Below are positions 1 to 57,583 of a DNA stretch of 57,583 nucleotides, piece after piece. The stretch is from Candidatus Atribacteria bacterium ADurb.Bin276 (GTDB lineage: Bacteria > Atribacterota > Atribacteria > Atribacterales > Atribacteraceae). Below the pieces are notes generated by a model. That model was not told the DNA's origin. It ran no database searches and was given only the letters and a program-made list of their open reading frames with translations. Each line of letters begins with the position of its first letter. Positions within the stretch are counted from its first letter, which is position 1. The stretch lies in contig MWBQ01000035.1 in the NCBI GenBank assembly GCA_002069605.1, forward strand, positions 1-57,583, read 5' to 3'. A program made the position numbers and the translations under genes.

Positions 1-208
1 TTCCCTCTAAGCGTTTTGCATATTGGGACAGTTCGTTCACTTTCCGCCTATATTCTTCATTCTCCTGTAATAATTTTTCCTTTTCTTTTAGTACAGCTTC
101 AACCGCTTCTGCAATTTCCTCAATAAATTCGTTTACTTCATCTTCATTATACCCACGGAAAGAACGACTGAATTCAATTTCTAAAATATTTTCCGGTTTC
201 AAGTCCAT
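1..208 (-). CDS. divIVA: DivIVA-family protein, N-terminal part (runs off the left edge)
   Basis: Only the first 69 codons are in the window. The visible N-terminus has the DivIVA signature FSRSFRGYNEDEVNEF, with the conserved R-G-Y and D-E-V-x-x-F, followed by a heptad-like coiled coil (EEIAEAVEAVLKEKEKLL). Proteins of this family bind curved membrane at division sites or poles and recruit partners. The ATG at 206-208 is set by a GGAGTGA site at 214-220 that overlaps the proC stop codon, so it is probably translated from the same message as proC and the division genes upstream. The total length cannot be judged. Confidence 0.85.
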   Translation of the reverse strand, partial: MDLKPENILEIEFSRSFRGYNEDEVNEFIEEIAEAVEAVLKEKEKLLQENEEYRRKVNELSQYAKRLEG

Positions 209-213
209 TTCCG

Positions 214-1020
214 TCACTCCTCAGCCATGTTATTTTTTGCTCGCTTACTGGCAGTCTCAATTCCGTCCATAACAATACCTCTAAAACCTGACAACTCCAG
301 TCGTTTTATTCCGGCAATGGTTGTTCCCCCAGGAGAACAAACCATATTTTTTAATAAACCAGGATGACAATTTTTTTTCTTCAACCAGGTTGCTGTTCCT
401 AACATGGTTTGAATTACCATTTTTAAACTTTTTTCCCACGGTAAACCAATGTTCACACCAGCATCCATCATTGCCTCTAAAAAAACCGCCACTAACCCCG
501 GCCCGCTCCCACTCAAGGCAGTAATCTGATCAAATTCTTTCTCTTCAGCTTCAAATACCCAACCCAGCGAAGAAAATAGAAATAAAAGGTCCTCGCGATT
601 TTCTTCGCTCACCCGGGAGTTAAAATGAAGGGCAACAACGCCCTCTCCAACCTCTACGCCCAAGTTCGGCATCATTCTGACAATAGGTTGACCTTCTCCT
701 AAGTATTTCTGCAATTGCTCCTGATTAACTCCCGCTGCCAGGGAAATGAGTATTGAGTTTTTAAATTGAGTAAGGTCTTGACAAACCAATTTGACTTGAT
801 TGGGCTTCACCGCTAAAAAAATGAGGTAAGGTTCCGACTTCACCTCATTTAAATCGGCTACATAAGATAAACCGAGCTCATTAGCTATCTGTATCGCCTT
901 AGGTAATACTTTATCATAAAGGCAGAAATCATACTTGTTATGCCATTTGTCAAGACAAAGTCCTCGTGTCAGAGCACTCCCCATATTACCACAACCTACC
1001 ACTAAAATGGATTGTTTCAC
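214..1020 (-). CDS. proC: Pyrroline-5-carboxylate reductase
   Basis: This enzyme catalyses the last step of proline synthesis, NAD(P)H reduction of 1-pyrroline-5-carboxylate to proline in the cytoplasm. The 268 residues are the usual family length. The Rossmann motif GCGNMG is at residues 9-14, and the C-terminal half has the substrate-side motif SGSGPG (near residue 169) and the conserved SPGGTTIAG segment. The start is GTG, directly after the yggS stop (TAGGTG), with AAGGAG about eight bases upstream. Pairing of proC with yggS is common in bacteria; its place at the end of a division cluster suggests co-transcription rather than a shared function. Confidence 0.95.
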   Translation of the reverse strand: MKQSILVVGCGNMGSALTRGLCLDKWHNKYDFCLYDKVLPKAIQIANELGLSYVADLNEVKSEPYLIFLAVKPNQVKLVCQDLTQFKNSILISLAAGVNQEQLQKYLGEGQPIVRMMPNLGVEVGEGVVALHFNSRVSEENREDLLFLFSSLGWVFEAEEKEFDQITALSGSGPGLVAVFLEAMMDAGVNIGLPWEKSLKMVIQTMLGTATWLKKKNCHPGLLKNMVCSPGGTTIAGIKRLELSGFRGIVMDGIETASKRAKNNMAEE

Positions 1021-1725
1021 CTAATAGCTCCTTTCTCCAAATAGACAACGTCCTAACCGAAGATAGGTTGCACCTTCTTCAACCGCTATTGGATAATCAT
1101 CACTCATTCCCATTGATAAAGCCAAAGTTGGAGAAATCCAACTATACTTTTTACTCTCTACTTCTTCCTTGATTTGATAAAGCTCACGAAAAACTCGACG
1201 AATTTCTTCAAGACTTCCTTGAGGCCCAATGGTCATTAACCCACTGACTCGAATATGTCGATAAAAGTGCAAAGATTCTAAAAAAGGGACGACATCTTGT
1301 TTCTCAAGCCCAGCTTGGATTTCTTTGCCAGTCAAATTCACCTGTACCATAACCGGATAACAATCCTCATTTGACATTTCCAAGCGTTTTTCTAAGGTTT
1401 GAAACTGATTTATCCGGTCTAAAGAATGAATATACTGAAAATATTCTACCACTTTTGGAATTTTGTTCCTCTGGAGCTGTCCAATAAAATGCCACTCTAT
1501 TGGTTCTTTTCGAAAAGAAATTTTCTTTTGCTCGGCTTCTTGAATTCGATTTTCACCAAAACGATTCAATCCGCAGGAAAAAGCTTCTTGCATTTGATCG
1601 ACACCAATCCCTTTGGTTACGGCAATGATTTTAATCTCATCGCTTTTTCTACCTGATTTTTGGCAGGAACGTAAAATATTTTCCTGTACAATTTCTAATC
1701 GTTTTTGAATGTATCTATTCATCAT
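1021..1725 (-). CDS. yggS: YggS/PLPBP-family pyridoxal phosphate homeostasis protein
   Basis: A 234-residue alanine-racemase-fold protein that binds pyridoxal 5'-phosphate without known catalysis and helps balance the PLP pool. The PLP lysine is K38 in IIAVTKG. Other family motifs are GENRIQEAEQK (57-67), WHFIGQLQRNK (near 80) and the C-terminal LSMGMSDDYPIAVEEGATYLRLGRCLFG. It equals ylmE of Gram-positive division clusters, which also lies between ftsZ and divIVA. Two adjacent ATGs precede it; the exact start is not certain. It is followed without a gap by proC. Confidence 0.93.
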   Translation of the reverse strand: MMNRYIQKRLEIVQENILRSCQKSGRKSDEIKIIAVTKGIGVDQMQEAFSCGLNRFGENRIQEAEQKKISFRKEPIEWHFIGQLQRNKIPKVVEYFQYIHSLDRINQFQTLEKRLEMSNEDCYPVMVQVNLTGKEIQAGLEKQDVVPFLESLHFYRHIRVSGLMTIGPQGSLEEIRRVFRELYQIKEEVESKKYSWISPTLALSMGMSDDYPIAVEEGATYLRLGRCLFGERSY

Positions 1726-1752
1726 TTTCGATCCGGTTCCCCTTCATTTCCC

Positions 1753-3333
1753 TCACAACCTTCTCTCATGGTTATCAATTATTGACCAGGGGTATAAATC
1801 GCCTTCCCAGGGATGTCTTGGCCATTCGTCAAATTCTCGTCCCATTTTTTTCAATACCGTTTTCCATTGATTAAAAACCAAACCATTTTTTTGCTTCATC
1901 AGATTTGGTATCTCCTGAGCCAAGAAACGATCAGCTCGAGCCAAAAGGAGCTCTATCCAAGCAACCCGTAGACTTTCACCCGAAAAGCGAATTTTCATTT
2001 TTTTCAGCCCAGTCTCAAAAAGTTCTCTCTCTTTCTTCCAAGCTAAGAATGAAAGAGACTTCATATTCTCCAAATCGGTATGAGGTTTTGGAACTAAAAA
2101 ACTGTAAGAAACTGATAATTGATGTTTTGAATTAATTTTACGACTTAATTTATGAATAAAATCCAAATCCTTTTCAGCAGAATGAAAAGCCTTCCCGATC
2201 ATAAAATAGAGCTTCACTTTCGGTATTCCCGACTGGAAAATATTTTGGATGAGATCCGTCCACTCCTCGTCATCCAGACCTTTCCCAAAATATTGGCGAG
2301 TCTCGGCATCTCCGCTTTCTGGCGCCAGGGTAAGGGTTTTTATTCCACATTTTACCAAATAAGAAAGATATTCCCTACGACGAGAGAGAGTAACCGCAGA
2401 GAGAGAGGAAAAATTTACTGTGAAGGCGTTTTTTATTGCATATTTTATGATATCCTCCCATTGGGGATGGGAAAGCACATCCGACCCGATAATTCCCAGA
2501 TGTGAAGTAAATTTTTCTAAATTATCGATCATCTTCATAACCATTTCAATTGGTCGCTGACGCAGAGGGCGATAGATAGCCCCGCCAGCACAAAAACGAC
2601 AGCGATAACTGCACCCCCGGTTGATTTCCATCAATCCCATATTTTTAAAAAATGATTGAGAAGTATAAATGTGAGAAAAGACCTCAAAGCGGCTTACATC
2701 AACCCTTTGTTTTTGAATCCGCTCTGGAACACCACCGACTTTTTCAAAGCCTTTAAAAATTGAGCCCTTAACCATGGGAAAATAAAACCGCGGAACATAG
2801 ACACCGGGGAAACGGCTTAAATAAAAAAGGGTTTCTTGGCGGCTTAAGTCGAGGTCTTGTGTTTCTTCCCAAGCAGTCAATAAATCGGGAAGGCTCTCTT
2901 CACTTTCACCAATAAAAACGATATCAGCAAAAGGTGCAATAATCTCCGGATTCAAGGAAGCCAGCGGACCACCCACTAAGACCAAAGGTTGGTTTTCTGC
3001 CCGCTTATTAGCATAAACCTCCAACCCTGAATCCATAAACAACTGAACTAATGAGAAAATTTCAATTTCAAAACCAAGAGTCAACCCAACAATGTCAGCT
3101 TCAGCTACCGGAATACTTTTCTCGAAAGTTCGAATCCCAGTGTCGGTAAATAATCTTTCGACCCTCCATTGAGGGCTATCAAAGACGGTCTTTAAAACCG
3201 ATTGATACCCGAGATTCGCCATTCCCATTTCATAAGGGCCAGGAAAACACCCAACAAAAAGATACTTCCCCATCTTATTGTTGAGGGACAAACCCCGTTC
3301 CAGGTTCTTCAAATGGGTAATATTCAAAATCAT
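1753..3333 (-). CDS. B12-binding-domain radical SAM protein, function unknown
   Basis: A 526-residue protein with an N-terminal cobalamin-binding-like Rossmann domain (about 25-150, including [10 protein letters not shown]) and a radical SAM core. The cluster motif is C241-x3-C245-x2-C248 in [15 protein letters not shown]. The C-terminal 180 residues resemble the family of uncharacterised radical SAM proteins that are often fused to or paired with a DUF2344 tRNA/ribosome-associated protein; no such partner is visible here. The ATG overlaps the ftsZ stop (ATGA), so it is translationally coupled to ftsZ; an internal ATG at residue 21 is a possible alternative start. The substrate is unknown. 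Confidence 0.85.
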
Positions 3334-4400
3334 TTCATTTTTTTTCTCATAAAAGCAGGTACATCCAGATCATCGAAGGTAAAAGAATCAGCTACCTCCC
3401 TTTGGAATATCTCCTGCGTCTCCTCGTTTTCCTTTTCTCCACCGTGATCAAATCCAGTGGCAATAACTGTAATTTTTAACTCATCTTTTATATTTTTATC
3501 AATAACAGCGCCAAAAATGATGTTGGTTTCATCCGAAGCAGCACTGCAAATAATCTCCGCTGCTTTATTTATTTCCAAGATTCCCAAATTTGGTCCACTG
3601 GTTATATTAAATAGTATGCCTTTGGCTCCCTTAAAAGATGTTTCCAAAAGTGGACTGGAAATTGCTACTTTTGCTGCTTCAGTTGCCTTATTTTCTCCAC
3701 TGGCCCTACCGATACCCATTAAAGAAGTACCAGCATTGGCCATTATCGTCCGGATATCAGCAAAATCTAAGTTAATAATGCCTGGAACATTGATTAAATC
3801 AGAAATGCTCTGTACCCCTTGGAGAAGAATATCATCTACCATCTGAAAAGCTTCGACAATCGAGGTGGTTTTCTCGGTAACTTGAAGTAAGCGATCATTG
3901 GGAATAACAATCAGAGCATCCACCACTTTTCTGAGCTGCTCTATCCCCTCTTCGGCTTGACGGTTTCTTTTCCGTCCTTCAAAAGCAAAAGGTTTTGTGA
4001 CAACGGCTATCGTTAATATTCCCAACTCGCGAGCAATATTCGCTACCACGGGAGCTCCACCGGTTCCGGTTCCACCACCCATACCAGCCGTTACAAAAAC
4101 CATATCGGTTTTTTCTAATACCTGGTAGATTTTATTTCTATCTTCTTCTGCAGCTCTCCGACCAATTTCCGGGTTGGCACCAGCTCCAAGACCACGAGTT
4201 AATTTCGAACCGATTTGGAGCTTAACACCAGCCAGAGAACGTGATAACACCTGGGCATCGGTATTGAGTGCAACAAATGATACACCCATTAATCCTGACT
4301 TGACCATTCGGTTTACGGCATTCCCTCCACCGCCTCCAATACCGAAAACCTTGATCACAACATTGTTATTTTCTCCGGCATTTCCTTTCGCCTTAGACAT
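3330..4400 (-). CDS. ftsZ: Cell division protein FtsZ
   Basis: Tubulin-like GTPase that polymerises into the division ring. Its 356 residues start with the FtsZ core [17 protein letters not shown] (16-32). The GTP-binding tubulin signature GGGTGTG is at 108-114, and the synergy loop region [13 protein letters not shown] is present. A short acidic linker ends in the conserved C-terminal peptide [13 protein letters not shown], the docking site for FtsA and other ring partners. It follows ftsA after 18 bases and overlaps the radical SAM gene by four. Confidence 0.98.
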
Positions 4401-4418
4401 CTCAGTAACCCCCAGTAA

Positions 4419-5684
4419 TTATCCCATCATGAAGAAATCCTTTAATTTATTAACCATTCCATGAATTTTTCCAGAAGATCCCTCGCTAAAACGATGATCT
4501 GTTTTTCTTTCCTGGCCTTCAGTAAGGGCCAATTGCAATAGCCCACAAGAAGTTGAAAAAATTGGACTGGATATTACCTGCACCTGTCCCAAGTAATTTT
4601 TACTTTCCGGAAATCCAATCCGAACCGGCATATTTAAGAGCGATGAGGCAAATTCATTGAGCCCTCCCAAAAGGGAAGAACCTCCAGTGAGAACAATCCC
4701 TCCCCGTAATACCGTCGACATTCCTGAGGCTCGAATTTCCCTTCTAATCATTAAAATCATTTCCTTCACTCGAGCTTCAATTATTTCACAGGCAAACTTC
4801 CTCTTTACCGACCGCAGAGACTTCATGCTAATATCTTTGACTTCAATCATTTCATCATCAGGCACATATTTACTATAAACGCTTCCATATTGGAGTTTTA
4901 ATCTTTCTGCCTCGTCGCGGGATGTCCGGAGACCAATTGCCAAATCAGATGTAATCAGCTCTCCCCCAACCGGTAAGATATTGGAATAATAGATTGAATC
5001 ATTGTAGAATACCGCAATATCGGTTGTTCCTCCGCCGATATCTATTAAAACCGTTCCTGCTTCCTGCTCACCAGAGGTCAATACTGCCAAAGCCGAGGCA
5101 TAGGGTTGAAATACCGTTCGATAAACCTCATATCCCACACTTTGAAAGCATTCAACTAAATTGTGGAGATGGTTCTCCTCGGCGGTGACTACATGGGCAT
5201 TCACTTTTAAACGAGTCCCCACCAGTTTACGTGGATGAGCGATCCCTCGCTGATCGTCTAACGAAAACTCCTGAGGGATAACATGAATAACCGCCTGACC
5301 ATCGCTGGCTATCTGGGCTCGAGTTCCCTCAATGACTTTTTCAATATCTTTTTCATATACCTCCCGACTGACTTTTCCAAGAAGTATTTCATTTTCAGCA
5401 TTCCTGGAAGTGACATAATCACCAGCAATCCCAGTATATAAAAAATTCGGCTCTTCTTTGGCTACACTCAAGGAATTGAGAAGAGACTCTTTTATCGAAT
5501 GGGAGGCCTTTTCAACATCAACAACTTTTCCTTTTTTTATCCCAGACGAAGAACTTAATCCAATACCTAATATCTCGATTCCATTGGATCGAATCTTCCC
5601 GATTAACGTACAGACCTTGCTGGTTCCAACATCAACCGCTGCAATAGTTGGATTTGATGTCTCAATATATTTAAATAATTTCAA
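4419..5684 (-). CDS. ftsA: Cell division protein FtsA
   Basis: Actin-like ATPase that ties FtsZ to the membrane. The 421 residues contain the phosphate-1 motif AAVDVGTSKVCTLIGK (15-30), the SHS2/1C insertion with IPQEFSLDDQRGIAHPRKLVG, the phosphate-2 motif VLIDIGGGTTDIAVF and the adenosine motif GIVLTGGSSLLGG. The C-terminus HGMVNKLKDFFM is a plausible amphipathic membrane-targeting helix. The start overlaps the end of ftsQ by four bases, which implies coupled translation. Confidence 0.97.
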   Translation of the reverse strand: MKLFKYIETSNPTIAAVDVGTSKVCTLIGKIRSNGIEILGIGLSSSSGIKKGKVVDVEKASHSIKESLLNSLSVAKEEPNFLYTGIAGDYVTSRNAENEILLGKVSREVYEKDIEKVIEGTRAQIASDGQAVIHVIPQEFSLDDQRGIAHPRKLVGTRLKVNAHVVTAEENHLHNLVECFQSVGYEVYRTVFQPYASALAVLTSGEQEAGTVLIDIGGGTTDIAVFYNDSIYYSNILPVGGELITSDLAIGLRTSRDEAERLKLQYGSVYSKYVPDDEMIEVKDISMKSLRSVKRKFACEIIEARVKEMILMIRREIRASGMSTVLRGGIVLTGGSSLLGGLNEFASSLLNMPVRIGFPESKNYLGQVQVISSPIFSTSCGLLQLALTEGQERKTDHRFSEGSSGKIHGMVNKLKDFFMMG

Positions 5685-6325
5685 AAAACTTCCTCCTCGT
5701 CTTGGATAAGAACAATGTCCTTTTTCATGCGCAGATCAAAACCGACCACTTTGAGAGCTTTTACCTGAACTTCTCTCAACAAGGGTTTCAAAACCGGGAC
5801 TTTTTCTTTTAAATTTTGAACACTCTCACACTTGATAAATATATCATTTTGAAGTTGTAAAATAAACAGATTATTATGAACCATTTTTACCAGCTTCAAA
5901 GGTGTATCAAAATCGCTCATCCAAGTGCGAATAACCTCTAAAGTTATTGGAATCGAATCATATTCGAGGGATGGTACAAAAAGAGAAATCAATTGATCGG
6001 GATTATCCGATGGAGTATTCACTCTCACCCCTTGATCATCTACATAAAACCAGGTATCTCCAACCACAACTTTTGCCAAGGGAGCTCTTTCCACAATTTC
6101 GATTCGAATTAAATGAGGAAAAACTTTTTGAACTTTTACACTTTTTACGTCGTTAATTTTTTTGATCCGGTTTTCAATTTCCCAACTTCTTAAACCAAAA
6201 ATACTCTGTCCAACTTGAATACCCGAGGCATTTGCGATGTATTTTACCGATAGAGTCCGATTACCGATCACCTCGATCTGGTTCACTGCAAATAGATTCC
6301 CTCTCATGAAGAGGCTAAAAACCAA
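5681..6325 (-). CDS. ftsQ: Cell division protein FtsQ/DivIB, in-frame body
   Basis: Bitopic division protein that links early and late divisome parts. The continuous frame gives a transmembrane end (LVFSLFMRG), a POTRA domain opening with VNQIEVIGNRTLSVKYI and ending IRIEIVERAPLAKV, and a beta domain with DDQGVRVNTPSDNPDQLI. The first possible start in this frame is a TTG at 6323-6325, but the frame is open back to 6382 and adds more hydrophobic residues (FFYLVLGVIAW). The natural start is the ATG at 6394-6396, one base out of frame (see 6326-6396). As written, the cytoplasmic tail and half of the membrane segment would be lost. Confidence 0.9.
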   Translation of the reverse strand: MVFSLFMRGNLFAVNQIEVIGNRTLSVKYIANASGIQVGQSIFGLRSWEIENRIKKINDVKSVKVQKVFPHLIRIEIVERAPLAKVVVGDTWFYVDDQGVRVNTPSDNPDQLISLFVPSLEYDSIPITLEVIRTWMSDFDTPLKLVKMVHNNLFILQLQNDIFIKCESVQNLKEKVPVLKPLLREVQVKALKVVGFDLRMKKDIVLIQDEEEVF

Positions 6326-6396
6326 CCAGGCGATAACTCCTAGAACAAGATAAAAAAAAAGAGTTTTAAAAAAAACTGTGACTTATAATATTTCAT
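6326..6396 (-). other. ftsQ: Out-of-frame 5' end of ftsQ with two long A/T homopolymers
   Basis: Minus-strand ATG at 6394-6396 overlaps the murB stop as ATGA and has GAGGT six bases upstream. It encodes MKYYKSQFFLKLFFFILF and stops at TAG 6340-6342. The ftsQ body is in the -1 frame. The frames meet across T8 (6368-6375) and T9 (6352-6360) on the coding strand. One extra T in either run, or a -1 slip, joins MKYYKSQFFLK to TLFFYLVLGVIAWLVFSLF, a normal FtsQ signal anchor. The T8 run contains T TTT TTA in phase with the ATG, a known -1 slippery heptamer. Sequencing or assembly error in a homopolymer is the simplest explanation. Confidence 0.75.
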
Positions 6397-7328
6397 TGCC
6401 ATACCTCGATTTCATTTTCCAAAAAAATATTTCTTTCTCGTTGAACTTCTTGGCGAATCCAATCTATCAGTACTATTACATCACGTGCTTTCGCTGATCC
6501 ACGATTGATAATAAAATTGGAATGTTTCTCAGAAATTTGAGCGAAACCGGTTCTTAGCCCTTTAAATCCCATTTGATCAATGATTTTAGCCGCATAGTCA
6601 CCGGGTGGATTTTTAAATACACAACCGGCCGATGGCCAACCTACCGGCTGAAATTGTTTGCGGAGAAGGCTATATCGACGAACATTATTTCTAATGTTTT
6701 CTGATTTATCAGAAAAAAGTTGAAAAATGACTTTCAAAATCGTCAACCTATCTTTCTTCAATGATGATCCTCGATAAAAAAAATCAATCTTCTCTCTCTT
6801 CAACCACTCTATATTACCATTATTATCCATGACTAAGATTTCTTGAATTAAATTGCTGATTTCCTGTCCAAAACAACCGGCATTAATCCGTACCGCCCCT
6901 CCCACCGTTCCAGGAACACCAACTAAAAATTCAAATCCTCCTAAACTGTGGCCAAGAGCAAAACTTACTAAATGAGAAAGAGCAACACCAGCACCACTTT
7001 CAATCCGATGGTTTCCGAGATAATTCATTTCGGAATACTCACCAGCAAGACGAATAACTACACCAGAATAACCTTGGTCGCTTACCAGAATATTTGATCC
7101 TTTTCCCAGAATTTTCCAGGGACAATCCAGTTCTTGCATTTTAAAAAATAAATTGGGGAAAATGACACTCCTTAAAACATCAACTAAAGCTATAACCCGG
7201 CCACCAATTTTCCAGGTGGTATAAAACTTCATTTCAGCCTGTGGTGCAACAATCAGGTCCGGAGAACCGGCGTACTCTTTCTCAATTGATTTCCATTTTT
7301 CCTGCACATGCTGTCGGCTACCTTCCAT
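6393..7328 (-). CDS. murB: UDP-N-acetylenolpyruvoylglucosamine reductase (MurB)
   Basis: FAD enzyme that reduces UDP-GlcNAc-enolpyruvate to UDP-MurNAc, the second committed step of peptidoglycan precursor synthesis. The 311 residues show TTWKIGG (FAD domain start), LGKGSNILVSDQGYSGVVI, GGFEFLVGVPGTVGGAVRINAGCFG, the catalytic serine context PSAGCVFKNP and the C-terminal glutamate in FLENEIEVW. The short form without the long insertion fits type II MurB. It overlaps the end of murC by 76 bases; the ATG at 7326-7328 has GGAG four bases upstream inside murC, so the long overlap may be genuine. Confidence 0.95.
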   Translation of the reverse strand: MEGSRQHVQEKWKSIEKEYAGSPDLIVAPQAEMKFYTTWKIGGRVIALVDVLRSVIFPNLFFKMQELDCPWKILGKGSNILVSDQGYSGVVIRLAGEYSEMNYLGNHRIESGAGVALSHLVSFALGHSLGGFEFLVGVPGTVGGAVRINAGCFGQEISNLIQEILVMDNNGNIEWLKREKIDFFYRGSSLKKDRLTILKVIFQLFSDKSENIRNNVRRYSLLRKQFQPVGWPSAGCVFKNPPGDYAAKIIDQMGFKGLRTGFAQISEKHSNFIINRGSAKARDVIVLIDWIRQEVQRERNIFLENEIEVWQ

Positions 7329-8674
7329 ATATCTCCGGCCCCCATGGTTATCAGAATATTTCCTGGACCTATCAGGTTCTCGGTAATGTTAAGAGCTTCG
7401 TCTATGGTTGAAACCATATGAACACCATCATAACCGGCTTTCTTCAATTCATCATAAATTAAATTAGAGGTAATACCTTCAATCGGCTTTTCGCCTGCCG
7501 AATAAATGGGAAAGAGGATAACTTGATGGGCTTTCTTTAATATCTCGGCCATTTCTCTATAAAGACGTTTGGTTCTAGTATACCGGTGAGGTTGAAAAAT
7601 AACGATCACTTTCCCTAAGGTCCGGCTCAACGCTGTTTTTAACACTACACCCATTTCAGTTGGATGGTGAGCATAATCGTCAACAACCAGGGTTCCGTCA
7701 ACATAACCAATTCGTTCATAACGCCTTTTTACTCCTTTAAACATTTCTAAGGCGCTGGCAATTAATTTTTTATCTATACCAAGCTTGATCCCAACCGCTA
7801 TGCAGGCTAAGGAATTAATTACATTATGAATCCCAGGAATATTCAAAATAAAAGATCCCAAATCCTGGTTGCGATGCGTCACTCGAAACAAGGAACCTTC
7901 TGCCCTTTCTTCAATCATCGATCCGCGAACATCAACTACGCCATTAATCATTCCATAAGTCATTAAATTGGTCTTGAGGGGTTGGTTAAACATCACTTGT
8001 ACATTGGGATGATCTCCGCAGGCTACCATAAATCCTCCCTCTTTAACGCCATTGGCAAAGGAAATAAAAGCATTCAGTTCATTTTCTTGGCTTCCGTAAT
8101 ATTCCAAATGGTCATCTTCGATATTGGTAATAACCGCGCAGTAGGGATTGAGCTTTAAAAAAGATCCGTCGCTCTCGTCAGCTTCAGATATAAAATACTC
8201 CCCATTACCAAAGCGAGCATTCCCCCCAATATCTTCAACTTCCCCACCCACCAATACCGTCGGATCCAGGCCAGCTACTTCTAATAACAGTGAAATCATC
8301 GAGGTCGTGGTGGTTTTTCCGTGGGTACCTGCAATAGCTATGCCCTTTTTTTGATTGAGAAAAAAAGCTAACATCTCTCCTCGGTGAATAATGGGTATGT
8401 TTCTTTGAATAGCTTCTTGGAGTTCGACATTTTCTGGGGGGATGGCGGAGGAAATAACCACTGCAGATATATTTTTAATTCTTTCTCTTGAATGACCGAT
8501 AAATACCGGGATGCCTTTTTCCTGAAGTCGACAAGTGTTTTCACCGGAAAAAATATCAGAACCACTAACCTGATATCCCATTTCAAAAGCGATGGTTGCC
8601 AAGGCACTCATGCCAGTGCCGCCAATACCAATAAAATAGAGTTCGTTAGGTAATGAGACGAGATGAGCGTTCAA
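7253..8674 (-). CDS. murC: UDP-N-acetylmuramate--L-alanine ligase (MurC)
   Basis: ATP-dependent ligase adding L-alanine to UDP-MurNAc. Family marks are the N-terminal FIGIGGTGMSALA, the P-loop GTHGKTTTT, the ISEADESDGSFL segment, VDDYAHHPTEM and the terminal GAGDIWKVADSM. The likely start is the TTG at 8672-8674, six to seven bases after AGGAGG (8681-8686). A longer frame opens at another TTG (8702-8704), but that one lies inside murG and has no better site. The tail after GAGDIWKVADSM (about 17 residues, basic) is longer than usual and corresponds to the murB overlap. Confidence 0.96.
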   Translation of the reverse strand: MNAHLVSLPNELYFIGIGGTGMSALATIAFEMGYQVSGSDIFSGENTCRLQEKGIPVFIGHSRERIKNISAVVISSAIPPENVELQEAIQRNIPIIHRGEMLAFFLNQKKGIAIAGTHGKTTTTSMISLLLEVAGLDPTVLVGGEVEDIGGNARFGNGEYFISEADESDGSFLKLNPYCAVITNIEDDHLEYYGSQENELNAFISFANGVKEGGFMVACGDHPNVQVMFNQPLKTNLMTYGMINGVVDVRGSMIEERAEGSLFRVTHRNQDLGSFILNIPGIHNVINSLACIAVGIKLGIDKKLIASALEMFKGVKRRYERIGYVDGTLVVDDYAHHPTEMGVVLKTALSRTLGKVIVIFQPHRYTRTKRLYREMAEILKKAHQVILFPIYSAGEKPIEGITSNLIYDELKKAGYDGVHMVSTIDEALNITENLIGPGNILITMGAGDIWKVADSMCRKNGNQLRKSTPVLRT

Positions 8675-8675
8675 T

Positions 8676-9758
8676 TCATTTCCTCCTACGGATCTCTTTG
8701 ACAATCATACCAGCAATTCGTGCTGCTGAAAATCGAAAATCTTCATTTTTTTTATATTTTTTTGCTGGAAGCTCTGATAGGCTTCGAATCGCCTGAGCCA
8801 AGCCTTCTGGTTGAAGCCTTTTTTCATCGATAATGACCACCGGCTGCTTTTTCCCCAACCATTGGGCGTTATATAATTGGTGGCCTTCAGTTGCTCCTCC
8901 AAAAGGTATCAGGACGGCTGGAAGGCCAAAACAAAACAATTCATAGGTGACATTGGCACCGGAACGACTGATTGCTAAGTCGGCTGCTGAATAAAATATT
9001 CCCGGGTTTGGATAAAACTCGTAAATCAAATAGGGAAATGGGTAAAGCGCCGCCATCTTCATGGCTTCTTGAAAAGATTCATCTCCAGTGATATGGATGA
9101 CTTGAAACTTCAATTTTTCTATGAATGGTAGTGCTTGCCAAAATGCTTGGTTGATCAGGTGAGAACCCCGGCTCCCTCCAATAATAAGCAGGGTTTTTTT
9201 CTGGGGATCAAGACCCAGTTTTTCTTTGGCTTCTTTATCTTTTCCCTGCCAATCAAGCACTTCTTCACGTAAGGGGTTACCGATTATAACAATTTGATTT
9301 GAATCTCGAAAGCCCTCGGCTGCTTCGTCCACCGGAACAAAGATTTTTTTTGACCAACGGGAGATGATCCGGTTGGCAAAACCCGGATGAATATTCTGTT
9401 CTTGCACAAAGATTGGAACTCGAAATAGTTTCGCCCAAAAAGCGATCAGTAAAGAGACATAACTGCCAAAAACCAAGACCGCCCGAGGCCGAAATTTGAT
9501 AAAAAGATACCCACTTTGAAACAATCCTACTATATTATCGCCAAAGGCGCGAAGAAAATCTATAGCTGATGTTCGGTTCCATCCTCGAGCACGAATAAAA
9601 GAAAGTGAAAAACCGGCTTCGGGAACCAATTTTCTTTCCATGCCTCTTTTGGTCCCAATAAAGCGAACCGGAAAGTCACGAGATAAATGTTGAGCAATGC
9701 TGAGCGCTGGAAAGATATGACCACCGGTTCCACCAGCTGCAATAAATATTTCATTCAA
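8676..9758 (-). CDS. murG: Undecaprenyl-PP-MurNAc-pentapeptide GlcNAc transferase (MurG)
   Basis: Peripheral inner-membrane GT28 glycosyltransferase making lipid II from lipid I. The 360-residue sequence begins MNEIFIAAGGTGGHIFPAL, with the glycine-rich loop at 8-15. It contains VLVFGSYVSLL, the second G-loop IIGGSRGSHLIN and the UDP-GlcNAc site ISRSGANVTYELFCFGLPAVLIPF. The start overlaps ftsW by eight bases and the stop lies just upstream of the murC start. Confidence 0.97.
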   Translation of the reverse strand: MNEIFIAAGGTGGHIFPALSIAQHLSRDFPVRFIGTKRGMERKLVPEAGFSLSFIRARGWNRTSAIDFLRAFGDNIVGLFQSGYLFIKFRPRAVLVFGSYVSLLIAFWAKLFRVPIFVQEQNIHPGFANRIISRWSKKIFVPVDEAAEGFRDSNQIVIIGNPLREEVLDWQGKDKEAKEKLGLDPQKKTLLIIGGSRGSHLINQAFWQALPFIEKLKFQVIHITGDESFQEAMKMAALYPFPYLIYEFYPNPGIFYSAADLAISRSGANVTYELFCFGLPAVLIPFGGATEGHQLYNAQWLGKKQPVVIIDEKRLQPEGLAQAIRSLSELPAKKYKKNEDFRFSAARIAGMIVKEIRRRK

Positions 9759-10929
9759 AATGATTCACCTTTGATTGCCGTGCGATATTGAACAACAAAC
9801 CGATTTCGATCATAGTAATCAGTATTGATGAGTTCCCATAACTTACTAATGGTAAAGGTACACCTGATACCGGAAGGATTTTGAGCACTGCGCTCATATT
9901 GACAATGACCTGCATGAGGATACTTAGAATAATTCCCATAGCCAACATGGCTTGAAAGTCATCACCTGAACGAACCGCAATTAGCCAACCCCGCCAAAAA
10001 AGAATACAGAATAAAATAACCACTCCTATTGTTCCTATAAAACCTAATTCTTCACCAATAATGGCAAAAATAAAATCGGTATGCCGATCAGGAAGATAGA
10101 AAAATTTTTGTCGGCTTTCCCCCAAACCCCGACCAAATAAGCCACCCGAACCAATGGCAATGAGAGACTGAATAATTTGAAAGCCCTTCCCCAAAGGTTC
10201 TTTCCAAGGATTAACAAAAGCCTCAAGCCGTGCTTTCCAGTATTGATTTCCGCTGGCAAAAATTAAAAAAAGAAGGATGGGAATTCCGGCAAAAATTGGA
10301 TAGAGCAAGTGAATAATTTTCCGTCCTCCCAAAAACAGCATGACGAAGGTTATGCCAGCCAAAAAAATGGCAGTACCAAGATCAGGTTCCATTATGACCA
10401 AAACACCCATGACTCCAACCACCAAGAGAAAAGGCACAACTCCATACCAAAAATCCTGAGCTCGATGACGGTGGGTTACCAAAGTATCTGCCATATAAAT
10501 GATTAAGCTCAATTTTGCCAATTCCGAGGGTTGAAAGCGCATGATACCAAAATCTATCCATCGATAGGATCCACCCACCATTCTGCCGATATAGGGGAAG
10601 AAAACCAGAGTGAGCAGCACGACTGATAGAAGAAGTAATTTCGAGCTCATTTTTCTAACAAAATCAAGCCGGATAAAAGAGGCGATTATGAAAAAAAAGA
10701 AAGACAGAGCAACTCCAACCACCTGCTTTTTAAAAAAATAATAAGGATCGCTATAGGACATGATCGACGTGGTCATGCTGGCACTGAAAACCATGATTAA
10801 ACCAATGCAGAGTAAGAGAATCATCGTCCAAAAAAGATATGGATCGATTTCCCACCACCAGCGTTTTAAATGATTTTCATTGGAATTTTCTAATGACCAC
10901 CGGTTCAATAATTCTTCATGAGTTCCCAT
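9751..10929 (-). CDS. ftsW: FtsW, lipid II polymerase of the SEDS family
   Basis: Polytopic membrane protein that polymerises lipid II at the septum together with FtsI. The 392 residues have about ten hydrophobic segments. Family motifs are the early MVFSAS, GGSYRWIDFGIMRFQPSELAKLSLIIYMAD (SEDS signature with the conserved E and K), MEPDLGTAIF (catalytic aspartate region) and the C-terminal PLPLVSYGNSS. The cytoplasmic N-terminus of about 30 residues overlaps the end of murD by 14 bases. Confidence 0.96.
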   Translation of the reverse strand: MGTHEELLNRWSLENSNENHLKRWWWEIDPYLFWTMILLLCIGLIMVFSASMTTSIMSYSDPYYFFKKQVVGVALSFFFFIIASFIRLDFVRKMSSKLLLLSVVLLTLVFFPYIGRMVGGSYRWIDFGIMRFQPSELAKLSLIIYMADTLVTHRHRAQDFWYGVVPFLLVVGVMGVLVIMEPDLGTAIFLAGITFVMLFLGGRKIIHLLYPIFAGIPILLFLIFASGNQYWKARLEAFVNPWKEPLGKGFQIIQSLIAIGSGGLFGRGLGESRQKFFYLPDRHTDFIFAIIGEELGFIGTIGVVILFCILFWRGWLIAVRSGDDFQAMLAMGIILSILMQVIVNMSAVLKILPVSGVPLPLVSYGNSSILITMIEIGLLFNIARQSKVNHFE

Positions 10930-12256
10930 AGACTAAACGGAAAAAGTGTTCACCCCTTTCCTGGTAGTTGGCATATTGATCCCAGCTGGTACATGCCGGA
11001 GACAAGAGAACGCAATCACCGGGTACGACTAAGGAGCGGATGTTTGAAAATATTTCGTCTAAATTAGAAAATAAACGGGTTGGTATAGATTCCGGTATAA
11101 ATTTCTGTATCAGCTCTCGGTCTTCTCCAAATAGAAGGATCATTTTTATTTTAGCCGGAGAAAGATATTGGGTGAATTCAGAAAAATCTTTGATTTTACT
11201 TCTCCCCCCTAAGAGCAAAACAATAGGACCATTCAAGGAATTGATTGCTGCACAGGTTGATGCTGGTGTCGTCGATTTGGAATCATCATAAAATACAACA
11301 CCATTTATTTCAGCAACCTTCTGAATTCTGTGACTCAATCCCTGAAAAGTTGAAAGAGATTCTTCAATTTGATCAACTCCAACCCCCACTACTCGGCAAA
11401 CCGCAGTGGCAAACAATAAATTCTCCCGATTATGCTCACCGGGGAGGTGCCAATTGAGACAGTCAATCTTTCTTTCCTTCCCTTCGAATCGTTCAACAAT
11501 TTTTTGATTCTTCCAATAAAATCCTTCCTGTAATTGCCCTAAACCGGTCACTGGAATGATAGAGCTGCGGATCATTGGGCAAAGTTGGGTATGCCAACTG
11601 GGAATGGAAAAATTGACTATCGCCCGATCCTCTTTTTTTTGATTGATAAAAATATTTCGTTTTTGAAAAAAATAATCTCTAAAAGTATTATGCCTGTCCA
11701 AATGGTTGGGAGATAAATTCAAAATACCAGCAACTTGAAACCTCGCGCTCACAATTCTCTCCAGTTGAAAGCTGCTGAGCTCCACCACCCCCCACTGATA
11801 AGAAGTTGGGAAGGAAATTGAATCAATTAAAGGTGTCCCAAAATTGCCTCCAACAAAAGCCGAAAAACCCGCCCTATTCAGAATGTGACCAATTAGAGCC
11901 ACAGTGGTACTCTTTCCATTGGAACCAGTAATGCCAATTAGAGGAAAATGCAGCATACGACAGGCTAATTCCACTTCGCTCACTATCGGGATTCTCTCCT
12001 GTTCGCATTTGGCCAGGATGGGATGATAGGAAGGGACACCTGGACTGACTATACATTCCTGGATCTTTCTCCTATTGAGCTTGGAAAGATCGATTGGCCT
12101 AAGCGGGGAAAAAGCCGGATGATTAAGAATGTTCGGCGATATATCGCTCCACTTTTTGTGATCGTCATATCCCAATACCTTCTCGCCACGATTAAGCAAA
12201 AAACGAGCAGTACTTTCTCCAGTTTTTCCCATACCCACGACTAAATAATTCATCAT
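10916..12256 (-). CDS. murD: UDP-N-acetylmuramoyl-L-alanine--D-glutamate ligase (MurD)
   Basis: Third Mur ligase, adding D-glutamate. It is 446 residues long with an N-terminal Rossmann-like UDP-binding domain (MNYLVVGMGKTGESTARFL), the P-loop GITGSNGKSTT, the LSSFQLE motif, a central NLSPNHLDRH and a C-terminal domain with DDSKSTTPAST and SPACTSWDQYANYQERG. It lies between mraY (4-base gap) and ftsW (overlap), as in most dcw clusters. Confidence 0.96.
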   Translation of the reverse strand: MMNYLVVGMGKTGESTARFLLNRGEKVLGYDDHKKWSDISPNILNHPAFSPLRPIDLSKLNRRKIQECIVSPGVPSYHPILAKCEQERIPIVSEVELACRMLHFPLIGITGSNGKSTTVALIGHILNRAGFSAFVGGNFGTPLIDSISFPTSYQWGVVELSSFQLERIVSARFQVAGILNLSPNHLDRHNTFRDYFFQKRNIFINQKKEDRAIVNFSIPSWHTQLCPMIRSSIIPVTGLGQLQEGFYWKNQKIVERFEGKERKIDCLNWHLPGEHNRENLLFATAVCRVVGVGVDQIEESLSTFQGLSHRIQKVAEINGVVFYDDSKSTTPASTCAAINSLNGPIVLLLGGRSKIKDFSEFTQYLSPAKIKMILLFGEDRELIQKFIPESIPTRLFSNLDEIFSNIRSLVVPGDCVLLSPACTSWDQYANYQERGEHFFRLVYGNS

Positions 12257-12260
12257 AACC

Positions 12261-13232
12261 CTATTGAACCCGCCCTAACCATGCCACCGTAATTCCTATG
12301 GCTTGAATTATCCAAAAACGTACAGTAATTTGAGTTTCTTTCATTCCCTTTAATTCAAAATGATGATGAATCGGACTCATTAAAAATAGTCTTCGTCCTA
12401 AAATTTTAAAAGAAAAAACCTGTAATATCACTGAAAGAGTATCAACAAAAAAAACCAGGGCTGAAAAAATAATTAAAAGAGACTGCCCAGAAATAAGCGC
12501 CATAAAGCCTAAGAGCGCTCCTAAACCCAATGAACCTGAATCTCCCATAAAAATACCTGCCGGCCATATATTAAACCATAAAAAGGCGGTCAGACCTCCG
12601 ATTGCTCCAAAGGCCAACCAGGAAAGCTGGGTTTTACCCAAGGTTAATAAAAGCAAACCCCAAAAAAGAAAAGTGAGAATACCCGAACCTCCCGCCAACC
12701 CGTCCAAACCATCGGCAATATTAAATGCATTGGAGGTAGCAATGATAATAAATATCCCGTACCCAAAAAAAAGTGGACGAGACATTGGAATTACATAACG
12801 GCTAAATGGAATGATAATCTGAGTTGGCATCCCATCCATAGCTAGCCAGAGAACTATACCGGCAAGGACAATCTGGAACAAAATCTTATAACGGGCTTTT
12901 ATTCCCCAGGGTTTCTCCAAATAGCTCTTATACCAGTCATCAACCAATCCTAAAATAGTATATCCAGCAAGGAGTACTACCGGTAGTAAATTGTTTAACC
13001 AGTATTGTCTTCCTACTCCAAACACTACCAAAAGAGCTATAAATATGACGATACCGCCCATACTGGGGGTATTCTCTTTGTGAAGATGGAGATTAGGTCC
13101 TTCTTTCTTTATTTTTTGACCAAGATGGCGTTGCTGCTGCCACCGAATGAAAAGCGGAAAAAAAACCATTCCAACTACAAAAGCCAAAAGAAAAGCAATT
13201 AATATATCATTGGGAATAATTCCAAGTTTCAT
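12261..13232 (-). CDS. mraY: Phospho-MurNAc-pentapeptide transferase (MraY)
   Basis: Integral membrane enzyme moving phospho-MurNAc-pentapeptide to undecaprenyl phosphate (lipid I synthesis). About ten hydrophobic segments are visible. Signature motifs are HKENTPSMGGI, the DD pair in LGLVDDWYK, NAFNIADGLDGLAGG, FMGDSGSLGLGA and the histidine motif SPIHHHFELKGMKE. The ATG at 13230-13232 is chosen because GGAGTG lies eight bases upstream; a TTG two codons earlier is in frame but too close to that site. The gene starts inside the end of murF. Confidence 0.96.
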   Translation of the reverse strand: MKLGIIPNDILIAFLLAFVVGMVFFPLFIRWQQQRHLGQKIKKEGPNLHLHKENTPSMGGIVIFIALLVVFGVGRQYWLNNLLPVVLLAGYTILGLVDDWYKSYLEKPWGIKARYKILFQIVLAGIVLWLAMDGMPTQIIIPFSRYVIPMSRPLFFGYGIFIIIATSNAFNIADGLDGLAGGSGILTFLFWGLLLLTLGKTQLSWLAFGAIGGLTAFLWFNIWPAGIFMGDSGSLGLGALLGFMALISGQSLLIIFSALVFFVDTLSVILQVFSFKILGRRLFLMSPIHHHFELKGMKETQITVRFWIIQAIGITVAWLGRVQ

Positions 13233-14622
13233 GCTCAATCCACTCCGTAGGTATAGCTTCTTCTAATTTCATGGCTCTTGAACCTTTAAACAAAACGATA
13301 AGTCGAGAAAAAGGGAAAGTTATCTGATCGAGAAGAATTTTTTTGATTTCTTCGTGGGAAGAAGCCAAATAATATTCTCCGTCTACCGAGTTTTTCGATA
13401 ACACTTTTTCAGCAGCCCCATGCATCATGGAACCATAAAGAATGACATTCTTAATATTGTGCACTTCCAAAGAACGGATACTTTCTTGATGAACTGCTTC
13501 GGAAAAACTCCCCATCTCTAACATATCTCCCAAAACCACCCAGGTTTGATACCCTTGATGGTTGAATCTTTTCAATAAATTGAGGGCTTTATGTAAAGAA
13601 ATTGGATTGGCATTATAGCTGTCGTCGATCACATATCCTTCGCCAAGATGATAAATTTTTTCTCTTCCTTCGGGAAGGAGAATTTCATTAAGAACCGTTT
13701 GGACCTCATCTTCTTCAATGCCCAATTGGAAAGCTTGATGAAGGACCGGCAGAAGTAAGATAATGAGTTCCGGAGAAAAAATCGGTGCTTGGAAGTGATA
13801 AATCCGACCTTCAATCTGACAGCGGAATCTAGTGATTCCCTCCGTTGGGTTCAAGTGATAATCAAGAAGTGAGAGTTGTGAGGTGATATGATTCTGAAGA
13901 CCAAAAAGAATGACTTCCTTTCCCTTCTGGGAAAAATCCTCTTTGAGTTTTAAAGCGTAAATATTATCCCCATTCAAATAGATAGTTTTGGCGTTTTCAG
14001 CCAATAAAATTTTTTCCTGAATCACCGTCTCGACATTACCAAAACCCTCTAAATGACCTTTTCCAAATGCAGTGAACACAACTATTTCCGGATCAATGAT
14101 TTCGGCTAACTCACCCATCTCACCTTTCTTATTGATTCCGGCTTCAATGATAAAAAAGTCGTTTTGAGAAGAAAAATTACAAAAAGAGGCTGACACCCCG
14201 ATATTGGTATTATAACTAAAGGGAGTTGCAGCCACTCGAAAGCGAATGCCAAGTATTTTTTGGAAATAAAATTTTGTGGTCGTTTTCCCAACCGTTCCGG
14301 TTATGGCAATTTTCTTTCCAGTAAGCTGTTTTGAGTAGAATTTCCCGAGATTTTTTAACGCTTCAACGGTATCATCAACGAGGTAAAGGCTAAATTCTTG
14401 GGGAGAATTGACCTTTTGGCTCACTAAGGCTCCACGTGCGCCATGGTCCCAGGCATCATTTAAATAAGCATGACCATCGGTTTTTTTCCCTTTTATAGCC
14501 ACAAACAAACCACATTCGGTATTTTGACGGCTATCAATCATAATTTTATCAAATTTTTCCTGTTTTCCCGGAGCGACAAGTTTGGCTCCAGCTGCAAAAA
14601 TAATATCCGGTTTCGAAATCAT
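13207..14622 (-). CDS. murF: UDP-MurNAc-tripeptide--D-alanyl-D-alanine ligase (MurF)
   Basis: Adds D-Ala-D-Ala to complete the pentapeptide. The 471 residues show the MurF N-terminal domain (DSRQNTECGLFVAIKGKKTDGH), the P-loop GTVGKTTTK, FIIEAGINKKGEM, and the C-terminal VIDDSYNANPISLHKAL and VLGDMLEMGSFSEAVH. The last residues overlap mraY and the first overlap murE by four bases. No ddl gene for making D-Ala-D-Ala is present in this cluster. Confidence 0.96.
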   Translation of the reverse strand: MISKPDIIFAAGAKLVAPGKQEKFDKIMIDSRQNTECGLFVAIKGKKTDGHAYLNDAWDHGARGALVSQKVNSPQEFSLYLVDDTVEALKNLGKFYSKQLTGKKIAITGTVGKTTTKFYFQKILGIRFRVAATPFSYNTNIGVSASFCNFSSQNDFFIIEAGINKKGEMGELAEIIDPEIVVFTAFGKGHLEGFGNVETVIQEKILLAENAKTIYLNGDNIYALKLKEDFSQKGKEVILFGLQNHITSQLSLLDYHLNPTEGITRFRCQIEGRIYHFQAPIFSPELIILLLPVLHQAFQLGIEEDEVQTVLNEILLPEGREKIYHLGEGYVIDDSYNANPISLHKALNLLKRFNHQGYQTWVVLGDMLEMGSFSEAVHQESIRSLEVHNIKNVILYGSMMHGAAEKVLSKNSVDGEYYLASSHEEIKKILLDQITFPFSRLIVLFKGSRAMKLEEAIPTEWIEHETWNYSQ

Positions 14623-16124
14623 TCTAAATTTCTCTCTTTTAGAAGTTCTAATGCCACATCATAATCATTATGGCAAATGATTCTATCATGATATACCTGA
14701 TAACGTTCTGGGCCCTTCCCGGCTAAAAAAACTACATCGCCAGTTTTCGCCAAAGAAAATGCATAATCTATTGCTTCACGTCGGTCAAGGATAATATAAG
14801 ATTCCACCGGAATCTCTTTTTTATATTTATTGACTCCCTGCATAGCATCTTCAGCGGTTTGTCGTGGATCCTCATGGCGAGGATTGTCGCTGGTAATAAT
14901 GCAAACGTCACTCCAGCGAGCAACGGTTTCCCCCATCATCGGCCTTTTATTCCGATCCCTCTCTCCACCGCAACCAAAAACTGTAATGACTTTCCCTTGA
15001 ACCATTTTTTTAATAAAAGAAAGAGTATTTTCCAGCCCATGCCAGTTGTGAGCAAAATCAACGATAACCAAAAAATCCTGTCCGGCGTTAACTACCTCCC
15101 ACCTTCCTGGAACTCGGTGGGTGTGCTCAAGGCCTTGAGCAATTTTTTCACTTTCTATTCCAGAGGAAATAGCCGTAGCTGCCGCTGCTAAAGCATTATA
15201 AACTGCATGCTGGCCGGGGAGGGAAAGCTGAACTTTCTCAGTTCCCCAGGGGGTTTTTATTTTCATTTTTGTCCTATCAACGAAATATACGATATCTTCA
15301 GCGGTCACTTCGTTTTCCGGCTGCAAACCAAAAGTGAGAAGCGGGAGGTGGCTTTCGAAAACGACTCTTCGACAGTTTTCATCATCTCCATTTACAATTA
15401 CCATACGAGGGTAAGGTTTTTGGGTATTTTGTTCCACCATTTCGATGAGTTTCTTCTTGCTGAAAAAGTAGTGTTCAAAACTTTTATGAAACTCTAAGTG
15501 TTCAGCTACCAAGTTAGTAACCACTGCTGTATCGAATAACAAACCCTCAACCCGTCCTAAAGCCAAGCCATGGGAAGAAACTTCTAAAACCGCCTGACGA
15601 ATCCCTATCTTAATCATACTTTTCAAGCAAGCTTGTATTTGCAGCGACTCTTCAGTGGTATTAATCGCTTCATAGATATCAGGACCAATGATGTTTTTTG
15701 GTGTGGTCATCAGACCACAAGCATGGCCATTTTCTTCAAGAATACTACGCAGGAAAAAACAAGTGCTGGTTTTTCCATTGGTACCAGTTATACCGAACAG
15801 CCTCATTTCCCGGGAGGGATGATCATAGAATCGAGCGGCAGTTTGAGCCATGGTCTTTCTCTCATCATCAACTCGAATCCATGATACCTTCCCATGAGTA
15901 GGAAAAGAAAAACTGGGATCGGAATAGACAATGACCTTCGCTCCCCTTTTAATGGCATCTTCAATAAAGAGATGCCCATCGGTATTAGCACCGGGAAAAG
16001 CAAAAAATACACACCCTGGACGAACCAATCGAGAATCAAAAGCCAATCCGCTGACCTCTAATTGGTCATCAAAAATATTTTTATAGAGATATTCATTTAA
16101 ATTGAACAGTTTTTTTAAAATCAA
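14619..16124 (-). CDS. murE: UDP-MurNAc-tripeptide synthetase (MurE), meso-DAP type
   Basis: Adds the third amino acid to UDP-MurNAc-L-Ala-D-Glu. The 501-residue protein has DSRLVRPGCVFFAFPGANTDG, the P-loop GTNGKTS at 114-120, TTPKNI, the EVSSHGLALGR motif and VIVDFAHN. The specificity loop reads D413-N-P-R416 followed by HEDP; DNPR at this place is the signature of enzymes adding meso-diaminopimelate rather than lysine, so the cell wall is inferred to be DAP-type. It overlaps ftsI and murF by four bases each. Confidence 0.96.
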   Translation of the reverse strand: MILKKLFNLNEYLYKNIFDDQLEVSGLAFDSRLVRPGCVFFAFPGANTDGHLFIEDAIKRGAKVIVYSDPSFSFPTHGKVSWIRVDDERKTMAQTAARFYDHPSREMRLFGITGTNGKTSTCFFLRSILEENGHACGLMTTPKNIIGPDIYEAINTTEESLQIQACLKSMIKIGIRQAVLEVSSHGLALGRVEGLLFDTAVVTNLVAEHLEFHKSFEHYFFSKKKLIEMVEQNTQKPYPRMVIVNGDDENCRRVVFESHLPLLTFGLQPENEVTAEDIVYFVDRTKMKIKTPWGTEKVQLSLPGQHAVYNALAAAATAISSGIESEKIAQGLEHTHRVPGRWEVVNAGQDFLVIVDFAHNWHGLENTLSFIKKMVQGKVITVFGCGGERDRNKRPMMGETVARWSDVCIITSDNPRHEDPRQTAEDAMQGVNKYKKEIPVESYIILDRREAIDYAFSLAKTGDVVFLAGKGPERYQVYHDRIICHNDYDVALELLKERNLE

Positions 16125-17815
16125 TAGATCGTTACCTCGTCATTTTCCGACATAATACCAGCATAATGAATAAGGTTTTGAGCGATTTCCCGAAAAACCG
16201 GTGCTCCGATATCGCCTCCATAGTATTCACCCTGGGCTTCATCTAAAACCACCAATATTCCAAAACGTGGTTCGGGGATTGGAAAAAATCCGATAAAGGA
16301 AGAATAAAACCGATTAATTGCATAACGGCCATCTTCTCCAATTTTTTGTCCGGTTCCGGTTTTCCCCGCAATAGCATATCCTGGAATGGCAGCTTTTTTA
16401 CCCGTTCCCTGATCAACGACTTTTTTCATCATGTTTAAAACCAAATCAGCAGTTTCTTCATCAACAACCCTTTGAACCGGCGATGGGAGAACTTCTCGAA
16501 CGACCTTCCCGTTTTCATCGATGACTTTTTTTACTAAACGGGCTTTCATAAGAATCCCACGATTAGCTATGGCCGATACTGATCTTAAGAGCTGAATTGG
16601 GGTGACCAGCATCTCTTGACCAATGGGGATGGCACCGATGGATAGCGCCGACCAGCTGCGAGGCTTCCTCAATAAACCAATTTCTTCTCCATTCAAACCG
16701 GTTTCACAGGACTCTCCGATACCAAAATTTTTCAAGTAGCGATAAAGTGTATCTTCTCCCAGTCGTTGGGCGATTTGTATTGTACCGACGTTACAGGAAT
16801 TAATGATGATATCTTCGAGTGTTTCCTGCCCATGACTTTTTATGTCTCGCACTCGATGATTATACACCATTATGGAACCACCACAATAAAAACTTTCTCC
16901 CAGATAAACCTTATTTTCCTGAAGGGCCGAAGCCATAATGAGAGGTTTAACGGTAGAACCAGGTTCAAATACCATTGATACAGCTAAGTTTCTCCAGGTT
17001 TCGGGTAAATAGTCATTAAAAAGATTATTATCATAGGAAGGACGTGAAGCCATGGCCAAGATATCTCCAGTTCTTGGATCATTCACTACTACCACACCCG
17101 CCTTAGCTTTGGTTCTTCCGATGGCCTCATCGAGAGCTTTTTCAATATAAAACTGAATGGTTCGATCAATAGTGAGGATAACGTTGTGTCCCGATTGAGG
17201 ATTTAAGTAGACTAAGCTTCCAGGTATTTCTTTCCCGGTTCCATCCCTCTCAAAGGTCATATAACCCATCTTTCCAGTCAATTCCTCATTTAAAGTAAAC
17301 TCCAACCCTTCCAACCCTTGATGGTCAATACCAACAAATCCAAGAATGTGGCTGAGGTGGGGAGAATGAGGATAATATCTTTTATTCTCTTTATTCCATT
17401 CAATACCGACTAATTTATCTTTTTCTAAATCTTCTTTCAGGTGAAGTGGAACCTGACGCTTTAACCATACAAAGGATTTTCGGCTCTCAAATTTTTCTTG
17501 TATTTCTTCCAGGCTAAGCCCTAACAACGGAGCAACTTTCTGAGCGGCACTTTCGGGGTTTTCTATCATTCTTGGAACACAATATACTGATATAGCTTCG
17601 GTATCGCGAGCTAGAACTTCGCCGTTTCGATCTAAAATTTGTCCACGAGCAGGAAGAAGATCTTCCATCCGGAAGCGAACCATGTTGGCTTTTTCCCGAT
17701 ACTCGTTTCCTTCAACAACTTGCAGGACGAACATTCGAAAAACAATATATCCTAAAATCAAAAAAACCATCATCACCAGAAAATTTGCCCGATGGACAAA
17801 TCTTCTGGAGCTCAT
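16121..17815 (-). CDS. ftsI: Septal penicillin-binding protein (FtsI/PBP2B type)
   Basis: Class B transpeptidase that crosslinks septal peptidoglycan with FtsW. It is 564 residues long: a short basic N-terminus, one membrane segment (about 11-31), the dimerisation domain with ARGQILDRNGEVLARD, and the transpeptidase domain. Active-site motifs are S287-T-V-K290, S340-C-N342 and K485-T-G487. No PASTA domain follows, unlike the SpoVD or PBP2x forms. The start overlaps ftsL and the end overlaps murE. Confidence 0.96.
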   Translation of the reverse strand: MSSRRFVHRANFLVMMVFLILGYIVFRMFVLQVVEGNEYREKANMVRFRMEDLLPARGQILDRNGEVLARDTEAISVYCVPRMIENPESAAQKVAPLLGLSLEEIQEKFESRKSFVWLKRQVPLHLKEDLEKDKLVGIEWNKENKRYYPHSPHLSHILGFVGIDHQGLEGLEFTLNEELTGKMGYMTFERDGTGKEIPGSLVYLNPQSGHNVILTIDRTIQFYIEKALDEAIGRTKAKAGVVVVNDPRTGDILAMASRPSYDNNLFNDYLPETWRNLAVSMVFEPGSTVKPLIMASALQENKVYLGESFYCGGSIMVYNHRVRDIKSHGQETLEDIIINSCNVGTIQIAQRLGEDTLYRYLKNFGIGESCETGLNGEEIGLLRKPRSWSALSIGAIPIGQEMLVTPIQLLRSVSAIANRGILMKARLVKKVIDENGKVVREVLPSPVQRVVDEETADLVLNMMKKVVDQGTGKKAAIPGYAIAGKTGTGQKIGEDGRYAINRFYSSFIGFFPIPEPRFGILVVLDEAQGEYYGGDIGAPVFREIAQNLIHYAGIMSENDEVTIY

Positions 17816-18141
17816 CTTTTCAACCCCGTTTCATTTCTATATTCTGCAACCGCTGCCTCACTCCCCTTAAGCTGAACTTTTTGATCAGCAGCAGCGAGAA
17901 ATATCGTCCTCTCCGGTAAAACCATACCTAATTTATTAGTGGCAATTTCTTTAATTCGGTCCATTGACGAAAGATGAGAAATTTCAATTTCAATGCGATC
18001 TTTATTAGCAACCAGGCTTTCTATTCGTTCTTTCTTTAAACTTAAAACAAATCCTTTTTCGACAATTTCAGCTTGCAGTAACAAATACAAAAAAGACATA
18101 CTCACCATGAATATTAAAAAAAATACGGCAATATTTTTCAA
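17812..18141 (-). CDS. ftsL: FtsL-like cell division protein
   Basis: Small bitopic protein of 109 residues: a short N-terminus, one membrane helix (about 4-24, IAVFFLIFMVSMSFLYLLL), then a short coiled coil (about 27-55) and the typical IKEIATNKLGMVLPE motif seen in FtsL/DivIC proteins. It should pair with FtsQ and a DivIC/FtsB partner to activate FtsWI. Assignment rests on position between rsmH and ftsI and on topology, since the family is poorly conserved. Confidence 0.85.
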   Translation of the reverse strand: MKNIAVFFLIFMVSMSFLYLLLQAEIVEKGFVLSLKKERIESLVANKDRIEIEISHLSSMDRIKEIATNKLGMVLPERTIFLAAADQKVQLKGSEAAVAEYRNETGLKR

Positions 18142-19037
18142 GCTGGAGTCCCCTCCTCTCTCATCATCTTTTGAGCGACTCTCATTCTGGCACTCCGAGC
18201 ACGAGGATTCGACTGAATTTCTTGCCGAGAAGGTATCATAGGCTTGCGGTTGATGACCTCAAGTTGTTGACTATTTCGAAAGAAATTTTTAACAATTCGA
18301 TCTTCAAGAGAATGATAGCTGAGAACCACCAGACGTGCTCCTTCATTCATAAATTGGACCACACTCTCTAAGGCCTTCGGTAATTCATCTAATTCATGAT
18401 TAATATAAATCCGTAAAGCCATAAAAACCCGAGTTGCTGGGTGAATACCCCCTCTTCGACCCGGATTACATTTCCAAATAATTTTTTCCAACTCTCCAGT
18501 TGTAGCAATTGGTTTTCTCTGGCGAGCAACTACAATCGAATGAGCAATTTTACGTGATTTTCGCTCTTCACCGTAATAAAAGAAAATATCAGCCAATTCT
18601 TTTTCAGAATAGGTGTTAACAACCTGACAGGCGTCCATTTTCTGGCTTTGATCCATTCTCATATCCAATGGTCCATCCTGACTAAAGCTAAAACCTCTTT
18701 CTGGAGCATCTAACTGTCGAGAAGAAACGCCAAGATCAAATAAAACTCCATGAATAGTTTCAATTTTTTCTTGATGAAGAATTTCTGCTATCGTCGAAAA
18801 AGATCCTTGAACCAGTTTTACCCGGCTTCCAAAAACGGCCAACACTTGCCTTGCTGCATCAATAGCCTCCCGGTCACGATCGATTCCAACTAAAACTCCC
18901 TGTTGAGCAACTTTTTCCAATATTGCTTTGGCGTGACCTCCACCACCAACCGTAGCATCAACATAAACGCCATTAGGATCGGTAACCAAATACTGAATAA
19001 CCTCAACAACCATAACCGGCTGATGATAGTGAAACAC
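18138..19037 (-). CDS. rsmH: 16S rRNA (cytosine1402-N4)-methyltransferase RsmH
   Basis: SAM-dependent enzyme modifying C1402 in the ribosomal P site. The 299 residues start MFHYHQPVMVVEVIQYL and contain the SAM motif VDATVGGGGHAKAIL, GIDRDREAI, GVLFDLGVSSRQLDAPERGFSF and the C-terminal VLSYHSLEDRIVKNFF. All are hallmarks of the former MraW family. It follows mraZ with a one-base gap and overlaps ftsL by four bases. Confidence 0.97.
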   Translation of the reverse strand: MFHYHQPVMVVEVIQYLVTDPNGVYVDATVGGGGHAKAILEKVAQQGVLVGIDRDREAIDAARQVLAVFGSRVKLVQGSFSTIAEILHQEKIETIHGVLFDLGVSSRQLDAPERGFSFSQDGPLDMRMDQSQKMDACQVVNTYSEKELADIFFYYGEERKSRKIAHSIVVARQRKPIATTGELEKIIWKCNPGRRGGIHPATRVFMALRIYINHELDELPKALESVVQFMNEGARLVVLSYHSLEDRIVKNFFRNSQQLEVINRKPMIPSRQEIQSNPRARSARMRVAQKMMREEGTPA

Positions 19038-19038
19038 C

Positions 19039-19470
19039 TCAAATCCCCGTATCCATAATTTCTTCTGTTATATCTTCATATTTTCCTTCGACTTCTGAGG
19101 CATATTGATCCCAAACCGATTCCGACCAAATTTCCATTCTTTCTCCAACTCCAACCGTGACCACTTTTTTATCTATTTCTGCATACTCTCTTAAATGCCG
19201 GGGAATAGTAATACGTCCTTGAGCATCTATGGTTTCTTCACTGGCATTGGCTAAGAAAATCCGGGCAAATTCTCTCCCTGCTTTCTTGGTCATAGGGAGA
19301 GATGCAACTTTCCCTGCTAAAACCTGCCAGGCTGTTTCGGAAAAAACAAATACACAATTTTCAATACCTTTGGTAACATAGAGGGTGTTGGATAAATCTT
19401 TTCTGAATTCATTGGGAATGATGAGTCTTCCCTTATTGTCAACTGAATGTCGATATTGTCCTAATAGCAA
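19039..19470 (-). CDS. mraZ: Transcriptional regulator MraZ
   Basis: AbrB-fold DNA-binding protein that represses the division cluster, including itself. The likely start is the TTG at 19468-19470, seven bases after AGGAGG at 19478-19483, giving a protein that opens LLGQYRHSVDNKGRLIIPNEF, exactly where MraZ proteins begin; a longer frame to 19512 would add residues unrelated to the family and would run through the operator. The two tandem domains are visible (HSVDNKGRLIIP and ETIDAQGRITIP). It lies first in the cluster directly behind its own binding boxes. Confidence 0.95.
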   Translation of the reverse strand: MLLGQYRHSVDNKGRLIIPNEFRKDLSNTLYVTKGIENCVFVFSETAWQVLAGKVASLPMTKKAGREFARIFLANASEETIDAQGRITIPRHLREYAEIDKKVVTVGVGERMEIWSESVWDQYASEVEGKYEDITEEIMDTGI

Positions 19471-19488
19471 TCGGACCCCTCCTGATAA

Positions 19489-19533
19489 CCACTTTTCCCC
19501 ACTTTCCCCCACAATTTACCACAAATATACCAC
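19489..19533 (-). promoter_or_regulatory. MraZ box array (five GTGG repeats)
   Basis: On the minus strand GTGG occurs with its first base at 19533, 19522, 19512, 19502 and 19492. The last four are spaced exactly ten bases and the first is eleven bases away. The units read GTGGTAAATT, GTGGGGGAAA, GTGGGGAAAA, GTGGTTATCA. Published MraZ boxes are TGGG or GTGG repeats with the same ten-base period, so this is a strong operator call. The array lies between the inferred transcription start (about 19538) and the ribosome-binding site of mraZ. Confidence 0.88.
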
Positions 19534-19544
19534 TCTTCTCTCTT

Positions 19545-19573
19545 TTTGTAAATGCAATACGCTATTTTTACAA
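19545..19573 (-). promoter_or_regulatory. Probable promoter of the division cluster
   Basis: Minus-strand TTGTAA (19568-19573) and TACAAA (19545-19550) are separated by 17 bases, each matching four of six sigma-70 consensus positions. The predicted start near 19538 puts the MraZ boxes at the very beginning of the transcript. The surrounding AT-rich sequence contains other weak candidates, so the exact hexamers are provisional. Confidence 0.5.
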
Positions 19574-20215
19574 AAATATTTAAATTTTTTACAAAAATTT
19601 GCCGGTTGCTGATTTTTTTTGTGGTAGTTATTGCACAAGAAGAAGGCTGAGGGGGTTTTGGCAAACGGCGTCGAAGGGGCGAGGGGCGAAATTCTTAGAA
19701 GTCCGGTGTTTTTGCTGGACGACGTGAGGATCTCATTCTTTATAATTATTTAATATATTCCCCCATTGAGGGGGGATTCAGGGGGGTGTGCTTTTTTCTT
19801 TTTTATTTGATCACTTTTCAACAATTCTGGTATTTTTTGGATAGACCTTCATGCTACTTAGCAGCTCCAGATAAGGATGAAAATTATATACTCAAGAACC
19901 AATCTCCCCCTTTAGAAAAGGGGGTTAGGGGGATTTGAATTTTTTACTGTTCCGTCATTGCGAGGAACGTCTTATGCGACGTAGCAATCTCATTTTTATT
20001 TTTTTTAAAATAATGAAAAGGATGAGATCCTCACGGCTTCAAAAAACGAAGCCTCAGGATGACGTCGGCGGCGTCAGATGAGATTCTCACACCCTCACAA
20101 AGCGAGGGCTCAGGATGACGTTAATTCTTTTCTCTTTTCTTTATTTTCAAAATAAAAAAGGAAAAAGGGAAAAATAAAGAGGGCTTGAAAATCTCAGGAG
20201 CAATATATACTCAAA
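19574..20215. repeat. Intergenic stretch filled with dispersed palindromic repeats
   Basis: No gene is supported here. From left to right it holds a degenerate unit (about 19700-19740, ending GTGAGGATCTCATTC), a G-tract palindrome near 19755-19785, a GATAGACCTTCATG...AAGGATGAAAAT unit (about 19839-19880) that recurs near 32723-32765, a hairpin of CCCCCTTT...AAAGGGGG type (about 19903-19925), and the composite repeat at 19951-20120 listed separately. It separates mraZ from the PHP gene, which is transcribed toward it. Confidence 0.7.
19951..20120. repeat. Composite hairpin repeat, copy 1
   Basis: Order: an inverted unit (TCATTGCGAGGAACG ... GCAATCTCAT), an AT-rich spacer of about 30 bases, then two direct units, each GATGAGAT(C/T)CTCAC-stem-CTCAGGATGACG (20021-20064 and 20077-20120). 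The stem tips differ: GGCTTC/GAAGCC in the first and CCCTC/GAGGG in the second. Similar composites lie at 32457-32690 and 40771-40936. Confidence 0.8.
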
Positions 20216-20986
20216 CTACTCTTGAGGAAAAAAATCTCTTCCTTCCATCTGATTAATTGCCTTTTTAAACTCCACCCAACAGGGTCGATCCATACGAAAT
20301 TCAGTATAAACCAAACCAACTTGAGGTAAAGCATGAGCATCAGAAAAACGTACCAAGCGACAGTTGTTTAACTTCAACTTCACACGGGCGTTGGAAGTTG
20401 CTAAAGCCGAAGAAATTTCCAAAACTGGAAAGGGGGGATAAGGCGGGAGAAAACCCAGTACCCCAATAATGCTGTAAACGCTTCGATCGACATGGGATGG
20501 AATTATGATTCCATCCTGAATTACCACCAACTGATACAGCTCTTCAACGGTAAGCGAAAGAGGAAAGGTTAAAAGTTCTTTTTTCTTTTCCACAATCTGA
20601 CCGGCAGCGCCAATGACCCACTCTTCACCCCAAAGATTTTCATCAAGAGGAATTGGCTGGAAAAATTGCTGCAGGACTTGATAGAAGGAAAGTATCCGTT
20701 GATAAGTGGGGAAATAAGTAAGAAAATGGATCTCTTCTCGGGTTTCAACCTCCATGCCCGGGATGACCCAAACCCCAAATTGCTCACCTAAAGAAATAGT
20801 GACTTGCACATTCTCGCACGAGTTGTGATCAGTAATAGCTATGATGTCTAAATGTTTTTCCAAGGCTTCCAAGATAATACAATGGGGTAACATATCCCGT
20901 TCGGCGCAAGGAGATAATACACTATGGATATGAAGATCGGCACGGTAGACCCTTTCAGGCATGTTTTTTGGTTCCGTGAACACCAA
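20216..20986 (-). CDS. PHP-domain metal-dependent phosphoesterase
   Basis: A 256-residue PHP protein with the metal-binding motifs RADLHIHSVLSPCAERDM (DLHIHS), IAITDHNSCENV (TDHN), the glutamate in PGMEVETREEIHFLTYFP, the conserved SHVDRS and the terminal FSDAHALPQVG. PHP proteins hydrolyse phosphoesters; the substrate is unknown. It overlaps the DRTGG gene upstream by 32 bases and is the last gene of the hydrogenase-associated module, a position also seen in anaerobes that carry [FeFe]-hydrogenase operons. Confidence 0.88.
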   Translation of the reverse strand: MVFTEPKNMPERVYRADLHIHSVLSPCAERDMLPHCIILEALEKHLDIIAITDHNSCENVQVTISLGEQFGVWVIPGMEVETREEIHFLTYFPTYQRILSFYQVLQQFFQPIPLDENLWGEEWVIGAAGQIVEKKKELLTFPLSLTVEELYQLVVIQDGIIIPSHVDRSVYSIIGVLGFLPPYPPFPVLEISSALATSNARVKLKLNNCRLVRFSDAHALPQVGLVYTEFRMDRPCWVEFKKAINQMEGRDFFPQE

Positions 20987-21332
20987 TCTTGGTTAACACC
21001 TCCACTGCTTGATAGCTGGTTAAGGAAGTTCGCAAAAGGGTTACTTTTTCTTTTTTGGCTTTCTCTATTGTCTGGGGATCAACTTCTTGAAAATTACTAA
21101 TAACAATACAAGGCATGCCTACCAATACCGCAACGGCAATGATATTGGGATGAGAGTGAATGGTCACCCAGACACTCCCTTCACTGGCATTGGCAATACA
21201 ATCACTGAGTAAATCACTACAATATCCTCCGGTGATTTCACTATTATTGAGGTCTCCCTCACAAAGAACTTCAGCTTCCAGCGGTTTTACAATGTCACTG
21301 ACTTTCAATTTTCTTTTTTCCTCCTTCTTCAC
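20955..21332 (-). CDS. DRTGG-domain protein, second copy in module
   Basis: A 125-residue stand-alone DRTGG-fold protein with the order KVSDIVKPLEAEVLCEGD, ITGGYCSDLLSDCIANA, then VWVTIHSHPNIIAVAVLVGMPCIVI and VTLLRTSLTSYQAVEVL. Such small proteins sit next to hydrogenase-related genes in clostridia and thermotogas, where a role as ligand-binding regulators is suspected but unproven. It shares the SDLLSD core with the copy at 23176-23529. It overlaps the hydrogenase-like gene by 38 bases and the PHP gene by 32; the start may therefore be slightly downstream. Confidence 0.78.
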   Translation of the reverse strand: MKKEEKRKLKVSDIVKPLEAEVLCEGDLNNSEITGGYCSDLLSDCIANASEGSVWVTIHSHPNIIAVAVLVGMPCIVISNFQEVDPQTIEKAKKEKVTLLRTSLTSYQAVEVLTKIGVHGTKKHA

Positions 21333-22644
21333 TCATGGTTTGAGGAACGCGACTGGCTAAATCAAAAATTTCTTTGGATATTTCACATAATTTTTCTCGT
21401 AACAAGAAGGGACAATCGATCTCTTGGGCTTTTCCTCTTACAATATCTTCGGCGAGCGATCGGCAGGTTGGGCAACCACAGGCGCCACAATCAAGGGCGG
21501 GAAGTTTTTCCAGTATCTTTTCAATTTGCTGGTATTTTTCAATCGCCTTACGATAGTCATTATCCAGCTTCAACACATCCCGAATTTCATAAGGATGAAT
21601 TCTTTGGAAAGTTTTCTCTTTTCTCCACTCTTCCAACTGATGTTTTTCTGGAGGTTGAGGAGTGGAATGCTTTTTGATCAGATGGTTAACGTTGACTTTA
21701 GCAATAAAGGGATTCTGGACGGCAAAAACTCCTCCAATACAGCCTCCTACACAGGCTTGGGCTTCACAATAGATAACTTTTTTGAGTTCTCCCATCTCTA
21801 TCTTTTCAAAAACTGAAATCACGTTATGAATCCCATCCACTGCCATATATTCCCCTTCGCCAAGGGATTCTTGTTCTCCTCCTGAACGAGCCCACCCAAT
21901 GCCCTTCCAGGAAGCCAGTTGGCAAGATGATTCTTCGGGAAGACTGTCGATATCGTTGATTAAGCGGGGATAAATACTCGACATGGAAATGGCGCCATCA
22001 ATTCGTTCAAGCGTTCCACTTGAGCGTCGGACCTCCATCACCTTAGCCGGACAGGGAGTAATAAAAAATACCCCAATTTCTTCGGGCTTGAAGCCTTTTT
22101 CCATGGCTTGCTTTCGAGCTATTTTAGCTGCTAAACCCAAGGGAGAGTCAAGAGGAAGGAGATTGTCGATCAGCGAGGGAAATTGAACTTCCACCAACCT
22201 GACAACCGCTGGACAGGCTGAGGAGATAATGGGAATATCCAGGTTGGTTTTTTTCAAGTATCGATCAATTTCATCGGCTAAAATTTCAGCTGCCCAGGCA
22301 ACTTCAAATACTTCATTAAAACCTAACTTAACTAAGCCACCCAATAGTTTGCCGAGAGAAAGATTCCCTTTAAACTGGGCATAAAAAGCTGGAGCCGGTA
22401 AAGCGATCGTATATTTAAAATTTTTTAACAATTCCAGTGAATCGGTTTGGCCGTATTTAGCATGGTTGGGACAAGTTCGGATGCACTCACCACAATCGAT
22501 ACAACGATCCTCGTCGATGCGAGCCTTCCCTCGCTTCACCCGAATAGCCTCGGTTGGACATCTTCGAATACAATGAGTACAACCCTTACATTTTTCTTCA
22601 TCTAAAAGAACGGAATGAAAAATTTCTGGATTCAATACTTTCAC
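21295..22644 (-). CDS. [FeFe]-hydrogenase-like protein, putative sensory type
   Basis: A 449-residue protein: two ferredoxin-type 4Fe-4S motifs (C19xxC22xxC25xxxC29 and C48xxC51xxC54xxxC58), an H-cluster domain, and a C-terminal four-cysteine Fe-S domain (C386xxC389...C394...C411). The H-cluster cysteines are kept: C144 (SSACPA), C198 (TPCPAK), C298 and C302 (AQACVGGC). The cysteine that relays protons in catalytic enzymes (first C of TSCCP) is A143, and the methionine of EVMAC is Q296. Those changes are typical of group C/D, putatively sensory hydrogenases. There is no PAS domain. Starts: GTG at 22642-22644, or TTG at 22633-22635, which is better spaced from AGAGGGTGA. Confidence 0.85.
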   Translation of the reverse strand: MKVLNPEIFHSVLLDEEKCKGCTHCIRRCPTEAIRVKRGKARIDEDRCIDCGECIRTCPNHAKYGQTDSLELLKNFKYTIALPAPAFYAQFKGNLSLGKLLGGLVKLGFNEVFEVAWAAEILADEIDRYLKKTNLDIPIISSACPAVVRLVEVQFPSLIDNLLPLDSPLGLAAKIARKQAMEKGFKPEEIGVFFITPCPAKVMEVRRSSGTLERIDGAISMSSIYPRLINDIDSLPEESSCQLASWKGIGWARSGGEQESLGEGEYMAVDGIHNVISVFEKIEMGELKKVIYCEAQACVGGCIGGVFAVQNPFIAKVNVNHLIKKHSTPQPPEKHQLEEWRKEKTFQRIHPYEIRDVLKLDNDYRKAIEKYQQIEKILEKLPALDCGACGCPTCRSLAEDIVRGKAQEIDCPFLLREKLCEISKEIFDLASRVPQTMSEEGGKKKIESQ

Positions 22645-22696
22645 CCTCTTTTCTTTTGTCGGAGAAAAAACGGGTGGGAATTCCCCTAATTAAATT

Positions 22697-23176
22697 TTAT
22701 GGCATTTCTTTTTGATCAGGAGCAGACGAACCTACTTGGGATGAATCAAGCCAAAAAACCATCATTACCTTGGTCCCTTTTCCAACCTTGGTTTGGATGT
22801 CTATTTGGTTTGAACACTTCTTCATATTCGAGAGTCCATACCCTGCTCCAAAACCCATTTCTCGAATATGGGCTGGTGCCGTTGAAAATCCCTCTTGAAA
22901 GGCTAAGTCAACATCAGGAATCCCCGGTCCTTCGTCTTCAAGAACCACTTGTACATGGTCAGGATAAATTGATGTGGAAAATGTTCCCCGATAGGCATGG
23001 ATTACCACATTCATCTCGGCTTCATAAGTAGCGATTACCACCCGTCGGATAAATTGCGGCGGTAAACCAGCTTGTTGGAGGATATTTTTCAGTTCGCTGG
23101 ATATTCCTCCAGCGTTTGAAAAATCACCTCCAGTAATTTCCTTTTTGATTTCAATGTGGGGTTGATGTTGGTCCAT
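22697..23176 (-). CDS. HATPase_c anti-sigma/histidine-kinase-like ATPase
   Basis: A 159-residue ATP-binding protein of the GHKL fold. It shows the N box YEAEMNVVIHAYRG, the G1 box EDEGPGIPDVDLA, and the G2 region FGAGYGLSNMKKCSNQIDIQTKVGKGTKV. There is no histidine phosphotransfer domain, so it resembles RsbW/SpoIIAB-type serine kinases or free-standing kinase ATPase domains. It overlaps the preceding DRTGG gene (TAATG) and precedes the hydrogenase-like gene, suggesting that signal from the Fe-S protein is passed through this ATPase; that link is inference. Confidence 0.85.
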   Translation of the reverse strand: MDQHQPHIEIKKEITGGDFSNAGGISSELKNILQQAGLPPQFIRRVVIATYEAEMNVVIHAYRGTFSTSIYPDHVQVVLEDEGPGIPDVDLAFQEGFSTAPAHIREMGFGAGYGLSNMKKCSNQIDIQTKVGKGTKVMMVFWLDSSQVGSSAPDQKEMP

Positions 23177-23529
23177 TACTTTACTTCGCTACACCCTCGA
23201 GCTCCTCCCTGATACAATCTCCCACAGGATTCAAACATGGGCAGCCGAGTTGTCAAAAGGGGTATTTTTTTGATGGTTGCTAATTCGATGGTTGCATTAT
23301 CCGGTCTTTTGCCTCGAACAAAAACGATACCAATCAGATCGCTCATTTCAGCTGTCCGGATAACTTGTGAATTGGTAAGGCCGGTAAGTAGTAGTGATTT
23401 TTCTTTGGTGAAAGCCAGCACATCGCTTAAAAGATCGCTCCCGCAAATCGAGGTCGGTTCGATATCTAATAATTCCTCTCCAGTTAATATTTCAGCCTGT
23501 AGAAGGTCTTTGATTTCACGTAGGGTCAT
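23176..23529 (-). CDS. DRTGG-domain protein, first copy in module
   Basis: A 117-residue small protein with LREIKDLLQAEILTGEELLDIEP, CGSDLLSDVLAF, then a Rossmann-like half LLLTGLTNSQVIRTAEMSDLIGIVFVRGKRP and a TIELATIKKIPLLTTRLPMFE segment. The pattern matches the stand-alone DRTGG proteins next to [FeFe]-hydrogenase genes. The C-terminus carries two cysteines (ESCGRLYQGGARGC) whose role is unknown. It opens the five-gene module, 15 bases after the SPOR gene. Confidence 0.78.
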   Translation of the reverse strand: MTLREIKDLLQAEILTGEELLDIEPTSICGSDLLSDVLAFTKEKSLLLTGLTNSQVIRTAEMSDLIGIVFVRGKRPDNATIELATIKKIPLLTTRLPMFESCGRLYQGGARGCSEVK

Positions 23530-23544
23530 TGGAAACCTCTCTCC

Positions 23545-24147
23545 TTATTGACCGATAAAGGCATCAATTCCTTTCGACTTGATTTTTTGTATCGCTTCAG
23601 ATGCCTCTTGTTTGGTTTTAAAACCGTAAACTTTTACCTTAAACAAATTAGCTGATTTTTCAACGGTTGCCCCAAACCCCATCTCTCTGAGGGTATTTAC
23701 CATATTATTGGCATTGCCTTCACTGGAAAATGCCCCCGCTTGTAAATAAAAACTCCCGGTCGGTGGTGGTGTCGACTGGGGAGGAACCGGTGTCGGCGTT
23801 GGTTTGGGTTGAGATGGAGGTGGTGATGGAGTTGCTAAAACTGCTTCCTGAGCAGTAGTTACTTGTGGCTTTTCTTGGTTCACTTCTCTCTCTTCTTCAA
23901 TTATCAACCCCTTTTGAATTTGACTGGTCGTAGTTATTTCTTCAAATTCTTCAGGATAATCGCTTCCAACTAAAGGTCTTTCCGCTATTTGAGTTGTTTC
24001 TTCTTTGACTCCTCCCTGAAGGAGAAGCTGAGTATAGGCATCCAAATCTCCCCGCGCCATAAAAAAAGCCAGCATTACCACTAAAAAACCACCGAGAAGA
24101 AGAATAATCAACTCAACTGGGTCCCGCCTTTTCCGAAATTGCTTCAT
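23545..24147 (-). CDS. SPOR-domain membrane protein
   Basis: A 200-residue bitopic protein: a basic N-terminus (KQFRKRRDP), one membrane helix (about 13-31), a low-complexity linker rich in T, P and Q (about 85-130), and a C-terminal SPOR domain (FYLQAGAFSSEGNANNMVNTL ... KVKVYGFKTKQEASEAIQKIK). SPOR domains bind denuded peptidoglycan glycans at the septum, so the protein is probably a divisome accessory. The ATG overlaps the valS stop (ATGA). Confidence 0.88.
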   Translation of the reverse strand: MKQFRKRRDPVELIILLLGGFLVVMLAFFMARGDLDAYTQLLLQGGVKEETTQIAERPLVGSDYPEEFEEITTTSQIQKGLIIEEEREVNQEKPQVTTAQEAVLATPSPPPSQPKPTPTPVPPQSTPPPTGSFYLQAGAFSSEGNANNMVNTLREMGFGATVEKSANLFKVKVYGFKTKQEASEAIQKIKSKGIDAFIGQ

Positions 24148-26801
24148 TGGTTCATTATCCCCTCTATTAATTTCTGGAGGCGTTGCGCCTCGCTTAATAA
24201 TTTCTCTAAACGAATCTGATCTTTTTCTATCACTTCTTGGGGAGCTTTTTCCAAGAAATCTGGTTTTTCAAAACGTTTTTGAATTCTTTCCACATCCTCG
24301 CTAAGAACTTTATGCTTTTTATTTAACCGCTGCAGTTCCCGCTTAATATCCACCAATCCTTCGATCATTAAAAAGATATCTATCCCATCAACTTGCCCAG
24401 TCACCGCGCCTCCGGGTTTTGAGATTTCAACATCAGTTTTTATTATCTCACATTTTGCCAGTTGTTCAATGTATCCCAAATGTTCCTCGATTATAACCCG
24501 ATTATCCGATTGATGAAAACCAAGCTGCACCCGACAGGTTTCAGCGGGAGAAATCTCCAGTTCTGCTCTTAAAAATCGTATTTCTCGTATCAAATTCTGG
24601 ATTGATCCGATAGCTTTTTCACTCTGGTCATTGAACCACGGTTTTTCCGAAACTGGCCAGTCGGATATGATAAGCGCATCTTTATCATTTCTCATCGGGA
24701 AAGAGTGCCAGATTTCTTCAGTAATAAATGGTGCTACGGGATGAAGAAGTTGAAGAATTCCCGAAAGCACTTGAACTAAAACCGACTGGGTTTTCCTTTT
24801 CTCTTCCGGACTTCCCTGGTAGAGGTCTTTTTTACTCCATTCGATATACCAATCACAGAATTCACCCCAAATAAAATCATAAATAATCTGGACATATTCA
24901 CCAAATCGATAATCATCGAGAGCCAGGCTGGCCTGTTCGATGGTTTGTTGAAATCTGGAGATTATCCAGCGGTCTTTCAAACTGAGATGAGCTTCATTAT
25001 TCAATTCGACCGGAACAAAGTCCTCTTCAAGATTCATCAAGACAAAGCGGGAAGCATTCCAGATTTTATTCATGAAATTTCTCGAGGCTTCGATTCTTTC
25101 CATGGAGAGATGAATATCTCGACCCTGAACCGTCAACCAAGCAAGAGCAAAGCGTAAAGAATCCGATCCCAGCTGACGAGCAACTTCTAAGGGATCGATG
25201 GCATTACCTGACGATTTGCTCATCTTCTTCCCATAGGCATCACGGACCAAGGGAGTGATGTAAACCTTTCGAAAGGGAACATCCTGCATAAACTTCAATC
25301 CCATCATAATCATCCTCGCAACCCAGAAAAAGATAATATCGAATGCCGTGATTAAAACCGAGGTAGGATAAAAGGTTTTTAGGTCAGGAGTTGTTTCTGG
25401 CCACCCCAAAGTAGAAAAAGGCCAAAGAGCTGAGCTAAACCAGGTATCGAGAACATCTTCATCCTGGACTACCTTTCCCTGGCATTTCGGACAATGATCG
25501 GGTAACCCTCGGTCGGCAAAATAATGACCACATTCTTGACAATAAAAAACCGGCACCCGATGGCCCCACCAAATCTGCCGCGAAATACACCAATCCCGAA
25601 TATTATTCATCCATTCAAAATAAATTTTATTCCATCGTTCCGGGATAAACTCAACCCGACCCTCTTCAACTGCCTGGATTGCCGGTTGAGCTAAATCTTT
25701 CATTTTCACAAACCATTGTTTGGATACTAAAGGCTCTACCTGAGTATTACATCGGTAACAGTGACCAACCGAATGAGAATATTCTTCAATTTTTTCGATG
25801 AGGTCCAAACTCTTCAGCTTTTCGACAATTGCCTCTCGACATTGTTCTCGAGTCATACCGGCAAAAATCCCAGCATTTTCATTCATCACTCCGTGAGGAT
25901 CGATAACCGCAACTACCGGAAGGTGATGTTTTTTCCCCAAATCAAAATCGTTCATGTCGTGGGCCGGTGTTACCTTGAGAACCCCGGTTCCAAATTGCGG
26001 ATCAACATATTCATCCTGGATGATACTCATATCTCTTCCGATGATAGGAAGGATAACAGTGGAATTGACTACCTGGCGGTATCGTTCATCTTCGGGATGA
26101 ACGGCTAAAGCCACATCTCCCAAAATGGTTTCCGGCCGGGTGGTAGCAACCACCAAGTACTGTTCAGGATGCTCCTTGATGGGGTACCGAACATAATACA
26201 AAAATGATGGAACATCACGATAATCAACTTCGATATCGGAAATGGCCGTTTCACAACGGGGGCACCAGTTAACGATATACTCTCCCCGGTAAATCAGCCC
26301 TTCATCAAAAAGTCGAACGAACACCTCTTTTACCGCAGCCGACAATCCTTCATCAAAGGTAAAACGCTCTCGGGTCCAATCGCAGGAAGCACCCATGCTT
26401 TTCAGCTGTTTTACAATCCGATCGTGGTATTGGTCTTTCCATTGCCAAACCCGCTGAATAAACTCTTCTCGACCCAGTTGATGGCGATCTAATCCTTCCT
26501 TCGCCAACTGTTTTTCAACAACATTTTGGGTAGCAATGCCGGCATGATCGGTTCCCGGCAACCAAAGCGTTTGATCACCTTTCATCCTCCGGTAACGAGT
26601 GAGAATATCATGAAGAGTCAGATTGAGAGCATGACCCATATGGAGGAAACCGGTCACATTGGGAGGAGGAATAACCATACAAAAAGGGTTGGAATGCTGC
26701 GGATCTGGAGAAAAATAACCGTTTTTTTCCCAATACTCATACCATTTGGTCTCAGTGTGAGAAGCGTCATAAACCTGCGGAATCGGTGTTCGATTGTTCA
26801 T
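24144..26801 (-). CDS. valS: Valyl-tRNA synthetase
   Basis: Class I synthetase charging tRNA-Val, 885 residues. Motifs: PPPNVTGFLHMGHALN (HIGH-type H54MGH57), the editing domain with TTRPETILGDVALAVHP, KQWFVKMKDLA, a zinc-binding knuckle (CQECGHYF ... CPKC), and KKMSKSSGNAI (KMSKS). The C-terminal coiled coil from about 800 onward (LVDIKRELQRLNKKHKVL) is the tRNA-binding arm typical of ValRS. It lies 14 bases after clpX. Confidence 0.98.
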   Translation of the reverse strand: MNNRTPIPQVYDASHTETKWYEYWEKNGYFSPDPQHSNPFCMVIPPPNVTGFLHMGHALNLTLHDILTRYRRMKGDQTLWLPGTDHAGIATQNVVEKQLAKEGLDRHQLGREEFIQRVWQWKDQYHDRIVKQLKSMGASCDWTRERFTFDEGLSAAVKEVFVRLFDEGLIYRGEYIVNWCPRCETAISDIEVDYRDVPSFLYYVRYPIKEHPEQYLVVATTRPETILGDVALAVHPEDERYRQVVNSTVILPIIGRDMSIIQDEYVDPQFGTGVLKVTPAHDMNDFDLGKKHHLPVVAVIDPHGVMNENAGIFAGMTREQCREAIVEKLKSLDLIEKIEEYSHSVGHCYRCNTQVEPLVSKQWFVKMKDLAQPAIQAVEEGRVEFIPERWNKIYFEWMNNIRDWCISRQIWWGHRVPVFYCQECGHYFADRGLPDHCPKCQGKVVQDEDVLDTWFSSALWPFSTLGWPETTPDLKTFYPTSVLITAFDIIFFWVARMIMMGLKFMQDVPFRKVYITPLVRDAYGKKMSKSSGNAIDPLEVARQLGSDSLRFALAWLTVQGRDIHLSMERIEASRNFMNKIWNASRFVLMNLEEDFVPVELNNEAHLSLKDRWIISRFQQTIEQASLALDDYRFGEYVQIIYDFIWGEFCDWYIEWSKKDLYQGSPEEKRKTQSVLVQVLSGILQLLHPVAPFITEEIWHSFPMRNDKDALIISDWPVSEKPWFNDQSEKAIGSIQNLIREIRFLRAELEISPAETCRVQLGFHQSDNRVIIEEHLGYIEQLAKCEIIKTDVEISKPGGAVTGQVDGIDIFLMIEGLVDIKRELQRLNKKHKVLSEDVERIQKRFEKPDFLEKAPQEVIEKDQIRLEKLLSEAQRLQKLIEGIMNQ

Positions 26802-26815
26802 TTTTATTCCTTTCT

Positions 26816-28078
26816 TTAGGCTGGCTTATCTTGAATGAGTTGATTATCCACATAAATATCATTGGTTTGATTTTTTATGACCATGTCTTTATCAACAGTT
26901 AATTTTTTAATATCTTTCCGATCGGGGCATTCAAACATCACTTTGGTCATCAACTTTTCCATGATAGCCCGCAAACCACGAGCCCCGGTCTTTTTTTCCA
27001 TGGCCTCAATGGCTATTTGTTTTAAGGCGCCATCGGTGAAACGGAGGTCAACTCCATCCAGGCGGAGAAGATGCTGATACTGTTTTAGCAAGGAATTTTT
27101 TGGTACGGTTAAAATCCGTACCAAATCCTCTACATTGAGCTCATCCAAAGCACAGATGATGGGAATTCTCCCCACCAGCTCGGGAATCATACCAAATTTC
27201 ATCAGGTCATGCGGCTGTACGTCAATTAAAGGATTTTCCTGAAGCTTGGTCTGGTTGGCTTCAAAAGCTCCAAAACCGATTTTCTTTTCCTTCATCCGAG
27301 CTTCAACAATCCGCTCCAATCCAACGAAAGCTCCACCACAAATAAACAGAATATTAGCGGTATTCATCGGGATAAATTCTTGATGAGGATGTTTTCTCCC
27401 CCCTTGGGGAGGAATATTGGCAATGGTACCCTCCAAAATCTTCAACAAGGCCTGCTGCACTCCCTCTCCCGACACATCACGGGTAATTGAAGGATTCTCA
27501 GATTTCCGAGCAATTTTATCAATCTCATCGATGTAGATTATTCCCTTTTCGGCTTTTTTTAAGTTAAATTCAGCGTTTTGCAAAAGGCGAAGCAAGATAT
27601 TTTCAACATCTTCGCCCACATAACCCGCCTCAGTAAGGGTGGTTGCATCAGCAATTGCAAAAGGAACGTTCAACATCTTGGCCAAGGTTCGGGCTAAAAG
27701 AGTTTTTCCTGAACCAGTTGGCCCAATCAATAGAATGTTACTTTTTTCAATTTCAACTTCATCTTCCTCAAGGGAAAAAAGAATTCTCTTATAATGGTTA
27801 TAGACTCCAACCGAGAGGGTGATCTTGGCTCTTTCCTGTCCGATGACATATTGATCCAAGAATTTTTTCATCTCCATCGGTGTCGGCAATTTTCCCAAAT
27901 TGAATTCCGGCTGCTTTTTGTTGTTCTTGGTTTCTTCACGAATCACATCATTACAAAGGTCAATGCATTCGTTACAAATGAAGACTCCGGGGCCGGCAAT
28001 CAGTTTTTTTACCTCCGCCTGCGGTTTCCCGCAAAAAGAACAGCGGATTTCTCCTTTTTCATTATCATAACGTGCCAT
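26816..28078 (-). CDS. clpX: ATP-dependent Clp protease ATPase subunit ClpX
   Basis: AAA+ unfoldase that feeds substrates to ClpP. The N-terminal zinc domain has CSFCGKPQ and [11 protein letters not shown]+ motifs are the Walker A GPTGSGKT, Walker [11 protein letters not shown] and the pore loop [15 protein letters not shown]; the ClpP-binding IGF loop appears as KIGFGAF. The family start [17 protein letters not shown] corresponds to the ATG at 28076-28078; a longer frame to 28129 lies wholly inside clpP and adds only basic residues. It overlaps clpP by 14 bases. Confidence 0.97.
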
Positions 28079-28703
28079 TCCCGCCTGTTTCTCCTTTTCT
28101 TTCTTTTTTTGGAATGATAACCTGGTCAACCAAGCCGTAAAGTTGTGCCTCTTCTGCCGACATAAAATAGTCCCGTTCAGTATCTTTTTTTATTTTATCT
28201 AATGGTTGGCCAGTATGATTAGCCAAAATACTATTGAGTTTTTCTTTAATTTTAATCATCTCACGGGCTTGAATTTCAATATCCGTCACCTGACCCTGGG
28301 CTCCACCTAAGGGCTGGTGTATCATCACCCGTGAATTGGGCAAAGCCATTCTCTTCCCTTTGGTGCCGGCAGCCAGAATCACTGCTCCACCGCTGGCAGC
28401 CATTCCAATACAAATCGTTGAAATATCCGATTTCAGATACTGCATCGTATCATATATAGCCAGTGTCGAAGACACTGATCCTCCTGGACTATTAATGTAA
28501 AGATTAATATCTTTTTCAGTACTTTGAGCATCGAGAAAGAGCAGTTGGGCAATGATAAGATTGGCGATCACATCGTCGATCTCCGTCCCAAGAAAAACGA
28601 TTCGATCAATTAACAGGCGGGAATAGATATCATAGGACCTTTCTCCCCGCGGAGTTTGCTCAACAACGATAGGAACTAAATAATTATTTTTTAAATCCTG
28701 CAT
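28065..28703 (-). CDS. clpP: ATP-dependent Clp protease proteolytic subunit ClpP
   Basis: Serine protease of 212 residues forming the tetradecameric chamber. Catalytic residues are S104 (MAASGGA), H129 (VMIHQPLGG) and D178 (ERDYFMS). The oxyanion-region INSPGGSV is conserved. The motif around the serine reads ASGGA where most ClpPs have ASMGA, a minor variation. The C-terminus is charged and longer than the minimum ([14 protein letters not shown]). It touches the tig stop and precedes clpX. Confidence 0.97.
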
Positions 28704-30013
28704 TATTCCACCATCTCCTCTTCTGGATCTTCAAGAGCTTTCCACTGATCGATATTGATCGGTTCTTCTAATTCCTTGGTCTTCACCTTTTGCAGGATAT
28801 CTAAAATCAATTTCTGCTGGAGCTTCTGGTCCATTAAATCGTCCATCTTATTATTCTTCTCTAAAATTTGTTTGACATCCTCGACTTCTTTTCCCGTTCT
28901 CTGGGCAATCCTTTCCATCTCTTCATTCATTTCTTCTTTTCCAACCGAAATACCATTTTTATCGGCATACTCCTGAAGAACAAACATTTTTTTCAACTGC
29001 CAAAGAGCCTGTTTTCGGAAATCTTTTTCAATGCTCTCAAAATCGGTATTGGTTATTTCCATGTATTTTTCTAAGGTCATTCCGTCTTTTTGAATGTGTT
29101 CAATAAAATGATCGATCTGATGCTTGGTTTCATGGTCAATCAAAACACTGGGAACCACTACTTCAGATTTTTTAGCGAGCAATGCCACTGCTTCCTTCTC
29201 CATACGGATCTGCACCAAATCCTCGGCCCATTTCTCCAAAGATTCCCTGGTTTTCAATCGTAAATCATCAAGAGACTTCAATTCGGGATTGAGTTGGGTT
29301 AAAAATTCCTCGTTCAATTCTGGAATTTCTTTTTTCATAATCTCGATCACGGTAAAGTCCACCTCTTCGGCAGGTTTATCGGCTTCAGTTTCCTGAGGGC
29401 GAAATTTTCCCGTTTCACCCCTTTTCAACCCGATGACTACTCGGCTCAATACCGATTCATCATCAGAAAACGATGCCATGACCGCATATTCTTTGTCCTC
29501 TATTTTTACCTTAACCATATCACCAGTTTCAACTGGAAGGTCTTCTTTTTCTTTCCACAACCCTCTTGATTTTTGGATCCCTTCGATCTCTTTTTCAACA
29601 TCAGAATCGCGAATCACTACCTTATATTTGCGGACTTCAATATCTTCCAGGTTCGCCAGGGTAGTTTGGGGTTTTTCTAATATTAAAGCTTTAAAAACCA
29701 GCGGTTGTCCTTCTTCCACCGTTACCAGATCAATATCCGGTTCACCAAAAAGAGTAAGGTTTTCTTCTTTGATCACCTTACTCAGAGCGTCGGGAACTAA
29801 GCTTCGAGCTAATTCGTCCTTGATAAAATTCTGATTGAGATGAGCCTTGAGAATAGCCCGTGGGGCTTTCCCTTTCCGGAAGCCAGGAACCGCTACTCGA
29901 AGACTCGCCTCTTTATAAATATTTTCCAGTTTCTCCTGGACTTTTTCCTCTTCAATGGTTATTTCGTATTCATAAAGATGTTTTTCCTTTTCTTCCTTTT
30001 TAAATTGAACCAT
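28703..30013 (-). CDS. tig: Trigger factor, divergent PPIase domain
   Basis: Ribosome-associated chaperone, 436 residues. The ribosome-binding signature [14 protein letters not shown] is near residues 39-52. The C-terminal substrate-binding domain (from about 245) is typical. The central FKBP-type peptidyl-prolyl isomerase domain (about 155-235) is reduced: it retains [23 protein letters not shown] but lacks the usual glycine-rich IPGFE stretch, so isomerase activity is doubtful. It is the first gene of the minus-strand run toward clpP, clpX and valS; the ATG has AAGGTGG upstream. Confidence 0.93.
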
Positions 30014-30044
30014 GCTACTTCCACCTTTCCAATCTGAAAATCGA

Positions 30045-30050
30045 ATTATA
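30045..30050 (-). promoter_or_regulatory. Candidate -10 box upstream of tig
   Basis: Minus-strand TATAAT at 30045-30050, about 30 bases before the tig start codon and followed by a good ribosome-binding site. No convincing -35 hexamer is seen at 16-18 bases upstream, so this is a weak call. Confidence 0.35.
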
Positions 30051-31168
30051 TTATCCCTCTGAAGGCAGAGAACCGATCTCTCTATATGAACTCAAAAGAA
30101 GGACGATCATCTCATATAACCTGAAGATTTTACCATTATTTACCAATTATGTGAAATGCACTAAGAGATGAGTTTATTCCCAGCTCGAATCAACCTCAAA
30201 GTAAATAGAAAAAATATACCTCGATTTCCATCATCGAGGTATAAAATCCAACACATTTCTACAATAAAATTTACTAATGACATTCAGAGATATTATAAAT
30301 ATATTCAAATCACCATGCAACTCAAGCTCTTAAATTGTTTCCATTTCGTTTTCCATTCTCCCCCTCTCCCTCGGCGCTTTCCGCCATAATCCCCCTCGTT
30401 CCTTTGGCTGTGAGAATCTCATCAACCCAATCCGTCATTGTGAGGATTCTAACCGTTCTTTGGTTGGATATAGTGGCAATCCCATTCCTAAAAACAGTGA
30501 GTCGCGAGCAATGAATCCTGAGCAAAATAAAAAATTTCGAATTCCCCCTTATCCCTCCTTTGCTAAAGGAGGTGATTGATTCTTATCAAGGTAATACTGT
30601 AAACAGTCAAAAAATAATCTAATATTTAACCTGATTTGAAAAACGACGAGCATGATAAATCAAGCCCCTACAAAAGATTTATAAATACCGCCATCCTGAG
30701 CCCTTTTGTCTTTTCTTTTTTCTCCCCCTCGCGCCCTCTCCCCCTCAGTATTTAAGGGCGCGAGGATCTCATCTTTTCGTTTTTCTCACTTGCTCAATTC
30801 ATCAATACCACAGCTTTATAAAATTCAAGAATCAAGACCTGGCCCCAGTATATTTTTGTTATTATTGTAGGGGAAGACCGATGTGTCTACCCTTTTTTGG
30901 TTTATCCAATGAATTTTTTGTCGTTTTAAAGAAGGATCTGGGGTGTCAAGTCTTGATTCTTGAATTTTTAAAGCCGTAGAACTGAGATTCTGGAAAAAAA
31001 ATTGATAGATTAATTAGATCATTATGCAGGAAACCATTGCTTATAATGAAAATAAATTAGATATAATTTAAACCCATCTTCTCCACATCTTTTTATTTAA
31101 ATCTCCAAAAGCTTCCAAATAGAATTGATTATGACTCACTGTATTATTTTTCCTTAACAAAAACTCTC
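30051..31168. repeat. Repeat-rich intergenic stretch
   Basis: No gene is supported over about 1.1 kb. It contains degenerate hairpin units around 30390-30525 (GTGAGAATCTCAT, TCCGTCATTGTGAGGATTC), a TCCCTCCTTTGCTAAAGGAGG hairpin at about 30552-30572, a GCATGATAAATCAAGCCCC segment near 30650, another GCGAGGATCTCATC unit near 30760-30775, and the inverted-repeat element at 30812-30976 listed separately. Confidence 0.65.
30812..30976. mobile_element. MITE-like inverted-repeat element
   Basis: Two long inverted arms bound about 90 bases. The left arm has AAATTCAAGAATCAAGACCT followed by GGCCCC (30821-30846). The right arm is its near-perfect reverse complement (GGGG at 30940, then TGTCAAGTCTTGATTCTTGAATTTTT to 30969), and matching extends outward through GCTTT/AAAGC. 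The interior has a short hairpin (GTAGGGGAAGA ... TCTACCC). No open frame fits inside. A lone arm occurs at 47814-47842. Non-autonomous mobile DNA is an inference; target duplications were not established. Confidence 0.6.
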
Positions 31169-31342
31169 TTACTTCCCAAACCAATCATCATCCAAAGCCT
31201 TGATGTTGCCGGCTGGGGCTGGAAGGATAATTATTTGGCTTAATTGAGGTCCAATTTTATGAATTCCACCTCGGGAATAATCAAATATAAAAAGGAAAGT
31301 CAGCCCGATCAATAGAAGCAGTAATACTTTACTCGCTTTCAT
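31169..31342 (-). CDS. 57-residue single-pass membrane protein, unknown function
   Basis: A short frame overlapping the end of the ABC-2 permease gene by 14 bases. The ATG (31340-31342) has GGGGGA seven bases upstream. The product starts MKASKVLLLLLIGLTFLFIF, one hydrophobic helix after a basic start, then YSRGGIHKIGPQLSQIIILP and the end DDDWFGK. It could be a single-pass membrane protein or an uncleaved/cleaved signal-bearing peptide with a short outside tail. I recognise no family. The overlap and good ribosome-binding site argue for a real, co-translated gene. Confidence 0.6.
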   Translation of the reverse strand: MKASKVLLLLLIGLTFLFIFDYSRGGIHKIGPQLSQIIILPAPAGNIKALDDDWFGK

Positions 31343-32108
31343 GTTTTATTTCCCCCGTTGGCACAATGACATATTTTTCCAAAATCCAGGAACCCAACAG
31401 AAAGATGACGAAAAAGCTCAGAAAGAATGCCAGCGTGGTTGGTCCGTGGATTTTGATGGCTTGAAGAGCGGTGACGTCTCCTAAATACTGCCAAATTCCA
31501 GAAAGAAACCAACCATTTAACTGGAAGTTGGGAACAAAGGAAAGGTAAGGAACAAGCAGCCCAGAATAACGGATTATAGCCCAACCGGTCACAAGGAAGG
31601 TCCAGATGCTGATTAACCACCCTCCATAACGAAATACACGCCCAACCAAATAGGCAAACTGGCTTAAAATTGCCACCAGGATAGAAATGATCGATAAAAT
31701 TATCCCGAGCTGCCACAAAACTTGATTGGGAATGGGTTCTAAAAGGGCAATCTTACTAAACATAATGACTCCGATAAATATCACTACAATGAAGATAACC
31801 GTTTCGATCCATATCGTAAGTAGTTTAATGCTGGTCAGGGTAATCCCTTTCACCGGCAGCGAAAGAAGGTGCGTAATAGTTTTCTTCCGCCATTCTTCTC
31901 GAAGCATATAAAACCCACTGACCAAGGCATAAAAGGGAAGGAAAATGATAGGAAGAAAACTTAAAACAAAGACCAGGGTTATATCCCATGAATCCCGACG
32001 GAGATAGAGATACAGGTCCCAGAGTATAACCAGAGAAAGAAGGAGAATTATGCTTCCTAAAGAATTCTTTAGTTCACCTTTGAATATTGAGCCAAACTTT
32101 GATTTCAT
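31329..32108 (-). CDS. ABC-2 type transporter permease (orphan)
   Basis: A 259-residue membrane protein with about six hydrophobic segments: 17-34, 43-66, 93-117, 132-154, 160-178 and a C-terminal helix (FFLSFFVIFLLGSWIL). The loop MLREEWRKKTITHLLSLPV followed by SIKLLTIW is typical of NosY/ABC-2 permeases of the Nat or Gld type. No ATP-binding partner is encoded in the neighbourhood, so the ATPase must be elsewhere or the system is incomplete. It is followed by an overlapping 57-residue membrane protein. Confidence 0.75.
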   Translation of the reverse strand: MKSKFGSIFKGELKNSLGSIILLLSLVILWDLYLYLRRDSWDITLVFVLSFLPIIFLPFYALVSGFYMLREEWRKKTITHLLSLPVKGITLTSIKLLTIWIETVIFIVVIFIGVIMFSKIALLEPIPNQVLWQLGIILSIISILVAILSQFAYLVGRVFRYGGWLISIWTFLVTGWAIIRYSGLLVPYLSFVPNFQLNGWFLSGIWQYLGDVTALQAIKIHGPTTLAFFLSFFVIFLLGSWILEKYVIVPTGEIKHESE

Positions 32109-32204
32109 TTCTTCACCCGGTGTTTTAAGACGACACTCATTTAAATTTTTCTTAACCTTTTGAGCTTTTGGTATTGATTAACCAAACCACCAGATAGGTT
32201 AAAA

Positions 32205-32233
32205 ATAGGGGTGCTATAATGAAGCACCCCTAT
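32205..32233 (-). terminator. Hairpin with T-run before the ABC-2 gene
   Basis: Perfect ten-base arms ATAGGGGTGC (32205-32214) and GCACCCCTAT (32224-32233) with a nine-base loop. On the minus strand the stem is followed by TTTTAACC, on the plus strand by TATTGC-type sequence then TTTTTATTT. It could stop read-through from the operon to the right, or act as a leader attenuator 97 bases before the permease start. Confidence 0.55.
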
Positions 32234-32456
32234 TGCTTTTTATTTCCAACTTAAGGTAATAGTTTAACCTATTTTGAATAATATCTGAATATGATTCTAT
32301 AAAATTATCGGAAATGTTCAATAATCCATTCCCATTCTGAATGGCGTGATCCGATAAATATGGAAATTGTTTCTCTCTTTCCATAACTCTTTCTGGAAAA
32401 AGGCCCCTTATACTGCTTCACGGTTTGAGATGATAAAGAAAAATATTTTTCTTATA

Positions 32457-32690
32457 ACTGCCATTACGAGGAGGCCAACCGTTTTTTGGTCAGACGACAT
32501 GAGAATCTCATCCGGCCTCTCCGTCATTCTGAGGAGCGAAGCGACGTGAGAATCTCATCCTTTAAAATATTTTAAAAAACAAAGAAATATAAAAGATGAG
32601 ATCCTCGCGCGGGAAAGCACCGCTCAGGATGACACCTTCGATGTCAGATGAGATCCTCGCGGCTTCGAAAAACGAAGCCTCAGGATGACG
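32457..32690. repeat. Composite hairpin repeat, copy 2
   Basis: An inverted unit (about 32520-32558, TCATTCTGAGGAGCGAAGCG then GTGAGAATCTCATCC), preceded by a diverged one (from 32457), is followed by an AT-rich spacer and two direct units at 32595-32633 and 32647-32690. Stem tips are GCGG/CCGC and GGCTTCG/CGAAGCC. The same order is seen at 19951-20120 and 40771-40936, including the AT-rich spacer. Confidence 0.8.
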
Positions 32691-32717
32691 GATTAAAGAA
32701 TTTATTGATGATATTTA

Positions 32718-32875
32718 CAGGATAGACCTTCATGTTATTCAACAGCACCAAATGAGGATGAAAATGAGTTACCCTCTCACCTTAATCCTCTCCCACCAGG
32801 GAAGAAGAAAAAAGGAAAAAGTGTTTTTCCTCCTAGCAAAAAAACTGAAGGGGCGAGTGTGAGAGGGGGTGATAA
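32718..32875. repeat. GATAGACCTTCATG unit and CTCACC/CTCTCCC repeat
   Basis: A GATAGACCTTCATG ... GAGGATGAAAAT unit (about 32722-32765) matches one at 19839-19880. It is followed by CTCACCTTAATCCTCTCCCACC, a low-complexity repeat whose relatives lie at about 40952-40985, 47710-47725 and 53590-53795. No coding frame is supported in the gap between the ABC-2 permease and the FAD gene. Confidence 0.6.
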
Positions 32876-32942
32876 GAATGAACAAGTTGTTTCTCACTGC
32901 TCACAACTCACCCCTTACTTCATTTTTAAAAACTATGATTGG

Positions 32943-34376
32943 TTACAAAATGACGTTTTGTTGTTTTAAGGTATTTTGTAATAGCTTGATATCAAGATTG
33001 GGAAGTTTTTCAATATAGTTATTTAGAGAAAGGGCGGCAGCAGTTCCTGCTGCTTGGCCGATTGCCATACTGGTCGGCATTACCCGAGTTGATGCCTGGG
33101 CATCATGAGTTGCGGAAATGCACCGACCAGCAACCAGCAAATTGTCGGCACCCTTTGGAATAAGTGACCGATAGGGAATAGTATAGGCATCATCCAGCTC
33201 AATCCAAGTTCCTTTGTCTCCAAAAGGATCATGTATATCAATGGGGAATGATCCTTTACAAACTGAATCGGTAAACTTTCTCCCTTCAACGATATCCTCA
33301 CGAGTGAGAACATATTCACCGATGATTTTTCGGCTTTCCCTCACTCCAATCACACTCGATGAAGCGAGAATAAAACAATCTTCAAAACCAGGAACGTATT
33401 TTCTCAAGGTTTCGGTGAGAGAATACACCTGCTTTCGTGCTGATTTTTCGGCATGAGTTAAATCTTCAACAAAATTCCCATTGATTCTATTAACTCTGGT
33501 CGCGTTTATCGTCCATTCTCCTCTTCTTAAATCGGTAAAAAAGGTGACTTGATTTCGACCTAATTCCAGCTCTCCTTTAGCCTTGGCCTCGGCAATAATA
33601 TTAAAAAATCCCGATCCGGCCAGCTGTTTCGATTCGTAGGTGGGCAAAACCGGTTCGTTTAGGGTAGGCATTGACAACCATTCAAACTGGTCTTGATTTT
33701 GCAAAATATATTCACGGGCTCTTTCGGTATCAATTCCTCCCAGGGTATACATGACACTAACTGGTTGACATACTCCATCTTCTTCCCGGCCGAGAACGTA
33801 ATCAAAACCTGCTGCAGCGGCAACATCACCATCTCCACTGGCATCAATGACGATTTTGGGAGTGAAGATATAACGTCCTGACTTGGTTTCAGCAACGATA
33901 TTTTTTATTCTTTTATTTTCTAAGACGGCATCGGTGACCAAGGTATGAAGGAGCAATTCAACCCCGGCTTTTTCCGTTTCCACAACCAGTAAATATTTCA
34001 ATATCTCCGGATCAAAAACCGTGATATGTCCGCCGGTTCCATGAGTGTCTTGTTGGCTATTTTTTCTAATGACCCGATCTCTCTTGTTGGGATTTTCAAA
34101 ATTTGGGCAAGCAAAGGGGCCAAGAGCTGCGTGCAGTGAATGCATGCCTTGAACTATTTCTCCAAAAATACCATCGATTACCTTTTTGTTCCTAACGTAA
34201 CTGGTCATAAATGGCTTCACCATACCAGCAGTGGCCATACCACCTAATATGCCGTTTTTTTCCAGCAAAAGAGTTTGAGCGCCGTTTCGTGCGCTGGCAA
34301 TAGCAGCGGCACAACCAGCAGGTCCTGCACCAATTACTATGACATCTTTTGATATCGTGAAGGTTTTTCTTGGCAT
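32943..34376 (-). CDS. FAD-dependent oxidoreductase (FAD_oxidored family), paralog 2
   Basis: A 477-residue flavoprotein with a Rossmann dinucleotide site DVIVIGAGPAGCAAAIASARNG (GxGxxG near 16-21), GILGGMATAGMVKPFMTSY, VIDASGDGDVAAAAGFDYV and a C-terminal FAD motif LLVAGRCISATHDAQASTRVMP. The family oxidises unknown small organic substrates, often encoded beside sugar or polyol transport genes. It is a clear paralog of the protein at 36093-37481. The ATG is preceded by GGGAGG. It is separated from the solute-binding protein gene by a terminator and so may have its own promoter. Confidence 0.85.
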   Translation of the reverse strand: MPRKTFTISKDVIVIGAGPAGCAAAIASARNGAQTLLLEKNGILGGMATAGMVKPFMTSYVRNKKVIDGIFGEIVQGMHSLHAALGPFACPNFENPNKRDRVIRKNSQQDTHGTGGHITVFDPEILKYLLVVETEKAGVELLLHTLVTDAVLENKRIKNIVAETKSGRYIFTPKIVIDASGDGDVAAAAGFDYVLGREEDGVCQPVSVMYTLGGIDTERAREYILQNQDQFEWLSMPTLNEPVLPTYESKQLAGSGFFNIIAEAKAKGELELGRNQVTFFTDLRRGEWTINATRVNRINGNFVEDLTHAEKSARKQVYSLTETLRKYVPGFEDCFILASSSVIGVRESRKIIGEYVLTREDIVEGRKFTDSVCKGSFPIDIHDPFGDKGTWIELDDAYTIPYRSLIPKGADNLLVAGRCISATHDAQASTRVMPTSMAIGQAAGTAAALSLNNYIEKLPNLDIKLLQNTLKQQNVIL

Positions 34377-34530
34377 TAATTTTTCCTCCCTTATGAACTT
34401 CAGCTCATTTTGGAAATAGATTGCTCAATCTCCTTTTTATTTCATGATAAAGTCTTTTCTCTAATCTTTTTTCTAACACCTCATACCTATAATCATTCAC
34501 CAATACAGTCTTTAACGTTCAATAAAAGTT

Positions 34531-34557
34531 ATCCCCGCCTTTTAAAAAGACGGGGAT
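34531..34557 (-). terminator. Intrinsic terminator after the solute-binding protein gene
   Basis: Arms ATCCCCG (34531-34537) and CGGGGAT (34551-34557), extended inward by pairing of CTTTT with AAAAG. On the minus strand the stem is followed by AACTTTTATTG. It lies about 30 bases beyond the stop of the solute-binding protein gene. Confidence 0.65.
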
Positions 34558-34585
34558 CAAAGCAACCTCACAACCTATTGAAGTA

Positions 34586-35902
34586 TTACGGTAACAGTGC
34601 CTCTAATTCCTTGGCAAGCTGGTCCATGCTTTCCTGTACTGGCTGACCCCTAAAGATAACATCGTGGCAGTAATTTCCGATCAAGTCAATGGCTTCATTT
34701 GATCGATCAAAAGGTGGCCAATAAACTTCAGCATAAGGTGCGACTAAAGCTTCCATTTGAGCTGCTGGGTTATTCTGAACGTATTCGTCCGAATTCAAGG
34801 TCGAAACTCGAACTGGGGTGTTTCCAGAAAGACCCATGCTCAAAGCACCTTTTTTAGAAGCCAGGAATCGAATATATTCCCAGGCCAGGTCTTTTTTCTG
34901 AGAGCCTTTTAAAATTGCCATCGACCACAGAGCAGCTGAACCGTGGTGAGGACCCTGGGCTTGCAGGTCAGGAGGCAACTCAGACTTAGTCAACATTGCC
35001 GCCCCGGCAATGTTGGATTTGGTTGGATCATTAAAAGTGACTCCATAGCTGGTGTTCCCATCATAGACCGTTGAACGATTCTCCATAAACAATTTTACTT
35101 CTTCGGCATATTCATAGGTATGAACATCCGGTGGAACGATTCCTTCCTGGTAAAATTTTTGCATATAGGACAGGCCTTCGATGGTTCCTGGAGTATTCAC
35201 GGCTGGTTTTAAGTCATCAGTTATCAACCGAGAACCAAAATATCGTGCCCAGCGATCGAATATTTCAAAAATACTTCCAATAACACCTCTCCAGGCATAA
35301 CCAAAAACTTTTTCTCCATTGGAGCGAGTAAATGTGCCCTTCTTGGCAATATCAAAAAGTTCTGGTCCAGTTACTGTTGGTTGATAAGCCACTCCGATTT
35401 CATCCAATATTTTCTGGTTGAACCACTGTATCCCGTTATAAACAACTCGAACTGGAATAGCATAAGGAACGTCTTTTATCTTGGTAACCGAAAGAAGACC
35501 TTCAGGATAATCATTGGGATAATCTTCCAAGGGTTTTTCTGCTAAATATTTATCCAACGGTTCGAGGAAATTGGCTACCCGGGGCACAAACCAGGGATCA
35601 AGAACATGGATGATATCTTCTTCAGTTCGGTTGAGAGGACCAAGAAGATTCAGCTTTTCCTGGGTTTTTGGGTTAGGGTAGGTTTGGTAAACGACTTTCA
35701 CATTAGGATGAAGAGCTTCAAATTCTTCAATCAAATTATCCCCTTTAGCGCTTGGTTCTTGAGATGAGGCAGCATTTAAATGGACTTGATGTCCAATAAT
35801 AATCAGCTCGATTTTATCCTGAGCGATTGCTCCAAACGAAACACTGAATATCACAACCAAAGCAACCAACATATAATGTAAAATTTTACTGTTATGCATC
35901 AT
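34586..35902 (-). CDS. Extracellular solute-binding protein, family 1 (carbohydrate ABC importer)
   Basis: A 438-residue secreted or membrane-anchored binding protein. A signal peptide occupies about 1-27 (HYMLVALVVIFSVSFGAIA before QDKIEL). The mature part has the family-1 pattern: a leading beta strand, NLIEEFEALHPNVKVVYQTYPNP, then DPWFVPRVANFLEPLDKYL, a central segment on domain closure, and LAWEYIRFLASKKGALSMGLSGNTPVR. No lipobox cysteine is seen, which suggests a free periplasmic protein if the envelope is diderm. The bound solute is not predictable; a sugar, sugar acid or polyol is likely from the permeases. Confidence 0.88.
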   Translation of the reverse strand: MMHNSKILHYMLVALVVIFSVSFGAIAQDKIELIIIGHQVHLNAASSQEPSAKGDNLIEEFEALHPNVKVVYQTYPNPKTQEKLNLLGPLNRTEEDIIHVLDPWFVPRVANFLEPLDKYLAEKPLEDYPNDYPEGLLSVTKIKDVPYAIPVRVVYNGIQWFNQKILDEIGVAYQPTVTGPELFDIAKKGTFTRSNGEKVFGYAWRGVIGSIFEIFDRWARYFGSRLITDDLKPAVNTPGTIEGLSYMQKFYQEGIVPPDVHTYEYAEEVKLFMENRSTVYDGNTSYGVTFNDPTKSNIAGAAMLTKSELPPDLQAQGPHHGSAALWSMAILKGSQKKDLAWEYIRFLASKKGALSMGLSGNTPVRVSTLNSDEYVQNNPAAQMEALVAPYAEVYWPPFDRSNEAIDLIGNYCHDVIFRGQPVQESMDQLAKELEALLP

Positions 35903-35925
35903 TAATCCTTCCTTTCCTTGATCTG

Positions 35926-35949
35926 AATACCGTGAAACAAAACGGTATT
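35926..35949. repeat. Eight-base inverted repeat upstream of the solute-binding protein gene
   Basis: Arms AATACCGT (35926-35933) and ACGGTATT (35942-35949) with an eight-base loop, just before the ribosome-binding site of the solute-binding protein gene. It could be an operator or an RNA hairpin that adjusts expression between the upstream FAD gene and the binding protein. Confidence 0.4.
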
Positions 35950-36092
35950 ATCACAATAACTCTTAAAATGCTCTTCTCATCAACTATTTACCTAAACACC
36001 CCCTTCCCAGTTATTTTCGTATTACTTACCCTCCTTGAAAAACCAACCCTCATTCCGAATAGCAAAAAAGGATTAAATATAAAATTTTCTTT

Positions 36093-37481
36093 CTATTGAC
36101 TGATTCGAGGGATAAATGCACCCTGCTCTGCTAAGACTTTTTGCAATTTTTTCGTATCAACTTTTTTAGGGATAACACCATCTTGAATAGATATGGCAGC
36201 AGCTGTTCCCGCTGCTTCGCCCATACCAAAGCAAAAAGGCATTACCCGAATGGCACCGAGAGCCTCATGAGTTGCCGATACGCATCGTCCTGCTACCAAA
36301 AGATTATCAACTTTGAGAGGAAGCAAACATCGATAGGGAATTTCGTAATGGTGTCCTCGGGGTGGTTCAAATAAACCAAAAGAACCAGCTGGATCATGAA
36401 TATCAACCGGGAACCCAGCGGCAACTACACAGTCATCGAAAGGAACACAATTATAGACATCTTCCACTTTTAATACATATTCACCCTGGATACGTCGACT
36501 TTCTCTGACACCAACTTGATCGGCTACTTCGACGACTTCAGCGTTATCACACCCTGGAATAAAACGGCGCATGAATTCCAAGGCTTCAAAAACTTGCCTT
36601 TGTCCTTCCATATGAGCCCGGGTCAAATCCTCAACGTTGGTACCGTCAACCCCCAGCATCCTGGTGTGATTGATGAGCCATTCGTCCCATCGGGTGGTTT
36701 GATAAAGACCGATCCGGTCGTGTGGGACTGAGTAATTCATTTCTATTCTGCCTTTTTTGATGATCTCTAAGAAACCATCTTCATCTTTTCCCACTGGGTA
36801 ACTTTTTCGAACAAAAGTGATCAGCTTTTGAGAATCGACATTCCCAATTCGAAAGAAAAGCGACGACGGCTGCATTTTTTTATCCAGGTCTCTTCCTTTT
36901 TCCATGGGAACTCCACTTTGGGCGGCAACATCACCATCACCGGTACAATCTATATATCTTTGAGCTCGAATTGCCTGTATTCCTGATTTGTTGGCAATAA
37001 AAGCCTCTCGAATGCTGGACGCTTCGCCGGCAGATGAAACCTGGGTTCCTAAAAATCGAGAATAGAGTTTTAATCTAACTCCAGCTTCCTGGCATAACTC
37101 AAAAGCAACCAATTTGAAGACATTGGGATCAAAAGGGGTCACGTGGTCATGTCCGATTTGATGAAAACTAGAATAGGGACTGGAAGCTGGTATGTTGGCA
37201 GGATGGATAGCTCCTCCCTTTTTCTCCATTCTGCGAACCACTTCATCGAAAATCCCCTTTACAATTTGGTCCTTGCCATCGCTACTGAAACAAGTCATAA
37301 ATGGCCCAACCAGCCCAATTGTTGCCATGCCTCCTAAGTTGCCGCTATTTTCAACCAGAGTTGTTTTCACTCCCTTTCTGGCTGAGGCCAGTGCACTGGC
37401 AAGACCAGCCGTGCCACCTCCAACCACTAATACATCGGTTTCTTCTACAACGGCTTGCTGAGTATATGTAACCTTTTCCAT
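36093..37481 (-). CDS. FAD-dependent oxidoreductase (FAD_oxidored family), paralog 1
   Basis: A 462-residue flavoprotein similar to the protein at 32943-34376. FAD motifs: VLVVGGGTAGLASALASARKG, NLGGMATIGLVGPFMTCF, YIDCTGDGDVAAQSGVP and LLVAGRCVSATHEALGAIRVMP. It lies between the MalG-type permease (40-base gap) and the binding protein, so it is very probably in the same transcript and acts on the imported compound or its product. The reaction is unknown; oxidation of a sugar-like hydroxyl is a reasonable guess. Confidence 0.85.
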   Translation of the reverse strand: MEKVTYTQQAVVEETDVLVVGGGTAGLASALASARKGVKTTLVENSGNLGGMATIGLVGPFMTCFSSDGKDQIVKGIFDEVVRRMEKKGGAIHPANIPASSPYSSFHQIGHDHVTPFDPNVFKLVAFELCQEAGVRLKLYSRFLGTQVSSAGEASSIREAFIANKSGIQAIRAQRYIDCTGDGDVAAQSGVPMEKGRDLDKKMQPSSLFFRIGNVDSQKLITFVRKSYPVGKDEDGFLEIIKKGRIEMNYSVPHDRIGLYQTTRWDEWLINHTRMLGVDGTNVEDLTRAHMEGQRQVFEALEFMRRFIPGCDNAEVVEVADQVGVRESRRIQGEYVLKVEDVYNCVPFDDCVVAAGFPVDIHDPAGSFGLFEPPRGHHYEIPYRCLLPLKVDNLLVAGRCVSATHEALGAIRVMPFCFGMGEAAGTAAAISIQDGVIPKKVDTKKLQKVLAEQGAFIPRISQ

Positions 37482-37520
37482 GAATACTCCCTCCAGATAT
37501 ATGAAATATTTTCTCTTTGT

Positions 37521-38369
37521 CTATTGCTTGACTGCTCCAAAACTCATCCCTTTGATCAAATAACTTTGTACCATCCAGGTAAGAATCAACATGGGAATAA
37601 GGTGAATCACCGCCGCTGCCAATAACATTCCCCACTCAACTCCCATGAAAGATCCCATAAATTCAGATAAAATGAGCGGTGCGGTGGCCGCTCTTCTACT
37701 GGTAAAAATAAAGGCAAATAAGTACTCATTCCAAGCGAAGATTGCGGTGAAAATAACCGCTGCCACAATACCTGGTGCCGATAGCGGAATCGTGATCTTT
37801 AAAAAGGCCTGAAACCTTGAACATCCATCGATGAGCGCTGCCTCTTCTAAGGCGACCGGTACATCATCAACAAAGGTCTTCATCAGCAACGTGGTAATGC
37901 TCACCATGAAGGCAGCATAGAGCATGATGAGAGTGATATGTTTATCAACTAAACCAAAAGTATTAAAAATTGGAAATAATGGTATGACCACAATTATGGG
38001 AGGAATCATTCTGATGATAATCGTAAATAGGGTTGACATCCTCACCAGGCGGTGAGAAAAACGAGAAAAAGCGTAAGCTCCGAATATCGAACAAAGAATC
38101 ACCACCAAAGCTGTTCCAGAAGTCACGATAAGGCTATTCACCAAATTGCCGAAATATTGTGGCCAATCTTTGACCAGTTCCTGATAATTGGTGAGAGAGT
38201 AAAAAGGACCAAAAAATCTTGGCGGGAAATCCCAGATATGGAGGGGCATTTTTAATGAGCCTATGATCGCATTGACAATGGGAAAGAAAGCCCACATTAC
38301 CACAATGGCTAACAAAATGCCGGGAAGAATTTTTTCTATGAGCAAGTTTCTTCTCTTGTGGGTTATCAT
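37521..38369 (-). CDS. Carbohydrate ABC transporter permease, MalG type
   Basis: A 282-residue inner-membrane permease with six hydrophobic segments. It has the EAA loop VALEEAALIDGCSRFQAFLKITIPLSAPG, the ATPase contact, and the C-terminal GAVKQ tail seen in CUT1 permeases. It pairs with the MalF-type protein encoded just upstream, with 36 bases between them. Confidence 0.92.
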   Translation of the reverse strand: MITHKRRNLLIEKILPGILLAIVVMWAFFPIVNAIIGSLKMPLHIWDFPPRFFGPFYSLTNYQELVKDWPQYFGNLVNSLIVTSGTALVVILCSIFGAYAFSRFSHRLVRMSTLFTIIIRMIPPIIVVIPLFPIFNTFGLVDKHITLIMLYAAFMVSITTLLMKTFVDDVPVALEEAALIDGCSRFQAFLKITIPLSAPGIVAAVIFTAIFAWNEYLFAFIFTSRRAATAPLILSEFMGSFMGVEWGMLLAAAVIHLIPMLILTWMVQSYLIKGMSFGAVKQ

Positions 38370-38405
38370 TTTTTTTCACTCCTTGCCATCGAAATCGGGT
38401 GGGTT

Positions 38406-39287
38406 TTAATATATCTTTTCATACATCCCTTTATAGATCCTTCTCACTAAAGGAATCGAAATCAATATGGTTACTATTAGCATGATGGTAGTTGTGGCTG
38501 CTCCCCTTCCGAATTCATAATACCGAAAGGTTTGGCGATAAAGATAAATGGGCAAAATCTCCGTTCCTCCTGCTGGACCACCCTCAGTGAGAATCCAGAT
38601 TATCCCAAATTCTCGAAGAGCAAAAATTATCCTAAAGGTTAAACCAACCAACAGAGCGGGTTTGATCAGTTGAAACACTACGAATCGAAAGGTTTGTATG
38701 CGATTTGCCCCATCGATTTTTGAAGCCTCGATCACTTCCTGGGGCATGGCGGTCAGGGCCGAATAGGCAATAATCATTATAAAAGGGAAATTTTTCCAAA
38801 CTGTAACAATGATGATGCCAATAAAAGAGGAAGTTACCGTCCCAAACCAGGCAATTGGTCCCAAACCAAGGAAAGAAAGAGCATAATTTACAAATCCGTA
38901 GCTCGGATCAAGCATATATCTCCACATAACACACGCTACAACTTCGCTGATGCAATAAGGGGCGATAAGCAATGAAACCCAAAGTTTTTGGAGGGGAAAC
39001 TTTCGGTTCAATAACAAAGCGCTTCCCAATCCAATGATAAATTCTAAAGCGACGACCACTACCACAAAAATTAAATTATTTGCTAAAGCATTCTTGAAAA
39101 ACCGATCTCGAATAATTTGAACATAATTTTGGATATCGTTAAAAATCGGAACATTACCTGGCGTATATTGGGTAAAACTTAAAATAATCGCCCATATCCC
39201 AGGGATAACGATAACCACCACCAACAACGCTATGATAGGAACCAGCATTAACATCGAAATATTCAATCTTGACTTTATTCTCATCAA
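38406..39287 (-). CDS. Carbohydrate ABC transporter permease, MalF type
   Basis: A 293-residue permease with six hydrophobic segments. It contains the EAA loop MPQEVIEASKIDGANRIQTFRFVVFQLIKPALL. It forms the heterodimeric channel with the MalG-type partner. No MsmK/MalK-like ATPase gene follows in this operon, so a shared ATPase encoded elsewhere must energise it, as in many CUT1 systems. It begins 167 bases after the LacI gene. Confidence 0.92.
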   Translation of the reverse strand: MMRIKSRLNISMLMLVPIIALLVVVIVIPGIWAIILSFTQYTPGNVPIFNDIQNYVQIIRDRFFKNALANNLIFVVVVVALEFIIGLGSALLLNRKFPLQKLWVSLLIAPYCISEVVACVMWRYMLDPSYGFVNYALSFLGLGPIAWFGTVTSSFIGIIIVTVWKNFPFIMIIAYSALTAMPQEVIEASKIDGANRIQTFRFVVFQLIKPALLVGLTFRIIFALREFGIIWILTEGGPAGGTEILPIYLYRQTFRYYEFGRGAATTTIMLIVTILISIPLVRRIYKGMYEKIY

Positions 39288-39454
39288 TCATTCTCACCCA
39301 CCCTGTTCTTTTCTTTCCACAATCAATCGAAGCATGCTCTGTGACATCATTGGCCAAGAATCCTTTAAATAGATTCTAAAGATGGTACTTTCAACTTGGT
39401 TTTCCTATCTCCTGCTAATGGAAAAACCATTTTAATTCAACTCTCTTCTCCTGA

Positions 39455-40492
39455 CTATTCTAATTTTTTACAGGTTTCACCTATAACCAGCTCGGTTGAA
39501 AGAGTGATATCCATGCGAGATCCAACTAAATTGTTCAAAATATCATAAAGTAACCGTGCTGCTACCCGACCGATATTTCTTTCGCCAATTTTTATTCGGG
39601 TTACACTTTTAGTAAATAACGAATTAAAATCTTCCCCTCGATATCCGGCTATGGAAATATCATCAGGAACTCGAATTTTTCTCTCTTGAAGGTAGCGAAA
39701 AACGCCAGCCATCATATTCATATCGGTGACTAAAACTGCCGTAGGCTGTTCCTTAAAAGTTAGTATTTTCTCCATTCCCCAGTACCCACCTTGAGTCGGA
39801 TCGCCTTTTTCTTCAATAATCAGCTTGGGATCGACTTCTATTCCATGGTTTTTTAATGAATCTTGGAATCCTAATAATTTATCGTGAAAAGAATAAAACT
39901 CAAGGGGGCCACTGATAAGAGCGATTTTGGTATGACCCAGACTGATTAGATAGTCGGTTAGTTTATACAAACCACCATAATTATCAACCAAAACCCGATA
40001 AGGTGCCGATTGGTATCTCCCAATCGTAACCAGCAGATGACCTTTTAAAATCAGATCTTTTATCAATTGTTCACGAACCGGTATCCCAGCAATAATAATT
40101 CCATCAACTATCTTCTGATTGCCATAAAAAGAAAAACTCTTCTTTTCTCTGATTTTTTGATGATCAGCATATTTGATGGTTTTGAGTAGTAAGCTTTCAC
40201 GATGTTCGTCAACAATTTCTCCAATGCCTTTGAGTATTTCAAATAAAAGGAAATTGTCGAACAAGGATCCGTAGTAGGATTCAGAAATAAGAGCTCCAAC
40301 AATGCCCAAGCGCTCGCTGTGACTCCCGAGCCGCTTGGCAAATTCACTGGGTGAAAAGTTCAGCTGCTCGATAGCTTTTAAAACCTTTTGACGGGTTTCG
40401 GGAGCAACCCAGGATTTGTTGTTGAGAACCCTCGAGACAGTTGCTTTGGAAACTCCAGCTCTTTTAGCTACCTCTTCAATAGTTATTCTCAT
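39455..40492 (-). CDS. LacI-family transcriptional regulator
   Basis: A 345-residue repressor: helix-turn-helix ITIEEVAKRAGVSKATVSRVLNN at the N-terminus (2-25), hinge helix SPSEFAKRLG, and a periplasmic-binding-like sensor domain (about 60-340). Divergence in the sensor pocket does not let me name the ligand. It is the first gene before the transporter and flavoprotein genes, and a LacI-type operator is placed between its own promoter elements, so it likely controls itself and the operon. Confidence 0.93.
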   Translation of the reverse strand: MRITIEEVAKRAGVSKATVSRVLNNKSWVAPETRQKVLKAIEQLNFSPSEFAKRLGSHSERLGIVGALISESYYGSLFDNFLLFEILKGIGEIVDEHRESLLLKTIKYADHQKIREKKSFSFYGNQKIVDGIIIAGIPVREQLIKDLILKGHLLVTIGRYQSAPYRVLVDNYGGLYKLTDYLISLGHTKIALISGPLEFYSFHDKLLGFQDSLKNHGIEVDPKLIIEEKGDPTQGGYWGMEKILTFKEQPTAVLVTDMNMMAGVFRYLQERKIRVPDDISIAGYRGEDFNSLFTKSVTRIKIGERNIGRVAARLLYDILNNLVGSRMDITLSTELVIGETCKKLE

Positions 40493-40512
40493 AATATTGC
40501 CTGTAATATTCT

Positions 40513-40542
40513 GTTATATTCTCTGAAACCGCTTTTAGTCAT
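40513..40542 (-). promoter_or_regulatory. Promoter of the LacI operon with embedded operator
   Basis: Minus-strand ATGACT (40537-40542) and TATAAC (40513-40518) are separated by 18 bases. The spacer holds TAAAAGCGGTTTCA (40524-40537), a near-palindrome centred on CG that matches the general LacI-family operator type TGAAANCGNTTTCA. Binding there would block polymerase, implying autorepression released by an inducer. Confidence 0.6.
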
Positions 40543-40770
40543 TTTTTTATTGTAAGCTTTCTGAAAAAAAAATCAAGGTTAGGTTGAAGTCGGTTTTTAT
40601 AAAGAAAATTTAATAGGTTAGATCCTCATACCACTTTTGTGGTACCAGATGAGGATAAAAAAGCTGGTGGGGAGAGGGGGTGAGGGGGCGATATTTTCTC
40701 TGTTATTTTGAAGAGTCCGGTGTATTTTTCCGGATGACGTGAGAATCTCATCCACCCACTCAGTCATTTT

Positions 40771-40936
40771 CTGAGGAGCGTATTGTGCAACGTGAGAATC
40801 TCATCCTTTAAAGTATTTTTAAAAAACAAAGATATATAAAAGATGAGATCCTCACGCGGAAAAACACCGCTCAGGATGACATCGGCAGTGTTAGATGAGA
40901 TCCTCGCGCCCTCACAAAGCGAGGGCTCAGGATGAC
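40771..40936. repeat. Composite hairpin repeat, copy 3
   Basis: Inverted unit TCATTTTCTGAGGAGCG ... GTGAGAATCTCATCC, AT-rich spacer (about 40807-40840), then direct units at 40842-40880 and 40894-40936. Stem tips are GCGG/CCGC and GCCCTC/GAGGGC. The architecture equals copies 1 and 2, but the pairing bases in the tips have been swapped between units. Confidence 0.8.
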
Positions 40937-40998
40937 GTATTACTATAATTCCTTCTCCTTTGATGGGAGAAGGAGAGGATGAGGGTGAAAGCTTGGAT

Positions 40999-41020
40999 TC
41001 GACATGCCATGGCATGTCGA
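40999..41020. repeat. Perfect 22-base palindrome
   Basis: Half-site TCGACATGCCA followed directly by its reverse complement, with no spacer. It lies about 48 bases beyond the 3' end of tRNA-Leu. It is too short on T-run to be a terminator; a protein-binding site or a repeat fragment are both possible. Confidence 0.7.
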
Positions 41021-41067
41021 CAAAGATCGGGTTTTCAGGGAAGATTACTGAAGATCTTTATTTCAGC

Positions 41068-41151
41068 TGGTGCGAGAGAGGGGAGTTGAACCCCTACGGA
41101 TTTCTCCACTGGATCCTAAGTCCAGCGCGTCTGCCATTCCGCCACTCTCGC
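41068..41151 (-). tRNA. tRNA-Leu (anticodon UAG)
   Basis: The minus strand reads GCGAGAG at the 5' end and CTCTCGC-A-CCA at the 3' end, so the acceptor stem pairs fully and CCA is encoded. The anticodon arm is CTGGA-CTTAGGA-TCCAG, giving anticodon TAG (codon CUA). The variable arm and the T arm GGGGTTCAACTCCCC are present. The long variable region fits a class II leucine tRNA. Confidence 0.95.
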
Positions 41152-41168
41152 ACTTTTTTCCTGAATTA

Positions 41169-42188
41169 TTATACTAATTTTTTTTCAATCAGCAATTCGG
41201 CAATTTGTATAGAGTTAAGAGCTGCACCTTTACGGATTTGATCGCCAACTACCCAGAAATTCAATCCGTTGGGGCAAGAAATGTCTTCACGAATTCGCCC
41301 AACATAACAGTTATCTTTTCCAGAAACTAACCAGGGCATGGGATAAACTCGATTGGCCGGATCGTCCTGAACGGTCACCCCTGGAAAAGCAGAAAGAAGT
41401 TCGATAGCCTTATCTCGAGTGATCTTCTTTTCAGTTTCAATATTCATCGATACCGAATGAGCACGGAGCACTGGAACCCGGACGCAGGTTGCCGTCAGTT
41501 GTATATCAGGCTCACCCATGATTTTTTGAGTTTCCCAAACCATTTTCATTTCCTCTTTGCTATAAAAATTATCCAGAAATACGTCGATCTGAGGAATAAG
41601 ATTAAAAGCAATTTGGTAGGGAAAAACTCCGGCTACCATCTCTCGACCAAAAGCATACTCTTTCACTTGGTCTTCTAATTCCTGCATTGCCTTGGCACCG
41701 GCACCGGAAGCAGCTTGATAGCTTGACGCCACGACTCTTTTGATCCTTCCATAATCATGAAGCGGTTTCAAAGGAACAACTGTGACAATTGTCGTACAAT
41801 TTGGGTTGGCAATAATATTTTTCTTATTATAATCAATAACGGCATCGGGATTGACTTCTGGAACAATCAATGGAATATTGGGGTCCTGACGAAATGCCGA
41901 TGAATTATCAATAACAATGCACCCCTCTTGGCCAGCGAGAGGAGCAAACTCCTTACTTATCGATGCTCCGGCACTAAACAATGCGATGTCTATTCCTTGA
42001 AAGCTTTCCGCCGACAGAACTTCGACTGGGATCTTTTCACCACAAAAAGTAACGATCTTTCCAGCCGATCGCTGTGATGCCAGCGGTTTTAATCGTTTAA
42101 CCGGAAAATTTCTTTCTTCAAGAATTCTTAACATTTCCTGACCAACTGCTCCGGTTACTCCGACTACCGCGACATTATAACTCTTCAT
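41169..42188 (-). CDS. asd: Aspartate-semialdehyde dehydrogenase
   Basis: Converts aspartyl phosphate to aspartate semialdehyde, the branch point toward threonine, methionine, lysine and diaminopimelate. It has [18 protein letters not shown], the active cysteine in NPNCTT, the SYQAASGAG motif and a C-terminal [14 protein letters not shown]. The start chosen is the ATG at 42186-42188 nine bases after AGGAGG, giving [10 protein letters not shown]; a longer frame to 42245 lies inside lysC. It overlaps the lysC stop by 14 bases. Confidence 0.96.
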
Positions 42189-43410
42189 GGATAGAGACCT
42201 CCTCATCTTCGATAAATTCTTTATGAAGCGCCTGTACGGCCTCATTGATACTCGAATTGGGAATTAAACATGATATTCTCAAATTCGAGGTACTGATCAT
42301 ATCAATATTAATCTCCTGCTCAGAAAGAACGTGGAACATTCGATAGGCAATATTGGGATCGCTGGCAATACCCGCTCCAACGATGGAAATCTTCGCTACC
42401 GCTTCATCCAGTTTGACTCCTTTGAATTGAATCTTCCGGTTTAAATTATCCACCACTTTTTTTAAGCGATTTACATCTTCTCGGGATATGACAAAGGCTA
42501 CGTCTTTTTTATCCTCTCGACCTTCGCTTTGAATAATCATATCAACCGAAACTGAACAATCAGCCAACTCTTTAAAAATAAGGGCTGCGATACCCGGTCG
42601 ATCGGGAACTTCGAGAAAAACCACCTTGACAACATTTCCATTATGGGTAATCGCCCTCACTTTAACATCTTCCATCGATCGCATCTTTTCCACCCACGTC
42701 CCTTCTTCCTGAGAAAAAGTACTCCGCACCTGGACTCTTACACCATAGACCTGAGAAAAGTCAACTGAACGAATTTGTAATACCTTGGCACCTAAATTCG
42801 CCATCTCGGACATCTCATCATAAGATATCCGATTGATTTTCCTGGCTTGGGGCACTATCCTTGGGTCAGCAGTATATACCCCATTTACATCGGTAAAAAT
42901 CTCGCAATATTCAGCAGATAAAGCTGCCGTCAAGGCACAAGCAGTAGTATCGCTCCCTCCACGACCTAAAGTCGTGATATCATAATCCGAACTCATCCCC
43001 TGAAAGCCAGCGACAATGACCACCTTGTTTTCATCAAGGTGACGAAAAACCCTTTGGGGATCGATGGTTATAATCTTCGCCTTGGTATGGAAATTCGAGG
43101 TATGAATGCCGGCTTGCCCGCCGGTCAGAGCTATCGCTTCCTGACCTAAAGCATTGAGCGCCATGGAAAGCAGGGCAATAGATACCTGTTCCCCGGTTGA
43201 TAGAAGCATGTCTAATTCTCGATCGGGTGGCGAAGGGTGTATTTCTCGTGCCATTTCCATCAGCCGGTCGGTGGTTTTTCCCATGGCTGAAACCACCACC
43301 ACCAAGCGATGTCCTTGATCCACATAGGATTTTATCCGGCAAGCTACCGATTTTACCTTATCCAGATCGGCTACTGAAGATCCACCATATTTTTGTACAA
43401 TCAGACTCAT
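42175..43410 (-). CDS. lysC: Aspartate kinase
   Basis: Phosphorylates aspartate, first step of the aspartate family pathway. It begins [19 protein letters not shown] (kinase motif), contains [19 protein letters not shown] and [15 protein letters not shown], and ends with two ACT regulatory domains (about 260-400), so it is a monofunctional, feedback-regulated type. The ATG at 43408-43410 overlaps the thrB stop as ATGA, which fixes the start over a longer frame to 43443. Confidence 0.96.
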
Positions 43411-44315
43411 GTTTGTTTCACTCGAATTCCTTGCTTCTGCCAATTTACTTTTTTTATAACCAGATTATTGGTACCTTTTTGAGCAAACAGTTCACTGATC
43501 TTTTTTTCATCGGAGGAGGTGATCGGTTCCCGAAGCATCAAGAGTATCGTCGAGCCCGAACCACTAATAACCGCCTCTCCCTTCCCCTTCTGATGTAAAT
43601 AATCACGGACTTCAAAAAAACCCGGTATTTTTTGCCCCCGAAAGGGCTGATGAATAGCGTCATCCAGGGCAGAAAAAAAGCCTTCCCGATCTTGACGACA
43701 AATGCTCCCCATCAAATAGGCAATTCGAGATAAATTAAAGATGACATCTTCTCGTGAATAGTTAGCGGGAAGAATCTTTCTCATTTCCTCAGTAGAGAGG
43801 GTATATCCCGGAATACAAGCAACGAGATAAATAGTATCAAAAAAGGGGAATTTTTGATAGTGTATTTGTTCACCATTTTTCATGGCTATCGTTAAACCAC
43901 CAACCATGGCAGGGATGACATTATCAGGATGCCCTTCAATCTGAGTGGCGAAATGAACCATATCTTGAATTGAAAGTACCCTTCCATTCAACTCGTTAAC
44001 AGTGACTACCGCCGCGGAAATACAAGCCGCGCTACTTCCCAACCCCCGGCAGACTGGAATCTGGTTGAATGCTTCAACTTCCAAGCCTTGTTCGGGAAAA
44101 TTCTTCATTTTTGTAATCTTTTTAACGGTTTTAAAAAATAGATTCCGATCGTCTTCGGGGAGACAACTTTCTCCTTCGCCTCGATTTCGTATAATATATT
44201 TGTTCTCTTTAATGGGTTGAACTCGAACAGTATAAAAGAGATCCAGAGCCATTCCCAAGACATCAAATCCACATCCTAAGTTGGCGGTGGTTGCCGGTAT
44301 GCTGACTTCAATCAT
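43407..44315 (-). CDS. thrB: Homoserine kinase
   Basis: GHMP kinase making O-phosphohomoserine. It starts [23 protein letters not shown], has the ATP-binding [17 protein letters not shown] and the C-terminal [15 protein letters not shown]. The ATG at 44313-44315 has TGGAG six bases upstream; the longer frame to 44345 lies in thrC. It overlaps thrC by eight bases and lysC by four. Confidence 0.96.
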
Positions 44316-45381
44316 GCTTTTCTCCAGATAATCCAAGGCGATCAACGATTGCCTCTTCCGATGCTTCCAATTCTTCGATTCGATCCCGGCATTGTTCTAT
44401 GGCGATATCAGGATCTTTCAGCCCGTGACCGGTGAGTACACAAACAACCGATTCATTTCCCTGGAAAAATCCGGCTTGATTTTTTTTCAATACACCAGCC
44501 AAAGAAGCCGCTGAAGCAGGCTCAACAAATAATCCTTCTTCCCCGGCTAACATTCTCTGCGCTGAAAGGATTTCTTCATCGGTTACCGCTTCAATGCTCC
44601 CCCCCGACTCATCGCGGGCGTTGATTGCCCCTTTCCAGCTGGCGGGATTCCCAATCCGTATTGCCGTGGCAACGGTATGAGGTTTTTCAACCGGTACCCC
44701 AGTTACCAATGGGCAAGATCCTTGAGCTTGAAACCCAATCATCTTGGGTAGGACATTGATTTCTTTTCGGCTAAAAAGTTCTTTAAAACCCTTCCAATAG
44801 GCGGTTATATTCCCAGCATTGCCAACCGGTAAAGCCAGATAATCAGGCACCCCTTGCATCCAATCAACGATCTCGAAAGCGGCGGTTTTTTGGCCCTCAA
44901 TTCGAAAGGGATTGATGGAATTCACCAATGCCACCGGATAATGCGAGGTTATGGAACGGACGATCGTCAAAGCCTCATCAAAATTTCCCTTGATAGCAAT
45001 AACCCGTGCTCCATGCATCAATGCTTGTGAGAGCTTCCCTAAGGCAATTTTACCCTGAGGAATTATGACGATACAGGCAACTCCCGCCCGCCGGGCATAA
45101 GCAGCCGCTGAAGCAGAAGTATTCCCAGTTGAAGCACACATGATCACTTTCTTCCCTTCTTCAACTGCCTTAGCAACTGCCATGACCATTCCACGGTCTT
45201 TAAAGGAACCAGTTGGATTCATTCCTTCAAATTTAAAAAAGAGAGATTTTAATTTTAACTGCTTAACAATATGTTGAGACCGGATAAGAGGAGTATTCCC
45301 TTCCTGTAAAGTTAATTCCGGTGTCCTAGGAGCTACAGGAAGATAGTCAGCAAAATGCGAAATAACACCAGGCCAGTACAA
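44308..45381 (-). CDS. thrC: Threonine synthase
   Basis: PLP enzyme that converts O-phosphohomoserine to threonine. The PLP lysine lies in PTGSFKDRGM, with STGNTSASAAAYARR and the phosphate-binding LPVGNAGNITAY. The likely start is the TTG at 45379-45381, seven bases after GGAGG; an ATG two codons earlier is one base from that site and so poorly placed. It is the first gene of thrC-thrB-lysC-asd. Homoserine dehydrogenase (hom), needed between asd and thrB, is not in this operon. Confidence 0.95.
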   Translation of the reverse strand: MYWPGVISHFADYLPVAPRTPELTLQEGNTPLIRSQHIVKQLKLKSLFFKFEGMNPTGSFKDRGMVMAVAKAVEEGKKVIMCASTGNTSASAAAYARRAGVACIVIIPQGKIALGKLSQALMHGARVIAIKGNFDEALTIVRSITSHYPVALVNSINPFRIEGQKTAAFEIVDWMQGVPDYLALPVGNAGNITAYWKGFKELFSRKEINVLPKMIGFQAQGSCPLVTGVPVEKPHTVATAIRIGNPASWKGAINARDESGGSIEAVTDEEILSAQRMLAGEEGLFVEPASAASLAGVLKKNQAGFFQGNESVVCVLTGHGLKDPDIAIEQCRDRIEELEASEEAIVDRLGLSGEKHD

Positions 45382-45484
45382 GAGCATGCCTCCTTGATCA
45401 TATTAAAATAATTGTGATAAAGAATATCATAAAATCCTTGATTTGTAACATCTTGATTTCTTTTCGCCAAGATTTCCTTACCAA

Positions 45485-45522
45485 TCGGTTTCATTGACAG
45501 AACCGACTAAAAATCATACTAT
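45485..45522 (+). promoter_or_regulatory. Strong promoter with overlapping palindrome before the Rrf2 gene
   Basis: TTGACA (45494-45499) and TACTAT (45517-45522) are separated by 17 bases. An inverted repeat TCGGTT (45485-45490) / AACCGA (45501-45506) straddles the -35 box, a position where a repressor would block polymerase. The Rrf2 regulator just downstream is the natural candidate. Confidence 0.7.
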
Positions 45523-45555
45523 TTTGATATCCTTAGAAAGGTAGTGTGCTATCTC

Positions 45556-45972
45556 ATGAAAATTTCAACCAGAGCTCGTTACGGATTAAGATTATTAGTC
45601 GATTTAGCCGAACATTCAGGGAAAGACCCGGTTAAATTAAAAGATATCTCTCAACGTCAGGGCATATCCCTCAATTACCTTCGGCAGCTTATCATGCCCC
45701 TGGAATCGAATAAGATCGTTCGAAGCATCCGTGGAAACCGAGGTGGATATCTATTAGGAAAAAAACCTGAAGAAATCAACCTGCTGGACATCATGAACCT
45801 GTTAGAAGGCCCAATTGATTTAGTCGATTGTGTTCATAACAAAAACCTTTGCCAAATATCGGATACCTGTCCTACTCGTAAAATATGGGTAGAAATATCG
45901 GAAAAAATGGAGCAGTCACTCGTCCAAAAAAGTTTGAAAGATCTGATGGAAAATAATGAAATACACAACTAA
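45556..45972 (+). CDS. Rrf2-family transcriptional regulator
   Basis: A winged-helix regulator starting MKISTRARYGLRLLVDLAEHSG. The wHTH continues with LKDISQRQGISLNYLRQLIMPLESNKIVRSIRGNRGGYLLGK. Three cysteines follow (DCVHNKNLCQISDTC), the spacing area where IscR and NsrR bind a Fe-S cluster, so iron-sulfur sensing is possible. Candidate starts are the ATG at 45556 and a GTG at 45544; neither is well spaced from the AAAGG site. It likely regulates itself and the MFS gene 26 bases downstream. Confidence 0.9.
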   Translation: MKISTRARYGLRLLVDLAEHSGKDPVKLKDISQRQGISLNYLRQLIMPLESNKIVRSIRGNRGGYLLGKKPEEINLLDIMNLLEGPIDLVDCVHNKNLCQISDTCPTRKIWVEISEKMEQSLVQKSLKDLMENNEIHN

Positions 45973-45998
45973 ATATTAAAACAGGGGGTCGAAATCGA

Positions 45999-47177
45999 TT
46001 GTCCAAAAATTACCTGCTGGTCCCATTCTTTTTAGCTTTGATTGTTATAGGATTAGGACTCTCCGGAATTGGGTCGGTCGTTCCCGAAATGACCAAACAG
46101 TTTGGTGTCACCTCAGCTGTGATGGGACGGGTATTTCTGTTTCATGGATTGGGGTACTTCATTTCCATCATGATCGCCGGTTTTTTAGGTGACATTATGC
46201 AAAAATCTTTCCTGCTTCGGTTGGGATTGTTAATCAGCGCTTTAGGATTTGCCGGAATCGCTTCTTTTCAAGGTTTTTCCCCAGTAATCCTCAGCTTCAT
46301 GGCAATGGGTATTGGGCTTGGTTTTTTGGACTGCATGGTGAATCCAATTTTAACCGAAATATTTACCAAAAATCCCGGCACCATTCTCAATATTGTCCAT
46401 GCTTTTTACGGCCTTGGCTCTCTATCTGCTCCTCGACTCTATGCTTTTTTAAGTCAACGACAATATAACTGGCAGAATTTTTATACGTTGGTAACAGTTA
46501 TCACCGTGGTGGTTTTTATTCTTTTTCTCCTCCCCTTTCTCCCCAAAAGTCAGGGGAAAATGGGATTTCGAAATATTTTAAAAATTTTCCGCTATCGGGC
46601 CTTTTGGTTCATGGGAGCCATAACCATGTTCTACTCCGGAGGAGTAACCATCCTGAATGGATGGTTAGTGTCCTATTTCAAAGAAAAAGGATTATCAGTC
46701 CCAATTGGAGCGGTTTACCTATCCTTTTTTTGGCTGGGATTAATGGTTGGTCGTTTTGTCCTTTCCTGGATGGTTGATCGAATCGGTCATCTCCGTATGA
46801 TCCAGCTTAATACCATTGGAGGAATCATTTTTGCAGCTTTAACCATCAGTCTTCCCATATCAGCCATTCTCACCCCTACTCTTCTCTTCTTAACCGGTTT
46901 CATGCTCTCAACGATTATGCCGACTACTCTCACTTATGCAGTGGTTAATTACCCAGAAACTGCCTCAACCGCTTCCGGATGGGTCTTAACCAATAATGGG
47001 ATTGCTACGCTCTTATTTCCGTGGTTTGGAGGAATATTAGCCTCACTCACCAGTTTCCAAACCACTCTGTTGATGGTGCCGATTTTGCTCATCATTATGC
47101 TTTCTTTTCAATGGCTCTTAGCAGGAGAAATCAAAAAAGTCCAGAAATCCCCAGTCAAAACCGTTCCCAGTGGCTAA
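45999..47177 (+). CDS. Major facilitator superfamily transporter
   Basis: A 392-residue protein with about twelve hydrophobic helices. MFS features include the loop after helix 2 GFLGDIMQKSFLLRLG and the central domain break near residue 190; the sequence resembles FucP-like or sugar/efflux MFS proteins only loosely. The start is a TTG at 45999-46001 with GGGGGT about ten bases upstream. It forms an apparent operon with the Rrf2 gene. Its 3' end overlaps the convergent gene at 47174-47632 by four bases. Confidence 0.85.
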   Translation: MSKNYLLVPFFLALIVIGLGLSGIGSVVPEMTKQFGVTSAVMGRVFLFHGLGYFISIMIAGFLGDIMQKSFLLRLGLLISALGFAGIASFQGFSPVILSFMAMGIGLGFLDCMVNPILTEIFTKNPGTILNIVHAFYGLGSLSAPRLYAFLSQRQYNWQNFYTLVTVITVVVFILFLLPFLPKSQGKMGFRNILKIFRYRAFWFMGAITMFYSGGVTILNGWLVSYFKEKGLSVPIGAVYLSFFWLGLMVGRFVLSWMVDRIGHLRMIQLNTIGGIIFAALTISLPISAILTPTLLFLTGFMLSTIMPTTLTYAVVNYPETASTASGWVLTNNGIATLLFPWFGGILASLTSFQTTLLMVPILLIIMLSFQWLLAGEIKKVQKSPVKTVPSG

Positions 47178-47632
47178 TAGGCATAGACTCTACCGTAAGG
47201 GCGAGTGGTGGTTGGAAAAACCTTAACGAAGTCATCGCATTTTAACTCAGGAATTTCTAAGCTAAGGTCAGCAGAAAATTCCTGAAGGTACAAATTGATT
47301 TCATCAAAATCTTCGGGAATCGGCTTTTCAATGCCGATTCCCGGACCAGCCTGTTCCGGTTGGAATCGCCCACGAATAAACAACTTCCCTCCATTCATTC
47401 CCGAAGCAATGAATTTCCCTACTGGGGAACAATTTGAATCGTAACCCAAACCTAATACCACTATTAAACCACCGGCCATATACTCACCAAGAAAATCTCG
47501 GCTCGAGCCACCAATCATGATAACTGGATAATCGTCAATGATGGTGTCACCCGACATTCTCGATCCGTCTTGGTTGAGAATGCCAACCAAGGCACATCCA
47601 GAAGGTATGCGGTAAAGTTGGTCCTCTCTCAT
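47174..47632 (-). CDS. Stand-alone glutamate-synthase GXGXG-like domain protein
   Basis: About 152 residues matching the right-handed beta-helix domain that ends the large subunit of glutamate synthase and is also found in FwdC-type proteins: VIMIGGSSRDFLGEYMAGGLIVVLGLG, then GKFIASGMNGGKLFIRG. No glutaminase or synthase domain is present, so it is probably one subunit of a split archaeal-type GltB or an unrelated scaffold; partners are not nearby. The ATG at 47630-47632 has GAGGTGA eight bases upstream; a longer frame to 47713 runs into repeat sequence. Confidence 0.75.
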   Translation of the reverse strand: MREDQLYRIPSGCALVGILNQDGSRMSGDTIIDDYPVIMIGGSSRDFLGEYMAGGLIVVLGLGYDSNCSPVGKFIASGMNGGKLFIRGRFQPEQAGPGIGIEKPIPEDFDEINLYLQEFSADLSLEIPELKCDDFVKVFPTTTRPYGRVYAY

Positions 47633-47813
47633 GATTTCTTCACCTCGATCCTTTTTAAAATCAGTGAACAGTGATGAGAAAAATTTCGCCCTTTCTTTAT
47701 TTTTTCCCATCAAGGGAGAAAGAATTATGGTGTTGCATCATCCAGAGGTTTCGTTATCGGAAGCCGTGAGGATCTGCTGCCCATTTCCTCGGTTCTTCAA
47801 TATCACCGTTGGT

Positions 47814-47842
47814 TAAAATTCAAGAATCAAGACCTGACCCCA
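47814..47842. repeat. Lone arm of the inverted-repeat element
   Basis: TTAAAATTCAAGAATCAAGA followed by CCTGACCCC matches the arms of the element at 30812-30976. No partner arm is found within the next few hundred bases, so it is a fragment or the site of an excised copy. Confidence 0.6.
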
Positions 47843-47869
47843 GAAATTACCTCCTTTGTCGATAAAAAA

Positions 47870-47905
47870 AGGGCGCTTTGCTCCAACAACGGAGCAAAAC
47901 GCCCT
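47870..47905 (-). terminator. Intrinsic terminator for the gene at 48056-48730
   Basis: Arms AGGGCGCTTTGCTCC (47870-47884) and GGAGCAAAACGCCCT (47891-47905) with a six-base loop. On the minus strand the stem is followed by TTTTTTTATC, a good terminator. It lies 150 bases beyond the stop of the membrane protein gene. The gap between contains nothing else recognisable. Confidence 0.8.
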
Positions 47906-48055
47906 TGTCTCAATCTTAATGTCCAACACTGGACAATTTTTCTTTATAAAATATAAATAATTTAGATTTCTTGATAAACTAAAACGTCTTAATAAAATTG
48001 TAAAAAAATTCTAATAAAAGTGAGTAGTCCTGTCAATTGGAATAACTCAATTTTT

Positions 48056-48730
48056 TTAATAACGAGTCAGGCTTAAATAAAAACGAGTCAGCAAAATGCC
48101 GATATAAGCTAAAAGGTAGGTAATAAAAACAATATTAATTAAAAATCCGACTAGAGGGATAAATCGAATCAACCAAACCAGGAAATAACCAATCACTAAT
48201 AATGCCAAGGCAAGGATGAAAAATGCGAATACTTCAGCCAGATTTTCATAAACCATACGGAAACTGGTTTTTATGGCACTAAAAGGGTCGTCTCCGCTAA
48301 TCACTATTGCCGGTAAACAAAAAATTAATAAGAAAGCCAGAAAAAAACCAGCGAAAACAAACCAAACCGAAAAGAATCCAATTAATAATCCCAGACCCAG
48401 ACAAGCTAAAAGAACATCCGAAAATCGGCTCTGGATAATGCGGTAAACCCGTCGAAAATCGATCAGATTACGGTATTGATAATCCCAGACCAAAGCAATA
48501 AGAAAACTCATCCCGAGAAACACGGTAAACATTCCAGCAATTCCTAAACCAGCCAGAGTAAATGATTGTAGGTAGGAGGATATCCATACCAACCGTCTCC
48601 CCGGGGTCATGTATAGTATAAGAGAAAAAATCAATGCCGGCGCTGCTGTGGTGAGAATAAACGATGGGCGACTGATTAAAAGACGGAAACTACTCTTGGC
48701 TTCATTCCAGAACTCTCGGCTATTAATCAT
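48056..48730 (-). CDS. Polytopic membrane protein, unknown function
   Basis: A 224-residue protein with about six hydrophobic segments (25-42, 55-82, 107-140, 164-190, 194-218). The segment IFCLPAIVISGDDPFSAIKTSFRMVYENLAEVF resembles the shared core of bacterial DUF-type membrane proteins related to the membrane domain of glycerophosphodiester phosphodiesterases. No enzymatic motif is visible. It is divergent from the TPR gene to the right and ends at a terminator. Confidence 0.7.
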   Translation of the reverse strand: MINSREFWNEAKSSFRLLISRPSFILTTAAPALIFSLILYMTPGRRLVWISSYLQSFTLAGLGIAGMFTVFLGMSFLIALVWDYQYRNLIDFRRVYRIIQSRFSDVLLACLGLGLLIGFFSVWFVFAGFFLAFLLIFCLPAIVISGDDPFSAIKTSFRMVYENLAEVFAFFILALALLVIGYFLVWLIRFIPLVGFLINIVFITYLLAYIGILLTRFYLSLTRY

Positions 48731-48821
48731 GTTCTTCTCCTATGGGAAAATATTCGACTCAGTTCATATTACTATCATTCATGGGTCATGACAAGTTTTT
48801 TACCGAGAAAATTTGAGTTGA

Positions 48822-48830
48822 TGGTATAAT
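48822..48830 (+). promoter_or_regulatory. Extended -10 promoter of the TPR protein gene
   Basis: TGG-TATAAT (48822-48830) is a perfect extended -10 element. The -35 region is poor, which fits extended -10 promoters. The start would be near 48837, 34 bases before the chosen TTG start. Confidence 0.6.
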
Positions 48831-48870
48831 ACCAAAAAGAAGCATGCCAACCAAAAAAGGGGGATGTGTT

Positions 48871-49932
48871 TTGAGAAATTTTTTCATGATTTGGTTTTTG
48901 ATCTTAATCCTTCTTCTGCTCTTTTGTCCAACCAGCTTCGCTTTAGATGCTTTTGATCAAGCACAAATTTATTTAGAAAGTGGGGACATTGACCGAGCCA
49001 TTCAAATTTTGAAACCTTTAACCAATTCTTCAAATGAAGATGAGCTCTCTCAGGTGGTTGAGGTTTTGTATACTCTTTTCAGTGAAAAAGGCCAAAACCA
49101 GGACGCGATTCATGTTCTCCAAATTTTTATCGAAAAATTCCCCCGAACTCAATCAGCCTATTTGTATCGATATTGGATAGCCAAAACCGAAGAAGATAAC
49201 AAAAAATATCAGGAATCTTTGAAACTTCTACAAAAAATTGTCGCTGAATATCCCACCGATATTGGTGATCCTTTTAATATCCGTCAGCAAGCGATGGAAG
49301 ATATAGCTCACCATCAAGAAAATTATTTTGGAAACTACACTGAAGCTATCAACAGTTATTTAACTATTTTATCCCAATATCCTGATTTTGAAGAAAAATC
49401 GAGAATTCTATTACAAGTTGCTTCCTGCTATGAAAAAATGAATCAATTCGATAAAGCCATGGAATTCTATCAGAAAATTCGCTTTCAAGAAACCGATCCT
49501 TATTATCTTGATCTGTCTGAATTGAGAATTGAATATCTTCAATCGGATCCAACTTGGACAAGAAAAAATTCAGCAATTTTAATCAAAGAGCTTGGAGATG
49601 CTTTTGCTAAAAAAGACCTTCAGGCTATCGAAAGTTTAGCTAAAAAAGGCGATTTTTGGACGGGTCAAATGTTCAGTGAATTTGAAATTGTGAGATTTTC
49701 CCAAATTATTCCCTATTTTTCAACCTATTTAACTCAATCTACCCTCCAAATTCACCCGGCTGAAAAGAAGGAAAATGAGTATTATATTCTAAAAATCACC
49801 TCTTGGGGCGATCCTGACTTTCCAATTCTTTATCTCTATATCGAGAAGGGAATTTATGGATGGGAATGGAGCAAAATTGTCCTGTCCAATCCTGAAATCG
49901 AGTGTCAGGTAAACAACTTTGATGATACCTAA
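48871..49932 (+). CDS. Exported TPR-repeat protein
   Basis: About 353 residues from a TTG at 48871, six bases after an AAGGGGG site; an ATG at 48844 is in frame but has a weak site. The shorter start gives a normal signal peptide, RNFFMIWFLILILLLLFCPTSFA. Tetratricopeptide-like repeats follow (AQIYLESGDIDRAIQILKPL, EDAIHVLQIF-type, YRYWIAK, KYQESLKLLQKI, NYTEAINSYLTIL, QFDKAMEFYQKI). The last 100 residues are a non-repeat domain. It resembles YbgF/BamD-type envelope proteins, but no specific function can be named. Confidence 0.8.
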   Translation: MRNFFMIWFLILILLLLFCPTSFALDAFDQAQIYLESGDIDRAIQILKPLTNSSNEDELSQVVEVLYTLFSEKGQNQDAIHVLQIFIEKFPRTQSAYLYRYWIAKTEEDNKKYQESLKLLQKIVAEYPTDIGDPFNIRQQAMEDIAHHQENYFGNYTEAINSYLTILSQYPDFEEKSRILLQVASCYEKMNQFDKAMEFYQKIRFQETDPYYLDLSELRIEYLQSDPTWTRKNSAILIKELGDAFAKKDLQAIESLAKKGDFWTGQMFSEFEIVRFSQIIPYFSTYLTQSTLQIHPAEKKENEYYILKITSWGDPDFPILYLYIEKGIYGWEWSKIVLSNPEIECQVNNFDDT

Positions 49933-50201
49933 CCTGAAATAAATTTGATATTATTCATTTTTTTTGTAAAATAGAAGGAGTAACTTAAAGTCAGCTAATA
50001 ATTATAGAATACATATTGATTAGATAATGATATATCAGCCCTCGAAACACCAAGCTGAATCCTCCTCATGTTAGAGGAGTTGAAGGTAACAATTCCTCTG
50101 GGGGAGGTTTCATGCCACCTTCTGATTAAAAAAGGTTATTAACTTTAATATATTGTTCTATTCCACAATATACATATATTTATTACCAATGAGGTGATTT
50201 T
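49933..50201 (+). promoter_or_regulatory. Promoter and structured leader of the histidine operon
   Basis: TTGATA (49945-49950) and TAAAAT (49967-49972) with 16 bases between them form a good promoter. The resulting leader of about 220 bases can fold: CTCCTC/GAGGAG (50062-50067 with 50074-50079), CCTC/GAGG around 50095-50107, and GAAGGT (50082-50087) with ACCTTC (50117-50122) enclosing the latter. No histidine-rich leader peptide and no T-box consensus were found, so its role is open. Confidence 0.45.
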
Positions 50202-50786
50202 GTGCAAAAACGAGAAGCCTTAAAAAAAAGGACAACCTTTGAAACCGATATTGAAATATATATTCTTCTTGATGGTCAGCGGCAAATCGAACTTGACCTT
50301 CCGATTCCTTTTTTTCCTCATTTATTGAAAAGTATGGCATTTTATGCTGATTGGGATCTCAATATAAAAGCTCGTGGTGATGTTGAAGTTGATTTTCACC
50401 ATCTGGTTGAAGATATTGGGATTGTGTTGGGCGAAGCCTTTCGAACTGCGCTTGGGGAAACAAAAAATATTCAACGTTACAGTACTCAATTCATTGCCAT
50501 GGATGAGGCTTTGAGTATGGTCTCTATTGATGTTGGTGGTCGATCCTTCCTTAATTACGATGTCTCAATTGGTTCTCAAAAAGTTGGTGATTTTGAGGCT
50601 GATCTGATAGAAGAATTTCTAAGGGCTTTTACCAACCACGCACACATTACTCTTCATGGCAAATCATGGTGGGGTAAAAATGGACACCATATCTTAGAGT
50701 CTCTTTTCAAGGCTTTAGGAAAAGCTTTTAAAGAAGCACTGATATTAAATGGTAATACAATTCCCTCCACCAAAGGAATCATATAG
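50202..50786 (+). CDS. hisB: Imidazoleglycerol-phosphate dehydratase
   Basis: Catalyses the sixth step of histidine synthesis. The 194 residues show RKTTFETDIEI-type start, DVEVDFHHLVEDIGIVLGEA (metal-binding HHxxED), GGRSFL and HITLHGKSWWGKNGHHILESLFKALGKA (second HHxxE). The start is GTG at 50202-50204, four bases after GAGGTGA. It has no phosphatase domain. First gene of hisB-hisH-hisA-hisF-hisIE; hisG, hisD and hisC are not in the window. Confidence 0.96.
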   Translation: MQKREALKKRTTFETDIEIYILLDGQRQIELDLPIPFFPHLLKSMAFYADWDLNIKARGDVEVDFHHLVEDIGIVLGEAFRTALGETKNIQRYSTQFIAMDEALSMVSIDVGGRSFLNYDVSIGSQKVGDFEADLIEEFLRAFTNHAHITLHGKSWWGKNGHHILESLFKALGKAFKEALILNGNTIPSTKGII

Positions 50787-50799
50787 GAGAATATTAAAA

Positions 50800-51408
50800 A
50801 TGATTGTTATTATTGATTATGGAATAGGTAATTTACACAGCGTATCAAAAGCTTTAGAAAAATTAGGGTTTGAAAACCAAATCAGCAAAGATCCGGATTT
50901 GGTTGAAAAAGCTCCTGCTCTTATCCTTCCTGGGGTCGGATCTTTTGGTGAAGCGGTTGAACAAATGGAAAAAAATAACCTCATTGATGTTATCTGCAAT
51001 TCAGTTCAAAAAGGAAAGCCAATTTTAGGCATTTGTTTAGGGCTGCAATTGCTTTTTGAAAAAAGTCAAGAATCGACAAAGAAAAAAGGGTTATCATTCA
51101 TCGAGGGAGAGGTACGGAAACTTCCTCCAACCAATAAAGTTCCTCATATGGGGTGGAATAAAATTCTTTTTACCGAAAACAACCCGCTCTCGGGATTGAT
51201 ACCCGATGGCCGTTTCTTTTATTTTGCCCATTCTTATTACGTCGTACCGGAATCGAAAGAAAGTATTGTGGGAATCAGCAATTATAACGTGGTTATTCCG
51301 GTCATTATCAACCAAGATAATATCTGGGGCGTACAATTTCATCCAGAAAAAAGCTCAAAGTGGGGAATCCATTTTCTTGAAACCTGGGCAAAGAGAGTTA
51401 TCCCATGA
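50800..51408 (+). CDS. hisH: Imidazole glycerol phosphate synthase, glutaminase subunit
   Basis: Class I glutamine amidotransferase supplying ammonia to HisF. It starts MIVIIDYGIGNLHSVSKAL, with the nucleophile in GICLGLQLLFE and the His/Glu pair in VQFHPEKSS. The ATG at 50800-50802 has AGGAGA nine bases upstream; a longer frame from 50749 lies inside hisB. It ends with a four-base overlap on hisA. Confidence 0.96.
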   Translation: MIVIIDYGIGNLHSVSKALEKLGFENQISKDPDLVEKAPALILPGVGSFGEAVEQMEKNNLIDVICNSVQKGKPILGICLGLQLLFEKSQESTKKKGLSFIEGEVRKLPPTNKVPHMGWNKILFTENNPLSGLIPDGRFFYFAHSYYVVPESKESIVGISNYNVVIPVIINQDNIWGVQFHPEKSSKWGIHFLETWAKRVIP

Positions 51409-52154
51409 TTTTACCCATTCCAGCTATTGATATTATCAACGGGCAGTGTGTTCGCCTGGAAAAAGGCGACTACTCACAAATGAGTATTTACAGCGATTCC
51501 CCTCTTGACATGGCGCTGTACTGGGAAGGAAAAAACGCTCCGATGCTTCACCTGATCGATTTAGACGGTGCAAAAATTGGCAAACCAGTTAATTTATCAA
51601 TATTTTCGAAGATCATTCAATCGGTTCATATTCCAGTAGAGGTTGGTGGTGGTATCCGTAGTCTTTCCACTTTCCTCTCCTATCTCGATGCTGGTGCTCA
51701 ACGGTTAATCTTTGGAAGTGTCGCTGTCCAAAATCCCAAACTTGTCGAGGATTGCATCAAAAGAAGCCAAGAAAGCGTTGTAGTGAGCATTGACTCCCGA
51801 AACGGTTTGGTTGCCCTGCAAGGTTGGACCGAAAAAACCACCATATCCGCCGTCGATCTTACCAACAAGTTAAAAAATTTGGGTGTGATCAATTTTATTT
51901 ATACTGATATTGAGCAGGATGGTACTCTTCAGGGAGTGAACCTCAACCGTATTCAAAAATACCTTCAAGAAACTGAAGTCCCAACTTTCATTGCCGGAGG
52001 AGTTGCCACTTTCGAGGATGTGTTACAACTTAAAAAATTAAAACCTTGGATAAAAGGTATTATCTTAGGAAAAGCACTCTATTCGGGTGCATTACAATTT
52101 GAAGAAGTTCAGAAAATTCTTCAGGAGGAAGAAAAGTGCTCGTTAAAAGAATAA
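51405..52154 (+). CDS. hisA: ProFAR isomerase (HisA)
   Basis: A 249-residue TIM barrel catalysing the Amadori isomerisation of ProFAR to PRFAR. It has the catalytic aspartate in [33 protein letters not shown], and the second acid in [14 protein letters not shown], followed by [12 protein letters not shown]. It overlaps hisH by four bases and hisF by 19. Confidence 0.96.
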
Positions 52155-52918
52155 TCCCCTGTTTAGATGTCAAAGAAGGAAAGGTTGTCAAAGGAATCCA
52201 CTTTGAAAATCTCAAGGATGTCGGCGATCCGGTCGAGCTGGCCAAACGCTACGAAGAAGAAGGTGCTGATGAATTAGTATTTTTAGATATCACCGCATCC
52301 TATGAAAAAAGAGAGACTATGGTGAAGATTGCTGAAAAAGTTGCCCAGAACATCTACATGCCCTTTACCGTAGGTGGTGGAATCAGTACCCACGAACATG
52401 TCAGCAATCTTCTCAAAGCAGGAGCCGACAAAGTATCTATCAATACGGCAGCAGTGCTCAATCCCGATTTGATATCTCAACTGGCTGAAAAATTCGGAAG
52501 TCAGTGTGTCGTAGTTGCCATTGATGTCAAAAAAACCTGGGACCGCATTACCCGCCGCAGCTATTGGGAAGTCTACATTAATGGAGGGAGAACACCAACC
52601 GGGAAAGATGCCATAGCCTGGGCAAGTCAAGTCGAAAGCCTGGGCGCCGGTGAAATTCTTCTCACCAGCATGGATACCGACGGAACACAAAATGGTTATG
52701 ATTTATTTCTCACCAGGAAAATCGTTGATGGAGTAAAAATTCCAGTAATCGCTTCTGGTGGAGCTGGAAAATTAGAACATCTTCTGACGGTTTTTCGTGA
52801 AGGAGGAGCCGACGCTGCACTGGTCGCTTCAATTTTCCATTATAAGAACTTTACTATTCAGGAAGCTAAAGCCTTTCTTAAAAAACGTGGAATCCCAGTA
52901 AGGATTGAAGAGCCATGA
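52136..52918 (+). CDS. hisF: Imidazole glycerol phosphate synthase, cyclase subunit
   Basis: A 260-residue TIM barrel that closes the imidazole ring with HisH. Markers are [70 protein letters not shown] and [13 protein letters not shown]. It starts at GTG 52136-52138, seven bases after AGGAGG. It overlaps hisIE by four bases. Confidence 0.97.
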
Positions 52919-53574
52919 TGAAATCCCTGATTGAGAATCTTCATTTTGATGAAAATGGCTTGATTCCAGCAATCATCCAAGATGAAAAAAGTGGCAAGGT
53001 TTTAATGATGGCGTATATGAATGCCGAAGCTTTGGAAAAAACCATCACCACAGGTAAAACCTGGTTTTATAGTAGAAAAAGAAAAACCTTATGGAATAAA
53101 GGGGAAACCAGCGGCCATTACCAACTGGTAAAAGATATTTTTATCGATTGCGACCAGGATACTCTCCTGATAACGGTTGAGCAAAAAGGAGCTGCTTGTC
53201 ATACCGGATTCAACTCTTGTTTCCATCGTCAGGTTTCAGAAAAAGGAATATCTTCAACTCAATCGGAATTGCCTCCTTATGCATTAGCATCATTCCCACA
53301 AGAACTTTTTGATGTCATTCAAGAACGAGCTAAGAACCCATCAGCACAGTCTTATACTAGTAAGCTTTTGCAATCGGGAAAAGAAAAAATTCTACGGAAA
53401 GTTTCTGAAGAAGCGACTGAAGTCCTGCTGGCTTCATTAGAAAATGATGAACAAAAAAAAGAACATTTACAATGGGAAATAGCTGATCTTCTCTATCACC
53501 TTTTGGTCCTCATCCAGCATGAAAAATTAAATTGGTATGATATTATGAATGAGCTTAAAAAAAGACGAAAGTAA
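52915..53574 (+). CDS. hisIE: Bifunctional phosphoribosyl-AMP cyclohydrolase / phosphoribosyl-ATP pyrophosphatase
   Basis: Fusion of steps two and three of histidine synthesis. The HisI half (1-110) has [32 protein letters not shown] and the zinc site in DCDQD and [12 protein letters not shown]. The HisE half (about 125-219) has the all-alpha MazG-like helices [21 protein letters not shown] and [14 protein letters not shown]. Both active sites look intact. It ends the operon; no terminator was recognised before the repeats. Confidence 0.96.
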
Positions 53575-53583
53575 TCAAGAAAG

Positions 53584-53800
53584 AATTCAAATTTCCCTCC
53601 TCCCACTCGCTCTCGATCTTTTTCTCCTGGTGGGAGAATACTTTCTTCTTTTTTCCTCTCCCCTGGTGGGAGAGGATTAAGGTAAGGGGGAACTTGGATA
53701 ATCTCCTTGAGCTATATTTCAAAACACTAAACCTGGATCTCAATCACAGGTCTCACCCTCATCCTGACCTTCTCCCATCAAGGGAGAAGGAATAGACAAA
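53584..53800. repeat. CTCTCCC/GGGAGAG repeat cluster
   Basis: Several hairpin-forming low-complexity units: TCTCCTGGTGGGAGAA (about 53623-53639), CCTCTCCCCTGGTGGGAGAGG (about 53656-53676) and CTTCTCCCATCAAGGGAGAAGG (about 53769-53790), the last after CTCACCCTCATCCTGAC. They belong to the same family as those near 32775 and 40952. The region up to the tRNA holds no gene. Confidence 0.6.
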
Positions 53801-53940
53801 ACAGAGTCTGAATGAATTATAATATTAAAAAATGGAATATATAATTCATTCTTTAATCTATTGAATAGGTATCTCTTCTTTAAAGTTCGAAAATCTCTTG
53901 AATTGAAAAAAACGATATGATATTATGTATGCCGTCGCGT

Positions 53941-54015
53941 GGGTCCATAGCTCAGCGGTAGAGCAGTCGGCTCATAACCGATCGGTCCCTGGTTCGAATC
54001 CGGGTGGGCCCACCA
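53941..54015 (+). tRNA. tRNA with CAU anticodon (Met or Ile2)
   Basis: Acceptor GGGTCCA pairs with TGGGCCC, followed by A and an encoded CCA. The D arm AGCTCAGCGGTAGAGCA, the anticodon arm TCGG-CTCATAA-CCGA (anticodon CAT), and the T arm CCTGGTTCGAATCCGGG are all present. The 5' end pairs at position 1, so it is not an initiator. A CAU tRNA of this kind is elongator Met or, if modified to lysidine, Ile2; I cannot decide which. Confidence 0.92.
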
Positions 54016-54040
54016 ATTTAAAAGAATTAACAATAACCCT

Positions 54041-55174
54041 ATGGCAACTCTACAACAATTACTTGATTTTTTTGAATATCTATATCCGTCCCACTTTGCC
54101 CTGCCTGATGACCGAACCGGCCTTCAAATCAAGGGCGACCGGAGTCAAATTTCCCGAGTTTTAGTTGCACTGGAACTCAATCAGGAAGTTTTTCTCAAAG
54201 CCCTGAAACATCGAATTGATTTTTTATATCTCCATCACCCTCCAATCTGGAATCCATTGTTTACTTTAACCATTGATGATCCCTGGTGCCGGATGATAAC
54301 TCGACTTTTTCACGAAGGAATAAGTGTTCTTGCCCACCACACCAACCTTGACATCTACCCTGGAGGAATTGCTGATCAGTGGGTATCGATCCTTCAGCTC
54401 CAAGGGAAGGTGAAGTCGCTTTCCCCAAAATCGAGCGCCAGCTTTAAAATCATAACCTATGTCCCACCTAATTATTTAGAAACTGTCGCTCAATCTCTTT
54501 TTCAAAGTGGTGCTGGGGTTATCGGTCAATATCGATCGTGTAGTTTTCAGATCGAAGGCATAGGTACTTTTCTTCCCATAGAAGGAGCTCAACCTTTTTT
54601 AGGAAAAGTTGGAAATAGGGAAAAAGTCAAAGAAATCCGGATTGAGGTTACCTTCTCAGATCCGAGACTCATCAATCAGTTGGTTGATGCCATTAAATCA
54701 ACTCATCCCTACCAAAATCCGGTAATCGATATTTACCCACTATGCTCTAACAGTTCTGTTTTTGAAGGCTTAGGTCGTTTAGTTGTTTTAAATCAACCTT
54801 TAAAATGGAAATCTTTTATTAAGTACTTAAAACCGTTGTTAAAAAATGAGTCCTCTCTTTTCAATCGGAAAGATTTTGGAAACTCTACCCTTCAAAAAAT
54901 TGCCTTATGCCCTGGTAGTGGTGGAAGCCTTCTTGATAAAGTGATTTTGGAAAAAGCGGAGGTTTATATAAGTGGTGATTTAAGTCACCATGAAATTGAA
55001 GAGTTAAAACTCTATCAAATTGAATATATTCCAGTTCCTCACGGAGACGGAGAAAGACTCGGGTTAAAGATGATCTTTGCAAATCTTAAAAACTCTGCTC
55101 TTGAGCACTTGCCTGAGGTAGTGTTTCTTTTTGAGGATGAACTAGACGGAGAAGACTCCAAAATCTCGGGTTAA
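54041..55174 (+). CDS. NIF3-family dinuclear-metal protein (YqfO type)
   Basis: A 377-residue protein with the NIF3 fold interrupted by a central insertion domain (about 125-235), which is the longer YqfO/NIF3L layout. Metal-ligand motifs are LYLHHPPIWNP, AHHTNLDIYPGGIADQWV and the C-terminal SGDLSHHEIEELKLYQI, followed by PHGDGERLG. The family is annotated as GTP cyclohydrolase 1 type 2 in databases, but the biochemical role is unsettled. It starts 25 bases after the tRNA. Confidence 0.9.
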   Translation: MATLQQLLDFFEYLYPSHFALPDDRTGLQIKGDRSQISRVLVALELNQEVFLKALKHRIDFLYLHHPPIWNPLFTLTIDDPWCRMITRLFHEGISVLAHHTNLDIYPGGIADQWVSILQLQGKVKSLSPKSSASFKIITYVPPNYLETVAQSLFQSGAGVIGQYRSCSFQIEGIGTFLPIEGAQPFLGKVGNREKVKEIRIEVTFSDPRLINQLVDAIKSTHPYQNPVIDIYPLCSNSSVFEGLGRLVVLNQPLKWKSFIKYLKPLLKNESSLFNRKDFGNSTLQKIALCPGSGGSLLDKVILEKAEVYISGDLSHHEIEELKLYQIEYIPVPHGDGERLGLKMIFANLKNSALEHLPEVVFLFEDELDGEDSKISG

Positions 55175-55281
55175 ATACGAAAACTTAATAGTAGTACCAG
55201 CAGTTTTTTGTAGATTTTATTGACAAAACCATAGATTAACCATCACAATAAAGGAAGATTTTTTACCTTAGGAGGTTGCCT

Positions 55282-55980
55282 TTGCTCAATATCTTCGAAT
55301 GCCTAACTCATCTCCAAAATCTCGATGGAATTATCCTCAATCAAAAAAAGAAAATTACCCAAAAGAATGAAGAAATTCGAAAAACACAACAAAATATCGA
55401 AAACAAAAAAATAGAGTGGGAAGACTACCGAAAGGTATATGACAAAGAAAGAATTGAATTATCTCGGTTAGAGCTGGAGCTTAAAGATGTTGAGGAAAAA
55501 TTAAATAAATCGCAAAATCGGCTATATAGTGGCGATGTTCAGTCTGGGAAGGAACTGAGCCAATGGAAGTCGACCATGGAAAACTACGAAAAAACCAAAT
55601 CTAATCTTGAAGATTATGTCATTAATCAAATTGATAAAATCGAGGAAATGAGAATTAAAGAAAAGGAAAAAGAACATCAACTTTTCATTCAACGATTTGA
55701 AAAAGATATTGTAAGTCTAAAAAAAGATATTGAGAAAATTAAATCTGACCTTGCCAACAATATTCAGCTGAGAACCGAGGCCATCCAGAATATCCCTGAA
55801 GAGGTCCTTTCTCTATATGAGGAGTTACGGAAGAAATTTTCTGATCCAGTTGTGGAAATGGATGGTGATACTTGCCGAGGATGTCATTTGGGACTTCCCT
55901 CCTCGGTTGCCAAGAGAGTAAGAAAAAAAGAAGAGATTATTCAATGTCCAAACTGCCAACGTTTAATTTTCTATAAGTAG
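55282..55980 (+). CDS. Coiled-coil C4 zinc-ribbon protein (CT398/COG1579 type)
   Basis: A 232-residue protein: a long coiled coil (about 20-175, rich in K, E and regularly spaced I/L) and a C-terminal zinc ribbon CRGCHLGL ... CPNCQRL. The start is the TTG at 55282, six bases after AGGAGG; the TTG at 55276 touches that site. Family members bind nucleic acid or act as scaffolds of unclear function. The order NIF3 gene, zinc-ribbon gene, RNase P RNA is a recurrent bacterial arrangement. Confidence 0.88.
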   Translation: MLNIFECLTHLQNLDGIILNQKKKITQKNEEIRKTQQNIENKKIEWEDYRKVYDKERIELSRLELELKDVEEKLNKSQNRLYSGDVQSGKELSQWKSTMENYEKTKSNLEDYVINQIDKIEEMRIKEKEKEHQLFIQRFEKDIVSLKKDIEKIKSDLANNIQLRTEAIQNIPEEVLSLYEELRKKFSDPVVEMDGDTCRGCHLGLPSSVAKRVRKKEEIIQCPNCQRLIFYK

Positions 55981-56273
55981 TTTTTGAAGAATCCATTTTC
56001 TTTTCCGCTTAATCTCAAGAAAACTGGTTTGTCTATATTGATCATAAATTTCTTCTTCGATATAGTCTTGATTTTCAAGAGAAACCCTCCTACCAATTGG
56101 TGGTATCAGATAAAAAATAAAAACATATACTCAATAACCAAATCCCGAACCATCTCCCTTTATCCAAAGGGAGAGATCTTTATGCGGATTTCTCTTTTTC
56201 GTAATTTCGTAATTCATAAATTTTATTCAACTCACGACTCACATCTCACGACTTAATGGATTTATGGATAGTG

Positions 56274-56279
56274 TATAAT
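56274..56279 (+). promoter_or_regulatory. -10 box of the RNase P RNA promoter
   Basis: A perfect TATAAT ends seven bases before the first base of the RNA (about 56286). The -35 area is weak. Confidence 0.6.
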
Positions 56280-56283
56280 AATA

Positions 56284-56633
56284 AAGGGAAGGTCAGGCAA
56301 CCGCAGGCGAAAAACCTGAGGAAAGTCCGAACTCCACAGAGCAAGGTACTGGATAACGTCCAGCGAGGGTAACCTCGGGAAAGTGCCACAGAAAAGCAAA
56401 CCACCTTGGTTTTTTTACCAAGGTAAGGGTGAAAAGGCGAGGTAAGAGCTCACCGATCACCGGGTAACCGGTGTATCTGGAAAACCCTACCTGGAGCAAG
56501 GCCAAATAGGAAGGAATGAGGCTGCTCGCTGACCTTCGGGTTGGCTGCTTGAGGAACCGGGTAACCGGTTTCCCAGATAGATGGTTGCCGTTCTCTTTTG
56601 AGAATACAAAATTCGGCTTATCGATCTTCCCTT
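56284..56633 (+). ncRNA. rnpB: RNase P RNA (class A)
   Basis: Catalytic RNA of tRNA 5' processing. The conserved elements appear in order: GAGGAAAGTCCGAACTCC (P4 5' side and CRI), GGGTGAAAAGGCGAGGTAAGA, AGAGCTCACCG, the late AGATAGATGGTTGCC and ACAAAATTCGGCTTATCG (P4 3' side). The ends AAGGGAAGGTC and GATCTTCCCTT pair as P1. Ends are placed from that pairing and may be off by a base or two. Confidence 0.95.
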
Positions 56634-56634
56634 A

Positions 56635-56683
56635 AAAAAAGAGGGATTAAGTTATCTTTTTGATAACTTAATCCCTCTTTTTT
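56635..56683. terminator. Bidirectional intrinsic terminator between rnpB and the permease
   Basis: Perfect 16-base arms GAGGGATTAAGTTATC (56641-56656) and GATAACTTAATCCCTC (56662-56677) with a five-T loop, flanked by A6 on the left and T6 on the right. It can end rnpB on the plus strand and the RbsC-type gene on the minus strand. Confidence 0.92.
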
Positions 56684-56703
56684 AAAAAGTTGCCAATTAA
56701 CAG

Positions 56704-57583
56704 TTATCTTTTTCGCAATATCGAATGCATAGCAATAGATACGATGACAATTAAACCATAAATAAGCTGGGTCCAGAATCCGGTCATACCAATAGCAATG
56801 ATTCCTGCTTCTAAACATCCTAATATAATTGCACCGATAAAGGTACCAAAAATGGTCCCCACTCCTCCATCAACCGGTGTCCCTCCTAAATATACTGCAG
56901 CGATTGTTTTCAAAAGATATCCTTGACCGAGAGTTGGCCAATAATAGGTTACCTCAAGGCTGGCAAGAACACCGGCAAAAGCAGCGAATAAACCCATTTG
57001 AGTAAAAACCATCATTTTTACTCGGTCAACATTAACCCCCATTACTCGGGCACTCTCTGGGTTATCTCCGGTAAAGTAAACATGAGCACCAAAACGATGG
57101 CGATTTAAAAAAAACCAAATAAAGAAAGCTATGATCATCGTCCAAATCATCTGTGCGGGAACCAAGCCTCCTAATCTTCCGACTAATAATTTATAGACCG
57201 CACTGGTTTTGGTCGGAACCAATGTTTTTCCTAAACCACCACTGACTACCGCAGTTGCTCCTGCCCAAAAAAACTGGGTACCAATGGTGGTTATCATAGA
57301 TGGAAGTTTGAGTTTGACAATCAATAAGCCATTCATCAATCCGGCGCCTAATCCAAAAATCAAAGCCAAAAGCAATGCTATACCCGGACTTCCGGTTCGA
57401 TGGAAAATCACAGTAAATACCCAACCAGCAAAACCCATGATCGAAGGAAATGAAAGATCCATCTCACCAGAGATGACGACTAGAGTCAAAGATAACGCCA
57501 TGATGGCGAAGAAGGGGATGGTTGACATAAAAGAATAATAAATATTATAGGATAAAAAAGTTTGGGGGCTTCCTATGGTAAAA
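56704..57583 (-). CDS. Ribose-type ABC transporter permease (RbsC family), 5' end beyond the window
   Basis: Membrane permease of the CUT2 type. The visible 293 codons include LVVISGEMDLSFPSIMGFAGW, which is the family motif close to the N-terminus (typically IDLSVG), GLGAGLMNGLLIVKLKLPSMITTIGT, and TGDNPESARVMGVNVDRVKMMVF. The reading frame stays open from the ATG at 57526-57528 to the window edge, coding ...FTIGSPQTFLSYNIYYS, so this is an internal methionine and the true start is outside. The substrate is unknown; ATPase and binding protein genes should lie further right. Confidence 0.9.
   Translation of the reverse strand, partial: FTIGSPQTFLSYNIYYSFMSTIPFFAIMALSLTLVVISGEMDLSFPSIMGFAGWVFTVIFHRTGSPGIALLLALIFGLGAGLMNGLLIVKLKLPSMITTIGTQFFWAGATAVVSGGLGKTLVPTKTSAVYKLLVGRLGGLVPAQMIWTMIIAFFIWFFLNRHRFGAHVYFTGDNPESARVMGVNVDRVKMMVFTQMGLFAAFAGVLASLEVTYYWPTLGQGYLLKTIAAVYLGGTPVDGGVGTIFGTFIGAIILGCLEAGIIAIGMTGFWTQLIYGLIVIVSIAMHSILRKR

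Follow-up and report, generated by a model that had tools for sequence, protein, structure and literature searches.

Why would a bacterium keep a hydrogenase-like gene among four genes for DRTGG, ATPase and phosphoesterase proteins, at a distance from its catalytic hydrogenase genes? The question is raised by a locus in a 57,583-nucleotide stretch of DNA (the window) from a genome of the Atribacterota, class Atribacteria. A first-pass annotation had read this locus as a plausible, undescribed H2- or redox-sensing relay fused to a proteostasis operon. Our analysis points to a cytoplasmic H2/redox-sensing signalling unit, in which the hydrogenase-like protein HydS would act on a DRTGG-associated kinase and the latter on a partner. 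We assign this reading a probability of roughly 0.56.

Gene order at the locus and in relatives

Five open reading frames were found on the minus strand, in the place and order of the first-pass annotation. They code for a single-domain DRTGG protein (DRTGG1, 23176-23529, 117 aa), a stand-alone GHKL ATPase similar to the serine kinases SpoIIAB and RsbW (HATP, 22697-23176, 159 aa), a putative sensory [FeFe]-hydrogenase of the group D (M2e) type (HydS, 21295-22644, 449 aa), a second DRTGG protein (DRTGG2, 20955-21332, 125 aa) and a metal-dependent phosphoesterase of the PHP family (PHP, 20216-20986, 256 aa). The genes are tightly packed as described, with three overlaps (1 nt at the DRTGG1-HATP junction, 38 nt between HydS and DRTGG2, 32 nt between DRTGG2 and PHP) and a single 52-nt gap between HATP and HydS. 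The PHP frame opens with TTG, and the true start may lie further downstream.

On the upstream side, the gene of a SPOR-domain protein (23545-24147, minus strand; PF05036, 2.9e-16) with FtsN/DedD-like architecture ends 15 nt before DRTGG1. It is preceded on the same strand by valS (24144-26801), an upstream neighbour conserved by synteny, and by clpX, clpP and tig (26816-30013), which form the head of the run tig-clpP-clpX-valS-SPOR. The ORF layout thus bears out this run, and the fusion to a proteostasis operon amounts to tight adjacency of genes that may be co-transcribed. On the other side, mraZ (19039-19512, minus strand; PF02381, 5.7e-35) opens a division and cell-wall cluster. Because 703 nt separate it from PHP, mraZ probably forms its own transcription unit; a promoter-like site is found near it at 19552-19524.

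The other 24 genomes of the order all have the module with the same gene arrangement, so that the loss of synteny named beforehand as a refutation was looked for and the opposite was found. SPOR lies upstream in 22/22 and mraZ is the next annotated gene after PHP in 20/20 of the atribacterial contigs that reach that far. The same arrangement recurs in dozens of Bacillota, and together these observations exclude chance clustering. The module is absent from the sister class. JS1 relatives have a group A HydA and no module, and hydrogenase operation therefore does not need the module. A defence system was also considered and rejected, as PADLOC gave weak partial matches alone (PDC-M49A, 1.7e-5; BrxP, 1.1e-4).

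Relatives outside Atribacteria, mostly Bacillota, were sampled as the best 80 of at least 586 loci, a set that is not unbiased. Catalytic HydA/HydB genes accompany the module in 45 of the 52 non-atribacterial loci with enough sequence, whereas hydABC follows it in none of the 19 atribacterial loci whose downstream sequence extends for 7 kb or more. In Thermoanaerobacter wiegelii, for instance, the same five genes are followed by hydC-HATPase-hydB-hydA. Group D genes have been described as lying "often", not always, upstream of bifurcating hydABC (PMC8163306, PMC3561251). That similar sets adjoin catalytic hydrogenases in clostridia and thermotogas was confirmed for the clostridial homologues, which border hydABC, but not for thermotogas, none being titled so among the best 80 of at least 586 loci. 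Linkage on the valS side is not special to this genome, since ten non-atribacterial loci likewise have valS-folC(-SPOR) ahead of the module. Proximity to tig-clpPX was seen only in Atribacteria, the module being flanked elsewhere by valS-folC-SPOR, thrS-like genes or hydABC.

The catalytic subunits said to be missing are indeed missing from the locus, where no HydA, HydB or HydC is encoded, but two operons with a group A HydA are found on separate contigs of the genome, with HydABC subunits on contigs C84 and C28. Together with the presence of HydG, this rules out a genome devoid of catalytic hydrogenase. The C84 operon starts with HydC-HATPase-Fd, as does the operon that follows the module in Bacillota, and its HydA groups with the module-linked HydAs, though with a support of only 0.45. 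Based on these similarities, the module and the C84 hydCBA genes may once have been joined and later split, although this is unproven.

HydS and its ATPase partner

HydS matches Fe_hyd_lg_C (PF02906, 2.7e-35), FeS (PF04060, 5.9e-12) and Fer4. Its two N-terminal [4Fe-4S] sites are complete (C19, C22, C25, C29 and C48, C51, C54, C58), and all four H-cluster cysteines are kept (C144, C198, C298, C302). The position of the proton-transfer cysteine C299 is occupied by Ala (A143), those of M353 and M497 by Thr (T196) and Gln (Q296), and residues 386-411 form a C-terminal Cx2Cx4Cx16C motif. No PAS domain was matched in a Pfam search. Judged by the residue criteria of PMC8163306, HydS carries the complete sequence signature of a group D (M2e) putative sensory [FeFe]-hydrogenase. 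Among 103 HydS relatives, the H-cluster cysteines are kept in all, where the alignment covers them; the C299 position carries Ala in 91, Ser in 10 and Cys in none, and Thr or Ser replaces M353 in all 103. In the HydS tree, atribacterial proteins form a single clade (100/100) on a long stem, with no clear sister group. Since HydG is encoded in the genome, H-cluster assembly is probably possible.

The system is not wholly undescribed, as HydS belongs to a recognised class that includes TamHydS of Thermoanaerobacter mathranii (PMC8163306, PMC3561251). HydS shares with TamHydS the domain order, the Cys-to-Ala and Met-to-Thr/Ser replacements, the C-terminal Cx2Cx4Cx16C motif and the lack of PAS. 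TamHydS has a raised affinity for H2, which is reported to induce changes in its secondary structure. Unlike the TamHydS operon, the atribacterial module is separated from the catalytic hydrogenase genes and placed between SPOR and mraZ. The TamHydS papers name a HATPase and an "AraC regulator", whereas DRTGG1, DRTGG2, PHP and the fusion reported below are undescribed there. Open-licence literature on DRTGG, PHP or HATPase with hydrogenase yielded no description of the five-gene set, which is weak evidence of absence. What is new with respect to that literature is thus the full module, the kinase fusion and the fixed place in Atribacteria, and not the sensor class.

The group C (M2f) proteins TmHydS and Thermoanaerobacterium HfsB, the latter with HfsC, also combine two N-terminal clusters, an H-domain and an additional C-terminal cluster, and their sensory role has genetic support from hfsB mutants (PMC11837493). 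They are about 30% identical to the module HydS, and have a PAS domain and a SpoIIE-type phosphatase where the module has neither and encodes instead a SpoIIAB-type ATPase. The same genome carries a group C HydS operon (L007:11595-14461, contig C28) coding for PAS and a SpoIIE-type phosphatase. Both sensory classes are thus tied to phosphorylation-type enzymes.

HATP matches HATPase_c_2 (1.9e-11) and HATPase_c, and its top PDB match is the anti-sigma F factor SpoIIAB (1til, 1.1e-6). Like SpoIIAB and RsbW, it is a small stand-alone GHKL ATPase with conserved boxes: E52, N56, D81xGxG and G108xGxGxG (numbering of locus L042) align with SpoIIAB, and the N-box Glu/Asn and the G1/G2 glycines are invariant in 99 homologues. 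Unlike them, it falls below the equivalog cut-offs (50.5 bits with the SpoIIAB model TIGR01925, curated cut-off 135), has DRTGG and HydS as paired or fused partners, and lacks a STAS antagonist. A search for STAS proteins (PF01740) gave hits in 10 of 14 control genomes but none in this genome, which is 98% complete. This makes classical partner switching unlikely, and a STAS-based switch was discarded.

HATP immediately precedes HydS in 29/29 atribacterial loci and in 70 of 74 others. Four loci (L081, L085, L105 and L116) have the pair without DRTGG and PHP, in the first three with genes for a sensor kinase, a response regulator or a CheW-like protein nearby, in L116 alone. HATP and HydS thus represent the constant pair, while the DRTGG and PHP genes are dispensable. 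In one Bacillota order, 18 of the 22 genomes encode DRTGG1 and HATP in a single continuous ORF, which is a new observation. At the two loci where this ORF was read (L082, L106), the gene directly follows rex and overlaps its end. In five further loci, rex is found no more than about 10 kb away. The rex gene codes for a sensor of NADH/NAD+. The fusion recalls, in layout only, HPr kinase/phosphatase, in which a DRTGG-like N-terminal domain is joined to a kinase domain, the latter being of the P-loop type rather than GHKL.

The DRTGG and PHP proteins

DRTGG1 passes the PF07085 cut-off (28.2 bits; cut-off 25.2) and has the motifs GxDLxSD, LLTGL, RTAE, VRGKxP and CGxLY, in this order. It is 47-64% identical to its Bacillota counterparts, with D32, S35, D36, T49, G50, R58, R72, G73, K74, T94 and G103 invariant. 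The best PDB folds for its AlphaFold2 model (pLDDT 93.9) are the DRTGG protein AF1212 (TM 0.82), the DRTGG domain of a CBS-PPase and HPr kinase. The fold is thus shared with CBS-domain pyrophosphatases, but the module proteins have no CBS or pyrophosphatase domain. DRTGG2 passes the cut-offs of both PF07085 (31.3 bits; cut-off 25.2) and Hpr_kinase_N (27.4 bits); its motifs are DLLS, W.T and N..AVA, and D40, S43, W55, T57, A66, V67 and A68 are invariant.

The PHP protein scores above the cut-off for PHP_C (PF13263) and just below it for PF02811 (24.8 vs 26.4 bits). Its metal ligands are invariant or nearly so (H19, H21, D53, H54, E79, H87, H165, E190, D216, H218), and EndoQ, TM0559 and RNase AM are the best PDB folds for its AlphaFold2 model (pLDDT 95.0). 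The predicted fold and the ligands clearly place it in the PHP superfamily despite the PF02811 score. When their sequences were searched against PDB chains, DRTGG1, DRTGG2 and PHP had no meaningful matches.

A candidate pathway for H2 signalling

The relay proposed by the first-pass annotation stands insofar as an Fe-S/H2 sensor acting with an ATPase or kinase in a conserved signalling-type module is the best reading; its novelty is reduced by the known HydS class. HydS, with its normal H-cluster and without the usual proton-transfer Cys, would read H2 or the H2/ferredoxin balance in vivo and convey its state to HATP, probably via the C-terminal [4Fe-4S] cluster. HATP and DRTGG1 would act as one unit and phosphorylate or sequester a partner. 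DRTGG2 and PHP would modulate the pathway as accessory proteins, DRTGG2 most likely as a further regulatory subunit and PHP as a signal-reversing enzyme. In Bacillota, the unit is encoded together with the bifurcating hydrogenase, presumably its target; in class Atribacteria it is away from hydABC, in its fixed place behind tig-clpPX-valS-SPOR. In favour of this sensor-kinase reading are the group D residues, HydG, the HATP boxes, the HATP-HydS pairing, the DRTGG1-HATP fusion near rex, the PHP ligands, the proximity of hydABC and the phosphatase of the group C operon. Growth of Atribacter laminatus RT761, a member of the class, by H2 production and its inhibition by H2 (PMC7736352) were also counted in its favour. 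TamHydS catalysis, the sub-cut-off SpoIIAB score, the missing STAS protein, the four loci without DRTGG and PHP, and JS1 bacteria with HydA and no module weigh against it.

Other explanations distribute the roles differently. PHP might make or destroy a nucleotide second messenger recognised by both DRTGG proteins, HydS providing the input. The resemblance of the PHP model to EndoQ, RNase AM and the AMP-bound amidohydrolase 2yb1, with conserved metal ligands, is compatible with such a relay, as are the DRTGG fold in the regulatory region of CBS-PPases controlled by adenine nucleotides and the invariant RGK and Arg58 of DRTGG1, which might bind an anion. We nevertheless consider it unlikely, given that the CBS-PPase work assigns regulatory nucleotides to the CBS domains and not to DRTGG, that the module has no nucleotide cyclase or synthetase, and that DRTGG and PHP are dispensable where HATP-HydS is constant. 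Some PHP proteins, of the CpsB/YwqE type, dephosphorylate proteins, which also counts against a nucleotide messenger.

The odds are poorer for HydS as a slow but real catalyst, for example one that passes electrons from H2 to ferredoxin when H2 is low, which its neighbours tune or gate without any signalling. The absence of the proton-transfer cysteine from all relatives examined, the SpoIIAB-type ATPase as constant partner and the two catalytic HydA operons already in the genome argue against this idea, even though the H-cluster and electron-relay cysteines are all intact and TamHydS interconverts H+ and H2 (PMC8163306). It seems quite improbable, finally, that the module serves assembly or quality control of Fe-S and H-cluster proteins, with HATP as a chaperone-like motor and the DRTGG proteins as scaffolds, hence the proximity of tig-clpPX. 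Chaperones exist among GHKL ATPases, genes for trigger factor and ClpXP are nearby, and a second HATPase is present inside the hydABC operon; yet among characterised proteins HATP is closest to anti-sigma kinases rather than to HSP90 or MutL, tig-clpPX was seen next to the module only in Atribacteria, and JS1 bacteria do without the module. A bolder version, tentative and rather doubtful, makes the DRTGG-HATP pair a new kind of kinase switch, in which an [FeFe] H-cluster would directly drive SpoIIAB-like partner switching and the DRTGG domain would stand in for the STAS protein. In Atribacteria this switch would be uncoupled from hydrogenase genes and set translation, proteolysis or cell-envelope activity by H2 pressure.

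How PAS-less group D proteins pass on the H2 signal was posed as a question in the TamHydS work (PMC8163306). The cassette, the constant pairing of HATP with HydS and the fixed fusion of DRTGG1 to HATP point to a specific partner for group D signalling, which makes this question testable with purified proteins or simple deletions. Control by H2 is relevant to fermentation, biofuel strains, the rumen and syntrophy, and for cultured Atribacteria their own H2 is inhibitory.

A conserved module between SPOR and mraZ

On the minus strand of the window, from 23529 to 20216, five ORFs that overlap or almost touch run in the order DRTGG1 (23176-23529), HATP (22697-23176), HydS (21295-22644), DRTGG2 (20955-21332) and PHP (20216-20986). 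A five-gene [FeFe]-hydrogenase-linked module at this position had been proposed in the first-pass annotation and is borne out; each protein is backed by Pfam. The Pfam match of PHP itself is marginal, but its PHP-family identity can be called certain from the predicted fold and ligands. The placement behind tig-clpP-clpX-valS-SPOR was also correct: this run lies upstream, and DRTGG1 starts 15 nt past the end of SPOR. Downstream of PHP, a gap of ~700 nt precedes mraZ and a division and cell-wall cluster.

The source genome (Atribacterota, class Atribacteria; 2.5 Mb, 231 contigs, 98% complete, with the window as contig C35) is not alone in this arrangement. Synteny was not lost in close relatives. 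HydS is present in 24/24 other genomes of the order (69-98% identity), SPOR lies 5′ of the module in all 22 contigs reaching that far, and the first annotated gene past PHP is mraZ in 20/20 contigs that extend to it, with an antisense ORF in between in one. DRTGG2 is uncalled in two of the 24 genomes, and one contig stops short of DRTGG1. In the sister class JS1, only group A-like hydrogenase matches were found, and the run tig-clpP-clpX-(lon)-valS goes on into folC, the module being missing. The median gap 5′ of DRTGG1 is 9.5 nt in Atribacteria versus 146 nt elsewhere, which suggests that the module became part of the upstream operon in Atribacteria. Promoter scans gave no more sites than shuffled sequences, so any operon structure here is putative. 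Within the cassette, packing is tight in Atribacteria and others alike (median gaps -20 to 18.5 nt).

One promoter-like site from these scans (19552-19524) lies ahead of mraZ, and TGGGGGAAAGTGGGGAAAAGTGG (19511-19489) directly precedes the likely mraZ start; it resembles MraZ autoregulation boxes, with their TGGGN repeats. The PHP-mraZ gap (19513-20216) is full of dispersed repeats, seen again at 40739-40938, 32520-32765 and 47738-47775 and on other contigs. A class A RNase P RNA gene is located at 56285-56636 on the plus strand.

HydS class and linkage to catalytic hydrogenases

HydS, the [FeFe]-hydrogenase-like protein, keeps the eight N-terminal cluster Cys and the H-cluster ligands C144, C198, C298 and C302. 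The position of the proton-transfer Cys299 is Ala, Met353 is replaced by Thr and Met497 by Gln; the C-terminal end carries Cx2Cx4Cx16C (residues 386-411), and a Pfam search found no PAS domain. These features are those given for the class of TamHydS, group D/M2e (PMC8163306). Among 103 relatives, every protein has Thr or Ser at M353 and none has Cys at C299, while all Cys of the C-terminal cluster are invariant. M2e proteins are called sensory because they neighbor protein kinases and bifurcating hydrogenases (PMC3561251). For the phylum, only FeFe groups A3 and C are given (PMC11227167), so the group D protein had apparently been assigned to C or overlooked. HydG was found in the genome, so the H-cluster can probably be built.

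A scan of the genome collection yielded at least 586 relatives, of which we kept the best 80 loci, i.e., the nearest relatives, many from metagenome bins, with genes labeled by purpose-built profiles. Neighborhoods with and without hydABC were compared, as the first-pass annotation had suggested: among these best 80 of at least 586, HydA/HydB genes were in 45 of the 52 non-atribacterial loci whose downstream sequence reached 7 kb or more, usually as HydC-HATPase-Fd-HydB-HydA straight after PHP, versus 0/19 such atribacterial loci. Other loci that have the module without catalytic genes (L090, L094, L098 and L132) are placed apart from Atribacteria in the HydS tree; parting from hydABC thus probably occurred more than once. 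Linkage to translation genes is not peculiar to Atribacteria, as valS-folC, in some cases with SPOR, lies 5′ of the module in ten outside loci. By eye, ThrS-like ORFs occur two to four genes 5′ of the module in the clade of L090, L094, L098 and L132, which would make an aminoacyl-tRNA synthetase (valS or thrS) a recurrent neighbor. The module is real and conserved, a new and relocated version of a putative sensory-hydrogenase system that was already known.

The source genome holds further hydrogenase loci. Contig C84 carries NuoE-HATPase-Fd-NuoF/oxidoreductase-NuoE-NuoF-HydA; within this hydABC operon is a 1030-aa fusion of a NuoF-like unit with an NfnB/GltD-like pyridine-nucleotide oxidoreductase (L009:1703-4795), with counterparts of 1030-1034 aa in genomes G004 and G012. 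On contig C28, a group C HydS with PAS stands beside a SpoIIE-type phosphatase, 5′ of HydC-HydB-HydA (L007:11595-14461), and is a second sensory-hydrogenase module. Both loci have syntenic counterparts in another family (L161, L162). A PAS-type sensory hydrogenase paired with a phosphatase thus coexists in one organism with a PAS-less type paired with a kinase-like ATPase; an opposing action of the two on a single target would be speculation.

The HATP-HydS pair and the DRTGG1-HATP fusion

HATP is immediately 5′ of HydS in 29/29 atribacterial loci, a few of them duplicate contigs from the same genomes, and in 70/74 others. In L081, L085 and L105 (about 4.0-11.3 kb), the pair adjoins large sensor kinases and response regulators without DRTGG or PHP genes, L081 also having a CheW-like gene beside it, and in a Spirochaetales locus the pair stands by itself. 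HATP-HydS is the core pair of the cassette.

A single 269-aa protein in one continuous frame combines DRTGG1 and HATP in Tepidanaerobacter and in a Thermosediminibacteraceae MAG (L082:9160-9969; L106:9149-9958), and a search of their order found the unbroken fusion in 18 of 22 genomes. This fixed fusion, the most useful new fact of the analysis, argues strongly for DRTGG1 and HATP working as one unit. In both loci the fusion gene overlaps by 4 nt the 3′ end of rex, whose product passes the curated cut-off; rex genes also lie within ~10 kb in five further loci. In two other loci (L107:9050-9995; L125:8900-9995), Thr/Gly/Ser/Ala-rich low-complexity stretches lengthen the DRTGG1 and HATP frames at their overlap; these could represent a linker, inserted sequence or a frame artifact in GC-rich DNA.

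Proposed working and alternatives

HATP is a SpoIIAB-like GHKL ATPase: SpoIIAB is its closest solved relative, and the N-box Glu/Asn and nucleotide-binding Gly are invariant. HATP is the sole clear stand-alone family member in the genome, two other matches lying within 402- and 528-aa frames. The normal substrate of such kinases is a STAS protein, and none was found in this 98%-complete genome. DRTGG1 is predicted with confidence (pLDDT 93.9) and matches AF1212, the DRTGG domain of CBS-pyrophosphatase and the HPr kinase N-domain. The PHP model (pLDDT 95.0) resembles EndoQ, TM0559 and RNase AM.

We favor, with a probability of roughly 0.56, a sensor in which the DRTGG1-HATP unit would be altered by H2 or by HydS redox state and would then phosphorylate or hold a partner, while DRTGG2 and PHP might modulate or reset the signal. 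The gene anatomy is observed; we infer the chemistry and the target. The relay first proposed, in which PHP would make or remove a nucleotide signal, appears unlikely; the core pair occurs in loci lacking PHP. Somewhat less probable still is HydS as a plain redox enzyme; none of the 103 relatives has Cys at C299. We give little credence to the module as a maturation device. In favor of the sensor-kinase reading, the cultured A. laminatus produces H2, which in turn inhibits it (PMC7736352), so that sensing H2 would be useful to the organism.
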